This document shows positions 1 to 64,000 of a DNA stretch of 64,000 nucleotides, in pieces. Each line of letters starts with the position of its first letter. Position 1 is the first letter of the stretch. The DNA is from Keratinibaculum paraultunense (lineage in GTDB: Bacteria > Bacillota > Clostridia > Tissierellales > Tepidimicrobiaceae): positions 1,364,001-1,428,000 of the forward strand of contig NZ_CP068564.1 of NCBI RefSeq assembly GCF_016767175.1, in the 5' to 3' direction. The notes under the pieces were generated by a model. It ran no database searches, was not told where the DNA came from, and worked only from the letters and a program-made list of their open reading frames with translations. The position numbers and the translations under genes are program-made.

Positions 1-886
1 ATGCAACATCAACAAATAATAACATTACAATTAATATAATTGCATAAAAAACTGTAATTCCCATTATTAAAGTATAGTCCCTGTTATATATTGAAGTTGT
101 GAAAAACATTCCTAAACCAGGAATACCAAAAATCTTTTCAATAACAAAACTACCTACTAAAAGATTAGAAATTGTAGTCCCTAATATGGATACAATAGGT
201 AATATTGCATTCCTAACAGCGTGTTTCAAAATAACTGACAATTTAGAAATTCCTTTGGATTTTGCAGTTTTAATATAATCTTGCCCTATTACCTCTAACA
301 TACTAGAACGCATCAGCCTTGCCATTTGAGCTAATGGCATCATTGCCAAAGCAATAGATGGCAACAAAGTATGTCTCCATTCTCCCCAGCCTCCTATAGG
401 TATCCAGTTAATTTTCCTAGCAATAAATTGAATTAAAAAAGTTCCCATTACAAAGCTAGGTACAGAAACACCTACAATAGAAATAATCATAGAAATATAA
501 TCTGGCAATTTATTCTGATATAATGCTGCTATTGCACCAAGAGCAGGTCCAAATATCAAAGCTATGAAAAGAGCTTGTGCTCCTAAATAAGCAGAAACAG
601 GAAACCCCCTTGCAATCATTTCATTTACAGTTTCAGTATTGGATTTCATGGATTCTCCAAAATCCCCTCTAGCAATATTCTTTAAATACATTAAATACTG
701 CTGACTATAAGGTTTGTCTAATCCATATTTTCTAAGCAAGTTTTGATAAACTGCCTCAGGTATTCTTTTATTTTCATTAGCAAATGGGTCTCCAGGAACA
801 GAGTGCATTAAAATAAAAGTAATAGTAATTATTACCCATAAAGTAACTATAGCCATTGCAAGCCTTTTTATAATATATTTACTCAT
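1..886 (-). CDS. ABC transporter permease, DppB/OppB family (3' end outside window)
   Basis: This is an inner-membrane permease subunit of a dipeptide/oligopeptide ABC importer. It is open from an ATG at 886, preceded by GGGGAGG, to the window edge, giving about 295 residues. An N-terminal membrane anchor is followed by the periplasmic stretch with PGDPF, several hydrophobic segments and the cytoplasmic EAA-type loop near residues 190-220 (TAKSKGIS, then RNAILP), which docks on the ATPase. The visible end reads LLFVDVA, typical of the last helix of this family, so only roughly 15-20 residues should be missing. It lies downstream of the substrate-binding protein gene at 1035-2657 in the same direction, so the two probably form an operon. 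The substrate cannot be specified from sequence. Confidence 0.9.
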   Translation of the reverse strand, partial: MSKYIIKRLAMAIVTLWVIITITFILMHSVPGDPFANENKRIPEAVYQNLLRKYGLDKPYSQQYLMYLKNIARGDFGESMKSNTETVNEMIARGFPVSAYLGAQALFIALIFGPALGAIAALYQNKLPDYISMIISIVGVSVPSFVMGTFLIQFIARKINWIPIGGWGEWRHTLLPSIALAMMPLAQMARLMRSSMLEVIGQDYIKTAKSKGISKLSVILKHAVRNAILPIVSILGTTISNLLVGSFVIEKIFGIPGLGMFFTTSIYNRDYTLIMGITVFYAIILIVMLLFVDVA

Positions 887-997
887 ATTACCTCCCCTTT
901 TCCTTTATACTAAATATAAAATGAAAGCTTATATTTGTATAAATCGTCTTTTTAAATTTAAATAAACATCAGATTAAACCATACATTATTATTTCAT

Positions 998-1023
998 CTG
1001 GGACAGTACTAGTGCTGTCCCAG
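998..1023. terminator. Intergenic hairpin between the binding-protein and permease genes
   Basis: A 26-base inverted repeat of two 13-base arms has one mismatch (CTGGGACAGTACT paired with AGTGCTGTCCCAG). A T-rich run follows on the + strand, but none follows on the transcribed minus strand. It may act as an RNA-stabilising or partial-termination element that keeps the binding protein more abundant than the permease, as is common in peptide-importer operons. That role is inferred. Confidence 0.55.
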
Positions 1024-1034
1024 AAATTTTTAAA

Positions 1035-2657
1035 CTATTTAGTTATATCAGCATAAGTTATTACTGGATATCTTATAGGAACCTTTACAACGCCTTTTAC
1101 TCCATCTCTTAAAACATATGGTTGAGTATAGAAATATACTGAAATAACTGGCATATCTTCCATTACCATCTTCTCTGCTTTTCTCATAGCTTCCATGCGA
1201 ACTTTTTGATCTATTGTTGATTTTGCCTCATCTAATAATGCATCATACTTTGGATTATTGTAATTTACATCATTAAAAGCACTCTTTGACCACCAAAGTT
1301 CCAAAATCGTCATAGGATCCATAAAATCTCCTATCCATCCCCCTCTAGATATGTCATAATCCCCTGCTTTTTCTCTATCAAGTTTTACTTGAAACTCAAC
1401 ATTTTCAAGGCCTATCTCAATCCCTAAAACAGTTCTCCACATTTCTTGAACAGCTTGTGCAATTTTTTTATGGGATTCTGAAGTGTTATAAAGAAGAACA
1501 AAATTACTGTTATTAAAATCTTCAATAGTCATTCCTTCTTCACTTAAACCTTCTTCTAATAATTCTTTTGCTTTTTCTGGATCATATTCAATTAATTTGC
1601 CAACACTATCTCTAAACTCTTTACCATTTTCATCCTTTAGTCCATAAGGAACCACACCTTCAGCTGCTATTTGACCGCCTTGAGTAATATCTTTTACTAT
1701 AGTTTCCCTATCTAATGCCATAGATAAAGCTTTTCTTACCTTTACATTATTAAATGGTTTAACATCTGGATTTACATTATAATAATAAGTGCCAACTTGA
1801 GGTCCTATGTGTAATTGAGGATCATTTTCTGCTTGAAGTTGTGCAACTACCGATGTTGGTATATCTACCAAAATATCATATTCTCCACCTTCATATTTTT
1901 GCCATGCAGTATTTTGGTCTTCTATAATATCCAATTCAATACCATCTAATTTAATCTTATCTGCATTATAGTACAAATCATTCTTTTCCATAGCAATCTT
2001 AGCATTATGTTCCCATTTAACTAATTTAAATGGTCCATTAGAAACATGAGTTTCAGATTTTTTTGCCCAATCTGGATTGGATTCTACCACCTTTTTATTC
2101 ACTGGAAAATATGTGTAAAAAGCAGTTAATTCTAAAAAATATGCTGTTGGAGATTCTAAAGTTACTTCTAAGGTTTTCTCATCTAAAGCCTTAACAGCCA
2201 CATCGTCCCTTGAACCTTCCCCTGTATTATAGGCTTCTGCACCTTTAATGTAATAAAGTATATGTGCATAATCTGCAGCTAATTCTGGATCTAAAGCCCT
2301 CTTCCAACTAAATTCAAAGTCTTCAGCCGTTACTGGATCACCATTTGACCATTTGATATCATCACGAAGAGTAAAAGTATAAGTTAACCCGTCCTCTGAA
2401 ATTTCATAATCTTCAGCCATACCTGGTACTAACTCCCCTTTTTCATCGAATGTCATGAGCCCTTCAAATATATTTTCTAATATCCAAGACTCATGAGTTC
2501 CTTGAGCTAATGGAGGATCTAAGGAACCCGGTTCACTGCTGTTATTAGATCTTAAAATCTTTTTAACCCCTGTATCTCCATCCGAGTTAGAACATCCTGT
2601 AAAGAGCACTGATACTAAAAGGATAATGCTCAAAAGGATTGAAAATTTCTTCTTCAT
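1035..2657 (-). CDS. Peptide ABC transporter substrate-binding lipoprotein (SBP family 5)
   Basis: This 540-residue extracytoplasmic solute-binding lipoprotein delivers peptides to an Opp/Dpp-type importer. Residues 1-22 are a lipoprotein signal ending LFTGC, with Cys22 the lipidation site. The body has family 5 features: NNSSEPGSLDPPLAQG near the N-terminus, the motif YTFTLRDDIKWSNGDPVTAEDF around residues 92-113 and VRKALSMALDRETI in the middle. Length is normal for the family. The permease gene at 1-886 follows after a 148-base gap holding a hairpin, so the two are probably co-transcribed. A di-, tri- or oligopeptide ligand is likely; nickel and sugar binders also occur in this family. Confidence 0.93.
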   Translation of the reverse strand: MKKKFSILLSIILLVSVLFTGCSNSDGDTGVKKILRSNNSSEPGSLDPPLAQGTHESWILENIFEGLMTFDEKGELVPGMAEDYEISEDGLTYTFTLRDDIKWSNGDPVTAEDFEFSWKRALDPELAADYAHILYYIKGAEAYNTGEGSRDDVAVKALDEKTLEVTLESPTAYFLELTAFYTYFPVNKKVVESNPDWAKKSETHVSNGPFKLVKWEHNAKIAMEKNDLYYNADKIKLDGIELDIIEDQNTAWQKYEGGEYDILVDIPTSVVAQLQAENDPQLHIGPQVGTYYYNVNPDVKPFNNVKVRKALSMALDRETIVKDITQGGQIAAEGVVPYGLKDENGKEFRDSVGKLIEYDPEKAKELLEEGLSEEGMTIEDFNNSNFVLLYNTSESHKKIAQAVQEMWRTVLGIEIGLENVEFQVKLDREKAGDYDISRGGWIGDFMDPMTILELWWSKSAFNDVNYNNPKYDALLDEAKSTIDQKVRMEAMRKAEKMVMEDMPVISVYFYTQPYVLRDGVKGVVKVPIRYPVITYADITK

Positions 2658-2749
2658 TAAATTTAACCCCCTTTTAATTTGTTCTGCAAAATATAAATTT
2701 CTTTATAACATTATATGAATTCATATCCTTGGTTAGTATAAAATTTATA

Positions 2750-2792
2750 AAAAATAAAAAAGCCTCTTATACTATAAAAAGCATAAAAGGCT
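2750..2792 (-). terminator. Rho-independent terminator after the class V aminotransferase
   Basis: On the minus strand an AGCCTTTTAT...ATAAGAGGCT stem is followed by a long T-rich tract. It lies just past the stop codon at 2808 and separates this gene from oppA. Confidence 0.7.
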
Positions 2793-2807
2793 AATAACAA
2801 GAAATAA

Positions 2808-3941
2808 CTACATAATATCAACAAAATATTTATGCAAACTGCCATTTAATTTAATTCCATGTTTTTTAAATACATTATTTAATGCCTTTAAGGTAATGTA
2901 AGTCTTATCTTCATAACAATTTTCACCCATATGTCCTATTCTAATTACCTTATTTTCTAAATAATCAAAGGCTCCTGCTATCATAATATTATGATCTTCC
3001 AACATACTACTAAATATTTCATTAAAACTTATTCCCTTTGGAATTAAAACTGTAGTAACTGTATTAGAATATCCACTTAAAGGATATAATTCTAGTCCAG
3101 CTTGAATGAAAGACTCTCTAACTCCATTGGCAATTTTTTTATGTCTTTCTATATAATCTCCTCTTTCCAATATCCTGTCTACTGCACAGTCTAATCCATA
3201 TATGTCACTTATAGGTTGAGTATAAGGAAACCATTTTTCTTCATACCAGTTTTTCCACAAAGCCAAATTGCAATAAAAAGATTTAATAGGTATATTTCTG
3301 TTAAGTATAATATCCCAAGCATCCTTACTAATACTTAAAAGAGTTAATCCTGGTGAAGCCGATAAACATTTTTGACTTCCCCCTAGAACCACATCCATCT
3401 GCCATTTATCTACTTCAATAGGTTCGCCCCCAATAGCAGAAACTGCATCTACCACGGAAATTATTCCGTATTCCTTTAATAATGGACATATTTCATCTAC
3501 AGGATTAGTTATACCAGAAGGAGTTTCACAATAAACTAAAGTAGCTAACTTAAAATCATTATCTTTTTCCAAAAAATCCTTTAATTCATTTAAATCAATA
3601 GCCCTTCTATAATCTCCTTCAAAATATATAACTTCCCCACCATATATCTTAGCAAAATCACCAAAACCTTTTCCAAATATACCATTGTCTATACAAAGTA
3701 TTCTATCTCCTGGTTCTATTAAAGAAGCACATGCAGCCTCTAACCCTAAAATACCCTCACCATTTAATATAAGTACATCATTTTTAGTATTTAATAATTT
3801 CTTCAACTTATCACAGGTTTGTTTGTAAAATTCAAAAAAATCAATATCTAAATCTGGATTAGTTATATCCTGAGCCATAGCTTTCCGCACATCTTCATGA
3901 ATCTCTGTAGGTCCAGGAGTCATAATTAAAGGTTTTTTCAA
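2808..3941 (-). CDS. Class V aminotransferase (alanine/serine-glyoxylate aminotransferase-like)
   Basis: This is a PLP-dependent aminotransferase of about 377 residues in the small-subunit hydrogenase / serine-pyruvate aminotransferase group. The family opening MTPGPTEIHEDV, the cofactor aspartate in VVDAVSAIGGEP and the Schiff-base lysine in VLGGSQKCLSASPG are all visible. An in-frame ATG exists at 3956, but the bases right after it form a strong GGAGGGG ribosome binding site, and a TTG lies a short distance downstream, so the TTG at 3941 is probably the real start. The gene is monocistronic, with its own promoter near 4002-4030 and a terminator at 2750-2792. Likely reactions are alanine or serine with glyoxylate or pyruvate. 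A phosphonate or purine-catabolism aminotransferase is also possible. Confidence 0.85.
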   Translation of the reverse strand: MKKPLIMTPGPTEIHEDVRKAMAQDITNPDLDIDFFEFYKQTCDKLKKLLNTKNDVLILNGEGILGLEAACASLIEPGDRILCIDNGIFGKGFGDFAKIYGGEVIYFEGDYRRAIDLNELKDFLEKDNDFKLATLVYCETPSGITNPVDEICPLLKEYGIISVVDAVSAIGGEPIEVDKWQMDVVLGGSQKCLSASPGLTLLSISKDAWDIILNRNIPIKSFYCNLALWKNWYEEKWFPYTQPISDIYGLDCAVDRILERGDYIERHKKIANGVRESFIQAGLELYPLSGYSNTVTTVLIPKGISFNEIFSSMLEDHNIMIAGAFDYLENKVIRIGHMGENCYEDKTYITLKALNNVFKKHGIKLNGSLHKYFVDIM

Positions 3942-4001
3942 AAATATCCCCTCCATTTTGCAAGTGTATTATATCACTTTAAAAGTGTACCCATTAAATT
4001 T

Positions 4002-4030
4002 ATAGTATCATTACAATTTTATCGTGTCAA
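4002..4030 (-). promoter_or_regulatory. Sigma-A-type promoter of the class V aminotransferase
   Basis: Reading the minus strand, TTGACA (4030-4025), a 17-base spacer and TACTAT (4007-4002) precede the gene by about 60 bases. A short CACTTTTAAAGTG palindrome lies between promoter and gene and could be an operator. Confidence 0.6.
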
Positions 4031-4084
4031 TATAATAGGATTGAAAATACTACTATTTTCCTGGTAGAATAAGCTTTTCTATCT

Positions 4085-5674
4085 TTATTTTAATTCTATT
4101 TTTGTTACTTGGTTTAAATTATTTTTTTCATAGTATTCAATATTAACTTCATCGTCAATCTTTATAAAGGGCAGATTTTCTGATACTTCAATATTAGCTA
4201 TAAATATTTTATCACTATTATCCAATAAGAAATAATAATGAGTATTCCCATCTATGACCACAGATTCAATACCAATGATTTTACCCGTTATATTTAAAAA
4301 CTCCGTAGGTTCTTCATCCGCTTCAGATTGAAGATTGGTTATATCCTTGCCTAAATGAGTACTAACTACATTATCTACTGTTGTACCAATAGATACCTGC
4401 TGATAATTGCCAGCATCAACTAATGCATACATTTTAACAAGCCCCGCTTCATCTTTTAATGACATAAAATAAGTCGGTTTATTACCTATATTTAATAGTA
4501 TTGGAAAAGTTGATATATATCCTTTCTCCTGCACCGCTCCCTCAGCACTTTCCATAGCTGAAAACTCTTCCGCAGATGACATCTTATAAAATTTAGTATC
4601 CTTTGTTCTCATGTTTACAAGCACAAATCCAACATTAGATTCATCAGCTCCTACAGAAGTCATACCTGTATACAGATAAACATCATCATCTATAGCTAAA
4701 TAATTGTAACCTTCTGTTGTTTGCAATACACCTTTTTGAGCAAATATGGAATTGAAAAATCCTGATTGAAGCCCACCATTCCAATTAAGTTGCCTGATTA
4801 TTTCGTTAGCATCATAAATCCTATCAACCCATCTGGGTACATCTTCTATATTGTATTTTTTCGTCTCACCATTTGTTGCATCGGTTAGTATTACTTCCTT
4901 TACATCAAACCCACCAAACCAACCGATAGTATTGTGATATACTGGTGCTACCCAATAAGGAACTCCCTCTTCATCAATTTCAAAGTTAATTTCAAAGAAC
5001 ATGTCCTTAGGATATTTTAGTCTTAAATGCCTATAGATATTTCTTGAAAATTTATCTGACTTAGAATACTTTATGTTATTTTTGAGTTTCTTTAGCTCTA
5101 CTTTTCCATCTATCATATCCACTATAATATAATTAGGAATACCTTCATTCTTGTTGCCTATCCATTTTAAAAATCCATTGTATTCTAGAGGTGTAACCCT
5201 TACAGGCTTACCCTTGTAATTAATTTGAGTATAAGCGTCAGATACATTGTATTGAGAAACTAAATCCAACATTTCTCCCATCTTTCTACTACCTAATCTT
5301 TGGGCTGTATCTCTATCAACTGTAGGGACTTGCTCAAAAGAGGCTTCCTTTATATCTTCTTCAAAAGAACTATTTTCCCTATTAATTAAATTAGCGTATC
5401 TAGTTGGATGAAATATCACAGTTGAAGACAATTTTAACACAATTAATAGTGCCAATAAAATCCCTGGTGCTATAAATAATTTATAATACTTCTTGTCAAA
5501 GGTAATTAGTATAACTACTATAAATAATAAATTAATTATCAAATAAATCCAAAATTCAAAAGAATGTAAGTTGATCGCTGGTAAAAATATATACCATAAA
5601 ATAAATGCTAACAATGGTATTAATAGTACTCTTACAATTTTAGAAAAATTTACTTTCTTTCCTTTTTGTTCCAT
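4085..5674 (-). CDS. Membrane protein of unknown function with large external domain
   Basis: I do not recognise a named family for this 529-residue protein. Residues about 10-85 hold three hydrophobic segments. A long soluble region follows, probably outside the membrane, with repeated beta-rich blocks such as PYWVAPVYHNTIGWFGGFDV and LTDATNGETKKYNIEDVPRWVD. These look like domains that handle or bind protein or peptide, but no catalytic motif is visible. The last 70 residues resemble a small OB- or beta-barrel-like module (INITGKIIGIESVVIDGNTHYY region). The start follows AGGAGG. It is a single gene between a gene-free stretch and the HIRAN operon. A decayed piece of a second copy lies at 12055-12149, so the gene was once duplicated in this genome. 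Confidence 0.6.
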   Translation of the reverse strand: MEQKGKKVNFSKIVRVLLIPLLAFILWYIFLPAINLHSFEFWIYLIINLLFIVVILITFDKKYYKLFIAPGILLALLIVLKLSSTVIFHPTRYANLINRENSSFEEDIKEASFEQVPTVDRDTAQRLGSRKMGEMLDLVSQYNVSDAYTQINYKGKPVRVTPLEYNGFLKWIGNKNEGIPNYIIVDMIDGKVELKKLKNNIKYSKSDKFSRNIYRHLRLKYPKDMFFEINFEIDEEGVPYWVAPVYHNTIGWFGGFDVKEVILTDATNGETKKYNIEDVPRWVDRIYDANEIIRQLNWNGGLQSGFFNSIFAQKGVLQTTEGYNYLAIDDDVYLYTGMTSVGADESNVGFVLVNMRTKDTKFYKMSSAEEFSAMESAEGAVQEKGYISTFPILLNIGNKPTYFMSLKDEAGLVKMYALVDAGNYQQVSIGTTVDNVVSTHLGKDITNLQSEADEEPTEFLNITGKIIGIESVVIDGNTHYYFLLDNSDKIFIANIEVSENLPFIKIDDEVNIEYYEKNNLNQVTKIELK

Positions 5675-5732
5675 ACAAACTTCGCCTCCTAATATTTATT
5701 AATTAATTTCTTGCAAATCATCCTTATCTATA

Positions 5733-6128
5733 TTAATCTTTCAAATATATACTAATATCTATTTTTAGCCAATTATCTATATATTCTTTATCCTCTACTA
5801 TACCATATATTAATTTCCCTGCATCCATAAGTCTTGCCAAAACTTCGTTTTTTTCTTTGGGTACATAGCCAATTTTATTTCCCTTTTCATCCTTGATTAT
5901 TATAGCTAATTCATCATATTTATTATCTTTTTCCCTAAAAAAATTTAATTTAGTCCCTTTTACTATATTTTCCCCTATAGCATCTATATCTTCCACATAA
6001 GTAGTGCCCGCCACATGGGTATCTATAAGAAATATTTCCCTTTGGAAAGGTTTGCCTAATTCTATATTACCCACTTTATTTATTATTTCTATTATGGCAT
6101 TTTTTGTAGGTTTCTCTATATTACTCAT
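5733..6128 (-). CDS. HIRAN-domain protein
   Basis: This is a small protein of about 131 residues built almost wholly of a HIRAN domain. Its signature spans the middle and end: FLIDTHVAGTTYVEDI, then FREKDNKYDELAI, IGYVPKEKNEVLARLMDAGK. HIRAN domains bind single-stranded DNA ends in helicases such as HLTF, and they also occur as stand-alone bacterial proteins whose role is not established. The reading frame opens at a TTG at 6140, but GAGGTG just upstream of the ATG at 6128 supports MSNIEKP as the start. It sits 8 bases after the J-domain gene, so the two are probably co-transcribed. DNA repair or defence is the likely setting, by inference. Confidence 0.8.
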   Translation of the reverse strand: MSNIEKPTKNAIIEIINKVGNIELGKPFQREIFLIDTHVAGTTYVEDIDAIGENIVKGTKLNFFREKDNKYDELAIIIKDEKGNKIGYVPKEKNEVLARLMDAGKLIYGIVEDKEYIDNWLKIDISIYLKD

Positions 6129-6136
6129 ATTGCACC

Positions 6137-6952
6137 TCAATTCAAATAACTATTTTTACTTGGCAATAATTCTAATAATTCTTTTTCAGTCATTTCTAAT
6201 ATTAATTTTGCTATTTCAATTTTTTCCTTCAATTCCTCTTGCTTTTCCGTAACTTTCTCCTCATTCATTAAAAATGTTTCCTGATTAAAGGGAAAATCAT
6301 TTTGAATAGTTTCTATTTCCATAGAAATAGTATATATTTTATTTTTAAAAAATTTAATTTTCCCTCTTAATTCTTCCATAGAATTTATTTCTTCTATGTT
6401 CTCATTTTCCATAGCCATTTCATAAAAAATTTTAAGTAAATCCAAATCTCCCATTTCATAAGCATTCTTAGCTCTTTGCCACAAAACTTCTTCTTTTTCT
6501 GTGATATTAGAATTTAAATCAGGATGTAGTTCTTTTGCAATTTCTATGTAAAGCCTTTTTAATTCTTTGGATTCTTCAATACTTAAATCCTTTAAATTAC
6601 TTATTTCCTTAGCAGTCCTAATGTCTTCTGCCATTATTTTCAATTTATCCATATATTCTTTATATTCTTTGTCCAATTGTTTTTCTATTTCTTCTTCATC
6701 TATTTTCTCCTGATGGTTGATTTTAGCCTGTATCATTTGAATTTTTCTATGGGTTCGCAAAATTTGGGTTTCAATTTCAAAAATTTTATATTCATATTTT
6801 CCAATTTTATTTATATAGTCTGTTTCAAGTTTAATTCTCTTGTGCTCTATTAGATAATCTTTTGTTTCAATTAAACGAGCTAATTCTTCTTTTAAAATAT
6901 TGTATTTATCTATTAAAGATTGATACTTTAGATGAATTTTTAAATTTGACAT
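6137..6952 (-). CDS. Coiled-coil protein with internal J-like domain
   Basis: This protein has about 271 residues, starting from the ATG at 6952 that follows AAGGAGAT. A longer frame to 7009 has no ribosome binding site. Residues 1-110 and the C-terminal 80 residues are highly charged and heptad-like, predicting coiled coils. Around residues 130-165 the pattern LKRLYIEIAKELHPDLN with the HPD tripeptide (His143-Pro-Asp145) and a following AKNAYEMGD resembles helices II-III of a DnaJ domain, which would recruit Hsp70. A glycine-rich or zinc-finger DnaJ region is absent. The partner HIRAN gene follows after 8 bases. The function is unknown. The pairing suggests a chaperone-coupled DNA-associated complex, but that is speculation. 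Confidence 0.6.
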   Translation of the reverse strand: MSNLKIHLKYQSLIDKYNILKEELARLIETKDYLIEHKRIKLETDYINKIGKYEYKIFEIETQILRTHRKIQMIQAKINHQEKIDEEEIEKQLDKEYKEYMDKLKIMAEDIRTAKEISNLKDLSIEESKELKRLYIEIAKELHPDLNSNITEKEEVLWQRAKNAYEMGDLDLLKIFYEMAMENENIEEINSMEELRGKIKFFKNKIYTISMEIETIQNDFPFNQETFLMNEEKVTEKQEELKEKIEIAKLILEMTEKELLELLPSKNSYLN

Positions 6953-7076
6953 GGTATCTCCTTCTTTTATCTGATTATATATATTATATCTTATAATTGA
7001 AAATTTCATATTGGTATTGTAGATTCTATCTCCTATTTTATTATTAGCACATTCGATAAAATCAGAACCTTATCGA

Positions 7077-8093
7077 CTATCTAGCATATTCTATGCCTAT
7101 TAATTCTCCAAATTCAATTGCAGTTTTGGGATTTGAGCAATATAGGATTATGTTTAGCCCAGAATTAGAATAAAGATTAATAACTCCATATTTACAAATA
7201 GGTAATTGTCTATTATCTTTATATCTTTTATCTGGTGTTCCATTTTTATTAACCTTTTCCCATGTATAATCTATTATCTCTGTATCTTTGGGAACTGTTG
7301 AGGTTTCAATAAAATTAGTATAGCTTATATCGATATGAATATCATCATAAGAAATTGCCCCTATTTTTGAGCCCTTGATTACAACGACCTTATCAGGTAA
7401 AAAAACAAGTGTTTCTTTATGAAGCTTAACTTGAATTATTCTTATATCAGTTTTCAGATAAAAAGGTGCTTTTTCTATTATTTTAAAATTTTTTCTATTA
7501 ACTAAACTTGATGCTCCAGCATAAATTTTTCGATTTGAAACATCACCTGATTGTAATATTTGCCATAATGACGAAGACTTATTTAAAATCTCCCAAGCAG
7601 CTATTGTTTTATTATGACGTTCTATGTAGAATTCATCTAGTTCATAGTCTATGCTTATTTTACCTTTAGTTTTAACATAAATTTTTAAAAATAGACCTAT
7701 TATTCCTGTAAATAGAAATATCTTTTTGAACGCCAATAAAAATGTAAAGCATAACCAATTAGAAATCTTGTTCAATGAAAGTATTTTTTCAATAGAAGTG
7801 ATAAAATCTTTATATTCTACAGGTTGATAGCTTTCTATATCAGCACTAACAATATCTTTCATAATAGGTTCCTGAGTTGCAGTGATTGAAGGATTACCCC
7901 TATTTTTATTGCTTGATTCTTCGACATAACTAAGACCAGTTCCAGGAACGGAATAAGTTTTCCTTACATTACCCTTGGCTGTTTTGGTTACACGATACCC
8001 CGGTACTCCCCAGCTATATCCCACGCCAGATTTACTTAGATTTACTCTAAATCCACCTCCAAGATTGATGCTTTTTCTTATTCTAAATCCCAT
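7077..8093 (-). CDS. DUF4236-domain membrane protein
   Basis: This is a 338-residue protein. Residues 1-55 match the DUF4236 module (GFRIRKSINLGGGFRVNLSK, then VGYSWGVPGYRVT and YSVPGTGLSY), a glycine-rich beta module of unknown function found in many bacterial and prophage proteins. One hydrophobic segment near residues 115-140 (LCFTFLLAFKKIFLFTGIIG) probably anchors it in the membrane. The remaining 200 residues form an unrecognised domain with beta-rich repeats (IIQVKLHKETLVFLPDKVVVI). The GGAGGT site before the ATG is clear. It lies upstream of the J-domain and HIRAN genes with a gap of about 120 bases and may share their transcript. Confidence 0.7.
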   Translation of the reverse strand: MGFRIRKSINLGGGFRVNLSKSGVGYSWGVPGYRVTKTAKGNVRKTYSVPGTGLSYVEESSNKNRGNPSITATQEPIMKDIVSADIESYQPVEYKDFITSIEKILSLNKISNWLCFTFLLAFKKIFLFTGIIGLFLKIYVKTKGKISIDYELDEFYIERHNKTIAAWEILNKSSSLWQILQSGDVSNRKIYAGASSLVNRKNFKIIEKAPFYLKTDIRIIQVKLHKETLVFLPDKVVVIKGSKIGAISYDDIHIDISYTNFIETSTVPKDTEIIDYTWEKVNKNGTPDKRYKDNRQLPICKYGVINLYSNSGLNIILYCSNPKTAIEFGELIGIEYAR

Positions 8094-8163
8094 ATTAAAG
8101 ACCTCCCTCTATCGAATTTCATAAAAAATTATTTTTTATCTATAATTTAACAAATTTGATTTC

Positions 8164-8413
8164 CTACCATCCCTTCTTCAAAACCCTTCTCTTCTCCCCA
8201 TTATCCAATACCTTAGAACAAGATTCCCAATCTATATGTTTACCTCTAATTTTATGCAATGAGCTATATCTATTGCAAATACTAAGATTTTCCCATATTT
8301 TTTATGTTTTCTTTGTAATATTGTATTATTATTTTGTTTAGAATATCTTGTCCTAAATCTCCAAATTGTTCTAGATATTTGTAGTCATCTTCTGCAAATT
8401 CTGCTTCAAAATC
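8164..8413 (-). pseudogene. Degenerate coding stretch, unidentified gene
   Basis: On the minus strand two adjacent frames carry protein-like sequence broken by stops. One is a 43-codon piece (8282-8413) starting DFEAEFAEDDYKYLEQFGDL. The other (8164-8277) contains LHKIRGKHIDWESCSK and ends at a TAG. Neither has a start codon or ribosome binding site, and the switch of frame suggests a frameshifted relic. I do not recognise the family. It lies next to the immA remnant in the gene-poor stretch 8094-8542, which otherwise holds no gene. Confidence 0.35.
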
Positions 8414-8415
8414 TA

Positions 8416-8496
8416 TTAGCGTTCATAATAATAAGTAATGAATCCAAAAAGTCCTTCTATATCTAGGGATTTTCTAATTAAAAATGCTGTTTCTGA
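8416..8496 (-). pseudogene. Remnant of an ImmA/IrrE peptidase gene
   Basis: The minus strand encodes 26 residues (SETAFLIRKSLDIEGLFGFI and a few more) that match residues about 40-63 of the intact ImmA/IrrE protein at 48062-48826 with only a few differences, then meet a stop. The HExxH catalytic part is missing. Nucleotide identity is also obvious (8432-8496 against about 48650-48715). It lies just downstream of mcrC, the position immA would hold in an XRE-mcrB-mcrC-immA cassette. Confidence 0.8.
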
Positions 8497-8542
8497 CAGG
8501 AAAATTTATATCATTATCCATCAAAATTATCTCTCTTCATTA

Positions 8543-9589
8543 TTAAACTATATTATTTTCTGTATCATATAATATATAACCTATACTCAACAATCTGCTT
8601 TTTATCTTATCAAAGTCTTCTCCTAAATTTACGGTTTTTACATATATATTATTACCAGACATTTTGTATTTACTATCTAAATCATAATTAACTGTTGGGT
8701 ATAATAACATACCACTTACTTCTCCTTCATATTCTGTATTTTTAACATAGGCAAATATTTGGTATAGATTGCTAGATATTAACGTTTTAGTTTCTGAAAA
8801 ATTACTCTTGGATAAAGCATTGGCATAGTATTTTGTATCTATTATTAGTTTCTTGCCATTTCCTTCTAATTCTATATCGGTTTTCATTATTGGAAGTAGG
8901 TTGTCTCTTGGAGGTTCATCTAATTGCCAGTTGATCCAAGAAGACGATGTCTTTATATCCTTTAATTCATACTTATAAAAGTTCAATATAAACTTTTCAT
9001 ACAATTTTGCCATAGCTCTATCCCTGATAAAAGCAGGAAATTTGCTACTACCTTTTTCTCCCTTAACTATAAGACCAGTATTAATAAGTTCACATACATT
9101 AACTATTAGTCGATATTTTTTATTATTTCTATTATAAGCTATACGATTCCAATGAATATTATTCAAATCTATACTATCTACATTTGTAAAATTCCTCAGT
9201 AACATTTTAAATTGTTCTCTATACTTTTTATCTACTTCTGGACAAATTAGAAGAATTTCCATTGTAGATTTAATTATTTGATTCATAGTTATATTTTCTG
9301 AAAACTTATCATAATCACATACTATTTGCTTTCTTATTAATGTTTGCTTTTTAAGGGTATTATTTAAATTTATTTTGCCTCTAACAAGAGGCAACCTTTC
9401 GCTGTAACCTACATATCCCCTTGCAATTCCACTTTTTATAAGTTTAGTGACTTCTTGTATTAAAATAAAAGAAAGGAGATTATATATATTATCAAAAGCC
9501 TCCGTATCTAAAAGGACTTCATCCTCTTGTTTAAGGGTATTTTCCCAAGCATAACAAAGCATATAATAAATATTTCTTATAGGAATCAT
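8543..9589 (-). CDS. mcrC: McrC family 5-methylcytosine restriction component
   Basis: This 348-residue protein is the nuclease-bearing partner of the McrB GTPase in a type IV modification-dependent restriction system. The typical opening IRNIYYMLCYAWE and RGKINLNNTLKKQ are present. The C-terminal half has the PD-(D/E)xK-like core, with MKTDIELEGNGKKLIIDTKYY supplying the D and DxK residues. It starts one base after the mcrB stop codon, so the two are translationally coupled. The last 25 codons are echoed as a relic at 48873-48945 inside the XRE-ImmA region. The gene appears intact. Confidence 0.9.
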   Translation of the reverse strand: MIPIRNIYYMLCYAWENTLKQEDEVLLDTEAFDNIYNLLSFILIQEVTKLIKSGIARGYVGYSERLPLVRGKINLNNTLKKQTLIRKQIVCDYDKFSENITMNQIIKSTMEILLICPEVDKKYREQFKMLLRNFTNVDSIDLNNIHWNRIAYNRNNKKYRLIVNVCELINTGLIVKGEKGSSKFPAFIRDRAMAKLYEKFILNFYKYELKDIKTSSSWINWQLDEPPRDNLLPIMKTDIELEGNGKKLIIDTKYYANALSKSNFSETKTLISSNLYQIFAYVKNTEYEGEVSGMLLYPTVNYDLDSKYKMSGNNIYVKTVNLGEDFDKIKSRLLSIGYILYDTENNIV

Positions 9590-9590
9590 A

Positions 9591-11681
9591 TTACCACTCC
9601 AATAGCTCTGTCTTCCACTCTATTACCTTGTCAAAATCATCAAACCAGTATTCAGATAATAGTGGTATTATCTCATATTTAATGATATTATTGTAGTCCT
9701 CTTCTGTTATAGTTTCCTTATCAATACAAAAATAACTATGTCCAATACGAAAACCTCTACCTAGGGATATATCATTTTCAATAGCTTTATTTAGCCTATT
9801 CATTTTATCTATTATTATATTGGATAAATCTCCACTTTTATTTTCTAAATATCCTTTAAAATTCAAATTATCGAAAGCAGGTTCCATATCTACAAAGCAA
9901 AATCTCCTTCTCAATGCATAGTCAATCATTGCAAGGCTTCTATCTGCTGTATTCATAGTCCCTATAATATATATATTTTCAGGAATATAAAATTTATTTT
10001 CTGAATATGTTAAGGGAATGGCATAATCACTTCCCCTTTTATCTGATTCAATTAACATCATAAGCTCTCCAAATATTTTGCTTATATTTCCCCTATTTAT
10101 TTCATCTATGATAAAGTAATAGCTTCTGTGGGGATCGTTTAATGCACGCTTACAAAATTGATAAAATATTCCATATTTCAATTTAAAACCTTCTTCAACT
10201 GGTCTGTAACCCATGATAAAGTCTTCATAGGTATAGTTTTGATGGAATTGTACCATTTCTATTCTTGAATCATCCTTTTCGCCCATAATAGAATAAGCTA
10301 TTCTCTTTGCAACAAAGGTTTTGCCAACTCCCGGAGGTCCTTGGAGGATAATATTCTTTTTATATTTTAATAGATTAATTATATTTTCATATTGCTCTTC
10401 TTCTATGAATACCTCTTCTAAAAAATCTTCCTTTGTATAAGTTTCATTGGTTTTAGCTCCTATAGTAGGGTTTTGTTCCCTAATAATATCCATTATTATT
10501 TCATATTCTTCTTCTGTTAATTTAAAAAGACTCCCTTGGGGATTTTGAAAAAACTCCATATTCTTAAGTTCTTCTATGGAATTTAGGTAGCTATATTCTA
10601 ATGGTTCTATCAAATTTTCATCTTTTTCAATCCAGATTCTTTCTCCATCATATTCCCCAGAGATATGTCCAATCGCAACTATTGCTTTTACTGGTGTGGA
10701 CTCGTAACCTATTACAATATCACCCTTTTTTACATCTTCAAAATTTTTATATATTCTTCTCTTATTTCCCCTTTCATTTCTAGATGTATAGCTAATGGAT
10801 TCTCCTAATTCAATATCGTTAAAACTCCATATTTTAGGATTTGCATTAAGCCACCAATAATTAATATTGTTAACCATATTTTTTGTTTCCTTTTTCATTT
10901 CATAAGGTTTTTCTTCTTCTTTTATTTCAGCATACTTTTCTTCTTCCAATTTCCCCACTTCCCAAAACTTCATATCTAATGCCCTATAATTTTTAAATTT
11001 ACACTTTTCATCACGAAACTTCTTAATTTTTCTAGAATTTTCAATATAGGTTGTAAGTTGATTGGGTCTATTGAAAATTACATCTTCACTTTCTAGTAAA
11101 ACAGCTGCTTCTATCATAGCATTATTTATTATTGGAAAAACATTTGGTTTTAGGCAATGAAGTACTATAGATGCAGAGGCTGCTTGCATACCCTTTATTC
11201 CATTCTTCAATGTTTCCTCGGCTATATTAAAAATCTCTTCATCATCGTCTAGATCTTTTATCCTAATACATAAAGATATAAATTTTTGGGCATTTTGTTT
11301 ATCAGATTTCCCATTAAAAGTATAAAAGCCAGTTCCAAACATACCAACTGACCAAGTATGTTTATCGCTATTTTCATATAAATGATCCTTGGCTTTTTCT
11401 ACAACATTATTAAAAATTGATTTCAACCTAATTTTCTCTTCTATAGGCAAATTACTCTCTTCTATTTTTTTTAATCTAAATTCTACTCCACCTTTCCAGG
11501 TTCCTACAGCCATAAAATAAAGCATATCTAAATCAGGAATATCTATTCTATGTAAATCAGTATTTGAAAGGGATTCAACCGTTTCCCTTACTAATTCATA
11601 GGAACCATCATGTTCATCTGGTATCACATCATCCATGGTCATAATATCCTGAAGTATTTTATAGGATAAATCCCTATTCAT
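9591..11681 (-). CDS. mcrB: McrB-type AAA+ GTPase with EVE-like DNA-reader domain
   Basis: This 696-residue motor and recognition subunit partners McrC. Residues 1-260 are an uncharacterised helical N-terminal region. Residues about 274-400 look like an EVE/PUA-type domain (NYWWLNANPKIWSF, VKKGDIVIGYESTP, AIGHISGEYDGERIWIE), the sort that flips and reads modified bases. Residues 430-690 are the AAA+ module: Walker A GPPGVGKT at about 448-455, Walker B and signature IIDEINRGNISKIFGELM, sensor GTMNTADRS and arginine region LRRRFCF. The ATG overlaps the last codon of a decayed XRE reading frame (ATGA), and an operator-promoter at 11795-11831 lies upstream. Targets probably include DNA with methylated or otherwise modified cytosine, judged from family knowledge. 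Confidence 0.88.
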   Translation of the reverse strand: MNRDLSYKILQDIMTMDDVIPDEHDGSYELVRETVESLSNTDLHRIDIPDLDMLYFMAVGTWKGGVEFRLKKIEESNLPIEEKIRLKSIFNNVVEKAKDHLYENSDKHTWSVGMFGTGFYTFNGKSDKQNAQKFISLCIRIKDLDDDEEIFNIAEETLKNGIKGMQAASASIVLHCLKPNVFPIINNAMIEAAVLLESEDVIFNRPNQLTTYIENSRKIKKFRDEKCKFKNYRALDMKFWEVGKLEEEKYAEIKEEEKPYEMKKETKNMVNNINYWWLNANPKIWSFNDIELGESISYTSRNERGNKRRIYKNFEDVKKGDIVIGYESTPVKAIVAIGHISGEYDGERIWIEKDENLIEPLEYSYLNSIEELKNMEFFQNPQGSLFKLTEEEYEIIMDIIREQNPTIGAKTNETYTKEDFLEEVFIEEEQYENIINLLKYKKNIILQGPPGVGKTFVAKRIAYSIMGEKDDSRIEMVQFHQNYTYEDFIMGYRPVEEGFKLKYGIFYQFCKRALNDPHRSYYFIIDEINRGNISKIFGELMMLIESDKRGSDYAIPLTYSENKFYIPENIYIIGTMNTADRSLAMIDYALRRRFCFVDMEPAFDNLNFKGYLENKSGDLSNIIIDKMNRLNKAIENDISLGRGFRIGHSYFCIDKETITEEDYNNIIKYEIIPLLSEYWFDDFDKVIEWKTELLEW

Positions 11682-11782
11682 ATAATCACTCCCTTTTCTT
11701 TCTTATATATCTTCTCCTGATTTATAAATATCTTCACTATCTTTTAAAGTTCAGAAATATCTTCTAGGAAATTTTTTAGCAT
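11678..11782 (-). pseudogene. Internally deleted XRE regulator remnant
   Basis: The minus strand keeps the ribosome binding site and start of an XRE gene like that at 48950-49303. It runs about a dozen codons, meets a stop, and continues in the same frame with KIVKIFINQEKIYKKEK, almost identical to the C-terminus of the intact regulator (MVKIFIEQEKIYKKEK). The whole helix-turn-helix is gone. The frame ends in an ATGA overlap with mcrB, so the ancestral regulator and mcrB were probably translationally coupled. Confidence 0.75.
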
Positions 11783-11794
11783 AAAAACCTCCTC

Positions 11795-11831
11795 GTAATA
11801 TAATATTACAAAAGAGGTCTAGACTTGTCAA
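11795..11831 (-). promoter_or_regulatory. Operator-overlapped promoter upstream of mcrBC
   Basis: On the minus strand TTGACA (11831-11826), a 17-base spacer and TAATAT (11808-11803) form a near-consensus promoter. The palindrome GTAATATTATATTAC (11795-11809) covers the -10. The same arrangement occurs at 36305, 46139, 47929 and 49318. The XRE gene it once drove is deleted, so it should now transcribe mcrBC. Confidence 0.75.
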
Positions 11832-11887
11832 TACAGTTTGTAATATTGTTGTTTTTTATTACTCCACGAAAATTTTGTATTTCTAAA

Positions 11888-12025
11888 CTAGATGTTTTTA
11901 TAGCACAAATACCAATCTACACAATAATAGTCTTCTTCTCCACTTACTCTTCTCAGCAATTCCTCACATGTTTGAGGTACAGGCACTACTACTGGATTAC
12001 GTTGTACTTGTAATAATACCTGCTA
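11888..12025 (-). other. Unassigned coding-like stretch
   Basis: A 45-codon open stretch on the minus strand contains VPVPQTCEELLRRVSGEEDY and ends at TAG. It follows a stop codon and has no good start, so it is probably the tail of a lost gene. It lies in the gene-poor region 11783-12202, which also holds the mcrBC promoter and the relic at 12055-12149. Confidence 0.25.
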
Positions 12026-12054
12026 CAGTCATACTATACATATTGGCTATACTC

Positions 12055-12149
12055 ATATTCTTGCCTAAATGAGTACTAACCACATTGTTTACTGTTGAAT
12101 ATCTGTTGATAATTATCAGCATCAACCAATACATAGATTTTAATAAGCC
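12055..12149 (-). pseudogene. Fragment of a second copy of the membrane protein at 4085-5674
   Basis: About 95 bases are clearly similar (roughly 80 percent by eye) to 4341-4443, inside the membrane-protein gene. There is one small gap and broken coding. Sequence on either side is unrelated. It is a relic of a duplicated or recombined copy. Confidence 0.7.
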
Positions 12150-12162
12150 AAAAAATAAACTC

Positions 12163-12193
12163 TAATAAAAAAGGGATGGTTAATCCACCCCTT
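12163..12193 (-). terminator. Rho-independent terminator of tnaA
   Basis: On the minus strand the stem GGGGTGG-attaa-CCATCCC is followed by TTTTTTA. It sits just past the tnaA stop codon. Confidence 0.85.
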
Positions 12194-12202
12194 TACAAAT
12201 GA

Positions 12203-13585
12203 TTAATCTATTGGTGCTAATTTAGCTGTAAAATGACGAAGTATTTCTGGTTCCCAAACTATCTTATAACCTTTAATTGAATCCGCTCTTTCTTTTATGG
12301 AAATTAAAGCTTCTGCTATAACATCTAAATGAGATTGGGTATATACTCTTCTAGGTATGGCAAGTCTTGTAAATTCAAATTCCGACTCAATTTGTTCCCC
12401 TGTATCAGGATCATTTCCTATCATGAAAGAACCTATATCACAAGCTCTAATTCCTGCTTCCTTATATAGCTCTACTGCTAATGCTTGACCTGGAAACTCA
12501 TAATAAGGTATATGTGGTAGTAGTTTTTTAGCATCTACAAATACTGCATGCCCTCCCACTGGAGATTGATAAGGTATACCTGCTTCATCTAACCTAGCTG
12601 CCAAGTACTCCATTTGTCCTATTCTATATTTTAAATAATTATAATCTATTCCTTCTTCCAATCCTATAGCCAATGCTTCTAAATCTCTACCTGCTAATCC
12701 TCCATAGGAAATAAAACCTTCCAAAGGTATTGTTCTTGCCTTGATTTCTTCAAATAGTCCTTCATCCTCCTTAACACCTATTAAGCCACCCATATTTACT
12801 ATAGCATCCTTTTTAGAACTCATTGTAAATACATCGCCATAGCTAAAAGTTTCAAGGGCTATGTCTCTAATAGATTTATCTTTATAACCTTTTTCTCTTG
12901 TCTTTATAAAATATGAGTTTTCTGCAAACCTAGCAGCATCAATTAATAAAGGTATGTTGTACTCTTTTGCAATTTTTGAAGTTTCCCTAAGATTTGCCAT
13001 AGATACAGGTTGTCCACCTGCACTATTATTGGTAATAGTCATTATAATTAATCCAATATTTTCTGCTCCGTACTTTTCTATTAATTTTTTCAGCCTATCT
13101 GTATCCATATTCCCTTTGAATGGATAATAAGTTTCTGTATCTAGTGCCTCTGGAACTACACAATCTATAGCTCTTGCCCCTGCTAATTCTACATGAGCTC
13201 TAGTAGTGTCAAAATGCATATTAGAAATAGCATATTTCCCAGGTCCTAAAAAAATAGGTAATACTACTTTTTCTGCTGCTCTACCTTGATGGACAGGTTG
13301 TATATATTTATATCCAAATATATCTTGAGCAGTACTTACCAATCTCTTATAATTCCTTGAGCCAGAATAAGCTTCATCCCCTACCATCATCCCTGCCCAT
13401 TGAGCTGTACTCATAGCACCTGTACCACTATCACTTAATAAATCAATATAAACATCTTCTGAATCCAGAGAAAACAAATTATAATTTGCTTCCTCAATTT
13501 TTTTTAACCTTTCCTCTGCATTTAAAATTTTTATTGGTTCCACCACTTTGATTTTAAATGGCTCTGCATAATACTTAGGATTCAT
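12203..13585 (-). CDS. tnaA: Tryptophanase
   Basis: This 460-residue PLP enzyme of the beta-eliminating lyase family should cleave tryptophan to indole, pyruvate and ammonia in the cytoplasm. Visible features are [11 protein letters not shown] and [11 protein letters not shown] near the N-terminus, the substrate loop [10 protein letters not shown], the PLP aspartate and arginine in DAARFAEN, and the Schiff-base lysine in MSSKKDAIV. Tyrosine phenol-lyase is the close relative. The motifs [10 protein letters not shown] and [13 protein letters not shown] resemble tryptophanase, and the arginine that tyrosine phenol-lyases use to hold the phenol ring is not seen at that site. The gene stands alone with a structured 5' leader and its own terminator, so it is probably controlled by its leader. 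Confidence 0.88.
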
Positions 13586-13592
13586 ACACTCT

Positions 13593-13673
13593 CCGTTATT
13601 AAAAACTAAATTTAAATTCTAATAAATATTATATAATATTAGAATTTTTTTAAAAATTAGCTTTTAATAACGG
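13593..13673 (-). promoter_or_regulatory. Structured 5' leader of tnaA, partly sequestering the Shine-Dalgarno
   Basis: Two nested inverted repeats are visible. The outer pair CCGTTATTAAAA (13673-13662) and TTTTAATAACGG (13604-13593) is a perfect 12-base match, and its 3' arm runs into the GGAGAG ribosome binding site. The inner pair ATTCTAATA / TATTAGAAT lies around 13616-13645. Two tiny frames start just upstream (one encodes MKGGESRY), but none contains tryptophan, so this is not an ordinary TnaC leader. Translational control is inferred. Confidence 0.5.
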
Positions 13674-13968
13674 CTTTCACCACCTTTCATTTTTATTTAA
13701 TATTTATTTAATATTTATTTAAATTTTAATAAATCAAATTGGACAATAGTTTGAGAAGTAATCTTACCTATATGTTAACTATATCAAATTTTTTAATTTT
13801 TTAATATACCCTTTACCCTTTTGTTTCAATAAACTATATATTTATGTGTTTTAAGTAAATTAAAAATTTAATAATTATCTATACAAAATTATGATTTATG
13901 TTAAATAAATAATGGGTATATGTATAATATAATGCTATATATTTTAAAATAAGAACAGGAGGTATATC
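13674..13968. other. Divergent intergenic region between tnaA and the DUF308 gene
   Basis: Very AT-rich, with three near-tandem copies of a TATTTAATATT-like unit around 13690-13725 and a TATAAT box near 13926 that probably serves the + strand DUF308 gene. No gene is seen. Confidence 0.4.
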
Positions 13969-14508
13969 ATGAATGATTTTTTTAAAAAAACTAAACTAAA
14001 TTTTATATTAATGGCGATATTGTATATTTTATTTGGTTTAATGTTTTTAATTCAACCTGATGTCACTAACAAAATAATAGTAATAATATTGGGGTTGATA
14101 ATTGCTCTATACGGTATTTTTAAGATAATTGCTCATGTCCAATCAGATATTTCTCAAAGATTTCAAAGTTTTAATTTAGGAATAGGTATTATTGCTCTAT
14201 TAATTGGATTATTCTTCTTAATAAAACCAGGAACAATAGTCTCTATCTTTGGAGCTATATTAGGTCTTTTCCTGTTCTTTCATGGAGCAATTAATTTCCA
14301 ACATGCTTTCAATTTAAAGGATATAGGATATAAAAAATGGTGGTTATCCGCAATATTTGGACTTATAGCTATTTGCTTTGGATTCTATGGAATACTAAAT
14401 CCTAGAGCTATATCTCCTGCTTTTTCTATCATAATTGGATTGGGTTTAATAATAAGTGGAATAAGCGATATATTTATGATATATAAAATTTCATCTTTTT
14501 TTAAATAA
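13969..14508 (+). CDS. DUF308 (HdeD-like) integral membrane protein
   Basis: This 179-residue protein has six hydrophobic segments in three similar hairpins, each with a G-L-I-I-A/G-L pattern (LGLIIALYGIFKI, LGLFLFFHGAINF, GLGLIISGISDIF). That is the DUF308/HdeD architecture. HdeD protects Escherichia coli against acid, but no general function is known for the family. The start follows AGGAGGT with good spacing. It is monocistronic, ends in a strong hairpin terminator, and is one of few + strand genes here. Membrane location is certain; role is not. Confidence 0.8.
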   Translation: MNDFFKKTKLNFILMAILYILFGLMFLIQPDVTNKIIVIILGLIIALYGIFKIIAHVQSDISQRFQSFNLGIGIIALLIGLFFLIKPGTIVSIFGAILGLFLFFHGAINFQHAFNLKDIGYKKWWLSAIFGLIAICFGFYGILNPRAISPAFSIIIGLGLIISGISDIFMIYKISSFFK

Positions 14509-14512
14509 TATG

Positions 14513-14548
14513 AAGGATGATTGGCAAAAGCTAATCATCCTTTTATTT
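14513..14548. terminator. Bidirectional hairpin terminator
   Basis: A near-perfect stem AAGGATGATTGGC / GCTAATCATCCTT with an AAAA loop is followed by a T-rich tract on the + strand. It sits between the convergent DUF308 gene and the end of the BREX-linked operon. Confidence 0.85.
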
Positions 14549-14601
14549 AATAACAATAATATACTGTATATTATAAATGTTTTTCATAAAATTCAATTAT
14601 T

Positions 14602-16578
14602 TTATTTGATAAATCTATCAATAAATCGCGAACAAAAATCTTGTCCAAAATATTCTTCAGCATATTTTAAATCCAAGGATATTACACCATTTGCCGTCCC
14701 TTTATGCATATATGACGGTAACTCACCAACTATCCTATTTGCTTCATGATAATCACCAGTATCTATAGTAAGTATATTTGACTTTTTATTAACTTTAAAT
14801 ATTTTGGGATTGGATTTCCACATAGTCAGAATCTTTTGTTTAATACTTTGTTCTGCTAAAGTTTCAAAATAATAATCAAGCTTTAATTCAACTACCCAAT
14901 CTGGAACCTCTTCTTTATAAAATTCTCCAATAATTTCCTTGATAATCTTGGAAGATAAATAAAAGATATCAGGTGCCTCCTTTTCATCATCAGACAATTC
15001 CTCTATCAATAAAGGAATTGTAGTATCCATCATTCGCCTTAAGTATTCTCTATAAAAAGCTGTACCTATATTATTCTGAGTAGTTCTAACCAAACTCCCT
15101 TTCATAGCATCCATTTTAGGTAGACTTGCAGTAATATGGCATATTATCATTCTCTTAGACAATTCATTTTCTACTGCCTTTACATCTTCATTTGCACTAA
15201 TTGCTATTGATGAAAAATTTTCTGCTATATATGAATCATCTTTTATCAATTCAATAGCATGATTTCTAAATCTTGTATTATTCAAATCATCTATAACTAT
15301 TGGGAAACCAAGCATTTCCTCCCTAAGATTGTATATTAATGATTTAGTAAACTCTTTAGCAGGTAATACTGCTTTCTGTCCCACCATCATAAGCATCAAA
15401 GTTTCTAATAGTTTAGTCTTTCCAGCATTGCTTTTTCCATATAGCAGCCCGAATACTGGATAAGGTGTTATAGGTTTATTATATATAGTTGCATAACTTC
15501 TAATAACAGACATAAATGGTGAAGCAAAAAACCAATTGGTAAATGCATAGTATTTATTTATAGCATCCTCCGTATCGCCAAGAAATGTATTAAATCCTTT
15601 AAAATAATTTACAAATAAATTTACATCATTTTTAATTTCTTCTGGCTTAGGGTTTAAATCTAATGGCATATCATCTAATATTACTTCTTTATTATTGATA
15701 TCTATTTTTAGTTTTGGAGTTTTCCTTTCAATGGCATTTTTTTCTATATTTACATGTTTTATTTTTTCTTTTATTTTTTTTACTTCACTATAATTCAAGA
15801 GTATATTCCCGTTTTTAGAGGGTTTTGGTACAACATCTTTATACTTTTTCTTTAAATGATTGTATTTTATTAGTATATTCTTATTGGAATTACTAGCTAC
15901 TTCATTTTCTGGACTTATTATAATTACCTTATTGGTTTTTACATTTGATATAATGGGAATATTTTCGATATCTTCACCATCAGATAATGCGATAGCTTCT
16001 CTACTTATTGAATCAGTGCTTTCTAACTTCATTTCGTTATATTCAGCAAAAAATTCCTTATATGCATTTTCACCCTTTAACACATATATATTTTCTAATT
16101 GTTTACCTGAAAAAGCAATATTCGATAAATTCGCAGAACCAGTTATAACTTTTGGTTCTAATCCATCCCCTTTTAATAAATACATTTTTTTATGAGATAC
16201 TTTATCTCTCATTAAAAATAATTTCAAAGTTCCATCATCTATCCTATTTAATAAATTTTGTTCTTTTTTATTAAAAATAGACCTTAATTCTTCAATAGTT
16301 ACTTGTTGATAAGCCATTATATCATCTAGACCTTTTAAGACTTTTTCGAACCCGAATATAATTTCAATTTCTTTAAACATGGGAAGTAATTTACTGATAA
16401 AATCTATAGATGAGGAGTAAGTAACAGCATGCAGTTTTGAATAACCTTTAAACAATTCTTCCCAGTTGGTAATTTCAGAATCTATATACTCCATGTTCAT
16501 TACTTTTATTTCCCCTGAACTAGACAGCAAATCGTTATTTTCACTAAACATGGAAAATACGCCTATTTCCTCATTCAT
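14602..16578 (-). CDS. Phospholipase-D-like nuclease fused to a P-loop ATPase
   Basis: This 658-residue protein has two parts. Residues about 40-175 form a PLD-family module with one HKD-type motif: His129-x-Lys131, Asp138, then GSANLS with Asn150. A single motif implies dimerisation for catalysis. Residues about 320-560 form a P-loop ATPase with Walker A GKSNAGKT (381-388), Walker B PIVIDD (426-431), and SANEDVKAVENELSKRM resembling the sensor and arginine-finger region of superfamily 3 or AAA+ motors. A charged linker joins them. It has its own GGGGGGAG site. It lies after the DUF262 gene at the 3' end of the BREX operon in the same direction. PLD nucleases with ATPases occur in several anti-phage systems, so a defence effector is likely. 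I know no named system for this exact fusion. Confidence 0.65.
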   Translation of the reverse strand: MNEEIGVFSMFSENNDLLSSSGEIKVMNMEYIDSEITNWEELFKGYSKLHAVTYSSSIDFISKLLPMFKEIEIIFGFEKVLKGLDDIMAYQQVTIEELRSIFNKKEQNLLNRIDDGTLKLFLMRDKVSHKKMYLLKGDGLEPKVITGSANLSNIAFSGKQLENIYVLKGENAYKEFFAEYNEMKLESTDSISREAIALSDGEDIENIPIISNVKTNKVIIISPENEVASNSNKNILIKYNHLKKKYKDVVPKPSKNGNILLNYSEVKKIKEKIKHVNIEKNAIERKTPKLKIDINNKEVILDDMPLDLNPKPEEIKNDVNLFVNYFKGFNTFLGDTEDAINKYYAFTNWFFASPFMSVIRSYATIYNKPITPYPVFGLLYGKSNAGKTKLLETLMLMMVGQKAVLPAKEFTKSLIYNLREEMLGFPIVIDDLNNTRFRNHAIELIKDDSYIAENFSSIAISANEDVKAVENELSKRMIICHITASLPKMDAMKGSLVRTTQNNIGTAFYREYLRRMMDTTIPLLIEELSDDEKEAPDIFYLSSKIIKEIIGEFYKEEVPDWVVELKLDYYFETLAEQSIKQKILTMWKSNPKIFKVNKKSNILTIDTGDYHEANRIVGELPSYMHKGTANGVISLDLKYAEEYFGQDFCSRFIDRFIK

Positions 16579-16733
16579 ATTACTCCCCCCAGTTTGAAAC
16601 CAAATTTCTACCTCCTATTGTTTAGATCTCAATTGTTATAGCTAATTGGTGCTCCAAAGATTAAGCCTATATGTTCCATTATTTCGTATTGGAATTCTAG
16701 CATTTGTATTTTTTCCTCTTCCTTTCATAATTT
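16579..16733. other. Gap between DUF262 and PLD-ATPase genes
   Basis: 155 bases without a convincing gene. A 24-codon minus-strand frame (MLEFQYEIMEHIG start) with a weak GGAAGAGG site is present but too short to claim. No terminator is seen, so read-through from the DUF262 gene is possible. Confidence 0.3.
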
Positions 16734-18788
16734 CTAATATCTTATTGTAAAATCAACAAATTCCTCCATATCATATTCTTTATTCAATAATCTAACATAA
16801 TTTAAAATATCATTTGCACTTAAATTAGTCTCTATATATAAATCTTTTGCTAATTGTTCTGCTTTCCTTACGCCATTTGCATCATTAGAAATTAATTTTT
16901 TGAAGTTCTTATTGTCTAATAATGAATAAAATAATTCTCTATCAAACTCTAATAAAAACTTGCTCATTTCAATCAACATTTCCTTCCATGATGAAATAAA
17001 AATCTTCTCATTATCTATAATTAAAGCTGTAGGTTTGTATCCTGTAACATCTATATTATCCAATATTGAATATTCTTCTCCAGGAATTAAATTTTCCTGA
17101 GATACATTTATAAAATTATCTACTGGCAATGGCCAAATTTTATTAGCTATTTTAAATAAACTATTAGCTCTACTTATAATGCTATCTTTGTCCCATTTTT
17201 CAAAATTTGTCAGATCTCTAGTTAATTTAATATTCGAATTCATATAAATATCTTTTTTATCTTCAAAACTTTTATTTGACATCTCTGAATTATACTTTGT
17301 AATTGTTAGATTGCCAATAGTATCTTTATATAATTTATGAACTTCATCTCCATCTCTACCTAAGTCAATATACCATTTTGGAGTTAAAGTTTTAGGCATA
17401 ATATGTTCTACAGTCAATTGGTCTAATTCTACAATTTCTTTATGTTGATATTTTTCAATATTATATAAGGTAAACAATGCTAATTTATTTCTCCTATTAT
17501 ATATATCCAATTCAATAAAACTTTTTTTAAATTGTTCATTTCTTGGGAAAATTGCACTTCCAGATTTACTCATTAAATAATCAGTAACTGCCTCAATATG
17601 CGATTTACCACGATTCCTTAAATCAGATACACTTTTAGCCATAGATGCAAAAACTTTATTTAAAGCATTAGTAGGAATATTACAAATAGTTCTTCTATAA
17701 AGATATGAATTTATAATATTCATCGTCTCTAATAATTCATTCTTAGTAATTATTTTCTTTTCAAAATAATCATCAAACAATTCTAATAAATATGGGTACA
17801 CTACAGTAGATTTCATATTTTCTAATCTCCATAACCATTCGTCTATATCATCAATCCCTGTTTCCAAGTTTATAAACCAGTGGTAGTATTTTGTATATCT
17901 TAACAAATCTATTAATATGTCTTTACTATTGTAGTTATTTTTAAAATAGTATTTTTTAAATGTTACATATACTTTATTTCTATTTGGAACATATCCTATT
18001 TTCATTGTTAGATAATCTCGCACAAACTCAGATATTCTTGCATTTGTCAAAAGCTTCTCTATATTAATCCAATATTTTCTATATAATTCAACCTGGTCAT
18101 CATATTCTAATCCCATTAAAATAAAATTTCTTATAAGATCTGCCTCAGTTAATGATAATCCAGTAGAATTCAAACTTTCAAAAATTAATTGTGGATTCTC
18201 TGCTCCAGAATTTTTATCTAAAGATATATATACAATTTGTACGTATGATAATGCCTTATAAATCTGTTGAACATTATAATCTGAATTAGATATTAAATCC
18301 ATTAGCAATTTATAATTTGTATATATTTTAGAATCTTCATCAGTTTGATTAGATTCTATTAAATCTACGTATGCTTTCATATCTTCTTCTACAGGTTTCA
18401 ATTTTAATTTATATTTCTCATCTACATATTTGTTTATAATATAAGTCTCATAAATTTCCTCTTTAAGATTTTTCTCTTCATTATTACTTTCATCTAAGGA
18501 ATCATGTATTGCCTTCAATAAAAGTACAGTGGTAGTAATTCTCTGCTGTCCATCAATAATTATCCTTTCCATCATCAATTCTTGCTTTTCATTAGATACA
18601 AAAACAATGGTTCCTAAAAAATGTCCATTATTATAATCATCCCTTATTATTCCTTCAATATCCCTGAAAAATTGCTCCACCTGGTCTTTATTCCATTCAT
18701 AATTTCTTTGATATACAGGAATATTAAATATACTTTTATTTTCCTTTAATAATGCTAATAATTTCATAGGACCTGCTTGCATTCTCAT
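16734..18788 (-). CDS. GmrSD-type DUF262/DUF1524 modification-dependent nuclease (BrxU-like)
   Basis: This 684-residue protein has the two GmrSD halves in one chain. Residues about 10-250 are the DUF262 ParB-like NTPase domain with IPVYQRNYEW and IIDGQQRITT. Residues about 400-560 are the DUF1524 HNH nuclease domain with TVEHIMPKTL and IGNLTITKYNSEMSN. A C-terminal extension of about 120 residues is helical and unassigned. GmrSD-type enzymes cut glucosylated or otherwise modified cytosine DNA, and a fused GmrSD protein (BrxU) accompanies some BREX operons. It starts at ATG after GGAGGAAT and lies 172 bases beyond brxL. The likely job is to complement BREX against phages with modified DNA. Confidence 0.85.
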   Translation of the reverse strand: MRMQAGPMKLLALLKENKSIFNIPVYQRNYEWNKDQVEQFFRDIEGIIRDDYNNGHFLGTIVFVSNEKQELMMERIIIDGQQRITTTVLLLKAIHDSLDESNNEEKNLKEEIYETYIINKYVDEKYKLKLKPVEEDMKAYVDLIESNQTDEDSKIYTNYKLLMDLISNSDYNVQQIYKALSYVQIVYISLDKNSGAENPQLIFESLNSTGLSLTEADLIRNFILMGLEYDDQVELYRKYWINIEKLLTNARISEFVRDYLTMKIGYVPNRNKVYVTFKKYYFKNNYNSKDILIDLLRYTKYYHWFINLETGIDDIDEWLWRLENMKSTVVYPYLLELFDDYFEKKIITKNELLETMNIINSYLYRRTICNIPTNALNKVFASMAKSVSDLRNRGKSHIEAVTDYLMSKSGSAIFPRNEQFKKSFIELDIYNRRNKLALFTLYNIEKYQHKEIVELDQLTVEHIMPKTLTPKWYIDLGRDGDEVHKLYKDTIGNLTITKYNSEMSNKSFEDKKDIYMNSNIKLTRDLTNFEKWDKDSIISRANSLFKIANKIWPLPVDNFINVSQENLIPGEEYSILDNIDVTGYKPTALIIDNEKIFISSWKEMLIEMSKFLLEFDRELFYSLLDNKNFKKLISNDANGVRKAEQLAKDLYIETNLSANDILNYVRLLNKEYDMEEFVDFTIRY

Positions 18789-18960
18789 ATTCCTCCTATT
18801 ATTTATCTATATCATACATTCAGTAAAGGTAATGTTTTAACAAATATCTTTCAATAATTTCTCTATTTTTTTAAATCTCCTTCATTCTTATCGTTTTATA
18901 CAATCCTTACCTGCCCTATTAGGCAAATTATCATAAATGCAGCTTCCTTTTATAATAATC

Positions 18961-21009
18961 CTACTCCACTCCCAAAGCTTTAAATATAGCATCTTCTGCA
19001 GATTTATAAAATATTAAGTTAAATGAACCCACTAGCTCAGGGGGTACTGTTCCTAAATCAGCTGCTGATGTTAAAGGTAATAATACTTTTTTGGCTCCAC
19101 TGTCTTGGCAAACTTGCAATGTATTGGCTAATTCTTCTACTTTAATCAAAGTCCCTCCTATACTTATGTCTCCTAAAACAGCTAAACTAGAAAGTACAGG
19201 CTTTTTTAATGCTACTGAACATATAGCTATTATAGTGGGTAAAGTCAATTTCATTGTCATTCCTATTCCATTTAAATCCTGTACATGTACAAGATAATCT
19301 TTTGTAGTTGTGCTTATATTTCCGCTTATATTTTTACTATTAGCTTTTAAATACTTATAAGCATTGTCCATAGCTTCTTTTGCTTTTGAATTAGAGCCAA
19401 TTCCAGTTCTTTCAAATTTACCATTTCCTGAAGTCATCTGTGTTTCTAATTTAAATACACCAATCATACCTGAAGATCCTCTAGATACAGTATATAAATG
19501 ACCTGGTTTACCTATGCCATCTGGAATAAGAGTTCCTCCACTTTGTTCAGGAACAGGAACATATTCTTCTTCAAAAGTTTCATTATCTATATAAGAAAAA
19601 TTTACATCATAAAACTCCATCCCACCAATTTTTTTAAGCTGTTCTTTTACCCTTCTTCTCATTTCCAATGCAAATCTCAATATCTTTTCAATATCTTGTT
19701 TAGTATATTCTCCATGAGGATATATTAATTTTATCATACCTGACACAGTCTTTTTAACGGCAATAGTATCCCTTTGATTTAGTTGATTACCTAATTTAAA
19801 ATATTTTTCATAAGCATCAGTAAAAGATTCCTTTCTCAGCTCTCTCATTATTTCAGCAAAATAATCAGTAATAAATCCATAGTCATCCGTAAAAAAATCT
19901 GGTCTATATTTAGGAATTTCCCAGCCTGGCAAATAGCAATGTATACGATCTAAAAATGCAGTATCCATACCCATCTCTTCAGGAAAAGGTTCAAACAAAT
20001 GAGAGGTTTTTAATAGAACATCTACAGATTGATTTATATTTCCTACAAAAGCAAAGGAAGCCGTAGCATTCTTTTCCTCTTTTCCTCGTGAAAAAGAACC
20101 AGAAGCCATATAATCTTTCATAATTTGAACTCCGTCTTTGTCTTTAAATTTAATTCCTGCAACTTCATCAAAGGCTACACAATCCCACATACCTACAAGT
20201 CCAACCTGTCTAGTGTTCATATTATAAAATAGATTAGCTACAGTAGTTTGCCCTCCTGAAACCAATATAGAGTTAGGGGAAATTTCCTTATATATATGAG
20301 ATTTACCTGTTCCTCTAGGACCTAATTCACAAAAATTATAGTTATTTTCCACTAATGGTACTAACCTTATCAAGTGTAACCATTTTTCTCTCTCATTTAA
20401 TTTGTCTGGTTCCATTCCAGTACTTCTTAATACTATATCTATCCATTCTTTAGCTGTAAATTTGGCTCTAGCTTCCTTGAATTCATCTATGTCAATATTG
20501 GGCATTTGGACAGGAGTTAGCTTGTTTATAATAAAAGGAACTCTATTTTTATCTCCTTCATCAAAAAAGTACTCCATCTGCACTATACACCAGATTCCCC
20601 CTGCCAAAAGCCTATCATATTTTGAAGGATATATATCAGATATAGGAACTCCACTAAGTCCTAAATTGGAAAATTCTGCCTCATAAGTATCTGTTCTATA
20701 ATTTAACCTTACTGATACTTTATCTATAACAGTATAACTTCCAGTTTCTCTAAGCTTAGATATTATTTTTTGTGCTTCATCAGGTCTAACATAATTTCTA
20801 GATAAAATATTTTTTACATTTTGGACTCCTTGTTCAATTATTTTTTCATCTTGAGAAGAACAATACATACCTAGCAAATATTCCAGCACGTACACTGGAA
20901 CATTTGCACCTTCTTTGATTCTTTTTGTTAGATCTTTTCTCACAACTTTACCAGGGAAATAAGTCAAAAGTTTATTGTTTAACTCATCTCTATCGAACAA
21001 ATTAGGCAT
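18961..21009 (-). CDS. brxL: BrxL, BREX Lon-like AAA+ protein
   Basis: This 682-residue protein is the type 1 BREX component BrxL. The N-terminal 190 residues carry the family block FPGKVVRKDLTKRIKEGANV. The AAA+ core has Walker A GPRGTGKS (230-237) and MWDCVAFDEVAGIKFKD. The C-terminal 150 residues are Lon-like, with SSLAVLGDISIGG and a lysine just after it. A Lon-type PSAG catalytic serine is not obvious, so peptidase activity should not be assumed. In the family BrxL forms DNA-binding ring complexes needed for phage exclusion. It follows pglZ after 11 bases and is the last core BREX gene. Confidence 0.93.
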   Translation of the reverse strand: MPNLFDRDELNNKLLTYFPGKVVRKDLTKRIKEGANVPVYVLEYLLGMYCSSQDEKIIEQGVQNVKNILSRNYVRPDEAQKIISKLRETGSYTVIDKVSVRLNYRTDTYEAEFSNLGLSGVPISDIYPSKYDRLLAGGIWCIVQMEYFFDEGDKNRVPFIINKLTPVQMPNIDIDEFKEARAKFTAKEWIDIVLRSTGMEPDKLNEREKWLHLIRLVPLVENNYNFCELGPRGTGKSHIYKEISPNSILVSGGQTTVANLFYNMNTRQVGLVGMWDCVAFDEVAGIKFKDKDGVQIMKDYMASGSFSRGKEEKNATASFAFVGNINQSVDVLLKTSHLFEPFPEEMGMDTAFLDRIHCYLPGWEIPKYRPDFFTDDYGFITDYFAEIMRELRKESFTDAYEKYFKLGNQLNQRDTIAVKKTVSGMIKLIYPHGEYTKQDIEKILRFALEMRRRVKEQLKKIGGMEFYDVNFSYIDNETFEEEYVPVPEQSGGTLIPDGIGKPGHLYTVSRGSSGMIGVFKLETQMTSGNGKFERTGIGSNSKAKEAMDNAYKYLKANSKNISGNISTTTKDYLVHVQDLNGIGMTMKLTLPTIIAICSVALKKPVLSSLAVLGDISIGGTLIKVEELANTLQVCQDSGAKKVLLPLTSAADLGTVPPELVGSFNLIFYKSAEDAIFKALGVE

Positions 21010-21020
21010 CTAACTCCCCC

Positions 21021-23534
21021 TTATATATCAAAACCAAAATCATCTGCAAAAGCTATATCTATAATAACTTGTTGTCTGTAAATTTCTATTCCTGTTTCTA
21101 CATCAGTAATTGTAAAATAATATTTCTCATCTTGAGTATATTTTTTATTTCTAAGCCTAAAATTTAATTTAAAAATTCTATCTATAGACTCTTTTGATCT
21201 GCTTTTAGCAACATAAATCTCCTCATTGGATATAAGTTCTCCATCTTCATTTTCAAATCTAATTTTGTAGGTAGCAGGTTTTATAGTATCTGAAACTGGT
21301 TCTTGTTGAACAAAATCTAAACTTAATAGTAAATTAGTTATCTTTGATAACATACTTATGAGGGATATTTTAACCTTCTCTGTTTCTACAGCACCTGTAA
21401 CAGTTTTTACTTTAACTATAGGAACTATAATCTCCTGGGGTGAACTTCCACCATGAACAAAATTTTGTCCCCCACCTTGTACCTTAAAAACATCAGAAGA
21501 TATAGGTGTAATAATAGCTCTTTCATCATAATTCCCTAAAACATCAGATACCATCATGCTTTTCGTACCTAATATATCATAAGGTTTTTCTGAAATTATA
21601 AATCTTCTATTAGTTTTATCATTTTGTTCAAAAAACCTATTTATCTTATCTGATTCTTTGTTTTTACTTCTAGTATAAATAAATCCATGATCTGCTGTAA
21701 CTATAAATCTAGTTGCCGAAATATTATTGGTAAGTTTTCTTATAATATCTTTTATTTCCTCCATAGCCTCATTGCAAGCATCAAAAACTTCATCTTCTGA
21801 GCTATGGGCTCTTGCATCTATTTTATTATGATAAATATATATTATTTCTTTTCCACTAAAAAAATCTCTCATCTCTTGTTTTGTCATCTTTATCAATTCA
21901 TCATATTGTATACTATCACTATTAGGATTTTTAGATTGAAGTATAGCATTCCTTTCATTCATGTTTTTAGTGGGCTTTCCATCCACAAAAACTTCATAAT
22001 TATCAGCAATCTCAATATGTTTATTTGGCAAAAGTGCTGCCATTCCTAAGCTAGTGTAGCTTGGCAATACCCCAATTTGAGGTTCTATATTAGCTTCAGT
22101 TTTTTCATCAAATTTAAATCTTTCTACTAATTCTTTTCCAATTTCATATCTAAATGCATCAGATATTATTACAATAATTCTTCCACTATTTCCTGCTACA
22201 TAATTTCTATAAAAATCCTTTTGAAGTTTATACTTTTCTTTTAAAATATTGTAATCTAGTTTATTGCTAAATTCTTTTGAAATTACATCTAAATACTTAT
22301 TAATATATATATTTTCAACTAGAACCTTCAATTCTTCAAATATACTGCTATTTTTAACTTTATCTAAATGATAATAAAATTTCCTATAATAAGTGTCAAT
22401 TTTATAATATTTATTGTCATATTCCTCTACCAAATCTATTATATTGTCCTCTGGAGTAAAATCTTTATTTAATATTAAATAATAAGCATTTATTAAAACA
22501 TCATATTTATCACTATATAAATCTTTAAAATGCTTAAACTTCCTACTTTTACATACATCAACTAAAGACAAATTATTGACTGTTGCATTTAAATTTTCAT
22601 CAAACAATCTATCCAAAACCCAATTTATTATTATTTCGTCAATATCTTTAAATACATCTACATTTATTAAATGCTCTATTTCATAATTTTTAAAAATTTT
22701 ATCTCCATCTATAACTTTATATACTTCGTTGGAAATTTTTCTAAAACTGTCTTTATATATATTGCTGTTCATCATCTGATCTATAAAAGCCATAACAGTA
22801 CCAGGCTTATCCAATACATACTTATTTAATTTTGAAGGCAATTTAGTATTCATTTGATTTTCTGCATAAGTTAATAGTAAACTTATAGAAAGTTTCATAA
22901 GATTTGGTTCCTCATCTATATAAGAAAAATTAATTCTACAATATTTCCAAAAAGCTTCTTCCAATCCAAACTTAGAAAACTCCTTCATGTATTTATTATC
23001 TGATAAACCTTCAGATAATACAATCCTTACAACCTCTTCAAAATTTGCTACCTTTGATTTAACTAATGCAGATAACAAAGCTATTTCTATACTTTCCTCA
23101 TTGTATTCATCTACTTCCAATTCATAAAATCTATTGGTCCTATCTTTAGCATTAAAAAATTTTATATATTTCTCTATTACAAGTTTATATGCTACATCTA
23201 TACCCAAATCTGCCATTATAAGGGAAGCTCTATCTGCAAAAAACTCTTTTGAATAAATAATTGTATCAGCTAAATGATTATCCCTATTATTTGGTTTTTT
23301 AAAAGGAGCATATATAAGATAGTTACTTTCCGTATCTTGCCTCTCTAATAGCACTTTAGTTTTAAATAAGTTCCTTGGAGTTAGATAATGGATCTTGGCA
23401 TTTTTAAGATTTAAATTTTTTATATCATCTATAAATTCTTGTTTTTCATCATACCAAAATATAATAACTCTATCTTTTTCATCGAATTCATTATTCAGTT
23501 TGTCTTCAATTTGTTTTAAATTTAGTTCTGCCAC
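21021..23534 (-). CDS. pglZ: PglZ, BREX type 1 alkaline-phosphatase-like protein
   Basis: This is a core BREX protein of about 837 residues of the PglZ family. The N-terminal 250 residues are a helical recognition region (RDNHLADTIIYSKEFFADRA). The central alkaline-phosphatase-like domain has IIVIISDAFRYEIGKELVER with the metal-binding aspartate, LPSYTSLGMAALLP with the putative nucleophile, and VTADHGFIYTRS with a metal-binding DH pair. The upstream GTG at 23543 lies on the AAGGAG site itself, so the GTG at 23534, eight bases past it, is preferred. The gene follows pglX within 12 bases. PglZ is essential for BREX modification and defence in characterised systems; its substrate is not defined. 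Confidence 0.93.
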   Translation of the reverse strand: MAELNLKQIEDKLNNEFDEKDRVIIFWYDEKQEFIDDIKNLNLKNAKIHYLTPRNLFKTKVLLERQDTESNYLIYAPFKKPNNRDNHLADTIIYSKEFFADRASLIMADLGIDVAYKLVIEKYIKFFNAKDRTNRFYELEVDEYNEESIEIALLSALVKSKVANFEEVVRIVLSEGLSDNKYMKEFSKFGLEEAFWKYCRINFSYIDEEPNLMKLSISLLLTYAENQMNTKLPSKLNKYVLDKPGTVMAFIDQMMNSNIYKDSFRKISNEVYKVIDGDKIFKNYEIEHLINVDVFKDIDEIIINWVLDRLFDENLNATVNNLSLVDVCKSRKFKHFKDLYSDKYDVLINAYYLILNKDFTPEDNIIDLVEEYDNKYYKIDTYYRKFYYHLDKVKNSSIFEELKVLVENIYINKYLDVISKEFSNKLDYNILKEKYKLQKDFYRNYVAGNSGRIIVIISDAFRYEIGKELVERFKFDEKTEANIEPQIGVLPSYTSLGMAALLPNKHIEIADNYEVFVDGKPTKNMNERNAILQSKNPNSDSIQYDELIKMTKQEMRDFFSGKEIIYIYHNKIDARAHSSEDEVFDACNEAMEEIKDIIRKLTNNISATRFIVTADHGFIYTRSKNKESDKINRFFEQNDKTNRRFIISEKPYDILGTKSMMVSDVLGNYDERAIITPISSDVFKVQGGGQNFVHGGSSPQEIIVPIVKVKTVTGAVETEKVKISLISMLSKITNLLLSLDFVQQEPVSDTIKPATYKIRFENEDGELISNEEIYVAKSRSKESIDRIFKLNFRLRNKKYTQDEKYYFTITDVETGIEIYRQQVIIDIAFADDFGFDI

Positions 23535-23546
23535 TTTATTCACTCC

Positions 23547-26500
23547 TTAAATTTTAGCAAGTATTTCATATTTATTTCCTTCATTGTCGGTTTGTACTTT
23601 GTCATAGTTTACTTTTACACCATCGTCTAGATCTATAGCTATTCTTGATAAAGCTATATGTCCTATCTTTTCATCATATTCTTTACATTCTTTAAGCTGT
23701 TTTATGATCTTTTCTAGTTCTTTTTCTAGTTTAGACTTTTCTTTTGCATTTTTAGTGTTTGCTATGTCATTCTCTAAAAACTTTATTTTATTTTCATAAA
23801 CTCTTTGTACTTTGTGTAAATAATCTATTCTAACTTTTCCAGTGGTATCTTCATTGTATCTATGCATATAGATTAGTGCTTTAAAGCCATTTTGACTATT
23901 TCTTTTTGTCTTGCCTGCAGAGCTGTCATATAACCAATATATTGGTCTATTTTTATATGTCTTTACATGATCCTTGTAAAAGTCATTTATAAAGTAATTT
24001 CTTATTTTTTCTCTAGGTGTTCCATTACCTTTTAAAGAATCTGCTATAAATTCAAGATTTTCTTCTAAATTTTCTTCTCCAAAACTTACCTTGACAAATT
24101 CTATAAATCTATTTACTAAATCATCTTCAAAATATTCTTCATCTGTTATTAATGCTATATTATCTTCTACTGGTTTGAATTTTTTATATCTATTTATGTC
24201 AAATTCTCCACCAGCATATACTAATCCTTCTTCATCTAAACTATATCGTCCAAATATACATCCTACTCCATAGGATATGAAAGATTTAATTACATCTTCT
24301 TTAGTTAAAATATATTGATTTCCTTTTATATCATCGTATATATCTTCTTTGTTATCAAATATTTTTGCTATAGTAATATCTTTGTCTGATACTTCTTTAG
24401 TTAATTCATCTTCTAAACCATATATTTCTATAAATAGTTCGTTTAATCTTTCTTCATTCTTTTTAAGTTTAGCAAAGTTAGAATTTGCATATTCTTTCCA
24501 ATTTTCATAGGCTTCTTCTATAGTGTTTGGAATTTCGCCTTGCTTTTCTTCATCTAGCAGTGGATGAACTTTGAAATCCCATGAGGTTTCAAAGGAGTCC
24601 CAGTCGATTTTGGATATGTTGATGTTTTCTTGGACTAAGGAGTCTATTTCTGGTTTATGGGTTTCTGAGAATATTATTGGGAGATTTTTAACATCTCTCA
24701 CTTGTAAATTTAAAGTTGGATTTAAAACTTTTAAATAATAATAGACAGTATTTGTATTTAATAATCCTAATAAGTAATTTAATTCATTATCTATACATAT
24801 AGTTGGTCCACCCATATCAAAAACTCCTATTGGGGGATAATATCTAAAATTACTACCTTTACTAGTTAACATCGTATATGTTATGCCTTCCCTATACCAA
24901 TATTTTTCATCCAATAAATTCGATGTTTTATTGTTTTTATAAAAATTTCTAGCTTTTATATCCCAATCTATAACTAAATCCAAATTACCATAATACTTCC
25001 TATAATCTCCTCCTTTTGCATAAAATATCCATTTTTTATTTTCTCCTATATCATTTTTATTAACTTCCCATACTTTTCTTAAATATTTTTTATTGTTAGC
25101 TGTTTTATTTTGTGCTCCTGTATAATCTGATACATCATCTATGCTTATTCCTTTCTTAAAATTCTTTATAAAATTCTCACTAGCCCAATAGGCTATAGGA
25201 CTTCCTGGTATTAATTCAAAATTATCTTGATTAGTTTCATAATAATATCCACAATCAGGATTTTCTATGGCTTCTAATGTTTTTTCTTCCTTCTCTATGG
25301 CATTCTTAAAATCTATTAATCTGATATAAGAACCTTTATAATCTTTTATTTTATTCTTTTTTATTATAAAAGTTGTTGATTGAACTACCTCTCCACCTAT
25401 TTCTTCAAATGCTCTAGATCCTAAGTGTAGCATATTTAAAATTGTGTTATTTAATAATAGTTTTCCTCGCTGTTTTTCATAACTAGATAAGAACATCCAA
25501 GAATGTTGATTAATCATTCCATAATAGTCATTCAATTTTAATAATTCTTCTGATTTTTCCATAAAAGCAGCAAATAAATCTGATTTTGTATCTTTATATT
25601 TCTTATCTAAATACTTAGTTAAATTTGACCCCATATTGCTTCTACCTAAATACGGAGGATTGGTGACTACTACATCATATTTACTTGATAATATTTTAGC
25701 TAATTTAATAATATGAATTAAATCTTCTTGAGTATTTTCTATTCCTATTAATTCCATAGGTAATATGTCTTTGTTTTTTATATTTTTCACAAATGTTACA
25801 AGTTCATCATAATTATATTCCTTGTATATTTTTATTATAGAACCTAATTCTCTACCATCTTTAAATAATTCTACTAATTCTAATATATCTTGTTTTAAGC
25901 CTTCTCTTTGTTCTTTATTTTCTATATTTCCGCCTAAAAAATCTATTTGTTTTATGTTTATATCTTTACTATCTATAAAGTAATATAAATTATTATCTAT
26001 ATTATTATTAAGTATTCTTCTATTATACTGTCTTCCTTTCATCATAAGGGAAAAATAAGCTAATTGATAGGCTCTTTTATCTATGTCTAATCCATATAAA
26101 TTATTCTCTATTATACTTTCTGCTGCTTCTCTTTCGGTATATCCTTCTTCTAAGTAAAATTGCATAAATAACTCAAATGCATATACAAGTATATGACCAC
26201 TTCCCATAGATGGGTCAATAAATCTTATATCTTCTACTTTTAAATATTTTCTATCTTTCCTTATGTTTTCTAGTTCTATTTTCACTTCTTCTATTTGTTC
26301 TGCTTCTGGCAAGTAATATTTCCATCCATATTCTTTAGCCAATTCTTCTTCTGTTTTATTTATCCCACTGGCTATTTTTTTCTCTATCCAAAGTCTACCT
26401 AAAGAGTTTTGTACCATATATTTTACTATCCATTCTGGTGTAAATAATTGAGTTTTAGCGGGTATTGTATTTTTATTTACTTTTTTACCTTTTTTAACTG

Positions 26501-27245
26501 CTACATCCACTTCAGCTTTAGGTACAGTGTTATAATACTGATACAGCCATCCAATTATCTCTATCTGTCCTGTTTTTTCTATATTAAAATAGTCTTCATC
26601 TATTTCTTCTATTAATTTATAGACTACTCCATTCTCGTCGATATAAGATATGTTTAATAATAGTTCTGCGTAGTCATTTGTTTTTTCAAATAATTCTGGT
26701 AGCTGTTTTCCTAATGCATTACATTGTTTTATGAACATAAATTGAAACATCTTGTCCATAGCTTTGGTACTGCCATCTAGTTTTAGTTCATCTAGTTTTT
26801 CAAATTCTTCTGTTATGCCTATATTAGTGTCTCTATAATAGGTTATAAATTCAGGTTCCTTTACTCCTTCTTTACCAGAAGATAATACCCTCATCTTATC
26901 TGGCATATAATTGTTTACTTCCATAAATCTTATGGCAATTATTCTATTAAACCAAGTATATGCTACTTCTTCTACTAAGGTTTTATATGCTGTTTTATAA
27001 TTTGATTCTTTTTCTCTTTTTCTTAGTTCTTTTACTAACTTCTTATACTTATTTACATCTTCTCCATATATTCTATAAGGTTCAATCTCCCCTATGTCAA
27101 ATATAAGCATGTCTTCAGTAGACTCAGGAAGAGGGTCTTTAATACCCTCTTCTGTTATTCCTATAAGTCTAGCTTTAGTTTCTATATCCTTTATGAGTTT
27201 TTCTCTTGAGCATATAGAAAAATTTTTGAGTGCTGTTTTATCCAT
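23547..27245 (-). CDS. pglX: PglX, BREX adenine-specific DNA methyltransferase, second copy
   Basis: This is a BREX methyltransferase of about 1232 residues. It has the SAM-binding region near PSMGSGHILVYAFE, the amino-methyltransferase motif IV NPPY (VVVTNPPYLGRS) and a long C-terminal domain. PglX methylates adenine in an asymmetric motif to mark host DNA. The frame can open at a GTG at 27254, but the AAGGAGTG site and the other copy's MDKTALKNFSI start favour the ATG at 27245. Residues 1-245 and the C-terminal 330 are nearly identical to the copy at 27258-30884. The central catalytic and target-recognition segments differ strongly, so the two should recognise different sites. Confidence 0.92.
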   Translation of the reverse strand: MDKTALKNFSICSREKLIKDIETKARLIGITEEGIKDPLPESTEDMLIFDIGEIEPYRIYGEDVNKYKKLVKELRKREKESNYKTAYKTLVEEVAYTWFNRIIAIRFMEVNNYMPDKMRVLSSGKEGVKEPEFITYYRDTNIGITEEFEKLDELKLDGSTKAMDKMFQFMFIKQCNALGKQLPELFEKTNDYAELLLNISYIDENGVVYKLIEEIDEDYFNIEKTGQIEIIGWLYQYYNTVPKAEVDVAVKKGKKVNKNTIPAKTQLFTPEWIVKYMVQNSLGRLWIEKKIASGINKTEEELAKEYGWKYYLPEAEQIEEVKIELENIRKDRKYLKVEDIRFIDPSMGSGHILVYAFELFMQFYLEEGYTEREAAESIIENNLYGLDIDKRAYQLAYFSLMMKGRQYNRRILNNNIDNNLYYFIDSKDINIKQIDFLGGNIENKEQREGLKQDILELVELFKDGRELGSIIKIYKEYNYDELVTFVKNIKNKDILPMELIGIENTQEDLIHIIKLAKILSSKYDVVVTNPPYLGRSNMGSNLTKYLDKKYKDTKSDLFAAFMEKSEELLKLNDYYGMINQHSWMFLSSYEKQRGKLLLNNTILNMLHLGSRAFEEIGGEVVQSTTFIIKKNKIKDYKGSYIRLIDFKNAIEKEEKTLEAIENPDCGYYYETNQDNFELIPGSPIAYWASENFIKNFKKGISIDDVSDYTGAQNKTANNKKYLRKVWEVNKNDIGENKKWIFYAKGGDYRKYYGNLDLVIDWDIKARNFYKNNKTSNLLDEKYWYREGITYTMLTSKGSNFRYYPPIGVFDMGGPTICIDNELNYLLGLLNTNTVYYYLKVLNPTLNLQVRDVKNLPIIFSETHKPEIDSLVQENINISKIDWDSFETSWDFKVHPLLDEEKQGEIPNTIEEAYENWKEYANSNFAKLKKNEERLNELFIEIYGLEDELTKEVSDKDITIAKIFDNKEDIYDDIKGNQYILTKEDVIKSFISYGVGCIFGRYSLDEEGLVYAGGEFDINRYKKFKPVEDNIALITDEEYFEDDLVNRFIEFVKVSFGEENLEENLEFIADSLKGNGTPREKIRNYFINDFYKDHVKTYKNRPIYWLYDSSAGKTKRNSQNGFKALIYMHRYNEDTTGKVRIDYLHKVQRVYENKIKFLENDIANTKNAKEKSKLEKELEKIIKQLKECKEYDEKIGHIALSRIAIDLDDGVKVNYDKVQTDNEGNKYEILAKI

Positions 27246-27257
27246 ATATTTCACTCC

Positions 27258-30200
27258 TTAAATTTTAGCGAGTATTTCATACTTATTCCCTTCGTTATCT
27301 GTTTGTACTTTGTCATAGTTTACTTTTACACCATCATCTAGATCTATAGCTACTCTTGATAAAGCTATGTGTCCTATTTTTTCATCATATTCTTTACATT
27401 CTTTAAGCTGTTTTATAGTCTTTTCTAGTTCTTTTTCTAGTTTAGACTTTTCTTTTGCATTTTTAGTGTTTGCTATGTCATTCTCTAAAAACTTTATTTT
27501 ATTTTCATAAACTCTTTGTACTTTGTGTAAATAATCTATTCTAACTTTTCCAGTGGTATCTTCATTGTATCTATGCATATAGATTAAAGCTTTAAAACCA
27601 TTTTGTTTTCCACTGTCATATAGCCAATATATTGGTCTATTTTTATATGTCTTTACATGATCCTTGTAAAAGTCATTTATAAAGTAATTTCTTATTTTTT
27701 CTCTAGGTGTACCACTACCTTTTAAAGAATCTGCTATAAATTCAAGATTTTCTTCTAAATTTTCTTCTCCAAAACTTACCTTGACAAATTCTATAAATCT
27801 ATTTACTAAATCATATTCAAAATATTCTTCATCTGTTATTAATGCTACATTATCTTCTACTGGTTTGAATTTTTTATATCTATTTATATCAAATTCTCCA
27901 CCAGCATATACTAATCCTTCTTCATCTAAACTATATCGTCCAAATATACATCCTACTCCATAGGATATAAAAGATTTAATTACATCTTCTTTAGTTAAAA
28001 TATATTGATTTCCTTTTATATCATCGTATATATCTTCTTTGTTATCAAATATTTTTGCTATAGTAATATCTTTGTCTGATACTTCAGGTGTTAATTCATC
28101 CTCTAAACCATATATTTCTATAAAAATTTCATTTAATCTTTCTTCATTCTCTTTAAGTTTAGCAAAGTTAGAATTTGCATATTCTTTCCAATTTTTATAG
28201 GCTTCTTCTATAGTGTTTGGAATTTCGCCTTGTTTTTCTTCATCTAGCAGTGGATGAACTTTGAAATCCCATGAGGTTTCAAAGGAGTCCCAGTCGATTT
28301 TGGAGATAGAGATGTTTTTCTCTCCAATTTTTTTGATTAATTCTAGATCTTCTTGATATTCGATATCTACTAAAGGAAATTTAGAAATCTCACCAGATTG
28401 AAAATTCAATGTTGGATTTATTTCCCCTAGAACATAATCAAATACTCTTGAATTTAATAATGCTAGATAAATAACTCTATCTTCTATATTTGTAAATAAA
28501 CAGCACCCTCCGTTATCAAAAATAAAACCTTCACCGAAAGCTCTTATACTAAATTTTTTAGAAGTTACTGTAGACCAAGTTAATCCTGGTTTCATAAAGA
28601 AATCATAATTAGCTATCACTGCAGTTGGTATTGATCTAATTTCTTCTGCATCGTTTTTCCAATCTATTAAGTATTCATTATTTCCATACCACTTCCTATA
28701 TCCACCGCCTTTATTGTATGGAAACCATCTTTTAATTATCGTTTTTTCTTTTATTATTTTAGTTTCTTTAAAATTAATATAATTAAAATTAACTTCATGC
28801 CATAGTTTTAAGAATTTTGCATTATTAGAAGTAGAATTTCCTTTCCTAGGCTTAGCTACTTTCCCTAAAGAAACACCTTTTTCAAATATCTCATAAATCC
28901 TTTCACTAGCCCAATAAGCTATAGGACTTCCTGGTATTAATTCAAAATTATCTTGATTAGTTTCATAATAATATCCACAATCAGGATTTTCTATAGCTTC
29001 TAATGTTTTTATCCTTTGAACTTCCATTCCACCTTTGAAATCCTCAAGTCTTATATATTTACCTTTTTTATCATTCTTTTCATTTTGCAATACAAAAGTG
29101 CATATTGGCACTGTAGCTTCTTCAAAGGCTGAATATTCCATTTGTATTAAACTCGACATATGTTTATTTCTTAAAATATATTCTCTTAATTTTTCATAAC
29201 TAGATATAAACATCCATACAAATGGTGCCATATATGCTGAATATCCACCTGGTTTACACATTTCCACATTGTTATAAATAAATACTGAAAATAGATCTCT
29301 CTTATAATCTGGATAATTATCCCCTACATATTTCTTAAGTTTACTAGACATCTTATTTAAATAAGGTGGATTAGTTATCATTACGTGATATTTATTATTT
29401 AACATTTCCGATATATCTAATATATTGTTCAACTTTTCTTTTGTTTTCTCTATATTGGTATCTCCAAAAGAAATCTGTCCTTCAGCTTCTGTGTCTTCTA
29501 CAAACTTTCTTAAAAACTCTATATCTAAATATTTAAGTTTTAGTATGGAACCAATTTCTTTGGCATTTTCAAACTCTCTTATTAAATATTTTATATCTTT
29601 TATAGCTTTTCTTCTATTATCTTCATCCATAGATATTCCCATAAGATCCAAATGATTTTCATTTATATTCGTACTGTCTTCAAAAACTCTTAAATTGTTT
29701 TTTATACCTTTATTAAGTATTCTTCTATTATATTGTCTTCCTTTCATCATAAGGGAAAAATAAGCTAATTGATAGGCTCTTTTATCTATGTCTAAACCAT
29801 ATAGATTATTTTCTATTATACTTTCTGCTGCTTCCCTTTCGGTATATCCTTCTTCTAAGTAAATGTGCATCAATATTTCAAATGCATATATAAGAATATG
29901 TCCACTACCCATTGCATTATCAAAAACTTTTATATCCTCAGGGGATATTTTTTCATCTATATAATCTATTTCTCCCGGCATTAAATACTTCATCTTTTCC
30001 CTTAATTCGCTGTCTGGATTTCTTTCAAGCCAATACTTTCCTAAAGAGTTTTCTACCATGTATTTTACAACCCATTGAGTTGTAAATAATTGAGTAGCTG
30101 CAGGTATATCTTCTTTTTTTATATTTTTCTTGTATATATTTATAACTTGATCCCTATATGCTTCGTTATAATACTGATACAGCCATCCAATTATCTCTAT

Positions 30201-30884
30201 CTGCCCTGTTTTTTCTATATTAAAATAGTCTTCATCTATTTCTTCTATTAATTTATAGACTACTCCATTCTCATCTATATAAGATATGTTTAATAATAGT
30301 TCTGCGTAGTCATTTGTTTTTTCAAATAATTCTGGTAGCTGTTTTCCTAATGCATTACATTGTTTTATGAACATAAATTGAAACATCTTGTCCATAGCTT
30401 GGGTACTGCCATCTAGTTTTAGTTCATCTAGTTTTTCAAATTCTTCTTCTGTTATGCCTATATTAGTGTCTCTATAATAGGTTATAAATTCAGGTTCCTT
30501 TACTCCTTCTTTACCAGAAGATAATACCCTCATCTTATCTGGCATATAATTGTTTACTTCCATAAATCTTATGGCAATTATTCTATTAAACCAAGTATAT
30601 GCTACTTCTTCTACTAAGGTTTTATATGCTGTTTTATAATTTGATTCTTTTTCTCTTTTTCTTAGTTCTTTTACTAGCTTCTTATACTTATTTACATCTT
30701 CTCCATATATTCTATAAGGTTCAATCTCCCCTATGTCAAATATAAGCATGTCTTCAGTAGACTCAGGAAGAGGGTCATTAATACCCTCTTCTGTTATTCC
30801 TATAAGTCTAGCTTTAGTTTCTATATCCTTTATGAGTTTTTCTCTTGAGTATATAGAAAAATTTTTGAGTGCTGTTTTATCCAT
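27258..30884 (-). CDS. pglX: PglX, BREX adenine-specific DNA methyltransferase, first copy
   Basis: This 1208-residue N6-adenine methyltransferase of the BREX operon has DNAMGSGHILIYAFE as the SAM-binding segment and MITNPPYLNKMSSK as motif IV. It starts at ATG after GGAGG, 11 bases past brxC. Compared with the neighbouring copy it is a mosaic. The N-terminus, a short block beginning EEGYTEREAAESIIENN, a block beginning KTLEAIENPDCGYYYETN and the C-terminal third are almost identical. The segments between them, which hold the catalytic core and target-recognition region, differ. This copy also lacks a charged loop of about 25 residues seen in the other. Two active specificities, or recombination between copies, are the likely consequences. 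Confidence 0.93.
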   Translation of the reverse strand: MDKTALKNFSIYSREKLIKDIETKARLIGITEEGINDPLPESTEDMLIFDIGEIEPYRIYGEDVNKYKKLVKELRKREKESNYKTAYKTLVEEVAYTWFNRIIAIRFMEVNNYMPDKMRVLSSGKEGVKEPEFITYYRDTNIGITEEEFEKLDELKLDGSTQAMDKMFQFMFIKQCNALGKQLPELFEKTNDYAELLLNISYIDENGVVYKLIEEIDEDYFNIEKTGQIEIIGWLYQYYNEAYRDQVINIYKKNIKKEDIPAATQLFTTQWVVKYMVENSLGKYWLERNPDSELREKMKYLMPGEIDYIDEKISPEDIKVFDNAMGSGHILIYAFEILMHIYLEEGYTEREAAESIIENNLYGLDIDKRAYQLAYFSLMMKGRQYNRRILNKGIKNNLRVFEDSTNINENHLDLMGISMDEDNRRKAIKDIKYLIREFENAKEIGSILKLKYLDIEFLRKFVEDTEAEGQISFGDTNIEKTKEKLNNILDISEMLNNKYHVMITNPPYLNKMSSKLKKYVGDNYPDYKRDLFSVFIYNNVEMCKPGGYSAYMAPFVWMFISSYEKLREYILRNKHMSSLIQMEYSAFEEATVPICTFVLQNEKNDKKGKYIRLEDFKGGMEVQRIKTLEAIENPDCGYYYETNQDNFELIPGSPIAYWASERIYEIFEKGVSLGKVAKPRKGNSTSNNAKFLKLWHEVNFNYINFKETKIIKEKTIIKRWFPYNKGGGYRKWYGNNEYLIDWKNDAEEIRSIPTAVIANYDFFMKPGLTWSTVTSKKFSIRAFGEGFIFDNGGCCLFTNIEDRVIYLALLNSRVFDYVLGEINPTLNFQSGEISKFPLVDIEYQEDLELIKKIGEKNISISKIDWDSFETSWDFKVHPLLDEEKQGEIPNTIEEAYKNWKEYANSNFAKLKENEERLNEIFIEIYGLEDELTPEVSDKDITIAKIFDNKEDIYDDIKGNQYILTKEDVIKSFISYGVGCIFGRYSLDEEGLVYAGGEFDINRYKKFKPVEDNVALITDEEYFEYDLVNRFIEFVKVSFGEENLEENLEFIADSLKGSGTPREKIRNYFINDFYKDHVKTYKNRPIYWLYDSGKQNGFKALIYMHRYNEDTTGKVRIDYLHKVQRVYENKIKFLENDIANTKNAKEKSKLEKELEKTIKQLKECKEYDEKIGHIALSRVAIDLDDGVKVNYDKVQTDNEGNKYEILAKI

Positions 30885-30895
30885 TTGTTATCCTC

Positions 30896-33800
30896 CTAAA
30901 ACTCAATATTTAAAATAGTGTTTTCTTCTAATTCTTTTTCAATTCTTGATTTTAGCTCATTTATATATTTATCTAAGTCTTCTTTTTTTTCTATCCTCCA
31001 TGAATTTATTGGATTGATGTCTTTTATATTTATAATTTTTCGTACTTTAACTGGTGGTACTGTTGTTCCTCCTGTATTTCCTTTTCCATCAGTTTCATTT
31101 TCTTTGTCTATTTCTATTATATCTTCTATTTCTTTAGTTATTTCATTTAAATATCTCATTTTTAGAGTCTCTGCTTCAATTTTAAAACTATTTACTTTTG
31201 CAACATTGTTACAAGATTCAGCTCTTTTTATAAGATCATCAAAACTATTTCTATATTTATATCCAAATTTATCCTCTAAACCTGTCTTTTCTAGTTCTTC
31301 CATAATCCTACTCTTTGCCTGCTCAATCTCCTCTTTCACAGGTTCCAATTCTTCGTCTAAAATATTATTATATATGTCTAAAAATCTATCGTTTAATTCT
31401 GGTAAATCCTTTATTTTATTATAAGGTCTTGTCATGTTTACTATGTTTTTCATATCTTCTACTATTTCTTCTATTTCTTCACTTAATATATAGTTTTTAC
31501 TTTCATTATATATTGATATATAGTGTTGTGTTTTATCCCATATGTTTTTTTGTTCTCCTTTGAAAAAAGATTTTATTGGCTGATACTCCTCTTCAAAATC
31601 TAAATACTCATCTTCATTTTTATTTACATATTTAAACACATCTATAGGATTTGACATTCCTCGTGTTTTGTTGATTAATTCAATTCCTTCTTCAATTATT
31701 TTTTCTCCAGGATATTTTCCTCTGTTATAATTATCCTTTATGGCATTCAATTCATCTATCATTTCTTTAGCATATTCATTAAATTCTTTTACCATCATAT
31801 CTGTATCTTCAAAAGGTATTTCCTTATCAAATACTATAGAGGATATGTTTTTCAAACTTTTTATATATCTTTCATCCACTATTTCTTTTTCTTCTATCAA
31901 TAATTTTTCTGCATATTGCTTTTTAGTTATATAATCTATTATTTCTTTCTCACTTTCATTAAATAAAGAAATAGTTTCTCCATGTAAAGTAAAACTTATT
32001 TTACCATCTAAAAATAATTTTGCAATTATCCACTCTATATCTACATCTAAAAATCCATAAGGTGCTTTTGAAAATTTATCCTTCACTTCTTTAAGTGATA
32101 TTTTACTATGCTTTTTAGTCCTTATTTTTATATAATTTAATATCTCTCTTATAGCATTTTCATTAGGTGTATCGAGAACATCTAATTGCACATCTTTTTT
32201 GTTTCTATTTTTGAATAGATTTCTAATATCCGATTCATCCATAGGAGTGTCTATATAATCTAATTTATGGTATACAGTTTCAATCAATTTTTCTAAACTT
32301 TCCTGCACATTATATTTGAAATCCTTACTTTTTAGTTCTAATTTATCTCCATTTACATAAAATTTAGCTTCTTTTAAAGCTTCTTCTAAATAGAGTTTTC
32401 CTCTGTTTTGGTGTTCTTTCATTTCTACCCGTTTCAAAGCTCTTATTTCTTCTATTTTTGGAATATTGCTAGCACTGGATATCTGTAAATATTTTTCTAT
32501 TTTCATTTCTGTTTTTATTTCATCTATAAAGGCTCCATCATTTGGCAAATCTACAAAAACTTTATTTTCTTTTTGACTATTCATTCTTAGAACACTCTCT
32601 ATTCTATTTTTTTCTGAATTAGGAGTTATTATCTCAATTCCTATATCAAATGCTTGATTAGCAACATAAGGCTCCCCATCTACCCATCTATTAAATCCAA
32701 AATTATATCTATTGCCAAATTTACTATATCTTACTTTGTCTTGGGAAAGAATCCCAGCATATATAATTTCTGAAATCTTTTTAGTCAATGCTTGAGTTTC
32801 AATATGTTGTCTTTCTATTTGTCTATTTATTTCTTGCTCTTCATTAGTTAAGAAAATATATATATCTCCATTTTTTTGCACTAATGTCTGCCTAACTAAA
32901 ATATTTAATGCATTTTCCACTTTATCTTTTAGCTCTATCCTATCTTCATATATATTAGATACCATAAGAGTAGTAATATTTTCTAAATTAGCTTCTATTT
33001 CTTTTACATATTTTATTAAAAACAAAGTTTTTAAAACATTTACATTGAAATTATCTTTTTCTTTTTTTGGATTTATATAATTATTCTCTAAAGCTTTAGT
33101 TATAACTGCTGAATGACTATGATCTAAAAATTTATCTAATCCATCATAAAATATATTGAATGGAACTAATGCTCCATCTTCTTCATCCATTATTGCTTCT
33201 ACGCTTTCTTTAAACAAAGCCAACATGGAACGTTCTCCTTCTGAAAGATGTTTGCCACTAGCTCCATGCTGTCTTATAGATGTTAAAACACTGCCTAATA
33301 AATCAAATTGATATGGTACAAAAGGATATACTTCACAAAAATCCTCTTTGTTTTCATAAAGTTTCTTCTCTATTCCATCATTAAATATAAGTAAATTTTT
33401 TATTATAGTTTCATTATTTTCATACAAAACGCTTAAAGTTTTATTAGCAGTTTCTGTTTTTTCTAGTATACGGAGCTTAATAACTTCGTCAACATTGGCA
33501 GAGGTCAGGTTTAATCTAGTATCAAATCTTCCTTGTATTTTAGAAAAATCCCTTCCCTTCACTTCTGTTATAGAATCTATATCCTGTTGACTTGTCACTA
33601 CTATCCATGCTTTTCCTTGACAAGCTGTTCCTAAGTCTTCTGTTATAGTTTGTAAATTAAGCATTAAATCAGTATCATCGCCTATATATTGTCCCATTTC
33701 ATCCACTAAAAATACTATATGATGATTTTCCTCTTTGCTATCTAAATATTCTTTTACTAATTGTGCAAATCTGTCTATGCTTATTTCATAAGGTCTTACT

Positions 33801-34489
33801 GTAGTCCTACTCCAATCCCTAGCTACCTCTTCACTCATAAAACCTATATCAACTAAAGTCTCTACTACTTTATCTTTATGAAATTTAAACTTATGGCGAT
33901 TTTCTACCCAATTTAAATTATGCATTTCTTCATATCTTCTTTTAAATTCTTCATACATTCCGTCTTCTGTTAATTGCCTTTCCAAATCTGCTAAATGAGG
34001 ATCTGTGCTAAATCCCTGCATTTCATTAAAAACCCTTAAAAATACATTTAATATACTATCTTTTCCCTTAGTTCCTGCTGACTTACTTTTAGAATCTATA
34101 TTGAATAAAATTACATCTGTAGGAGTATTGCATGCAAGTTTCATATCCGCTATTACCATAGGATCTTGTATTTTCCCATCTTCTAAAAAATAATCAATAG
34201 CTTTTTTACCATCTACTTCACGATTTTCTAATAAATATGATAATATCTTTAAGAAATGAGATTTACCACTTCCAAAAAACCCAGATATCCAAACTCCCAT
34301 TTTATCTGTATTTCCAACTATTCCCTTTTTGTAACTACTAAAAAAATCTCTAAAATGCTTCTGTAGCTCCTTTGTTACCACATATTCTTCTAATTCCTGT
34401 TTAACATTTTCTTCATCATCTTGTCCCACTTTTATGACACCTTGTATATCTCTATCAATTGGCTTTGCAAACATATCTTTTATTTTCAT
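30896..34489 (-). CDS. brxC: BrxC, BREX P-loop ATPase (PglY-like)
   Basis: This large 1197-residue BREX ATPase opens with MKIKDMFAKPIDRDIQGVIK and has Walker A GFFGSGKS (about 70-77). A conserved DEMGQYIGDD segment follows (Walker B region), with TSQQDID and KIQGRFDTRLNLTSANVDEV as sensor and arginine elements. The C-terminal half is charged and coiled-coil rich. BrxC is an indispensable core component in known BREX systems, thought to couple ATP hydrolysis to assembly on DNA. It lies between brxB and the first pglX, with GGAGGTAGGG before the ATG. The length is usual for the family. Confidence 0.94.
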   Translation of the reverse strand: MKIKDMFAKPIDRDIQGVIKVGQDDEENVKQELEEYVVTKELQKHFRDFFSSYKKGIVGNTDKMGVWISGFFGSGKSHFLKILSYLLENREVDGKKAIDYFLEDGKIQDPMVIADMKLACNTPTDVILFNIDSKSKSAGTKGKDSILNVFLRVFNEMQGFSTDPHLADLERQLTEDGMYEEFKRRYEEMHNLNWVENRHKFKFHKDKVVETLVDIGFMSEEVARDWSRTTVRPYEISIDRFAQLVKEYLDSKEENHHIVFLVDEMGQYIGDDTDLMLNLQTITEDLGTACQGKAWIVVTSQQDIDSITEVKGRDFSKIQGRFDTRLNLTSANVDEVIKLRILEKTETANKTLSVLYENNETIIKNLLIFNDGIEKKLYENKEDFCEVYPFVPYQFDLLGSVLTSIRQHGASGKHLSEGERSMLALFKESVEAIMDEEDGALVPFNIFYDGLDKFLDHSHSAVITKALENNYINPKKEKDNFNVNVLKTLFLIKYVKEIEANLENITTLMVSNIYEDRIELKDKVENALNILVRQTLVQKNGDIYIFLTNEEQEINRQIERQHIETQALTKKISEIIYAGILSQDKVRYSKFGNRYNFGFNRWVDGEPYVANQAFDIGIEIITPNSEKNRIESVLRMNSQKENKVFVDLPNDGAFIDEIKTEMKIEKYLQISSASNIPKIEEIRALKRVEMKEHQNRGKLYLEEALKEAKFYVNGDKLELKSKDFKYNVQESLEKLIETVYHKLDYIDTPMDESDIRNLFKNRNKKDVQLDVLDTPNENAIREILNYIKIRTKKHSKISLKEVKDKFSKAPYGFLDVDIEWIIAKLFLDGKISFTLHGETISLFNESEKEIIDYITKKQYAEKLLIEEKEIVDERYIKSLKNISSIVFDKEIPFEDTDMMVKEFNEYAKEMIDELNAIKDNYNRGKYPGEKIIEEGIELINKTRGMSNPIDVFKYVNKNEDEYLDFEEEYQPIKSFFKGEQKNIWDKTQHYISIYNESKNYILSEEIEEIVEDMKNIVNMTRPYNKIKDLPELNDRFLDIYNNILDEELEPVKEEIEQAKSRIMEELEKTGLEDKFGYKYRNSFDDLIKRAESCNNVAKVNSFKIEAETLKMRYLNEITKEIEDIIEIDKENETDGKGNTGGTTVPPVKVRKIINIKDINPINSWRIEKKEDLDKYINELKSRIEKELEENTILNIEF

Positions 34490-34516
34490 AATATACTTCC
34501 CTACCTCCTTGTTTAC

Positions 34517-35101
34517 TTACTTAATAAGTGGAAAAGCTCTATAGTAATTTTCATCCTTAAATTCAGAAAATAACATTAAGCTTTGCCCATCAAATTTACC
34601 TGGATAAAAAAGTACAACTGGAGCTCTATCAAATACTAAGTGAAGTTTATTTAAAATTCCATGAGCTCTTAAAAAAGGATAAATTTTCCCTACTCCTGTA
34701 ATAAATACGACAGAATTATCAGGTGTATTTTCATCTATATAAGTATTAAAATAATTATCATCATAATCCATATTAAGTAAATCATATACAGAACTTATTA
34801 AATAATCCATACCATCAATTTCTTCCATTTCTATGCAAGTTTCAAGTAATCCCTCTTCTTCTATTAAATCAATCATAATATCATACAAATCATATATTTT
34901 TAATACATATCCCTGAGGTTTTTCTTCATGTTTCTTCTTTAATTTTTCCAAGTACTTCCTTACCTTTAACTCTTCTTCAGCTGGATAATCAAAAATGTAA
35001 TATCCAACTTCATTGCTAAGACCTTTGTTTTTTCTAAAATCTTCATCACTTATTATTTTTTCAATCATTCGTAATTTTTCATCTAATGTCAAATTGCCCA
35101 T
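34517..35101 (-). CDS. brxB: BrxB (DUF1788)
   Basis: This 194-residue protein is the DUF1788 component of BREX. The family pattern is clear: LDEKLRMIEKIISDEDFRKN at the N-terminus, VGYYIFDYPAEEELKVR, then SVVFITGVGKIYPFLRAHGI and PVVLFYPGKFDGQSLMLF near the C-terminus. Its biochemical role is unknown, but it is conserved in type 1 BREX. It begins six bases after the brxA stop and is followed by brxC, so it is co-transcribed. No odd features are seen. Confidence 0.92.
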   Translation of the reverse strand: MGNLTLDEKLRMIEKIISDEDFRKNKGLSNEVGYYIFDYPAEEELKVRKYLEKLKKKHEEKPQGYVLKIYDLYDIMIDLIEEEGLLETCIEMEEIDGMDYLISSVYDLLNMDYDDNYFNTYIDENTPDNSVVFITGVGKIYPFLRAHGILNKLHLVFDRAPVVLFYPGKFDGQSLMLFSEFKDENYYRAFPLIK

Positions 35102-35106
35102 ATATA

Positions 35107-35721
35107 TTATTCCCCCAAAAATATCCTTAAATAAGGATATAATCCATTGTTTTTCATTTCTCTTTCTAAATTAATATCCAATATTGGTTTTTTTACTACT
35201 AATGAACCCTTTTCTTCCACTATAAGATTTGCTTCTTTTAGATATGTTTTATAAGCACCTGCCAATCTTTTTTTGGTTTGTGATGTGAAATTTGCGACTT
35301 TTTCACTTTGTTCAGATTTGTTTTTTAAAAATACCATTATATCACTATTATCAAAATTTAAATTACCTAATATTAGTTTCTCTCTATATATTTCATACAT
35401 AAATTCAAAAAACAATCTATCTGTCATCATTATGCCTAATATATTTAATATTTTTTGATCTGAAATTGATAAATCATTAAACATAATAGATATTTTTTTG
35501 GGTAATGCCCTTGTTCGTTTAGATACTTCATTTATCATTTTTTTACCATAATCATCCGATGGAGCTAGTAGTATGTTTTCTTCTTCTTGCATTTTTTTTA
35601 TTTCTGCATCCTTTAACCCTTCACTAAGTAATGTATTATATTTTTTAAACTCTTGAAACCAAAATCCTTTGCTTACAGCCCCAGCACTATATTTTAATTT
35701 ATTTACATTAATAATATTCAT
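35107..35721 (-). CDS. brxA: BrxA (DUF1819)
   Basis: This 204-residue first gene of the BREX operon is a DUF1819 protein. Family features are KYSAGAVSKGFWFQEFKKY at the N-terminus, a central helical region with TDRLFFEFMYEIYREK, and a winged-helix-like end SQTKKRLAGAYKTYLKEANL. BrxA homologues are small DNA-binding proteins resembling NusB-type folds. The start ATG at 35721 follows GGGGAGG, which forms one arm of the inverted repeat at 35729-35777, so expression of the whole operon may be set there. Confidence 0.92.
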   Translation of the reverse strand: MNIINVNKLKYSAGAVSKGFWFQEFKKYNTLLSEGLKDAEIKKMQEEENILLAPSDDYGKKMINEVSKRTRALPKKISIMFNDLSISDQKILNILGIMMTDRLFFEFMYEIYREKLILGNLNFDNSDIMVFLKNKSEQSEKVANFTSQTKKRLAGAYKTYLKEANLIVEEKGSLVVKKPILDINLEREMKNNGLYPYLRIFLGE

Positions 35722-35728
35722 ATTTTAC

Positions 35729-35777
35729 CTCCCCACACAATGATATACTGTATATTATTATACCATTGTATGGGGAG
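35729..35777 (-). promoter_or_regulatory. Inverted repeat and -10 box at the brxA start
   Basis: Seventeen-base arms (35729-35745 and 35761-35777) pair at 15 positions. The two exceptions become G-U wobbles in the minus-strand transcript. The 3' arm holds the GGGGAGG ribosome binding site. A TATAAT box lies at the inner edge of the loop with no good -35, and an ATATAC-GTATAT palindrome is inside. It could be a repressor operator centred on the promoter or an mRNA stem that hides the ribosome binding site. Confidence 0.55.
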
Positions 35778-35836
35778 TATTTTCTATTTTATCCTTTAAT
35801 TATCCTGAAAAACATATTCTATTTAAATAAAATTAA

Positions 35837-36259
35837 CTACTTAACATTATTTATATTATTAACCTCAATATCCATCTCTTCTTCCGTAACAACCTTATAC
35901 TTTATAGTTCCTATTGTTAACAATATAGACGCTATAATGAAAAGATATAAACCAGATCCACCTGCATTTACAGTAGTACCAAAAAAATCTACACTTTTTG
36001 AGCTAAGAAATGCTATACTACTAATCACTGCTAATACGCTACAAATTAATCCCAATACTTTATTCAATTTAGTTCCCTTCAATAATTTATAAACTGGATA
36101 TATATAAAATATTAAAAGCAAATACCCTTGTTGTTGAAATCCAGAAATCCTTAATATTCCAGCATCTACCCAATTCATAAACAATGATATAATAGCTAAA
36201 ATAGTTGAAATAAATATTAACTTTCCTCCAAAATTCCATTCTTTGAACTTAATATTCAC
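35837..36259 (-). CDS. Small integral membrane protein of unknown function
   Basis: This 140-residue protein has three to four hydrophobic segments (LIFISTILAIISLFMNWV, GYLLLIFYIYPVYKLL, VLGLICSVLAVISSIAFL and LYLFIIASILLTIGTI). The NWVDAG region after the first segment is typical of small uncharacterised Firmicute membrane proteins. It starts with GTG after GGAGGGAT. It is under the operator-type promoter at 36305-36341 shared with the XRE gene, so it probably belongs to that regulon. Its own promoter and 5' end are duplicated at 46064-46207, upstream of cas9. No function is claimed. Confidence 0.6.
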   Translation of the reverse strand: MNIKFKEWNFGGKLIFISTILAIISLFMNWVDAGILRISGFQQQGYLLLIFYIYPVYKLLKGTKLNKVLGLICSVLAVISSIAFLSSKSVDFFGTTVNAGGSGLYLFIIASILLTIGTIKYKVVTEEEMDIEVNNINNVK

Positions 36260-36373
36260 AGATTATCCCTCCTTACAAAGCATATTCATAAATTTTCCTT
36301 TCTCGTAATAATATATTACAATTTTAATAATATTTTGTCAATGGAATGTATGTTTTTGTGGGATTTAGTTACT
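36208..36373. repeat. Direct repeat, left copy, bracketing the CRISPR-Cas locus
   Basis: This 166-base segment covers the first 50 or so bases of the membrane-protein gene and its promoter. It recurs in the same orientation at 46064-46207, identical by eye apart from a 22-base deletion there that removes the ribosome binding site and start codon. Between the copies lie the PNPOx-like gene and the whole CRISPR-Cas locus. Confidence 0.9.
36305..36341 (-). promoter_or_regulatory. Operator-overlapped promoter of the membrane-protein gene
   Basis: Minus-strand TTGACA (36341-36336), a 17-base spacer and TAATAT (36318-36313), with the palindrome GTAATATATTATTAC (36305-36319) on the -10. The geometry is identical to the XRE promoter at 49318-49354. 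Confidence 0.75.
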
Positions 36374-36443
36374 ATATTCCCTTAAAGATCTTTGTGACAA
36401 AATTGGTTTTTATTAGCTTTTTATGCTAATCTAATACTAAACA

Positions 36444-36473
36444 ATAAAAAAACCCTCAGCACTTCCAAGGGTC
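36444..36473 (-). terminator. Rho-independent terminator of the PNPOx-like gene
   Basis: On the minus strand ACCCTTGGAAGTGCTGAGGGT is followed by seven or more T. It lies 40 bases past the stop codon at 36513. Confidence 0.85.
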
Positions 36474-36512
36474 TTTTCGTTGATATATTATCATTACTAT
36501 TAAATCAATAGC

Positions 36513-36959
36513 TTATTTTCTGCTCTTTACATATTCAATGGCTTCCTTGCCAGTTATATACTCAATGTCAATTGCAATAATATAAGTTTCATTACATCCG
36601 ATTATTTTCTCATATTTAGCTTCTTCAGGTTGATCTCCTGAATACTTTTCAACCAAATCCTTAAAAACTTCTAGTCTTTCATTCCCTTCTACAACTCTTG
36701 CCTTGCCAAATGCAATAACACTACGAAAATAAGTAGTATATTCTTCACCTACTATAGTATCTTCATCTATTACTGAAAAAGATACCTTTGGATTCTTCAT
36801 AATAGCATCTACTTTATGTCCTGCTTTTGCTGAATGGAAATATATTTTTTCATTTAAATAGACATAACTAATTGGAACTGCATAAGGATAGTCTTCGTCA
36901 CCTAAACACGCTAAAAGACCATTGGTACACCTATTCATTACAGCTACTGTGTCCTCCAT
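36513..36959 (-). CDS. Pyridoxamine 5'-phosphate oxidase family flavin-binding protein (possibly N-truncated)
   Basis: This 148-residue split-barrel FMN-binding protein belongs to the PNPOx-like family often linked to nitroimidazole resistance or general flavin reduction. The motifs CTNGLLACLGDEDYPYAVPI, YFHSAKAGHKVDAI and TTYFRSVIAFGKA are typical. Family members usually have about 12-15 extra residues with a basic patch before this point. Here the ATG directly follows an in-frame stop, lacks a clear ribosome binding site and lies 59 bases from the CRISPR array. The 5' end may therefore have been lost at a rearrangement junction. It has its own terminator. Substrate unknown. Confidence 0.75.
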   Translation of the reverse strand: MEDTVAVMNRCTNGLLACLGDEDYPYAVPISYVYLNEKIYFHSAKAGHKVDAIMKNPKVSFSVIDEDTIVGEEYTTYFRSVIAFGKARVVEGNERLEVFKDLVEKYSGDQPEEAKYEKIIGCNETYIIAIDIEYITGKEAIEYVKSRK

Positions 36960-37018
36960 TTATAATAATTGCTTACTTCTTCTCTCGGCACTATGATTTT
37001 TAGTTCTAGTCCCTTATT

Positions 37019-40000
37019 TACTTACAATAGCTTAAATCCTTAGAATACTAAAACTTGCTAAATGGGTTTTTCTTGTATTCTGGTGGCTTTTACAATAGCT
37101 TAAATCCTTAGAATACTAAAACTTGCTAAATGGGTTTTTCTTGTATTCTGGTGGCTTTTACAATAGCTTAAATCCTTAGAATACTAAAACTGTGTTCCTG
37201 GAGAAGGTCATTGAAAATTTCTTTTACAATAGCTTAAATCCTTAGAATACTAAAACTTTTATCCACTTACATTAACACAGATAATACTTTTACAATAGCT
37301 TAAATCCTTAGAATACTAAAACATGTCAGAGTTCGATTATCTTGTTGCAGAGCTTTTACAATAGCTTAAATCCTTAGAATACTAAAACGCAGGCAGAAAA
37401 CTGTGCTAACTACCTAGCCTTTTACAATAGCTTAAATCCTTAGAATACTAAAACTCAAAATCTGCAATAAGTCAATATTATTCAGGCTTTTACAATAGCT
37501 TAAATCCTTAGAATACTAAAACTTGCTATTGCACATGGGTATGCTCCCATGTCTTTTACAATAGCTTAAATCCTTAGAATACTAAAACCTCTTGGCTTTA
37601 ATAAGTTTGTTGGTGTAGCTTTTACAATAGCTTAAATCCTTAGAATACTAAAACTTCCTCTAAGCAGAGTGAAGGGAGGGGATACTTTTACAATAGCTTA
37701 AATCCTTAGAATACTAAAACAGCAGAAGAATTAAACTATTCATACGACTACTTTTACAATAGCTTAAATCCTTAGAATACTAAAACTATCTAATCCCGAT
37801 ACAGATGGCAATTATCTTTTACAATAGCTTAAATCCTTAGAATACTAAAACATACGTTCTTCTCATCAGCCGTTGGAGTATCTTTTACAATAGCTTAAAT
37901 CCTTAGAATACTAAAACAGAAATAATGTTAATGTAGAGGAGATGTAACTTTTACAATAGCTTAAATCCTTAGAATACTAAAACAGCAATGTACATCTTAG
38001 GGGGATGGGCATACTTTTACAATAGCTTAAATCCTTAGAATACTAAAACGGGGAGTGTTTAGACTATCTAATGAATGAACTTTTACAATAGCTTAAATCC
38101 TTAGAATACTAAAACTACTGTAGAAAACCCACTAACCATGTTAGACTTTTACAATAGCTTAAATCCTTAGAATACTAAAACAAAAAGAGGGGGATAAAAA
38201 TCCCTCACATTCTTTTACAATAGCTTAAATCCTTAGAATACTAAAACGGAAGAAGGCATCAAAGCACAAGTGGATCACTTTTACAATAGCTTAAATCCTT
38301 AGAATACTAAAACCAATTTAATCTCTTATAGTGCTGAGTCAGGCTTTTACAATAGCTTAAATCCTTAGAATACTAAAACTTTCAGCGTCTCCACCTTGAC
38401 ATACACTTCCTTTTACAATAGCTTAAATCCTTAGAATACTAAAACCAGAAAAAAGCCCTGTTGCCGAAGCGTTATCTTTTACAATAGCTTAAATCCTTAG
38501 AATACTAAAACTGCTTTTCCTTGCACGTGGTAGCTGTTTTTCTTTTACAATAGCTTAAATCCTTAGAATACTAAAACGTATGGCTTTCATTTATATAATA
38601 ACCCCCTCTTTTACAATAGCTTAAATCCTTAGAATACTAAAACAAAAATCCCCGTCAGTTTGTTCAACTTCTTCTTTTACAATAGCTTAAATCCTTAGAA
38701 TACTAAAACAGCTGGAGGTGATAGTATATGTTTAATAAACTTTTACAATAGCTTAAATCCTTAGAATACTAAAACGCCTAGGTGTGAAATAGTTGCTGTG
38801 AAGTGCTTTTACAATAGCTTAAATCCTTAGAATACTAAAACGCAGGGGTTTAGGACCAGGGGATTGGCCAACTTTTACAATAGCTTAAATCCTTAGAATA
38901 CTAAAACTTACTCCAACTAACTCTGTATATCTTTTTACTTTTACAATAGCTTAAATCCTTAGAATACTAAAACCAGCCAATATGCAAGGTTCTATTAGCT
39001 TAGCTTTTACAATAGCTTAAATCCTTAGAATACTAAAACGTTCCAAATTTACAACTTGCAATCCCACCACTTTTACAATAGCTTAAATCCTTAGAATACT
39101 AAAACCAATGAAGCAAATCAAGCTTATATGAGATTCTTTTACAATAGCTTAAATCCTTAGAATACTAAAACGCTGTTTTCAACTGCATTATATAGCATTG
39201 ACTTTTACAATAGCTTAAATCCTTAGAATACTAAAACTCATTCTGTGATATATAATATCTTTTATCACTTTTACAATAGCTTAAATCCTTAGAATACTAA
39301 AACCTAAAACTGAATCATCTGTAAGGAAAATTACTTTTACAATAGCTTAAATCCTTAGAATACTAAAACAATGTAAATCCAAAACTACAGTTGGACTTGC
39401 TTTTACAATAGCTTAAATCCTTAGAATACTAAAACTAGAATTTATTATTGTTCGGTCAATCCTTTCTTTTACAATAGCTTAAATCCTTAGAATACTAAAA
39501 CTTGTTGAGTTGGGAAATAACCTTGCTACTACTTTTACAATAGCTTAAATCCTTAGAATACTAAAACCATATTTATCGTATATATCCTTGAGTCGTACTT
39601 TTACAATAGCTTAAATCCTTAGAATACTAAAACCCCATCCACCACACTTGCAACCTATTGTAACTTTTACAATAGCTTAAATCCTTAGAATACTAAAACA
39701 ATGTCGGTTTAATGTATCTCTTGCTATTCCTTTTACAATAGCTTAAATCCTTAGAATACTAAAACAAGATGATAGATTACAAGGTAAAAAGAGTTCTTTT
39801 ACAATAGCTTAAATCCTTAGAATACTAAAACAGTAGAATCAATGTTGTAGTAGACCACTATCTTTTACAATAGCTTAAATCCTTAGAATACTAAAACGAC
39901 TACCAACTTTTATAAATTGATTATCAACTTTTACAATAGCTTAAATCCTTAGAATACTAAAACTGCTAGGGGTTAAAGCTCTAGCAGATTTAGCTTTTAC

Positions 40001-40161
40001 AATAGCTTAAATCCTTAGAATACTAAAACAGTGTTGATATTGTCAACTTCAATGATGTCCTTTTACAATAGCTTAAATCCTTAGAATACTAAAACTGCAT
40101 AACTCTCAATCCACTGTCTGTAAATCTTTTACAATAGCTTAAATCCTTAGAATACTAAAAC
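37019..40161 (-). CRISPR. Type II CRISPR array, 48 repeats and 47 spacers
   Basis: The 36-base repeats begin CTTTTACAATAGC and end GAATACTAAAAC on the + strand. On the crRNA (minus) strand they begin GTTTTAG, as is usual for type II. The period is about 66 bases. Spacers are 30 bases, except three of 32 (first, second and seventh from 37019) and one of 29. The repeat at 37019 differs at its first three bases, which marks the old, leader-distal end. Repeats are otherwise uniform. The first two spacers at that end are identical. Transcription should run from the leader at 40162-40199 toward 37019, like the cas genes. Confidence 0.98.
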
Positions 40162-40199
40162 CTCAAATTAATTATAATATATTTTTTTAATTAATTAAA
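40162..40199 (-). promoter_or_regulatory. CRISPR leader and array promoter
   Basis: On the minus strand TTTAAT (40199-40194), a 17-base spacer and TATAAT (40176-40171) precede the first repeat. The leader ends ATTTGAG directly at the repeat, the leader-anchoring motif known from streptococcal II-A arrays. The -35 overlaps the last two sense codons of csn2, so the leader is unusually compact. Confidence 0.75.
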
Positions 40200-41234
40200 G
40201 CTAGCCAAGAAATTATACTCTAATTTTGATAAATTTATCTTCTTAATTTCTCCTATACTTTCTTCTCCTAATAATTTTAAAAATATAAGCGTAATTATAG
40301 TTTCTTTCGTAGGCAAATATTGTTTCCCTTTTGTATGGAAAGGAAGTTTTTGAAGCAAAGAGCATAATACTTCACATTTCTTAGGAACATTATTGTCTGG
40401 GTAATTTCTACAAATAGATTCATAAGTAATATCAAAGTCACCTAGCTTTATTATATCTTCGTTAACAATATAAGTATTATTAAATATTCTGTAATCTACA
40501 AATACACCTTTTTCGCTACTTGGAATTATCCATATTCCAAAATTCGAATATTTTTCTGTTAATTCAAATAATATTCTTACTAATTTTTCATATTCTCTTA
40601 CCTCCATTTTGGAATCTAATCTGTCAATAATCACTCTAGTTTTTTTGCCTTCTTCTAATATTAGTTCTATTATATTTATAAATAGATCAACCACTTGCGA
40701 ATCCTCTAATAACCATAAAGGAATTCTTTCTTCGACCGCGTTTGCAAAATTTATATCTATAAAGTTTTTTATTATCTTATCTAAATTAATTTCATTTATT
40801 TCAGTTTTTACAAAAATATCTGTAGTAGCTAATTTTTCCTCTATTAGATTATCTATACATATTGAAAGTTCTATCAATGATTTATCAACCTTTTCTATAA
40901 CTTCATTTATTGATAATTCTATATTTAGCGATAACAAATATTCCATTAATGTAGAACCTTTTTTCGTTGTAAGTTCATCGAGAATATCCTCTGTCTCAGA
41001 CAGCCTTATTACAATTATATCATTCTTTTTTAATATCTTCCCATTTTCCCTAACCTCTGGATAATATCCATTCATAGCTTCAATATCTAAATCCGAAAAC
41101 CTATATCCACTAAATATTTTACAATAAACATCTAATATAATTCTAATTAAATAATTATTGCTTCCTATGATTTGAATAGCACTATCATCATCAAATTCAA
41201 ATATCTTTAATCCTTTAAAATATATTTCATTCAT
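40191..41234 (-). CDS. csn2: Csn2, long (Csn2-St-like) form
   Basis: This 347-residue protein sits in the csn2 position after cas2 of a type II-A locus. Canonical Csn2 is about 220 residues. The long form known from the Streptococcus thermophilus CRISPR1 locus is about 350, which fits both the size here and the compact Cas9 beside it. The opening INEIYFKGLKIFEFDDDSA-like beta segment, the long helical middle (LSINEVIEKVDKSLIELSIC) and TRVIIDRLDSKMEVREYEKL match a Csn2 ATPase-fold layout. Csn2 rings bind DNA ends during spacer acquisition with Cas1, Cas2 and Cas9. The start overlaps the cas2 stop codon. Identification rests on context and general features. Confidence 0.8.
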   Translation of the reverse strand: MNEIYFKGLKIFEFDDDSAIQIIGSNNYLIRIILDVYCKIFSGYRFSDLDIEAMNGYYPEVRENGKILKKNDIIVIRLSETEDILDELTTKKGSTLMEYLLSLNIELSINEVIEKVDKSLIELSICIDNLIEEKLATTDIFVKTEINEINLDKIIKNFIDINFANAVEERIPLWLLEDSQVVDLFINIIELILEEGKKTRVIIDRLDSKMEVREYEKLVRILFELTEKYSNFGIWIIPSSEKGVFVDYRIFNNTYIVNEDIIKLGDFDITYESICRNYPDNNVPKKCEVLCSLLQKLPFHTKGKQYLPTKETIITLIFLKLLGEESIGEIKKINLSKLEYNFLASFN

Positions 41235-41557
41235 TATATTATCACCAGGTTTTCAGAACCTAAAATCTTTTGCTTTTTCTTAGCATCACATACTATATGT
41301 ACCATATCTTCAAATTGTTTTTCTGTAATTGTTAATAGTTGTATGTCTCCCTTTTGTGGGGCATTTTGTTTTATCCTATAATAAAATTTGTTAGCAAAAC
41401 TTCTATTCGGACAAGTTCGTATATATACTGAATATTGAAGCATCTCAAAACCATTTTCAATTAAAAATTTTCTAAACCTTCTATAAGCCCTTCTTTCATG
41501 ATCTGTAGTTGTTGGTAAATCAAATATACATATAACTCTCACAGCTACATACCTCAT
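41234..41557 (-). CDS. cas2: Cas2 adaptation nuclease
   Basis: This 107-residue Cas2 forms the dimer that bridges two Cas1 dimers in the spacer integration complex. The ferredoxin-like fold signature is visible: RVICIFDLPTTTDHERRAYR with the conserved aspartate after the first strand, then FEMLQYSVYIRTCPNRS and GDIQLLTITEKQFEDM. Length and motifs are typical of type II-A. It overlaps cas1 by 4 bases and csn2 by 1, so all three are translated from one message. Confidence 0.95.
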   Translation of the reverse strand: MRYVAVRVICIFDLPTTTDHERRAYRRFRKFLIENGFEMLQYSVYIRTCPNRSFANKFYYRIKQNAPQKGDIQLLTITEKQFEDMVHIVCDAKKKQKILGSENLVII

Positions 41558-42492
41558 TTCTTTATCCCTTCTAACGTTTTAATTTTAATATTTAAAATTT
41601 GATTCTTATTATCCTTTTCAGGATCCAGATAATCAAAGCATTGGAGCACAAACTTATCTATAACAGTAGATATCTTTTGATATTGATTATCAAATCTTAC
41701 CCTGAAAGAAAGTATCCCTATTAAATAAGCTCTAACTTCTTGAGAAAGAAATTTAACCTCTTCCTCAGATTCTAATAAATAATTTATTACATAGGCATCT
41801 ATAACTGGTCGAAAAATTTCTAAAAAATCATCTGCCAAACAAAAAGAGTTATATTCACTTTTATGAAATATTCCCAAACATGGATTGTATCCATAACTGA
41901 CAATTGCCCTTGTTATATAAGCTCTAATTATAGCATAACCATAATTTAACATTGCGTTTTCAATACAATCGATTCCTCTAGAAAAATCATTGCCAAATAT
42001 CGTATTAAAATATACTTTAGCAGCATGTCCCTCTCTATTGGATGTATCTCCAGGCAATACATCTGTAATATAGTTCTGTAGTTGTATATACTTTTCTTCA
42101 TTTCTCGTGAAAAGATATAATACTTCGCTTTGATTATAAATTTTATATTTAATTATTTTTTGCCATAGTTTATCTTTTACATTTTCACCCCATTGTACCT
42201 GTTTTCGCACCATTTTTACAGTTCTACTATGCTGATTAAAAGGAATATACATCCCACAAGGTATATGTTTCTTATCACAAGTAACTAATACTACATTATA
42301 AGAAGAACAAGCAGCCAGTAATCTAGTTGTAATACTAGTAGTCATTCCATCAAGAACTATTACTCCTATATCACTCAATGGAATTACATATTTATTTTCT
42401 CCTTTATGAATCTCAACATTATCTAAATAAACTTTTAAATGATCTCCATCATCCACCATCACATTTCTCCAGCTCACATATTTTACCCCCAA
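41554..42492 (-). CDS. cas1: Cas1 CRISPR integrase
   Basis: This 312-residue Cas1 is the integrase that inserts new spacers at the leader end. Its N-terminal beta domain begins WRNVMVDDGDHLKVYLDN. The catalytic helical domain has NREGHAAKVYF with the metal-binding glutamate, PCLGIFHKSEYNSF with the histidine and LADDFLEIFRPVID with the final acidic residue. Sequence and length fit the type II-A group. It lies downstream of cas9, with the tracrRNA in the 105-base gap, and overlaps cas2. The cluster order cas9-tracr-cas1-cas2-csn2-array is in one direction. Confidence 0.96.
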   Translation of the reverse strand: MGVKYVSWRNVMVDDGDHLKVYLDNVEIHKGENKYVIPLSDIGVIVLDGMTTSITTRLLAACSSYNVVLVTCDKKHIPCGMYIPFNQHSRTVKMVRKQVQWGENVKDKLWQKIIKYKIYNQSEVLYLFTRNEEKYIQLQNYITDVLPGDTSNREGHAAKVYFNTIFGNDFSRGIDCIENAMLNYGYAIIRAYITRAIVSYGYNPCLGIFHKSEYNSFCLADDFLEIFRPVIDAYVINYLLESEEEVKFLSQEVRAYLIGILSFRVRFDNQYQKISTVIDKFVLQCFDYLDPEKDNKNQILNIKIKTLEGIKK

Positions 42493-42501
42493 TCAAAAAC
42501 C

Positions 42502-42584
42502 AAAAAAGCCCCTTTCGGGGCGAATTCGGCTTAAAGCCTTATTTTAGTAGGCTCTAAGAATTTAAGCTATTGTGTAAATATTTA
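42502..42584 (-). ncRNA. tracrRNA
   Basis: On the minus strand an anti-repeat beginning ACAATAGCTTAAATTCTTAG complements the crRNA repeat over about 30 bases with a small bulge. It is followed by a short nexus-like hairpin (AAGGCTTTAAGCC) and a terminator hairpin GCCCCGAAAGGGGC with a T run ending at 42502. It lies between cas9 and cas1 in their direction. The 5' end is estimated from the promoter at 42592-42620. Confidence 0.9.
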
Positions 42585-42591
42585 CAATATT

Positions 42592-42620
42592 ATAATACTA
42601 TAAATCATTGATATTGTCAA
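42592..42620 (-). promoter_or_regulatory. tracrRNA promoter embedded in the 3' end of cas9
   Basis: Minus-strand TTGACA (42620-42615) lies in the last codons of cas9 (VDNINDL). A 17-base spacer crosses the cas9 stop codon, and TATTAT (42597-42592) follows. The anti-repeat starts about 20 bases later. Confidence 0.7.
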
Positions 42621-45600
42621 CTGTAAATTCTAGTTTTAGCCTCTCACCCGTAACATTGAATATATTTCCTAAAATATCAGTATGATATTTACTAAATCTT
42701 AATACTTTTTTCCCTATTGTAGGTTTGTTTCTTGGTTTAAACTCTTTTTTATCAATAGGTTTTACTTCAATTCTATTAGGGCTACCTGATATAGATGATA
42801 GGAATCTATATCTATGCTCTACTTCAGGTTCATCCTTATATGTTATGCCTACTATATCATTCTCATATAAAGAAAATAAAAATTCATAGGATTCATCTAT
42901 CCCTAGCCCTCCTTTCATTTGAGAGTAAACTTTATCCTCCAAAATATATTTTCCTTCCTTAAAACTAATATCATTATACTTAATCCCTAAGTTTTTATAA
43001 TCACCAGTTTCTTGATTATAATATACGTCTGTCCTAAATGGTTTTAAAGAAAGCAATATTACTTTTTTATCATCACTTACATTTTTCATCTTAGTTAATT
43101 CTATATGCTCTCCCAATTTATTGGATAAATATTTAATATCTTTAACTACAGGTCCATTGCCCTTTTTTGAATATTTTCTAATGTATCCATGTTCCCGCCT
43201 ATAAGCTTCAAAAGGATTCGGGTTTTCTCCTTCATATTCATCAATAATTTTCACAAGTTTTTCAAAGGTCTTAGGATCATGTTTACGCATCAATATTTCA
43301 CTTTCATTAGGATCCTCAAATTTCTTTAGATCTTTTTTAATTAGCTTAATTACCGATTTTGCTACCGCATTATCATAGATGTTTTTATATTTTTTTACTA
43401 CATAATCTTCTCCATTTACCCGCCTTGTAGAATATAGTGTTGCATCTGCTATTGCCCTATTTACCTTTGTATCTATTTTATGAGAATATTTGATCTTATT
43501 TACAGCTTTATCTAAATCAGCAATAAATCCTTGCCAAGGCAACCTATATACTTCTTTATCATATTCTTTATTGCTTATTACCTTCCAAAGTTTTTTATCA
43601 TATCTACCTAATTGCTGTAAAAATGGATTTCTTATAGTACCTTCACTTTGTCCTAACATATAAGTTGCAGCAACAATTGTTGCATCTACACCATGATGCT
43701 CGAAGGATTTATCTCTATCTTTTTCAATACCCCACCTTTTCCTTAATTGATAAGTAAACTTTCCTCTAATAACATGAATTTGAGTATCTTTTCCTTTTGC
43801 TTTCATAAATTCTTGGAGACCATTTAATATAACTTTAGAAGCATATCTAGTATCATTTAAATTTCTGCTAATAAATTTTTGCCTTACATCATATTTATTT
43901 ATATCTTCCTCAAATGTCAATAAATCATATTTTATTTTATTTATTTTTTTGTTTTTTAATAATTTTGATGCCCTTTGTTTTATTTCATCATAATTAATTT
44001 CCTTAGAAGATACATAAAAAGCTCCAAAAGGAGTCCTTTGTCCCTTCAATTGATTAGCATATGAATACACTAACACCTTGTTATTTAGACTATCATCTAA
44101 AGATATAGATTTAGGAACTATATGATCTATTTCAAAAGTATTAGGATTGTTTACTAAATCATCAATTGATATAACTTTGCCTGTATACATACACTTTCCG
44201 TCTTGTTGGTACCATAGTCTTATTTTGGTTACTAGTTCCTTTTGCCCATGGAGTTGTGTTTCTGTAATACCATATTCATTCCTTGCTCTATTTATAGCTT
44301 CATTTTTTTCTTTTTCGTTTTGTTTTTGAATATCATTTAATTTTTTTCTCTGTTCTTTTTCATTGGTTTCGCGGGGCATTTCTATGACTATAGCTTCTAA
44401 GTCTCCATATTTTTTTATTATCGCATTAACTATTCTAATACTTTGATTAACAGATCTTCTAACAACTGGATTGTAAATTTCTTCATTTAAAAATCCCACA
44501 GGTATATACTTATAACCTTTAAAACTATCCTGTATATTCTTTTTAATCCCCTTTTCAGTTAAAATATTCATTTGATTCTTAGATTCAGAATATAATTCTT
44601 TTCTCATTTCTCTCATTATCTTTAATGAAAAGGAATGCCATCTTGCGTATGCTGATTTATTACTTTGCAAATAGGTAAAAAGCATTTGTACATCTTCATC
44701 AGTGAATTCTGGAAATTCCTCGTTGCATTTTTTCTTTAAAGTTTTGTAGTCCATGCTTAAGCTTAAAACTTCAGCTAATCTATCTTTCTTTTCAATATCA
44801 TATTCTTCATAATTAATGCTAGTAACCTTTAGAAACTTTTTAATTTTCCTTTCAACTTCAAAAGTGTGAAATTCAGGCTTCCCATTCTTATCAATTCTAA
44901 ATCCTTTTATATCATTTATATCATCTAATCCTGTATTTTTCTTAATTATAGTCATAATCCTTACATTATTAGAACTTAATATATCTTCTACTATGTTCTT
45001 TTTTTCTTCTTCAGTTAGTTTCCTACCTTCCACCGTAATATTGTTTAAATCATTCAGCAAATTAAATTCCTGAGCAGTAAAAGATGAAGCTGGAGCACGA
45101 CGCTGATCTGGATAAATGCTACATCTCCCAATAAGTTCCTCAAAAATACTCTCAATAGTAGTTCCATCAGTCTTATATATACCGTAGTTTGTCCTATTTT
45201 TTTCATCTCCGGGTCCAACATAAAATTCCCTTTTCCTAGTGATTATATCTGTATACTTTTTTATAAACTCATCATCAATCTGTGGGTAATATTTTTTCTG
45301 TTGTCCTAATATAGCAATAGCTTCCCTTTCGTATGAACTTGTAGTAAAGACATTAATCAATATTTCTTCACTATCTTCATTTTCTACTTCTATTATTCCC
45401 CTTACCTTCCCATACTTTTCTAACCTTTCTAGCTGTATCTCACAGGGAAACTTTTCTTTAGATAATTCTTTGTTTATTTTTAAAGATTGATCTAAATTCT
45501 TTCCCTCATCCTCCATCTCATCTAAATAAGAAATTCCTCTTCTTTTAGCCAAATGAAAAAGTGCTGCATATAATTCTTCTGGGGTTAATTTTTCTTTTAA

Positions 45601-45873
45601 ACCTCTAACTCTAAGCTCATATGGATTTAAGTTAATAGTATCTGGAGGACTAAAGCCATTTTCACTAAGAAGCTCTTCAACATTCTGAAGACGATATCTT
45701 TTTCGTCGTAGTGTTCTTCTCGCCGATCTAGCCTCTCTTCTTTGTTGATTGCTACTTGCATCAGCTGATTTGAATAATCTTACTCCCATATCAATTATTT
45801 CATTATTATCTGTATTAATTAGACTCCATCCCACGCTTGCAATTCCAATGTCTAGCCCCAATACATTGCCCAT
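42598..45873 (-). CDS. cas9: Cas9, compact type II-A effector nuclease
   Basis: This 1091-residue RNA-guided nuclease has all catalytic residues: RuvC-I Asp8 (GLDIGIASVGW), bridge helix 45-63 (RREARSARRTLRRKR), RuvC-II Glu498 (IVIEMPRETN), HNH Asp583-His584 with Asn607 (EIDHIVPKS, YANQLKGQ), and RuvC-III His727-Asp730 (HHGVDAT). The C-terminal 350 residues form the PAM-interacting region. The length is in the range of the S. thermophilus CRISPR1 and Staphylococcus aureus enzymes. GAGGTGAT precedes the ATG. Upstream lie a 31-codon frame and a duplicated operator-promoter at 46139-46175 pointing at cas9. The PAM cannot be deduced from the window. Confidence 0.97.
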   Translation of the reverse strand: MGNVLGLDIGIASVGWSLINTDNNEIIDMGVRLFKSADASSNQQRREARSARRTLRRKRYRLQNVEELLSENGFSPPDTINLNPYELRVRGLKEKLTPEELYAALFHLAKRRGISYLDEMEDEGKNLDQSLKINKELSKEKFPCEIQLERLEKYGKVRGIIEVENEDSEEILINVFTTSSYEREAIAILGQQKKYYPQIDDEFIKKYTDIITRKREFYVGPGDEKNRTNYGIYKTDGTTIESIFEELIGRCSIYPDQRRAPASSFTAQEFNLLNDLNNITVEGRKLTEEEKKNIVEDILSSNNVRIMTIIKKNTGLDDINDIKGFRIDKNGKPEFHTFEVERKIKKFLKVTSINYEEYDIEKKDRLAEVLSLSMDYKTLKKKCNEEFPEFTDEDVQMLFTYLQSNKSAYARWHSFSLKIMREMRKELYSESKNQMNILTEKGIKKNIQDSFKGYKYIPVGFLNEEIYNPVVRRSVNQSIRIVNAIIKKYGDLEAIVIEMPRETNEKEQRKKLNDIQKQNEKEKNEAINRARNEYGITETQLHGQKELVTKIRLWYQQDGKCMYTGKVISIDDLVNNPNTFEIDHIVPKSISLDDSLNNKVLVYSYANQLKGQRTPFGAFYVSSKEINYDEIKQRASKLLKNKKINKIKYDLLTFEEDINKYDVRQKFISRNLNDTRYASKVILNGLQEFMKAKGKDTQIHVIRGKFTYQLRKRWGIEKDRDKSFEHHGVDATIVAATYMLGQSEGTIRNPFLQQLGRYDKKLWKVISNKEYDKEVYRLPWQGFIADLDKAVNKIKYSHKIDTKVNRAIADATLYSTRRVNGEDYVVKKYKNIYDNAVAKSVIKLIKKDLKKFEDPNESEILMRKHDPKTFEKLVKIIDEYEGENPNPFEAYRREHGYIRKYSKKGNGPVVKDIKYLSNKLGEHIELTKMKNVSDDKKVILLSLKPFRTDVYYNQETGDYKNLGIKYNDISFKEGKYILEDKVYSQMKGGLGIDESYEFLFSLYENDIVGITYKDEPEVEHRYRFLSSISGSPNRIEVKPIDKKEFKPRNKPTIGKKVLRFSKYHTDILGNIFNVTGERLKLEFTVDNINDL

Positions 45874-45886
45874 AGTTTATCACCTC

Positions 45887-45982
45887 TTAAATCATTTTTA
45901 AAAAGCTAACTTTCAACTCCATGTCATTTAATCTATTTCCCAACTTTTTTAGTTCTTCTTCAGTGAAAGTAAACTTTCTCAT
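45887..45982 (-). CDS. Possible 31-residue protein upstream of cas9
   Basis: ATG at 45982 to TAA at 45887 encodes MRKFTFTEEELKKLGNRLND plus 11 residues, an amphipathic, protein-like helix sequence. The stop is 13 bases before the cas9 ATG, so translation could be coupled to cas9. A TATAAT box and a nine-codon frame that ends in TAATG (stop and this start overlapping) lie just upstream. The ribosome binding site is weak (GAAGAAG). I do not recognise the peptide; it may be a leader peptide or a relic of a larger gene. Confidence 0.4.
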   Translation of the reverse strand: MRKFTFTEEELKKLGNRLNDMELKVSFLKMI

Positions 45983-46063
45983 TAATATTTTACTTCTTCA
46001 AATTTCACCATTATACTATATCATTCTACAAATATTTAATATTTCCTTCTAAATTTTATATTC

Positions 46064-46207
46064 AAATAAATATTAACTTTCCTCCAAAATTCCATTCTTT
46101 GAACTTATACAAAGCATATTCATAAATTTTCCTTTCTCGTAATAATATATTACAATTTTAATAATATTTTGTCAATGGAATGTATGTTTTTGTGGGATTT
46201 AGTTACT
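46064..46207. repeat. Direct repeat, right copy, upstream of cas9
   Basis: 144 bases identical by eye to 36208-36373 after removal of a 22-base segment that carried the start codon and ribosome binding site. The coding fragment is therefore dead, but the promoter and operator are preserved and point toward cas9. Confidence 0.9.
46139..46175 (-). promoter_or_regulatory. Duplicated operator-promoter facing cas9
   Basis: Minus-strand TTGACA (46175-46170), 17 bases, TAATAT (46152-46147), and palindrome GTAATATATTATTAC (46139-46153) over the -10. The nearest downstream genes are the 31-codon frame and cas9, about 265 bases away, with no terminator seen between. Confidence 0.7.
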
Positions 46208-46215
46208 GTATTATT

Positions 46216-46239
46216 AAAGACACCCTCTCGGATGTCTTT
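46216..46239 (-). terminator. Hairpin downstream of the lipoprotein operon
   Basis: The minus-strand stem AAAGACATCC / GGGTGTCTTT is fully paired with one G-U. The T tract is weak (TTTAATAAT), so termination may be partial. It separates the lipoprotein genes from the promoter facing cas9. Confidence 0.5.
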
Positions 46240-46273
46240 ACTTAATGTTTCTCCTAATATACGTACTTTTCAC

Positions 46274-46891
46274 CTAATCTTCTAATGCATCTGGATATAT
46301 TACAGAGTCAATTTCTTCTCCAGTATCTACATCTTCTATTATTATTTTAGTATAAAACTCATCTCCTGAATATGCTTGATACATACCTACTGTAATTCCA
46401 ACCGCAAAAGGAGTTAAATCAAAAGCATCTTCATAAGCATCTCTATCTACAATTATTTTTACTTCTCTAAAATCTTTAGTATATTTTATTCCTTTAATAT
46501 AAGGTGTGTCTTCTGATTCTATTAACTCTGATAAAGATGCTTCTACTTCATCTTTCATTTCATTAATTATTTCTCCATGCTTTTTCTTTGTCATAGTTAG
46601 TGTTATTGATCCATCTTCGTTTATTTTTACTGCCTTAACTCCTTCATTTTCTGCAATATATTCTTCTTCGTTAAAATCACTAAGATCTCCAACAAGAGTT
46701 GCTGGTAGCGTTATATCTACAGTTAATAAAGATTTATCTACTGTTATTCCTTCAGACTCTTCATCATCTATTGATTCAATACTTTCATCCTCTTGGTTAG
46801 GTTTATCAGCTTCTTCTTTATTGCCACAAGCCACTAATGTTAAATTCATAACTAAAACCAAAATTAAAAATAATAAAACTTTCTTTTTCAT
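46274..46891 (-). CDS. Lipoprotein of unknown function
   Basis: This 205-residue exported protein has a type II signal peptide ending LTLVAC (Cys22), followed by an acidic linker (EEADKPNQEDESIESIDD) and a folded domain with ITLTMTKKKHGEIINEMKDE and KGIKYTKDFREVKIIVDRDA. I recognise no catalytic motif. It follows the two-domain lipoprotein gene at 46910 by 18 bases, so both are expressed from the operator-type promoter at 47929-47965. A surface or membrane-sensing partner in the XRE/ImmA regulon is possible, but there is no direct evidence. Confidence 0.65.
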   Translation of the reverse strand: MKKKVLLFLILVLVMNLTLVACGNKEEADKPNQEDESIESIDDEESEGITVDKSLLTVDITLPATLVGDLSDFNEEEYIAENEGVKAVKINEDGSITLTMTKKKHGEIINEMKDEVEASLSELIESEDTPYIKGIKYTKDFREVKIIVDRDAYEDAFDLTPFAVGITVGMYQAYSGDEFYTKIIIEDVDTGEEIDSVIYPDALED

Positions 46892-46909
46892 CTTTTGCTC
46901 CTTTCTTTT

Positions 46910-47914
46910 TTAATTCCCTCTAATCCCTCTAATTATTATTTTGAAATCTGATACATTTGAAAACATATTATCTGTATAACATAATATTAAAGTATCGCTT
47001 TCTGTATGAGTTCCAAATACCATCTCTGCACTACATTTTGCACCTTTTAATGTAGGTTGAGGAAAATAGGTTGTATCTGCTGGATAAGTGTATGCCATAT
47101 TCCCATTTTCATCTATTACTCTAAAATCCATATCTGATATATATAATTCATCTTCTTTACTAATATTTGAATAAGTATATTTTATCCTAAAAACGTTTTT
47201 GGGTTGTTTTCGCGAAAATTGGTTTCTCTCTTCTATTAACTCTACACTATCAATACTCAATGTGTAATCTCCATCTTCTGTTTTTACTTCTATGACATCT
47301 CCTAATTCAAACATGTTTTCATACTCTGGTAATTCTCCTTGTAATCTAGATTCAATGTCTACAGAATCACCTACAGCTACTTTAAATTCTACAGCAGTTT
47401 TTGAGTCAAACATATTATCATAATACATTATTTGAATTTCATCACTTTTTTCTACAGTACCTATTACCATAGAAGAAAAGTTTTTAGCTCCCAATGGTGT
47501 AGGCTGGGGATTATAATTCCCTTCTACTGGATATGTAGTACACATATTGCCGCCACTATCTACAAATTTAAAATCCATATCTGATATATAAATATCTTCA
47601 TTTTCTTCTCCTATATTTTCATATAAATAATCAATTATTAAAACTTGAGCAACTTCTTTTTCTGAATACTGATTCCTTTCATCTGTTTCCTGAACTGCTA
47701 AAATTTCCAAAGCATATTTATCATCTATTACCACTCTTTCGCCTACACCATATACCTTTTGAGTAGTTTCATCTTGTTTTGTTTCCTCTTTCTTTTCTGT
47801 ATTTTCAACTTTATTAATATCCTTTTTCTCTACAGAAGTTACATTTGTTTCACCACACCCAGTTAAGAGACTTAAAATTATGACTACTGATAGAATTATT
47901 GATATTTTTTTCAT
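46910..47914 (-). CDS. Lipoprotein with two tandem DUF4352-like domains
   Basis: This 334-residue lipoprotein has a signal peptide ending LLTGC (Cys20) and a charged linker rich in K and E to about residue 55. Two homologous beta-sandwich domains follow. Each has the series ERNQ(Y/F)S, D(E/I)YISDMDF, a TYP motif, PQPT, GAK and a final (Y)DNMF. The arrangement resembles DUF4352/DUF5067 immunoglobulin-like domains of Firmicute lipoproteins, whose ligands are unknown. It is the first gene after the operator-overlapped promoter at 47929-47965, so it should respond to the XRE regulator. The internal repeat indicates domain duplication. Confidence 0.7.
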   Translation of the reverse strand: MKKISIILSVVIILSLLTGCGETNVTSVEKKDINKVENTEKKEETKQDETTQKVYGVGERVVIDDKYALEILAVQETDERNQYSEKEVAQVLIIDYLYENIGEENEDIYISDMDFKFVDSGGNMCTTYPVEGNYNPQPTPLGAKNFSSMVIGTVEKSDEIQIMYYDNMFDSKTAVEFKVAVGDSVDIESRLQGELPEYENMFELGDVIEVKTEDGDYTLSIDSVELIEERNQFSRKQPKNVFRIKYTYSNISKEDELYISDMDFRVIDENGNMAYTYPADTTYFPQPTLKGAKCSAEMVFGTHTESDTLILCYTDNMFSNVSDFKIIIRGIRGN

Positions 47915-47928
47915 TTTTTCACCTCCTG

Positions 47929-47965
47929 GTAATAATATATTACAATTTTAATTATAATTTGTCAA
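47929..47965 (-). promoter_or_regulatory. Operator-overlapped promoter of the lipoprotein pair
   Basis: Minus-strand TTGACA (47965-47960), 17 bases, TAATAT (47942-47937), palindrome GTAATATATTATTAC (47929-47943). AGGAGGTG for the lipoprotein gene follows at once. Confidence 0.75.
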
Positions 47966-48014
47966 TGGAATGTGTGTTTTGTAATTTTAAATTACATTGT
48001 TTGTAATCATAAAA

Positions 48015-48048
48015 ATAAAAGCCTAAGAGTTGAAATCTTAGGCTTTTA
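48015..48048 (-). terminator. Rho-independent terminator after the ImmA/IrrE gene
   Basis: Stem AAAGCCTAAGA / TCTTAGGCTTT with a T-rich tail (TTTTATTTTTATG) on the minus strand, 14 bases past the stop codon at 48062. Confidence 0.85.
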
Positions 48049-48061
48049 CTACCACATTTTA

Positions 48062-48826
48062 TTAATATCCTAATTTTTCAGGAGTTAATCCAATAAACAT
48101 TAAAATTTCTTCCATCTCATTATAAGATATTTTCCCATTTTCATAATTAGCTTTTACATATATTAAATATTCCCTTGGGATATAATTTTCATTTGATGGA
48201 ATTATTAAATCTATATTAAATCCTTCTTCCATAGTTATAGATTGAAGTTCATCTTTTCGTTCCAAAGTAGAAATATCCAATAATTGAAAATATCTTTTTT
48301 GGGAACATAAATTAAGCTGAACTAATCTTTTAAGCATGGCTTTGTAACTCACTTTAAAGTAATTATGCATCCTTATTACATGTCTAGGCTCAACATTATC
48401 TTTATCCACATTTACAGTTTTTAAAAAAATCTCCTTTACATAGTCTTCAGGCATTAAAAATTCAGCAGCAAATACATCTGCTTTCATCTCTTCTTCTTCA
48501 TATTTATTTTCGTCTATAAATACTTTTTCTTTTTTTAATATATCTTTATTATACATTATGTGATATAGTTCATGAGCTCCTGTATAACGTTCATGACCTA
48601 AGCTAAAACTACTATTTAGATATACTACGAAACGATCCTCATAATAGGTAATAAATCCAGAAAGCCCTTCTACATCTAAGGGTTTTCTAATTAGAAATGC
48701 TATTTCTGAAAGAATGTCAAATATATCTGATAACCCTTTTTTAGCAAATTTGATTCTAGTTTCTTCTGCTAATTCCTTGATTTTTAATCTAAATAATTCA
48801 TCGGGAATATTTATATTTTTTTTCAT
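48062..48826 (-). CDS. ImmA/IrrE family metallo-endopeptidase
   Basis: This 254-residue zinc peptidase has the HExxH motif at His85-Glu86-xx-His89 (GAHELYHIMYN) and a downstream EEEMKADVFAAEFLMP helix that supplies the third metal ligand. In ICEBs1 (ImmA/ImmR) and Deinococcus (IrrE/DdrO) such proteases cleave a partner XRE repressor upon stress. The XRE gene at 48950-49303 is immediately upstream in the same direction, so the pair probably works that way. A 73-base relic of mcrC lies between them. An inactive fragment of a second immA is at 8416-8496. The gene has its own terminator. Confidence 0.9.
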   Translation of the reverse strand: MKKNINIPDELFRLKIKELAEETRIKFAKKGLSDIFDILSEIAFLIRKPLDVEGLSGFITYYEDRFVVYLNSSFSLGHERYTGAHELYHIMYNKDILKKEKVFIDENKYEEEEMKADVFAAEFLMPEDYVKEIFLKTVNVDKDNVEPRHVIRMHNYFKVSYKAMLKRLVQLNLCSQKRYFQLLDISTLERKDELQSITMEEGFNIDLIIPSNENYIPREYLIYVKANYENGKISYNEMEEILMFIGLTPEKLGY

Positions 48827-48872
48827 AAAATTTATCCTTCCTTCCCTATAAAACGATGCTATTTTTTTGTAT

Positions 48873-48945
48873 CATATACAATATTATAGACTATGGTTAA
48901 GAATCTTCTTTTTATCCTGTCAAAGCCTTCTCCTAAATTTATCAA
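48873..48945 (-). pseudogene. Relic of the mcrC 3' end
   Basis: The minus strand encodes NLGEGFDRIKRRFLTIVYNI, matching the last part of McrC at 8543-9589 (NLGEDFDKIKSRLLSIGYIL), with clear nucleotide similarity to about 8557-8632. It lies between the XRE and ImmA genes, showing that mcrBC was deleted from this cassette. Confidence 0.8.
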
Positions 48946-48949
48946 TATA

Positions 48950-49303
48950 TTAATATTTCTCTTTCTTATATATCTTTTCTTGTTCTATAAATATTTTCAC
49001 CATTTCCTGAAGTTGTGAAATTTCTTTTAATGTATTTTGAGAATAGTTTTTTCTCCTAAAGAAGGTTACCAAATCCTCTGATTCTTCTTCATCAAAAAAA
49101 TCATCCATATCTACACCAAATACATCACTTATAGCTTTTAATTCTATAGCAGAAATAGATCTACTGTTGTTTTCAATTTTGCTTAATGTTTCTCTACTCA
49201 TATTTATACCAAGTTGAGCAAGCTCTTCTACTACTTTTGATTGGCTTAAGCCTCTCTCTTCTCTAAATGCTTTTATCTTTTTACCAATCTCATATTTAGG
49301 CAT
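48950..49303 (-). CDS. XRE-family transcriptional regulator
   Basis: This 117-residue protein has a helix-turn-helix at residues 5-65: IGKKIKAFREERGLSQSKVV, then LSKIENNSRSISAIELKAIS. An acidic hinge (DDFFDEEESED) and a helical C-terminus likely used for dimerisation follow. The hinge could be the ImmA/IrrE cleavage region, by analogy with DdrO and ImmR. Its own promoter (49318-49354) carries the palindrome GTAATA-N3-TATTAC over the -10, which suggests autorepression. Four more such promoters lie in this window. A deleted copy remains at 11678-11782. It is the best candidate for a regulator joining McrBC, Cas9 and envelope genes. Confidence 0.9.
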   Translation of the reverse strand: MPKYEIGKKIKAFREERGLSQSKVVEELAQLGINMSRETLSKIENNSRSISAIELKAISDVFGVDMDDFFDEEESEDLVTFFRRKNYSQNTLKEISQLQEMVKIFIEQEKIYKKEKY

Positions 49304-49317
49304 AAAAAAACCTCCTT

Positions 49318-49354
49318 GTAATATAATATTACAAAAGAGGTTTTAGTTTGTCAA
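49318..49354 (-). promoter_or_regulatory. Autoregulatory operator-promoter of the XRE gene
   Basis: Minus-strand TTGACA (49354-49349), 17 bases, TAATAT (49331-49326), palindrome GTAATATTATATTAC (49318-49332), then AAGGAGG for the XRE gene. It closely resembles 11795-11831, including the flanking CCTC...GAGG arms. Confidence 0.8.
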
Positions 49355-49388
49355 TATAACTTATTTTATAGTCAATTCTTGTTACCTA

Positions 49389-50138
49389 TTAAAAATAAAT
49401 TTCTACTTTATAATTCTTTTTGAGTTCTTCTGCTTTATCTAAGTATAGTTGTTGTTGCTTCATCAATATTAATTGTTGATTAATCTGTCCTTTTACTTCA
49501 TCTAATGGGCTAATGCTTGGTTCTTTTTTATAATCTAATTTGATTAAGTGATATCCAAATTGAGTTTTTACAGGTTTACTTATTTCCCCTTCCTCCATGG
49601 AAAAAGCTACTTCTTCAAACTCTGGTACCATTTTACCTCTACTAAATTTACCTAAATCTCCACCATTGGCTTTTGATGGACAATTGGAATATTTGCTAGC
49701 TGCATCTTCAAAGGATGTACCGTTATCTATCTCATCAAGTACTTCATTAGCTTTCTCTTCATCATCTACTAATATATGACTAGCTCTAGCCATTTCTGGC
49801 CTTTGGAAAAAATGCTTATTTTCATTATAGAACTTTTCAATTTCTTCTTCTGATACAGTTATTCCTTCAAATAATTTATTAATTGCGTATTGTTTTAAAA
49901 CACCTATTTTGATTTTTTCCAATTCCTCTTTAAAAGCTTCTTCTTCATCTAAATTTTTTTCAATAGCATCTAAATATAGAAGTTCTTGATTTACTAGCTC
50001 ATTAGCTATTTGATTTATACCTTCTGGTGAGCTAAATTGAGCTGCAACTTGTGGATCTAATTGATTTAAAAATCCATATACATCTTGACTAGTTATATCT
50101 TTTCCGTTAACCGTTGCTAATACTTTGTTTTCACTCAT
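49389..50138 (-). CDS. Parvulin-type peptidyl-prolyl isomerase (cytoplasmic, PrsA/SurA-like)
   Basis: This 249-residue protein has an N-terminal SurA-like helical arm (VNGKDITSQDVYGFLNQLDP) and a rotamase domain at about residues 115-205, with ARASHILVDDEEKANEVL, GGDLGKFSRGKMVPEFEEVA and FGYHLIKL. No signal peptide or lipobox is present, so unlike PrsA it probably acts in the cytoplasm. It stands downstream of the ATP-grasp gene with a 62-base gap and may share its transcript. Substrates unknown. Confidence 0.85.
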   Translation of the reverse strand: MSENKVLATVNGKDITSQDVYGFLNQLDPQVAAQFSSPEGINQIANELVNQELLYLDAIEKNLDEEEAFKEELEKIKIGVLKQYAINKLFEGITVSEEEIEKFYNENKHFFQRPEMARASHILVDDEEKANEVLDEIDNGTSFEDAASKYSNCPSKANGGDLGKFSRGKMVPEFEEVAFSMEEGEISKPVKTQFGYHLIKLDYKKEPSISPLDEVKGQINQQLILMKQQQLYLDKAEELKKNYKVEIYF

Positions 50139-50200
50139 TTTTTAAATTCTCCTTCTTAGTTTATTTATAATTACCTCAACTCATTGAACGTATCATATTG

Positions 50201-51193
50201 CTAGTTTGATGTCAAGCAATTATATCTTTCAATGGCACTCTCTAAAATTGTAGATAGGAATTCTGGGGCATCCATGCCAGCTGCTTTTGCTGAATATCCC
50301 ATATATCCATGATGTACTTCAATTTTTCCCTCTTCACTCTTCCTTGACTCCATAGTCAAACCAGCGTAAGTATTAATTTCTAAAAAATAAGGTACATTAT
50401 CTTTTCCTACAATCATGTCAATTCTAGCATAATCCTTAGCATTTAATATCTTATATATTTTTAGTGCTATGTCCTTTATATTATTTTCTACTTCTTTTGG
50501 AAATTCGGCTGGGCATTTAATTATTTCGTTATCATACATTTTATGCTGAAAAGTATTGGTTTTAGCAGAATTATATTGGATTTCTACAATTGGAAGTACT
50601 TTTGGATTATGATATCCTATGATTCCTACAGTAATTTCTCTACCTTCTATAAACTCTTCAATTAATGCTGCTTGCCCTAACTTTTTAGTAATCTTATCAA
50701 CTACCTTAGGCAACTGTTCATACTTATAAATAATATTTTCTTCATCAATACCGGCACTTCCTCTTCCTTCTATCGGTTTAACAAATAAGGGATATTCTAA
50801 ATCTATTTCAGGTATTTTATCCGAACTTTTAGCTACTGTAAATTTAGGTGTTGGTAATTCATTGTATGCTACTAATTCTTTTCTAGTAGCTTTATTTAAA
50901 GAAACCAAATCTAATCCAGAACCCACATAAGGTATTTCAAATGTTTCTAAAAAAGCAACTTCCCTTAAACTTGATGCATTAAATATTATATCCACATTGT
51001 TTTTTTTAATATCTTCATATGTTTCTATTGGATCCTTCTTCCATTCAATCATAGCCACATCGTAGCCTGCTTCTTTTAAAGCACAAAAATGATGATACGC
51101 TTCTTCATAAGCATCATCGTAAACTTCATCTGGTGTAAATTTCATCTGTTGTTCTACATTTCTAAATTTTCTCCATAGTATACCGACTTTCAT
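50201..51193 (-). CDS. D-Ala-D-Ala-ligase-like ATP-grasp ligase
   Basis: This 330-residue ATP-grasp enzyme joins a carboxylate to an amine through an acyl phosphate. The ATP-grasp core is clear: YPLFVKPIEGRGSAGI for the nucleotide lysine and glycine loop, LIEEFIEGREITVGI, and the metal site DYARIDMIVG with YFLEINTYAGLT. The N-terminal domain (VGILWRKFRNVEQQ) differs from housekeeping Ddl. It lies in one operon with an opine-dehydrogenase-like and a B12-binding gene, so cell-wall synthesis is less likely than ligation of a special amino acid or opine. The true substrates are unknown. Confidence 0.75.
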   Translation of the reverse strand: MKVGILWRKFRNVEQQMKFTPDEVYDDAYEEAYHHFCALKEAGYDVAMIEWKKDPIETYEDIKKNNVDIIFNASSLREVAFLETFEIPYVGSGLDLVSLNKATRKELVAYNELPTPKFTVAKSSDKIPEIDLEYPLFVKPIEGRGSAGIDEENIIYKYEQLPKVVDKITKKLGQAALIEEFIEGREITVGIIGYHNPKVLPIVEIQYNSAKTNTFQHKMYDNEIIKCPAEFPKEVENNIKDIALKIYKILNAKDYARIDMIVGKDNVPYFLEINTYAGLTMESRKSEEGKIEVHHGYMGYSAKAAGMDAPEFLSTILESAIERYNCLTSN

Positions 51194-51316
51194 ATAAAAA
51201 CCTCCTCTGTCATTCCCATAATGTCAATTATATAATTTATTATCACATTTAACCTGAATTATATTTAAAAATAAAATCGCTCTATATTAACATTATATCA
51301 AAGTTTAACATATCCT

Positions 51317-52588
51317 TCAAATAGGAGCATGTTTAAATAATCCTCCTGTTAAATATTTAACTAAAAATTCTGTTTCAAATTTTTCAAGATTTCTTCCTTT
51401 TGCTCTAGAGTCAACATTAAATTTTTCATCATAAAGATCTATGATATAAGTTATTTCATCATGATTAATATTAAACCTTTTTGCCAAAGCTTCTAATGGA
51501 ACAAGTCCTGTTGGAATGTCTTCTTCAACATATCTTTTTTGAGGCACCGACATTTTTTGATACGTTGGAGTTCGTCTAATAGCAGAACATATAGATTCTC
51601 CTTCTATTCTTCTAACATCATAAGTTATATCTAACCAATGTTGTGCTGAAAAAACAGCAGTACTAATTTCTTTTAAATAATCTTGTTTTAAAGTCTTTAA
51701 ATTTGCTATATTATCTATATTTTCTTCTAATTGAGCTTTTCTAATCTTATTCATTATTTCTTTCCATCTTTCTTCACGTGGAGAAAATGAACATCCAAAA
51801 ACTGATAAATTCAAGTAGTATGCAATATTAAGTCTAGTTTGATCTATTGCTTCTATACACTTTCCTACATCACTCTTTTCAGCTATTCCTTGCATATAAA
51901 AGGAATAAGCCTTCCCTTTTCTTTCGTATTCTTTTATTTCTTCATAATTTAATACATAAGGTGCTACATGGAATACTGCACCTATATTGCCTAATGATGT
52001 ACTAGCAGGAATTTGGTTATATAAAACTTGTGGGAAAATTTGTTTAATTAAATCAATATCTTCATCTTTAAACTCCCCTTCTAGAGAAGCTACCAAATTC
52101 TTTTTTCTTCTTTTAATAAGTACGCTACCTGGTGATAAAGATTTAGATGAATAAGGTAATGTCGAAAAACAAACAACAGGATAATCCATCCCTAAAATAC
52201 TCCAAATATATGGAGGAGTCAATGTTCTACTACAACCTAATACTAATGGAATTCTTTTTTCTACCATTCCTGCTTCTTTAAGTTTTGTAACTGTTTCCTC
52301 AACATAGTGTGAAGGATGAGAAATAACAATAATATCTGAATAATCAATTAATTTTTCTAAATCATTTCCTACTTTGCTATTTTTAAGTTCAATAAATTGG
52401 GATTTTTCTCCTATAATATCATCTGGTCTTTCTAGCATAATCCCATTATTCTTATTTACTTCATTTATAAATTCCAATCCTCGCTGTGAAGATCTAGCAT
52501 ATCCATAGACATTGTACCCCTTTAAAAGAAAATCTGCTAAAAATGCTTTTCCACTTTGTGTACTTGCTCCATATATACCTATCTTCAT
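51317..52588 (-). CDS. Opine-dehydrogenase-like NAD(P)-binding enzyme
   Basis: This protein has about 423 residues. Residues 1-160 form a Rossmann domain starting KIGIYGASTQSGKAFLADFL, with the dinucleotide-binding GxxxxxG and a later IVISHPSHYVEETVTKLKEA helix. The remainder is the helical octopine/nopaline dehydrogenase domain with ASTSLGNIGAVFHVAPYVLN, where the catalytic histidine is expected. Such enzymes reductively couple an amino acid to a keto acid, and in metallophore pathways an aminobutyryl chain to pyruvate or ketoglutarate. The frame opens at GTG 52600, but the ATG at 52588 begins the Rossmann fold and is preferred. Its operon partners are the B12-binding and ATP-grasp genes. 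Confidence 0.7.
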   Translation of the reverse strand: MKIGIYGASTQSGKAFLADFLLKGYNVYGYARSSQRGLEFINEVNKNNGIMLERPDDIIGEKSQFIELKNSKVGNDLEKLIDYSDIIVISHPSHYVEETVTKLKEAGMVEKRIPLVLGCSRTLTPPYIWSILGMDYPVVCFSTLPYSSKSLSPGSVLIKRRKKNLVASLEGEFKDEDIDLIKQIFPQVLYNQIPASTSLGNIGAVFHVAPYVLNYEEIKEYERKGKAYSFYMQGIAEKSDVGKCIEAIDQTRLNIAYYLNLSVFGCSFSPREERWKEIMNKIRKAQLEENIDNIANLKTLKQDYLKEISTAVFSAQHWLDITYDVRRIEGESICSAIRRTPTYQKMSVPQKRYVEEDIPTGLVPLEALAKRFNINHDEITYIIDLYDEKFNVDSRAKGRNLEKFETEFLVKYLTGGLFKHAPI

Positions 52589-52666
52589 ATTCAAACTCAC
52601 TTCCTTTCTTTTTCGCTATGCCAATATTTTGAAACACTTTGTTTCTCTCTAATAATTAATTACTTC

Positions 52667-54520
52667 CTAATTTAATTTATTAAATCTTTTAAGCTGATTT
52701 AACCTTTCTTCCTCTGACAACACTTTATAAGTCTCAAAATTTATAGCATCTATAAAACCATATTTAGTTGGCTTTGTAAGCAAATACTCTTGCCTATAGG
52801 AAGGATGCATAATTCCCGGTGCTGCCATATATCCTGTCTTTATAGCCTTTTTTAATGTGTCATTGTTTGCTAAATATGGTGCTAATTCTGATAAATGACC
52901 TCCAGTATATAGAAGATTAAGTTTCGCTATTTCTTCCAATAAAAATGATGCTTCTTTGATAAGATATTCTTTCCTTTCTAATACAATAGGATCGTTCATA
53001 TATTTAATTAAATCTGGTTTGTTTTCTTCAAATAATCTTATTGCTCTACGAACTATTTGAGAACTTTTAATTATATCCTCTGGTGTTGCTGCATGGTCGG
53101 CTTCACAATAACTTACAAGGTGTATAATTTGCGGATCTATAATCATCTGTAAAAGTGTAGATCTTGCTAATTGATATCGGGCTTTTTCCATATCTGGACT
53201 TAAATATTCAATTCCTGTACGAGTTTGTTTCCACATTCTTGATGAAGGATTATATTGTGCTATTATGTTTGAAATTTCAATAGCAGCAGACATCTTTGCA
53301 AGATCTGCTAGATCACCTGTTTCTACAGGCTTATTAAACTGGAACTGATATATTCTATTCTTTACTCCAGAAGTCACCATAACTGCAGTTATCAATGCAT
53401 AATCCGTTACTATTAGTGTGTCGTGTGCATATCTAGATGCCCACTGATTAGGATCATTCATCTCAACTGGTATACCTAATTTTGCAAGCTTTTTAACTGC
53501 TAAAATATGTTCATCTATAGATTCACTTACTGATAATGGTCCTCTTCCATCTAACTCATTAAACCAAAATAACGGAATAGCTTGATGGGCACCAATTAAC
53601 ATTCCTGCTTCAATGCATATATCAATAAAATTTAATATATCATATACATGAGCATAAGGTTTCATAGATGGATAATTACCTCGTCTAGTTGCTTTAAAAA
53701 GCATAACTAAGTCATCATAATCCTTATAAGGTACTCCACCATCATTTTTCCTATTTTCAAATTCTTCTGGTCTGCCAAAATACCTTTGGGATAAATCAGA
53801 GGATCCTAAAGAAATTTCATCTACAACTTTTGCATCTGCTATAATTTTTATCCCTTCTACGGTAGGGTATATTGAATCAGAAGGAATCCCAAAATGTGTA
53901 CGTATTAAAGGTCTTCCTGCTTCTTCATATCTATATGTTAAAGAAACTTTTGCTTTCTCAGAAGGTACATTAAGAGGTGGCTCAAGGCGATATTTTTCTC
54001 CTGCAATTACTTCTTCTGCAAGTTGATCTAATTCTTTAACTCTATAAGGAAACATTTCTTCTTTAAGTTGTGCTAAGGCTTTTTCTCTTCTACTACTATA
54101 AACTTCAAAATAATCAAGAACTGATATTGCTTTCGCTAAAGGATCTGTTTCAGGAGGAATTAAAAATACTTCACAAGGTAATGTATTCTTCTTTTTCTCT
54201 AGTATTTCAATGGTTTTAGGAAGTCCTGCTAAAGCAATTTTTCTTCTATCGCCATTTTCTTTAGTTAAAAGTCCAAGTTCTTCTAATTTATGCAGTATAT
54301 AAGTAAACTCTTTCACTCCAATTTCAGGAGTCAATCTATAACTAATACCAATAAAATCAGGTTCATGATATTTTATAGCTTCTGCTATTTCATCTATTGT
54401 TTTACCCGGTGCTAAAACATGACAATTAATGTTTGCTAATCTTCCAATATGAGCAGATTTAAAAAGTCCTTCTGTATGTGGATCATTACCTACAGTAAAA
54501 GCTAAATAAGTTTTCTTCAT
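52667..54520 (-). CDS. Cobalamin-binding enzyme, mutase-like, first gene of a riboswitched operon
   Basis: This protein has about 617 residues. The N-terminus carries the B12-binding signature Asp13-x-His15-x-x-Gly18 (NDPHTEG), followed by a Rossmann-like domain to about residue 120 (PDFIGISYRLTPEI, KIALAGLPKTIE). Residues about 170-450 look like a TIM barrel with distant resemblance to the large subunits of methylaspartate or amino mutases (GVPYKDYDDLVMLFK, VPVEMND-like PNQWASRYAHDT). A helical C-terminus follows. A longer frame to 54556 lacks a good site, whereas AAAGGGG lies 10 bases before the ATG at 54520. Transcription is governed by the c-di-AMP riboswitch upstream. It probably catalyses a B12-dependent rearrangement. 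Exact chemistry unknown. Confidence 0.65.
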   Translation of the reverse strand: MKKTYLAFTVGNDPHTEGLFKSAHIGRLANINCHVLAPGKTIDEIAEAIKYHEPDFIGISYRLTPEIGVKEFTYILHKLEELGLLTKENGDRRKIALAGLPKTIEILEKKKNTLPCEVFLIPPETDPLAKAISVLDYFEVYSSRREKALAQLKEEMFPYRVKELDQLAEEVIAGEKYRLEPPLNVPSEKAKVSLTYRYEEAGRPLIRTHFGIPSDSIYPTVEGIKIIADAKVVDEISLGSSDLSQRYFGRPEEFENRKNDGGVPYKDYDDLVMLFKATRRGNYPSMKPYAHVYDILNFIDICIEAGMLIGAHQAIPLFWFNELDGRGPLSVSESIDEHILAVKKLAKLGIPVEMNDPNQWASRYAHDTLIVTDYALITAVMVTSGVKNRIYQFQFNKPVETGDLADLAKMSAAIEISNIIAQYNPSSRMWKQTRTGIEYLSPDMEKARYQLARSTLLQMIIDPQIIHLVSYCEADHAATPEDIIKSSQIVRRAIRLFEENKPDLIKYMNDPIVLERKEYLIKEASFLLEEIAKLNLLYTGGHLSELAPYLANNDTLKKAIKTGYMAAPGIMHPSYRQEYLLTKPTKYGFIDAINFETYKVLSEEERLNQLKRFNKLN

Positions 54521-54566
54521 TATGGATATACCCCTTTCATATTCAATATTTTTCATTCAAAAACAT

Positions 54567-54620
54567 AAAAAAGACTATGGGGTTTATTTCTACTTTTCCA
54601 TAGTTCTAAACCATAGTCTT
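54567..54620 (-). terminator. Riboswitch expression-platform terminator
   Basis: On the minus strand AAGACTATGG and CCATAGTCTT form the stem, with a long loop that has its own partial pairing, followed by TTTTTTA. It lies between the c-di-AMP aptamer and the B12-binding gene, so ligand binding should decide read-through. Confidence 0.85.
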
Positions 54621-54645
54621 AAAACACAGAAATATTAACCCCTTT

Positions 54646-54756
54646 ACGCTTACGAAGTTAGCTGTCGGGTTCGGGCAAAGGTTAGCCCTCAATTAATAAG
54701 GATTCACCCCAAATAAGTGGGTCCTCCGCTTCTTATAATAATAAGAATTCAGCGTT
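54646..54756 (-). ncRNA. c-di-AMP riboswitch (ydaO/yuaA class)
   Basis: The minus strand shows the class signature in order: P1 arm AACGCT, GCGGAGGACCCA, GGGGTGAATCC, GGGCTAACC, TTTGCCCGAACCCGACAGC, and TAACTTCGTAAGCGT closing P1. Known members usually turn genes off when c-di-AMP is high and control osmolyte transport, potassium and wall genes. Here it precedes the B12-binding / opine-dehydrogenase-like / ATP-grasp operon. Confidence 0.93.
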
Positions 54757-55228
54757 AAATTATATTTTTCTAAAATTCAACTTTATACTACTTTTAATGT
54801 AAACTTTCATTGTTGCAATAATAAGTTAATTGGAATGTTTTGCATTTAAGAATAAAAGTTAAATAATCTATAATAATGCTTAATGCTCTCGTTAAGATAA
54901 GATTAAATAAGTTAAAGATATGTATGTTAGTTTAATAGTATAGTTATATTAAATAATATTATATCAAAAATATTAAGAATTTGCAATAGCAAAAATTTAG
55001 TGAATTTTTTGCTTTTTCTAAAGAAATACTCCTTAACTACTTCATTTGGTATTTTAAAAGATGAACTATCACCATCATTAAGTCTAATTGTCTTTTTTTG
55101 ACGTTATACTTTTTAATTACCTTATTTACAAAATAAACAATATACTTTTATCCATATGTTTTAATCATCATAAGGAAAATTTTAGAATATACTATAGGAA
55201 TAGGTATGTTTTATTGGGGAGGTTTACT
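54757..55228. other. Divergent intergenic region
   Basis: About 470 bases between the riboswitch and DUF441. It should hold the promoters of both. A 58-codon open minus-strand stretch (54927-55103) contains RLNDGDSSSFKIPNEVVKEY and looks protein-like, but has no start codon and is probably a relic. No other gene is seen. Confidence 0.35.
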
Positions 55229-55681
55229 ATGACAAATAAAACGATTTTGATATTTTTAATAATTCTTGCAGCTATTGGAAAAAATAAAGCTTTATTTATT
55301 GGAGGAATAGTAGTTTTTTTGTTCTCTTTTTTAAATAAAGAGTATTTACTTAAAATAAATAAAAATATATTCTTAAATAGTGGGTTGATTCTACTCATGA
55401 TATGGATACTCATGCCCATTATCCAAAATGAAAAGGATATAACATATATAAATATAAGGAATTGGTTTAGCATTGATGGATTAATTTCCTTTCTAAGTGG
55501 CATATTTACAGTAATAATTGCTGCTAAAGGCCTTGAACTTATGAACACTAACCCTTCGGCTGCTATAGGCATTACTATGGGATCTATCATTGGAGTTACC
55601 TTTTTTGGAGGTATTCCAGTAGGTATACTAACTGGTTCTGGTATTACCTATTTAATAATAAAATTACTAAAAAAACTCTAG
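55229..55681 (+). CDS. DUF441 (YeaL-like) membrane protein
   Basis: This 150-residue integral membrane protein has four or five hydrophobic segments (ILIFLIILAAIG, ALFIGGIVVFLFSFL, NSGLILLMIWILMPI and a glycine-rich C-terminal pair). The family pattern LSGIFTVIIAAKGLELMNT is followed by GSIIGVTFFGGIPVGILTGSG. GGGGAGGT lies six bases before the ATG at 55229. A longer upstream frame starting at 55088 has no site and is rejected. Function of DUF441 is unknown. It ends in a strong terminator shared with the convergent GGDEF gene. Confidence 0.85.
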   Translation: MTNKTILIFLIILAAIGKNKALFIGGIVVFLFSFLNKEYLLKINKNIFLNSGLILLMIWILMPIIQNEKDITYINIRNWFSIDGLISFLSGIFTVIIAAKGLELMNTNPSAAIGITMGSIIGVTFFGGIPVGILTGSGITYLIIKLLKKL

Positions 55682-55706
55682 TATTAAAAACCCACTAGAG
55701 TTTTCC
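55673..55706. terminator. Bidirectional terminator
   Basis: Arms AAACTCTAGT and ACTAGAGTTT with A- and T-rich flanks serve the convergent DUF441 and GGDEF genes. Confidence 0.85.
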
Positions 55707-56643
55707 CTATAGATATAGTGGTTATACACTTATTCCCACCTTTGTTTTTAGCACAATACATGGCTTTATCTGCCTTAAATATTAAATCATCAATATTATT
55801 TCCATCCTCTGGGTAAAAGCTAACTCCTATACTCAAGGATATATTCACTTGTATATCATCAAGAATTATAATCTCTCTATTTGCATCAGCTATTCTAGAA
55901 GCAATTATCTCATAATTATCATAGTATTGAATATCAGGAAGTAATATTAAAAATTCATCTCCACCATATCTAGAAACTATATCATGTTTTCTAGTGGATT
56001 CTTCTAATATATTCGCAATTTGAATTACTACTTGATCACCTGCTTTATGCCCATACTCATCATTTATTTTCTTAAAATTATCTATATCAATAAACATCAA
56101 TCCTAATTTGCTATTATCTCTTTTAGCTTTTTCTAAAAACTTTTCTGCTACATGACAAAAAAGTGTCCTATTAGCTAAACCAGTAAGTTGGTCATAATAA
56201 GCTAATTTTTCTATTTCCTTCTCCTTTTCTTTTAGCTTTTTATTTAATATATATAATTCATTGCTATATTTTTTTAATTGTTCTATTCTAAGAACTTGGC
56301 TAGTTACATCTATACATTCAATAATCACATATCTAGAATTATCTCTCACGAATCTATTTATCCTTATATTTAATTTTCTAGTATCTGTAATCAAACCTTC
56401 ATGTATAGTGGAAGAAAAGAAATATTTGTAATCATTTTCTATAACTGAATTTACTGCTTTTTTAAAATAGTTTTTATCCAAATTAGGTAACCTTTCATAT
56501 AGATTGGAATTTATAGCCTCTTCTTTTTTTATCTGAGTTAAATTTTCCATTTGAATATTCCAAAATAGTATATTTAATTTTTCATCTGTTATTATTATGC
56601 CTTCATTTACATAATTCAGTATATCAAATAATGTACTATCCAT
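55684..56643 (-). CDS. PAS-GGDEF diguanylate cyclase
   Basis: This 319-residue signalling protein has a PAS domain at about residues 5-120 (NEGIIITDEKLNILFWNIQM), a coiled coil at 125-150, and a GGDEF domain at about 155-310. The active-site loop is intact (SRYGGDEFLILLPD), with LAYYDQLTGLANRTLF and SLSIGVSFYPEDG as family landmarks. It should make cyclic di-GMP in response to a PAS-sensed cue. No membrane segment is present. It overlaps the CheC-like gene by 8 bases, so the cyclase, CheC and CheY form one signalling operon. Confidence 0.92.
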   Translation of the reverse strand: MDSTLFDILNYVNEGIIITDEKLNILFWNIQMENLTQIKKEEAINSNLYERLPNLDKNYFKKAVNSVIENDYKYFFSSTIHEGLITDTRKLNIRINRFVRDNSRYVIIECIDVTSQVLRIEQLKKYSNELYILNKKLKEKEKEIEKLAYYDQLTGLANRTLFCHVAEKFLEKAKRDNSKLGLMFIDIDNFKKINDEYGHKAGDQVVIQIANILEESTRKHDIVSRYGGDEFLILLPDIQYYDNYEIIASRIADANREIIILDDIQVNISLSIGVSFYPEDGNNIDDLIFKADKAMYCAKNKGGNKCITTISIGKTLVGF

Positions 56644-57268
56644 TTAAATCATCTTCCATCTTATTTATCATTTTTTGCAACTCCTTTAATGAATCTAAAG
56701 TCAAATCAATAATTATAGCTCCTTCTATTTTTACATCAGCTATTACAAAGGTAACATACAATAATAGAATACAAAATTCTTCTTTGCTTTTTATGTCATT
56801 TTTTAAATTATCCTTGTCAAATATTTTTACCTTTGGTAAAGTATATTTTAAACTCACATCTAATATGTTTCCTATTTCACCTATTATGGAATTTAGCATT
56901 ATATTACCTATTTCCCTTATAACATCAAGATCCATATCAGTAAAAACTAAATTATCTCCCTCTATGTATTCTGGTTGATCCATACATAAATTTACAAAAG
57001 TTCTCATCTTATTAGCTGGAAATAATAAATTTGCTTCACCAGTTAATCGATCTCCAAATTTAATAGAAGATATCATCAATGCACCTTGAGGTAATGAAGA
57101 AAAATGTTTTGTAATTTCTTCTTTCTCTTCTGACCCTAATATAATTATATTTGGGATATCTAACATTATTCTCTTGTCCACTATCTCTGAAAGCATACTA
57201 GCAGCTTTACCAACACCTATATTAAATATTTCTCTTAATACATCGTACATTAAACTATTTTTATACAT
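56636..57268 (-). CDS. CheC/CheX-family chemotaxis phosphatase
   Basis: This protein of about 210 residues resembles CheC. Two copies of the phosphatase signature are visible: DVLREIFNIGVGKAASMLSE near the N-terminus and DVIREIGNIMLNSIIGEIGN in the middle, each carrying the E and N that act on phosphorylated CheY. The frame opens at GTG 57277, but AAAAGGTG is best spaced for the ATG at 57268. It overlaps the upstream receiver gene by 8 bases and the downstream cyclase gene by 8 bases. It probably dephosphorylates the adjacent CheY-like protein and so ties that signal to c-di-GMP output. The fit to CheC is good; exact subgroup unsure. Confidence 0.82.
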   Translation of the reverse strand: MYKNSLMYDVLREIFNIGVGKAASMLSEIVDKRIMLDIPNIIILGSEEKEEITKHFSSLPQGALMISSIKFGDRLTGEANLLFPANKMRTFVNLCMDQPEYIEGDNLVFTDMDLDVIREIGNIMLNSIIGEIGNILDVSLKYTLPKVKIFDKDNLKNDIKSKEEFCILLLYVTFVIADVKIEGAIIIDLTLDSLKELQKMINKMEDDLNG

Positions 57269-57632
57269 TAGCATCACCTTTTATCAGATTTGCTACTAAT
57301 TCTGCTTTCTCTTTTGTAAAAGGTTTGTTTATAAACTCAATTATATCATAGGAACTGATATCTTTTTTTACACTTTTTTGCACATCAGCTGATAAAACAA
57401 ATATATTTGAATTTTTATCATATCCTTTTATTAACTTTATCAATTCTTGTCCATTTACATTAGGCATAAGTAAATCAATAAATACATAATCTGGCTTGCA
57501 TCCTTTATATTTATCAAATCCTTCTTCTCCATCGTTAGCAAATATTATTTCTAAATCATCAATATATGCTTTTAAAAGTTTCGCTGTAGTCAATTGAGTA
57601 AATCTAGAGTCATCAACTATAAGTATTTTCAT
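57261..57632 (-). CDS. CheY-like single-domain response regulator
   Basis: This 123-residue receiver has no output domain. The acidic pocket Asp7-Asp8 (ILIVDDSRFTQ), phosphorylation site near Asp53 (YVFIDLLMPNVNG), the switch serine (VLSADVQ) and the lysine (FINKPFT) are all present. It is the first gene of the three-gene operon with CheC and the GGDEF protein, so it probably relays a chemosensory or sensor-kinase signal to them. No kinase is in the window. Confidence 0.92.
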   Translation of the reverse strand: MKILIVDDSRFTQLTTAKLLKAYIDDLEIIFANDGEEGFDKYKGCKPDYVFIDLLMPNVNGQELIKLIKGYDKNSNIFVLSADVQKSVKKDISSYDIIEFINKPFTKEKAELVANLIKGDANV

Positions 57633-57871
57633 TACCTTTCAATCCCCTTGTTATTTATATTCATTCGTTTAATATAATCTGTCTTACAGTATATCATATA
57701 TAAATTACTAAAGTCCATTTATTGTTATTTAACATTTCCTTAAATATATTTTTATAAAATAATCTATAATACTATGATATTATACTCTTAAGAAATAGTT
57801 GTTAGAATCATAAATAATTATGACTTTTTGTTATTATCCCATTATGATATCAATTTAAAAGGAGATTTTAC

Positions 57872-58573
57872 ATGAAATATAAAATACTTGATGCTTTTAC
57901 TTTAAAATTAATTATGGTAGTACTTATGGTATTAGATCATATTGCTCAATTTATACCCAATAGTCCTTATTGGCTTCATTGGCCTGGTCGATTAGTGGCA
58001 CCAGTGTTTTTCTACTTATTAACAGAAGGATATAAATATACTAGTAGTAAACAAAAATATATGAAAAGATTATTTACTTGGGCTGGTATGATGTTTATAG
58101 GTAATATCATAATTTCCTTTATTTTTAAAAGAAAAATACCTTTATATAATAATATTTTATTTTCTATGGGATTAGGAATAGCACTACTTATGCTTTTAGA
58201 TAGTGGTAAATGTAAACAAGGAAAAGATAAGTTTGAAAATAATTTATTAACATTATTAGTGCTTTTTATCTCCTTGTTTTCAGAAGGCTCCTGGATGTGC
58301 ACTGCAATGGTATTGATATTTCATTATTTAAAAGAGGATAAGATAAAGATGTCATTAGCTTATATTGCTCTTTCCTGTATGTTTATTCAAGGGGGTTTTA
58401 CTTATGAAAATCTATTTACATTAAATCCCCAATGGATGATGGTATTTGCACTGCCTATCATATTTATGTACAATGGTCAAAGGGGAAAGAATATTAAGTA
58501 TTTTTTCTATGTATTCTATCCCCTTCATATATGGATTTTATATATAATTGGATATTTATTAGAAAAAAGTTAG
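57872..58573 (+). CDS. TraX family membrane protein
   Basis: This 233-residue protein has about seven hydrophobic segments. The TraX family opening is clear: DAFTLKLIMVVLMVLDHIAQ, then WLHWPGRLVAPVFFYLLTEG with the conserved PGR-xxAPxF pattern, and the C-terminal YVFYPLHIWILYIIGYL. TraX acetylates F pilin in Escherichia coli. Most chromosomal Firmicute members are of unknown role and resemble acyltransferase-3 enzymes. AAAGGAG precedes the ATG. It is monocistronic on the + strand, and convergent with the cobalamin operon, whose last stop abuts it. No conjugation genes are near, so a link to transfer is not supported. Confidence 0.88.
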   Translation: MKYKILDAFTLKLIMVVLMVLDHIAQFIPNSPYWLHWPGRLVAPVFFYLLTEGYKYTSSKQKYMKRLFTWAGMMFIGNIIISFIFKRKIPLYNNILFSMGLGIALLMLLDSGKCKQGKDKFENNLLTLLVLFISLFSEGSWMCTAMVLIFHYLKEDKIKMSLAYIALSCMFIQGGFTYENLFTLNPQWMMVFALPIIFMYNGQRGKNIKYFFYVFYPLHIWILYIIGYLLEKS

Positions 58574-58825
58574 CTATTTTTTTCTTTTTCTGTTTTCTTC
58601 CATTATTTTTTCATTTATATAGTCATAGCCCTTAGGTGAGTGAGGTATTAAGCAATTGGTACAATCTTTAATTCCATAGTTATCAAAATAATTTCCTCCA
58701 CATTCTTCTAAAAAGTATAATGGACAGTAGCAAAACATACAGTTAAAATTTTCTTCATCTTTTACTTTATGGCAAGGAAAGTATTCACATGCCGTATTTC
58801 TATAAAATCTATAGGAATTTTCCAT
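58574..58825 (-). CDS. Cysteine-rich small domain protein at the end of the cbi operon
   Basis: This 83-residue protein has a dense cysteine pattern (ACEYFPCHKVKDEENFNCMF, CYCPLY, ECGG, DCTNCLIPH) fit to bind zinc or an iron-sulfur cluster. Proteins of this cysteine-rich small domain type recur in anaerobic cobalamin gene clusters, where their role is not settled; a cobalt-chelation or metal-trafficking role is a guess. Its ATG overlaps the cbiJ stop (TAATG), so it is translated as the last member of the operon. Confidence 0.8.
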   Translation of the reverse strand: MENSYRFYRNTACEYFPCHKVKDEENFNCMFCYCPLYFLEECGGNYFDNYGIKDCTNCLIPHSPKGYDYINEKIMEENRKRKK

Positions 58826-59556
58826 TAAATATTCCCCCTTATTATTTTTTCTATAAAATCTAAATTATGATAGCCTTCTTCTTCATCTCTACCTATTATT
58901 ATAGGCTTTATATCTAGTTCTTCACAAGCTTTTATTTTATTTAAAGTACCTCCTTCTTTCCCACTATCCTTCATTACTACATAATCCACATTATACTCTT
59001 TAAACATTGCCTTATTATACTCTATGGAAAAAGGTCCTAGTACTGCAACTATATCTTTCATATTTACACCATGTTCTTTACATATTTTAATGCTTTCTAT
59101 TGTAGGAAGAACTCTATATATAAACCTATTTTTACTTCGTATTTTTTCAAAATCTCCAATATTTTTAGAACCTGTAGTAAAAAATACATCCCCCTTTATA
59201 TTAGCAATATAGTCATAAGCTTCTTCAAAACTATTTAAATATATGCCTTTTGGAGTAGATAAGGCTTTTTTTCTAATATATCTAATGTATTTTATTCCCT
59301 TTTCATTTGCTGCTTTCTTTGCATTCTGGGTAACCTTCTTAGCATAGGGATGAGAAAGATCCACTATCATATTTACATTATTTTGGGTAATAAAATCCAG
59401 CATATTATTATAATCCATTCTTCCTACATGAAATTTTGTTCCTTTTAAAAATTCCTTTCCATCATCTGTAGCTATAGTTACTATATAATCATCTAAATCT
59501 CTAATTTTATCAATTAATTCCCTTGCTTCACTAGTACCTCCTATTATCCATATCAT
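58825..59556 (-). CDS. cbiJ: Cobalt-precorrin-6A reductase
   Basis: This 243-residue NAD(P)H-dependent enzyme reduces the macrocycle of cobalt-precorrin-6A. It opens with the nucleotide loop IWIIGGTSEARELIDKI. MIVDLSHPYAKKVTQNAKKA and the conserved VLGPFSIEYNKAMF segment follow, then MKDSGKEGGTLNKIKACEEL. All are typical of CbiJ/CobK. It overlaps cbiH by 4 bases (ATGA). It is the sixth ring-modifying step present here. Expression is with the whole cbi operon. Confidence 0.93.
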   Translation of the reverse strand: MIWIIGGTSEARELIDKIRDLDDYIVTIATDDGKEFLKGTKFHVGRMDYNNMLDFITQNNVNMIVDLSHPYAKKVTQNAKKAANEKGIKYIRYIRKKALSTPKGIYLNSFEEAYDYIANIKGDVFFTTGSKNIGDFEKIRSKNRFIYRVLPTIESIKICKEHGVNMKDIVAVLGPFSIEYNKAMFKEYNVDYVVMKDSGKEGGTLNKIKACEELDIKPIIIGRDEEEGYHNLDFIEKIIRGNI

Positions 59557-60275
59557 TTAATATCGTACCCCCTTGGTGTTATCATTTGCCCATCCTTTAT
59601 ATAGGTATTGGTATTGCCTATTATTAATATACTTAACATATCCACTTCTTCGTAGGGTATTTCCCCAAGGGTTGTTAACCAAATTTTTCTATTGATACGT
59701 CCTGAATTCCTAACTATGCCTACTGGCGTATCTTTTTGTTTGTATTTTAGCATTATATCTACTGCTTTTTTTAAGTGTTCTTTCCTTCCTTTACTTCTAG
59801 GATTGTATATAACTATTACAAAATCTCCTTCTGCAGCCTTTTCAATCCTTTTTTCTATTATATCCCAAGGAGTTAATAGATCGCTTAAACTTATAGTGGC
59901 AAAGTCATGCATAATAGGTGAGCCCAATTCACTTGCTGCAGAAAATGCTGCTGTAACCCCTGGAATTATTTCTACATCTATGTCTTCTTTTAATTCTAAA
60001 ATGGGACCTGCCATACCATATAATCCTGCATCTCCTGTGGAAACAATAGCAGTATTTTTTCCTTCTTTCACTTTTTGAATTGCCAATTTACATCTTTCTA
60101 TTTCTCCTCTCATGCCTGTAGAATATATTTCCTTTCCTTCTACTAAATCTTCTAAATACTCTATATAAGGAGTGTAGCCAACTATAACTTGACAATCTTT
60201 TATAGTTTCTACTGCTTTTAAAGTCATATAATCTCTACCTCCTGGACCAATACCTACTACATATAATTTAGCCAT
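59553..60275 (-). CDS. cbiH: Cobalt-precorrin-3B C17-methyltransferase
   Basis: This 240-residue SAM-dependent tetrapyrrole methyltransferase contracts and methylates the ring at C17. The family loop YVVGIGPGGRDYMTLKAVET, the GYTPY region, STGDAGLYGMAGPI and VEIIPGVTAAFSAASELGSP are present, and the C-terminus has NPRSKGRKEHLKKA, distinctive for CbiH/CobJ. It overlaps cbiG by 8 bases upstream and cbiJ by 4 downstream, so the enzymes should be made in equal amounts. Confidence 0.94.
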   Translation of the reverse strand: MAKLYVVGIGPGGRDYMTLKAVETIKDCQVIVGYTPYIEYLEDLVEGKEIYSTGMRGEIERCKLAIQKVKEGKNTAIVSTGDAGLYGMAGPILELKEDIDVEIIPGVTAAFSAASELGSPIMHDFATISLSDLLTPWDIIEKRIEKAAEGDFVIVIYNPRSKGRKEHLKKAVDIMLKYKQKDTPVGIVRNSGRINRKIWLTTLGEIPYEEVDMLSILIIGNTNTYIKDGQMITPRGYDIK

Positions 60276-61284
60276 ACTTTGCCTCCTTTGCTATGGATAA
60301 GGTTATCCCATTTATCTTTACCTTGCCTGTTAACATTTTTCCCCCTAATAGATAGGCAGAAGGTTCTGATACAGAATAAACTCCTATTGTATCTTTAACA
60401 AATTGGGATTTAGAAAAATTTTGTTCTACTTTTTTAATTTCATCTATGGTAAATATCTTTAAAGGACAATTAAAATATCTACAGGCCTCTATTATTCCTA
60501 TTTCATGTTCTTTCACTTTTATTGTACCTATTGTTTTTATACCTTTAGGGGAAAGGTTTAAATTTTTTAATAAATAATTTATAGCTTTGATTATTCTACT
60601 TCCTTCTATACCTTTCCTACACCCTATGCCAATATTGATATTTTTAGGAATTAATTTACAATGTTTTTCATAAGGATGATCTATTTGTTCTTGTGAACTT
60701 ACTATTATAACCCCTTGAACATTTAAATTTTTATTCTTTAAATTGTCCAACAATAACAATTTATCATATTTTATAATCTCATCCATCTCAGAATAAAATC
60801 CTATAGTATCTCCATTGACCATCATAGCTGTAATATCCTTTACATCTTCCATATTCTCCATATAATAATTATTTTTAATTGCAAATAAATCAACAGATTG
60901 TATACCTCTATTATCAGAAGCGGTAGTAATAACTGGGATAGCTCCTATAGTATGTCCTACCCATTGGGCTAATTTGTTAGCACCACCAATATGCCCAGAT
61001 AATAAACTTATAGAAAATATTCCTTCATCATCCACCACTACTACAGCAGGATCTACAGTTTTGTTTATTATATAGGGTGTCATAAGTCTAACAGCAATTC
61101 CTGTAGCTGATATAAATACTAACCCATCGTATTCCATGACTAAAAAAAGCAATATAGATTTTATTCCTCCATCTATTTCATCATTACTAAAATGATGAAT
61201 TATATAATATTCAGAGCTTGATTTAACCAATTTTTCCCCTATTTCTTTCCCCTTTTGAGTAAAGGATATACAAGCAATTTTCAT
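60268..61284 (-). CDS. cbiG: Cobalt-precorrin-5A hydrolase
   Basis: This 338-residue CbiG opens the delta-lactone of cobalt-precorrin-5A with loss of acetaldehyde. The N-terminal domain has YDGLVFISATGIAVRLMTPY, PAVVVVDDEGIFSISLLSGHIGGANKLA and VITTASDNRG. The C-terminal domain has IGIGCRKGIEGSRIIKAINY. Presence of CbiG shows the oxygen-independent route of corrin synthesis. It starts at an ATGA overlap with cbiF. Confidence 0.94.
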   Translation of the reverse strand: MKIACISFTQKGKEIGEKLVKSSSEYYIIHHFSNDEIDGGIKSILLFLVMEYDGLVFISATGIAVRLMTPYIINKTVDPAVVVVDDEGIFSISLLSGHIGGANKLAQWVGHTIGAIPVITTASDNRGIQSVDLFAIKNNYYMENMEDVKDITAMMVNGDTIGFYSEMDEIIKYDKLLLLDNLKNKNLNVQGVIIVSSQEQIDHPYEKHCKLIPKNINIGIGCRKGIEGSRIIKAINYLLKNLNLSPKGIKTIGTIKVKEHEIGIIEACRYFNCPLKIFTIDEIKKVEQNFSKSQFVKDTIGVYSVSEPSAYLLGGKMLTGKVKINGITLSIAKEAKYG

Positions 61285-62036
61285 CTATTACCCTCCCTAT
61301 ATCCATGGGAAAAAGAAGGATGATATAATTTTGATCTTTTATATTCCCCTTCTATAAAATCCCCCACTAATATCTGAGCAGTTTTTGTAATACCTTCCTT
61401 TTGAACTTTTTCAACTATATCCTTTAAAGTACCTATTATAATCTTTTCATCATCCCAAGTAACTTTATATACTACAGCTATTGGCACATCATCCCTGCCA
61501 TAACCTTTTTTTAGTTTTTCTACTACTCTATCTAAATTTTTAACTGATAAAAATATTGCCATAGAAGCTTTATGTTTTGCCAATAATTCTAAATCTTCTT
61601 CCTCTGGAACTGGAGTTTTGCCTTCTATTCTAGTTAGTATTACTGTTTGGCTTACATTAGGTAATGTAAATTCTCTTTTTATGGAAGAACAAGCTGCAGT
61701 AAAGGAACTAACGCCAGGTATCACCTGATATTCTATACCTTTCTTAGCTAGCATATCCATCTGTTCTCTAATGGCACCATATATGGTAGGATCTCCTGAA
61801 TGAAGTCTTACTACTTTTAGGTCTTTCTTTGCTGCATATTCCATCTTGTCCACTATCTCTTCTAAAGTCATGGAAGCACTATTATATATATTACAATCTG
61901 GTTTACAAAAGGATAAATGCTCTCTAGATACTAAACTTCCAGCGTATATAACTACATCTGCTTCTTCCAAAAGCTTTCTTCCTTTTACAGTTATTAAATC
62001 CACATCTCCTGGGCCTGCACCTACAAAGCTAATCAT
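61281..62036 (-). CDS. cbiF: Cobalt-precorrin-4 C11-methyltransferase
   Basis: This SAM methyltransferase of about 251 residues acts on C11. Family landmarks are ISFVGAGPGDVDLITVKGRK, YAGSLVSREHLSFCKPDC, RLHSGDPTIYGAIREQMD and IPGVSSFTAACSSIKREFTL. The frame can begin at 62054, but the bases there are the AAGGAGGA ribosome binding site, so the ATG at 62036 is the start. It overlaps the cbiL stop by 8 bases, a sign of coupled translation. Confidence 0.94.
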   Translation of the reverse strand: MISFVGAGPGDVDLITVKGRKLLEEADVVIYAGSLVSREHLSFCKPDCNIYNSASMTLEEIVDKMEYAAKKDLKVVRLHSGDPTIYGAIREQMDMLAKKGIEYQVIPGVSSFTAACSSIKREFTLPNVSQTVILTRIEGKTPVPEEEDLELLAKHKASMAIFLSVKNLDRVVEKLKKGYGRDDVPIAVVYKVTWDDEKIIIGTLKDIVEKVQKEGITKTAQILVGDFIEGEYKRSKLYHPSFSHGYREGNR

Positions 62037-62691
62037 CGGCTTTCCTCCTTCCAATAATAAAGGATAGGTAATCTTTATCTTTTATTATTTCATCCTTTTT
62101 GGTAAGTATCTTCTCATCTTTTAGACTTACTCTTTTTATATATGCATAACTAAAACCCTTATTTTCTAATATATCCAATATTTTTTCCTTATCTTTCATA
62201 GTTTTTAGTATACATAAAGTATCTATATTATCTAACATGTTTTCTTGAAATTCATCCATTAATAAAAATTTATCCCCTTTTACTGTTAAAGGTATTTTCG
62301 ATTGAGCTGCCCCTAATACAAAGGATGATATCCCTGGAATTATTTCTACTTGAATTTTATTCTTGTCTAATTTTTCCATTATGTATATAAAGGTACTATA
62401 TATCATAGGATCTCCTATGGTTAAATACACTCCATATTCTCCTTCTGGAATTTCAGTATAAATTATTTGGGCTGCATTTATATAATCTTTTTCTGTAACT
62501 TTTCCCATGGGAAAATCTAATAATATCACTTTTTTGTATTGGATATATTCCTCTACTGTATCTAGTGCTATGTTTTTATCTTTATTACTTGGAGCAAATA
62601 CTACACTAGCCCCTTGAATCTTTTTTACTGCCTTTATTGTCAATAACTCCTTATCTCCAGGACCTGTTCCTATTCCATATAGTTTTTTCAC
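62029..62691 (-). CDS. cbiL: Cobalt-precorrin-2 C20-methyltransferase
   Basis: This 220-residue enzyme transfers the third methyl group of corrin synthesis from SAM to C20. YGIGTGPGDKELLTIKAVKK, FAPSNKDKNIALDTVEEYIQ, LTIGDPMIYSTFIYIMEKL and EIIPGISSFVLGAAQSKIPL define the CbiL/CobI group. It starts at an ATGA overlap with cbiT and is followed by cbiF. No irregularity is seen. Confidence 0.93.
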   Translation of the reverse strand: MKKLYGIGTGPGDKELLTIKAVKKIQGASVVFAPSNKDKNIALDTVEEYIQYKKVILLDFPMGKVTEKDYINAAQIIYTEIPEGEYGVYLTIGDPMIYSTFIYIMEKLDKNKIQVEIIPGISSFVLGAAQSKIPLTVKGDKFLLMDEFQENMLDNIDTLCILKTMKDKEKILDILENKGFSYAYIKRVSLKDEKILTKKDEIIKDKDYLSFIIGRRKADD

Positions 62692-63236
62692 TTTTTCACT
62701 CCTTTTACTATAAATATAGGATTTTCACCTTTCATAAGCCCTATATCATCCCTATAGGAAGACTGAATTAAATGGACTTCTATTTCTTGATATTTATGGA
62801 TTTCTAACAAATTAATAAATTTATTTAAATTTTTTAATGTGATAAAATTTCCACACAATATTCCTTTTGATTCTAAATGTTTCTCTAAATAATTAAATAT
62901 TCCCTCTAGTTTTCCTCCACTACCTCCTAGGAAACATTTATTAAATTTAATATCAGGTAATACCTCTGGTGCTTCTCCAAGTATTACTTCTACTTCTACT
63001 TGAAATTTAGATTTATTTATTTTTATAATCTCTACACCCTCTTGGGTTTTTTCAACAGCCCAAACTTTTGCACCTTGTAAAGCTGCTTCTATGGATATAC
63101 TTCCTGTACCAGCACCTATATCCAATAGCCTGTCTCCTTTTTCTATAGATAGATAAGCCATATTTAATATTCTAATATTGAATTTTGTCATGGGAACCTT
63201 TCCTCGTATAAATTCATTATCTTTAATCCATCGCAT
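62688..63236 (-). CDS. cbiT: Cobalt-precorrin-6B C15-methyltransferase (decarboxylating)
   Basis: This 182-residue CbiT methylates C15 and decarboxylates the C12 side chain. It has a classical SAM Rossmann fold with RLLDIGAGTGSISIEAALQG and the acidic end of strand 2 in VWAVEKTQEG. FIRGKVPMTKFNIRILNMAY is the typical N-terminal segment. It overlaps the end of cbiE by 14 bases. In many bacteria CbiE and CbiT are fused (CobL); here they are separate, coupled genes. Confidence 0.93.
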   Translation of the reverse strand: MRWIKDNEFIRGKVPMTKFNIRILNMAYLSIEKGDRLLDIGAGTGSISIEAALQGAKVWAVEKTQEGVEIIKINKSKFQVEVEVILGEAPEVLPDIKFNKCFLGGSGGKLEGIFNYLEKHLESKGILCGNFITLKNLNKFINLLEIHKYQEIEVHLIQSSYRDDIGLMKGENPIFIVKGVKK

Positions 63237-63816
63237 TTTCTACCACCACCACTGATAAAGGTGAAATATCCTCTAAAGCTTCTCCTATATTTACCTTTAT
63301 TATTCTCTCATCTTCATAGGAGAGATTGAAACCTGCATATATTATTCCCTCTATGCCCATTTTGTATAATCTTTTAGATATGCTTGAAGGGCTATTATCC
63401 TTGTCTGTAAGAATTATAGAAAATTTATGCTCCTTTATAGTGTCTAAGTTTTCCTCTCTACCATGGAGAGATAATAGATTTGCTCCTTGCCAACTTTTAC
63501 CTAGTTTAGCCATCATATACTGAAAAGAGGAAATCCCTGGCATTATTTTTTCAATTACAATATTTTGTCTATTAAGATATTCTACTATTCCATAGAAACA
63601 AGGGTCCCCTGATGCAAGTATTAAAATATGTTCATATTCTTTTATTAGTTTATCTATATAAGCTATCTTGTTGATTTTTATAATATCCTTTCTGATAATC
63701 TCTAAGGAATTGGAAACTCTTCCAAAAGCTACTACATTTTCATAGCTTTTTATAGCTTCCATAACTTCCATAGTCAAATATTTAGGATTACCAGGTCCTA
63801 CTCCAGCTACTACTAC
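63223..63816 (-). CDS. cbiE: Cobalt-precorrin-7 C5-methyltransferase, lacking an in-frame start codon
   Basis: This SAM methyltransferase partners CbiT. The in-frame coding sequence includes VVVAGVGPGNPKYLTMEVME at its N-terminus (the SAM-binding GxGPG loop), then ASGDPCFYGIVEYL and IMPGISSFQYMMAKL, so the family is clear. However, the first in-frame ATG (63777) lies past the GxGPG loop, and no ATG, GTG or TTG exists between the preceding in-frame stop and that loop. The well-placed ATG at 63821 is in another frame and runs ATG GGG TAG. One extra G in the GGGG tract (63815-63818) would restore M-G-V-V-V. A sequencing or real frameshift, or -1 slippage from cbiD, are the options. Confidence 0.8.
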   Translation of the reverse strand, partial: VVVAGVGPGNPKYLTMEVMEAIKSYENVVAFGRVSNSLEIIRKDIIKINKIAYIDKLIKEYEHILILASGDPCFYGIVEYLNRQNIVIEKIMPGISSFQYMMAKLGKSWQGANLLSLHGREENLDTIKEHKFSIILTDKDNSPSSISKRLYKMGIEGIIYAGFNLSYEDERIIKVNIGEALEDISPLSVVVVENAMD

Positions 63817-64000
63817 CCCATATGAACACCTCTTTCAATGGAATATATAATTACTTTAACAGGATACTTCTCATCCTTTAAATATCTTTTTATCCTTTGC
63901 TCAGCTCCCCTTTCCATATCCTGTACTATATCTTTATAACCTGCATCAATGCATAAATTTAATCCTTCTTCTGCAGTTATACAGCTATTTATCCTTTTTA
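63813..64000 (-). CDS. cbiD: Probable CbiD, cobalt-precorrin-5B C1-methyltransferase (C-terminal part)
   Basis: The last 61 codons of a minus-strand gene enter from the window edge and end at TAG 63815-63813. The residues (ITAEEGLNLCIDAGYKDIVQ, then KVIIYSIERGVHMG) and the position directly before cbiE in an otherwise canonical cbi order suggest CbiD. The segment is too short for certainty. Its final codons overlap the putative out-of-frame ATG of cbiE. Confidence 0.6.
   Translation of the reverse strand, partial: KRINSCITAEEGLNLCIDAGYKDIVQDMERGAEQRIKRYLKDEKYPVKVIIYSIERGVHMG

Follow-up and report, generated by a model that had tools for sequence, protein, structure and literature searches.

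A c-di-AMP riboswitch ahead of a putative B12-type mutase, an opine dehydrogenase and an ATP-grasp ligase in Keratinibaculum paraultunense: a candidate osmolyte operon

Introduction

The nearest described relatives of the genes treated here are a family of B12 proteins predicted in a survey of 2009, reportedly by Zhang and Gladyshev. In the part of that survey available to us, the family was found in 11 bacteria, within the Clostridia, Lactobacillales, Chloroflexi and Thermotogae, always beside an octopine/nopaline dehydrogenase (pfam02317) and in several organisms near a D-Ala-D-Ala ligase or an asparagine synthase, and it was given no function (PMC2667541). A second precedent concerns regulation: according to the accessible portion of a later report, a tandem riboswitch for Na+ and c-di-AMP controls lysine 2,3-aminomutase, the source of the osmolyte precursor β-lysine (PMC9337991).

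Here we analyze an operon of K. paraultunense within a window of 64,000 nucleotides (the whole stretch of DNA that was analyzed) in which, as in the 2009 family, a putative mutase adjoins a pfam02317 dehydrogenase. A preliminary description, made from the letters of the window, took the enzymes to make a new compatible solute, metallophore or wall amino acid. The available text of the 2009 survey shows that the three-gene set itself has been known since then (PMC2667541). Among the matches listed in a literature search, none linked a c-di-AMP riboswitch to the gene pair, and such a link is possibly printed in lists of riboswitch targets.

The riboswitch and its surroundings

The operon consists of three genes on the minus strand behind the riboswitch (Table 1). 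The aptamer matched RF00379 over its full length (model positions 1 to 134) with 99 bits (gathering score 38, E = 2.9e-22) and is the sole Rfam family at or above its gathering score in the window. The predicted antiterminator takes in the end of the aptamer and competes with the terminator, and the expression platform is predicted to work through these two mutually exclusive hairpins. The ydaO-class aptamer and terminator that had been read from the letters upstream of the operon are thus borne out, the terminator as a predicted fold. A simple terminator scan did not report this hairpin, probably because it permits loops of 3 to 8 bases only, and a promoter was not assignable with a promoter scan, which gave 26 sites against 30.4 in shuffles.

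Table 1. Positions in the window of the operon, its leader RNA and neighboring genes
Feature	Position	Strand	Basis
PpiC-type peptidyl-prolyl isomerase, directly downstream of the operon	49389..50138	-	sequence, Pfam
Gene 3, D-Ala-ligase-like ATP-grasp ligase without the Ddl N-domain	50201..51193	-	PF07478, 109.2 bits against 24
Gene 2 (opA), CENDH-type opine dehydrogenase (PF02317)	51317..52588	-	Pfam, 83.6 bits against 30
Gene 1 (mutA), N-terminal B12-binding-type domain and AdoCbl-mutase-type barrel, 617 aa	52667..54520	-	sequence, profile, modeled fold
Predicted intrinsic terminator, U run after hairpin	54571..54620	-	ViennaRNA fold, -16.0 kcal/mol
Predicted antiterminator, overlapping the terminator	54579..54642	-	ViennaRNA fold, -20.9 kcal/mol
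c-di-AMP (ydaO/yuaA) riboswitch aptamer RF00379	54632..54764	-	cmscan
Cobalamin biosynthesis genes, neighborhood	58825..63777	-	first two NCBIfam, remainder by eye

The PpiC-type gene is possibly co-transcribed with the operon and probably unrelated to its function. The cobalamin biosynthesis genes, correctly noted in the preliminary description as a B12 operon a few kilobases away, lie upstream of the aptamer at a distance of about 4 kb, with intervening genes on both strands, and are neighbors, not members, of the operon. Two of them pass NCBIfam cut-offs: precorrin-6A reductase (58825-59556, minus strand) and precorrin-3B C17-methyltransferase (59553-60275, minus strand).

The three enzymes

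Taken alone, the mutA sequence had almost no matches in Pfam, NCBIfam or the PDB. It matched no sequence model of the glutamate mutase family, and PF06368 (GlmE) gave no match in it at E up to 1 and none in its own genome; its placement came only from fold and profile searches. The sequence DPHTEG in mutA is a DxHxxG-type motif whose D13, H15 and G18 are kept in all 16 alignment rows of family A, to which mutA belongs, while family-B rows have C at position 13 (10/10) and retain the H and G. A profile of 26 sequences matched 4jgi (named uncharacterized; E = 6.6e-06) and 1y80, a predicted cobalamin binding protein (E = 0.0042). Gene 1 is probably vitamin B12 dependent. The best fold match of the mutA model was glutamate mutase 1cb7_B (VIA Z 29.4 over 376 residues; Foldseek E = 2.3e-11), with lower scores for LAM (27.0), OAM (24.5) and MCM (20.3), and the modeled barrel falls within the AdoCbl-dependent mutase fold group that these enzymes represent. 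From the first reading of gene 1 as a DxHxxG cobalamin protein with a mutase-like barrel, the motif and the modeled barrel survive; the B12-binding Pfam match, at 20.5 bits, is under the Pfam cut-off of 32.1. An alternative start of mutA is the ATG at 54556.

Glutamate mutase GlmE has three arginines, R66, R100 and R149, which we take to be those that bind the substrate glutamate. In a weak alignment with GlmE (13% identity, probability 53%), strand-anchored by eye, H209, L243 and K287 stand at these positions in family A, and family B has N or D at the 243 position and R at the 287 position. Because the arginines are mostly lost in this weak alignment, the mutase substrate is probably not glutamate bound as in glutamate mutase; the plain reaction from glutamate to 3-methylaspartate is possible, but the weak alignment does not retain the arginines. 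In LAM/OAM-type enzymes a PLP lysine lies 11 residues past the cobalt-ligand His. An identity of this type (lysine 5,6- or ornithine 4,5-aminomutase) was considered for gene 1 and dropped, residue 26 being G or A in 26/26 aligned sequences. At one family-B locus (L059) a GlmL accessory protein is encoded between opB and mutB (597 bits against an NCBIfam cut-off of 475), and a GlmL homolog is nearby in 6/64 family-B loci.

The Rossmann/opine-dehydrogenase reading of gene 2 is upheld by its PF02317 score and by a dehydrogenase profile that matches N-(1-D-carboxyethyl)-L-norvaline dehydrogenase (CENDH) over the full length (E = 1.7e-109). H207 and D357, presumably at the positions of the catalytic His and Asp of CENDH, are invariant in 19/19 aligned dehydrogenases. 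A GTG at 52600 is an alternative start of opA. Opine dehydrogenases also make staphylopine-type metallophores, and the A5 profile does give a partial-length match to staphylopine dehydrogenase (E = 3.4e-06). However, that match is far weaker than the one to CENDH, and reading the adjoining ORFs by eye recognized no metallophore genes beside the operon, be it a metal transporter, an exporter or a nicotianamine-synthase-like gene, so that we regard an opine-type metallophore as a very improbable product.

Gene 3 had been described as a D-Ala-D-Ala-ligase-like enzyme, and the ATP-grasp part of this description stands. A true D-Ala-D-Ala ligase was rejected: the gene is not among the three matches of its own genome to the N-domain PF01820; the GGxSxEHEVS motif is found in 0/9 operon-linked ligases against 14/14 housekeeping Ddl proteins; a tree splits the operon-linked ligases from these 14 proteins with support of 100/100; and the two best NCBIfam families score 136.3 and 113.7 bits, short of their cut-offs of 243 and 245.65. 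This rejection weakens the idea of a wall amino acid.

Recurrence in other genomes

The survey of gene set and riboswitch that the preliminary description proposed found the RNA upstream, within ~4.5 kb of the mutase match, at 37/84 related mutase loci of a phylum sample, counted with a model, R1, that is not Rfam's. All 39 riboswitch matches lay on the mutase strand, and 47/84 loci had no riboswitch. R1 was trained on 22 riboswitches from the K. paraultunense genome and its relatives, of which 12 lie before opB and none comes from the 84 regions; in the separate survey of named contigs, the match at L119 is apparently one of its training sequences. The 84 regions derive from 85 family-B-like places, with the rows of the own genome and G129 excluded and G320 (contig edge) omitted; three are shorter than 2.3 kb, and G007, a weak row at 34%, is possibly of type C. 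Contig and whole-genome surveys share assemblies (L043, L044 and L056 are G405, G411 and G415), and their counts are not additive. With the Rfam model, the riboswitch was found among relatives at 12/13 family-B, 2/5 family-A and 0/8 family-C loci. Over all 18 family-A loci, only two carry it, the one in the window and L123.

The dehydrogenase accompanies the mutase closely: a pfam02317 gene was called in 59/64 family-B loci, mostly adjoining the mutase, and in 13/16 family-A loci as well as the window and L123, on gene calls that are crude in high-GC loci (the mutase gene itself was not called in L072, L098 and L114). Asparagine synthase adjoins mutB in L094, L100, L106 and L117, is more distant and weaker in L120 and L135, and may be an ordinary enzyme at some family-B loci, since the L136 copy scores above the cut-off for asparagine synthase B.

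Of 41 relatives, 19 encode an opine dehydrogenase B of at least 65% identity, 12 with mutB and seven with mutC but not mutB; of the 22 relatives without it, 21 lack both mutase genes and one (G427) has mutB and a 38% dehydrogenase. Among the 11 genomes of the own family without mutB, dehydrogenase B is found in 7/7 with mutC and 0/4 without (Fisher 0.003, uncorrected for relatedness or draft-genome gaps), which hints that mutC is its partner in trans. We do not build on this hint, because mutC adjoins a 2-hydroxyglutaryl-CoA-dehydratase-type gene and has no upstream riboswitch.

The same neighbor, a 2-hydroxyglutaryl-CoA-dehydratase-D protein beside family C, would fit a fermentative or redox pathway of dehydrogenase and mutase, for NADH disposal or amino-acid degradation, with c-di-AMP control tied to the energy or ion status of the cell and not to solute synthesis. 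In invertebrates, NADH is recycled by opine dehydrogenases, and the type-B pair of L129 and L130 adjoins genes that by eye resemble 2-oxoacid oxidoreductase and butyrate kinase. Such a pathway is nevertheless improbable in our estimate, given that the pair stays constant while its neighbors vary by lineage, that an ATP-consuming ligase recurs, and that betaine-type and K+ transport genes are among the other targets of the RNA.

Without the RNA, the enzyme pair extends to further phyla and to Thorarchaeota. Family A in Bacteroidetes and Hydrogenedentes has polysaccharide-type neighbors and an ATP-grasp ligase (mostly by eye), and in these phyla the product may have other functions. These loci, with glycosyltransferase-like and aminotransferase-like genes recognized by eye, raise the alternative that the enzymes supply an opine-like group or a modified amino acid for attachment to a surface polysaccharide or wall polymer, as a c-di-AMP-regulated envelope function. 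Pfam matches in L050 to PGA_cap, a sugar-transfer ATP-grasp and an ATP-grasp with an L-amino-acid-ligase-type part point the same way, as does the D-Ala-ligase-like third gene of the window. Yet that ligase is without the Ddl hallmarks, 10/17 named-contig loci with the riboswitch show no Ddl-like gene and no AsnB-like one, and no polysaccharide genes were recognized by eye at the window operon or at the family-B loci read. We consider polymer attachment unlikely.

Other targets of the riboswitch and a proposed function

Of 30 riboswitch loci collected in relatives, 18 lie upstream of a type-B opine dehydrogenase and two of mutA. Eight more have other genes behind the RNA: OpuAC glycine-betaine-type binding proteins and family-3 solute-binding proteins twice each, and TrkH, an ABC ATPase that carries CBS domains, a dCache/HAMP protein and a histidine kinase once each, the last two being sensory genes in two relatives. 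One locus lacked a usable ORF, and another scored below cut-off. The osmotic link that had been drawn from the riboswitch class gains substance here, as the RNA recurs across genomes and is common to osmolyte-type and K+ transport genes. The K. paraultunense genome itself has two DAC-domain genes and a second c-di-AMP riboswitch, upstream of another opine dehydrogenase; it has opine dehydrogenase B without a family-B mutase.

We propose, with slightly better than even confidence, that the product of the operon is a small osmolyte derived from an amino acid (or a counter-ion solute) and that high c-di-AMP switches the genes off. Several lines argue for this: the operon stands behind the riboswitch with its predicted alternative hairpins; the RNA recurs with the mutase/dehydrogenase pair and also precedes betaine-type and K+ transport genes; the mutase has glutamate mutase as its best fold match and GlmL near some family-B members; the dehydrogenase matches CENDH over the full length with invariant H207 and D357; the genome has the two DAC-domain genes and the second riboswitch-opine dehydrogenase arrangement; and c-di-AMP-controlled lysine 2,3-aminomutase, as far as the available text describes it, is a precedent (PMC9337991). 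Against it count the 47 loci and 16/18 family-A loci without the RNA, the sensory genes behind c-di-AMP riboswitches in two relatives, the dehydrogenase B without its family-B mutase in the own genome, the weak alignment in which most of the glutamate-binding arginines are lost, and the polysaccharide-type clusters of family A, which suggest surface-polymer attachment. In an osmolyte pathway, the B12-type enzyme would act like glutamate mutase and rearrange the carbon skeleton of some common acid or amino acid; the NAD(P)H-dependent coupling of an amino group with a 2-oxo acid would fall to the opine dehydrogenase; and the ATP-grasp ligase would make an amide on a carboxylate. When solute is needed, c-di-AMP would fall, the antiterminator would form and the genes would be transcribed.

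More specifically, and more tentatively, we speculate that several bacterial lineages have a B12-dependent route to a new compatible solute under direct c-di-AMP control, in which a glutamate-mutase-like enzyme works with an opine dehydrogenase to yield a branched amino acid of the opine type, which a dedicated ligase, or asparagine synthase, could optionally amidate. For the B12 family of 2009, operons that are a recurrent c-di-AMP riboswitch target beside betaine-type and K+ uptake genes are a concrete functional lead. If true, a B12-dependent pathway would join known osmolyte chemistry, and B12 supply would be tied to salt or heat tolerance in anaerobes, several of them thermophiles by name.

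Comparison with known systems

Glutamate (methylaspartate) mutase GlmES gives the best fold match to the mutA barrel, and its accessory protein GlmL stands beside some family-B members; mutA differs in its ~12% identity, the absence of PF06368, a B12 domain fused N-terminally and, in a weak alignment, the loss of most substrate arginines. CENDH (1bg6) matches the dehydrogenase along its whole length with invariant His and Asp positions, whereas the nucleotide-binding loop of family A is altered (GASTQSG in the window against GxGxxG). With D-alanine-D-alanine ligase the operon ligase has the C-terminal ATP-grasp PF07478 in common, but not PF01820 or GGxSxEHEVS, and it is separate in the tree.

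In pyrrolysine synthesis, PylB, PylC and PylD are a mutase, an ATP-grasp ligase and a Rossmann dehydrogenase acting in series. The ATP-grasp of L050 has a PylC match, although far under the cut-off (52.1 against 248.3 bits). The window operon differs in mutase chemistry and dehydrogenase family, which makes this an analogy only.

For the 2009 family, the available text describes no c-di-AMP link, glutamate-mutase fold or division into types, and the word ydaO has no occurrence in the paper; the text places a TIM-barrel-like structure N-terminally, whereas the window protein has its B12 domain N-terminal and its barrel C-terminal (PMC2667541). Like lysine 2,3-aminomutase in the accessible part of its report, the window operon has a putative amino-acid isomerase behind a c-di-AMP riboswitch with a terminator, and it differs in combining a B12-type mutase with an opine dehydrogenase (PMC9337991).

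Recurrence of predicted c-di-AMP control

The c-di-AMP (ydaO) riboswitch ahead of the operon recurs with relatives of its mutase. A survey of gene set and RNA in other genomes, as the preliminary description had proposed, found it in 37 of 84 regions upstream of family-B-like mutases in a phylum sample, with all 39 matches on the mutase strand. A contig survey (80 loci, 1.33 Mb; matches counted at E up to 0.1) gave 17 matches, every one of them on the same strand as the mutase; they fell in 17 of the 64 family-B loci, and none at that threshold in the 16 family-A loci. Among relatives, Rfam's own model placed the riboswitch at 12 of 13 family-B and 2 of 5 family-A loci but at none of the 8 family-C loci; the 30 riboswitch loci fetched there comprised 18 before type B opine dehydrogenase genes (opB), 2 before type A mutase genes (mutA), 8 before transport or sensor genes, one without a usable open reading frame, and one under the cut-off. 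The other 47 of the 84 mutase loci carried no such RNA, a point against the osmolyte reading given below. Two loci, L213 and L230, each have two aptamer matches upstream of one mutase locus, spaced about 0.27 kb and 2.4 kb, respectively; L213 looks like a tandem riboswitch, and the outer aptamer of L230 may serve another gene.

In the window, the aptamer and terminator described earlier were both recovered ahead of the enzyme genes (table). Folding of the leader indicates that the 3' side of the aptamer can base-pair with the next hairpin's right arm, and the predicted alternative terminator and antiterminator are arranged as is typical of riboswitches that turn transcription off. Two genes in the same genome encode diadenylate cyclase (DAC) domains. 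Cobalamin biosynthesis genes do lie near the operon, as had been noted, with other genes in between; window 55684-57632, in this interval, holds a GGDEF/PAS protein, a CheC-like gene, and, by eye, a response-regulator-like gene. A PpiC-type isomerase gene follows the ligase gene. Farther downstream (48062-49303), weak NCBIfam matches, under cut-offs, to a spr1629-type repressor/antitoxin and HTH regulators suggest a possible regulator pair.

Features of the operon and its surroundings (window positions)
Feature	Position	Strand	Remark
c-di-AMP riboswitch aptamer	54764-54632	minus	RF00379, 99 bits (gathering 38)
Predicted antiterminator	54642-54579	minus	fold -20.9 kcal/mol; overlaps terminator
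Predicted terminator	54620-54571	minus	fold -16.0 kcal/mol
mutA	54520-52667	minus	first gene after riboswitch
opA (opine dehydrogenase)	52588-51317	minus	second gene
ATP-grasp ligase	51193-50201	minus	third gene
Cobalamin biosynthesis genes	about 58.8-63.8 kb		

Enzymes of the operon

Against sequence libraries, mutA gave a weak B12-binding match and nothing else. A structural model based on an alignment of 26 sequences, with a mean pLDDT of 90, bears out the mutase-like barrel proposed from sequence: its best fold match was glutamate mutase E (1cb7_B; Foldseek E 2.3e-11; Z 29.4, 3.0 Å, 376 residues), followed by lysine 5,6-aminomutase (Z 27.0), ornithine 4,5-aminomutase (24.5), and methylmalonyl-CoA mutase (20.3). 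The DxHxxG motif is present in the N-terminal domain, whose profile retrieved the cobalamin-binding proteins 4jgi (E 6.6e-06; annotated as "uncharacterized") and 1y80 (E 0.0042). By Pfam, mutA does not belong to the glutamate mutase family, which has no match in the genome either. A PLP aminomutase was rejected, as the aligned mutases lack the aminomutases' PLP lysine at its expected spacing.

Among 398 genomes of the phylum, 86, this one included, yielded a mutase relative of one type or another at E <= 1e-5. Three types can be told apart. Type A, which has about 615 aa and a D at the start of DxHxxG, comprises the window protein, L123, and the 16 contig-survey loci; type B has about 550 aa and C in the motif in all 10 aligned rows; type C, of about 635 aa, has a copy in this genome. 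In aligned rows, A and B differ at position 287 (K versus R) and positions 240-241 (SS versus PD), and their substrates may therefore differ. The type C match (G000:C1:1810736-1811740, L127; L142) adjoins a 2-hydroxyglutaryl-CoA-dehydratase-D protein and, by eye, an activator-like ATPase. Among relatives without a type B mutase, all those with type C (7/7) also have a solitary opB.

A profile of 19 type A and B dehydrogenases gave a full-length match to N-(1-D-carboxyethyl)-L-norvaline dehydrogenase (CENDH) at E 1.7e-109 and also reached octopine dehydrogenase (E 3.9e-26), so that the second enzyme, described as opine-dehydrogenase-like, can be specified as CENDH-type. H207 and D357, invariant in 19/19, align with the catalytic His202 and Asp297 of CENDH; from this and the whole-length match, reductive N-alkylation with a 2-oxo acid is the probable chemistry. 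The genome's second riboswitch (G000:C1:1880520-1880675, minus strand; L170, L260) precedes an opB without an adjoining mutase, about 7 kb from a DAC-domain gene (1887628); a search of this genome found no family-B mutase.

The likeness of the third enzyme to D-Ala-D-Ala ligase (Ddl) held only in part. Its C-terminal ATP-grasp domain is clear; a search for the Ddl N-domain found none, the Ddl motif occurs in 0/9 operon-linked ligases versus 14/14 housekeeping Ddl proteins, and a branch with 100/100 support separates the two sets (L048 forms a long branch; truncated L110 was excluded). A wall role as Ddl was rejected on these grounds. Another, intact housekeeping Ddl is present in the genome (1280113-1281171). 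A further ddl copy (G000:C1:2148286-2148883; L264, L268) has an in-frame TAA; read by eye, the next features are a short fragment resembling murF and an ORF resembling a transposase. Of the 64 family-B loci, 8 include such a D-Ala-ligase-like gene (L071, L088, L089, L090, L110, L112, L118, L122), five of them with the riboswitch; the ligase is a recurrent but optional partner of mutase loci.

Possible product and known systems

The main argument for an osmolyte as product is that the riboswitch groups opine and mutase genes with betaine-type and K+ uptake genes. Against this, family A in Bacteroidetes and Hydrogenedentes sits among polysaccharide-type genes; the product is hence perhaps a building block, accumulated in some lineages and attached to polymers in others. 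In L050, Pfam confirmed PGA_cap together with two ATP-grasp proteins, one of the sugar-transfer kind and the other a ligase; the remaining such neighbors were judged by eye. The window-type mutase lies in these clusters, with ATP-grasp ligases, in L045, L046, L050-L054, L057, and L058, an opine dehydrogenase being called in 8/9 (missing: L053).

Passages of PMC9337991 offer a precedent, a Na+/c-di-AMP riboswitch pair preceding lysine 2,3-aminomutase. Literature searches, outside the main riboswitch papers, listed no paper seen to link this B12 family with c-di-AMP. The kind of system is already known but uncharacterized: according to the passages of PMC2667541 on the family, it was predicted in 2009, with function left to experiment, octopine/nopaline dehydrogenase as constant neighbor, and D-Ala-ligase or asparagine synthase as companion. 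To this we add the c-di-AMP link with counts, the modeled glutamate-mutase fold, the GlmL company of family-B loci (6/64, one checked against NCBIfam), the CENDH identity of the dehydrogenase, and a ligase set apart from Ddl.
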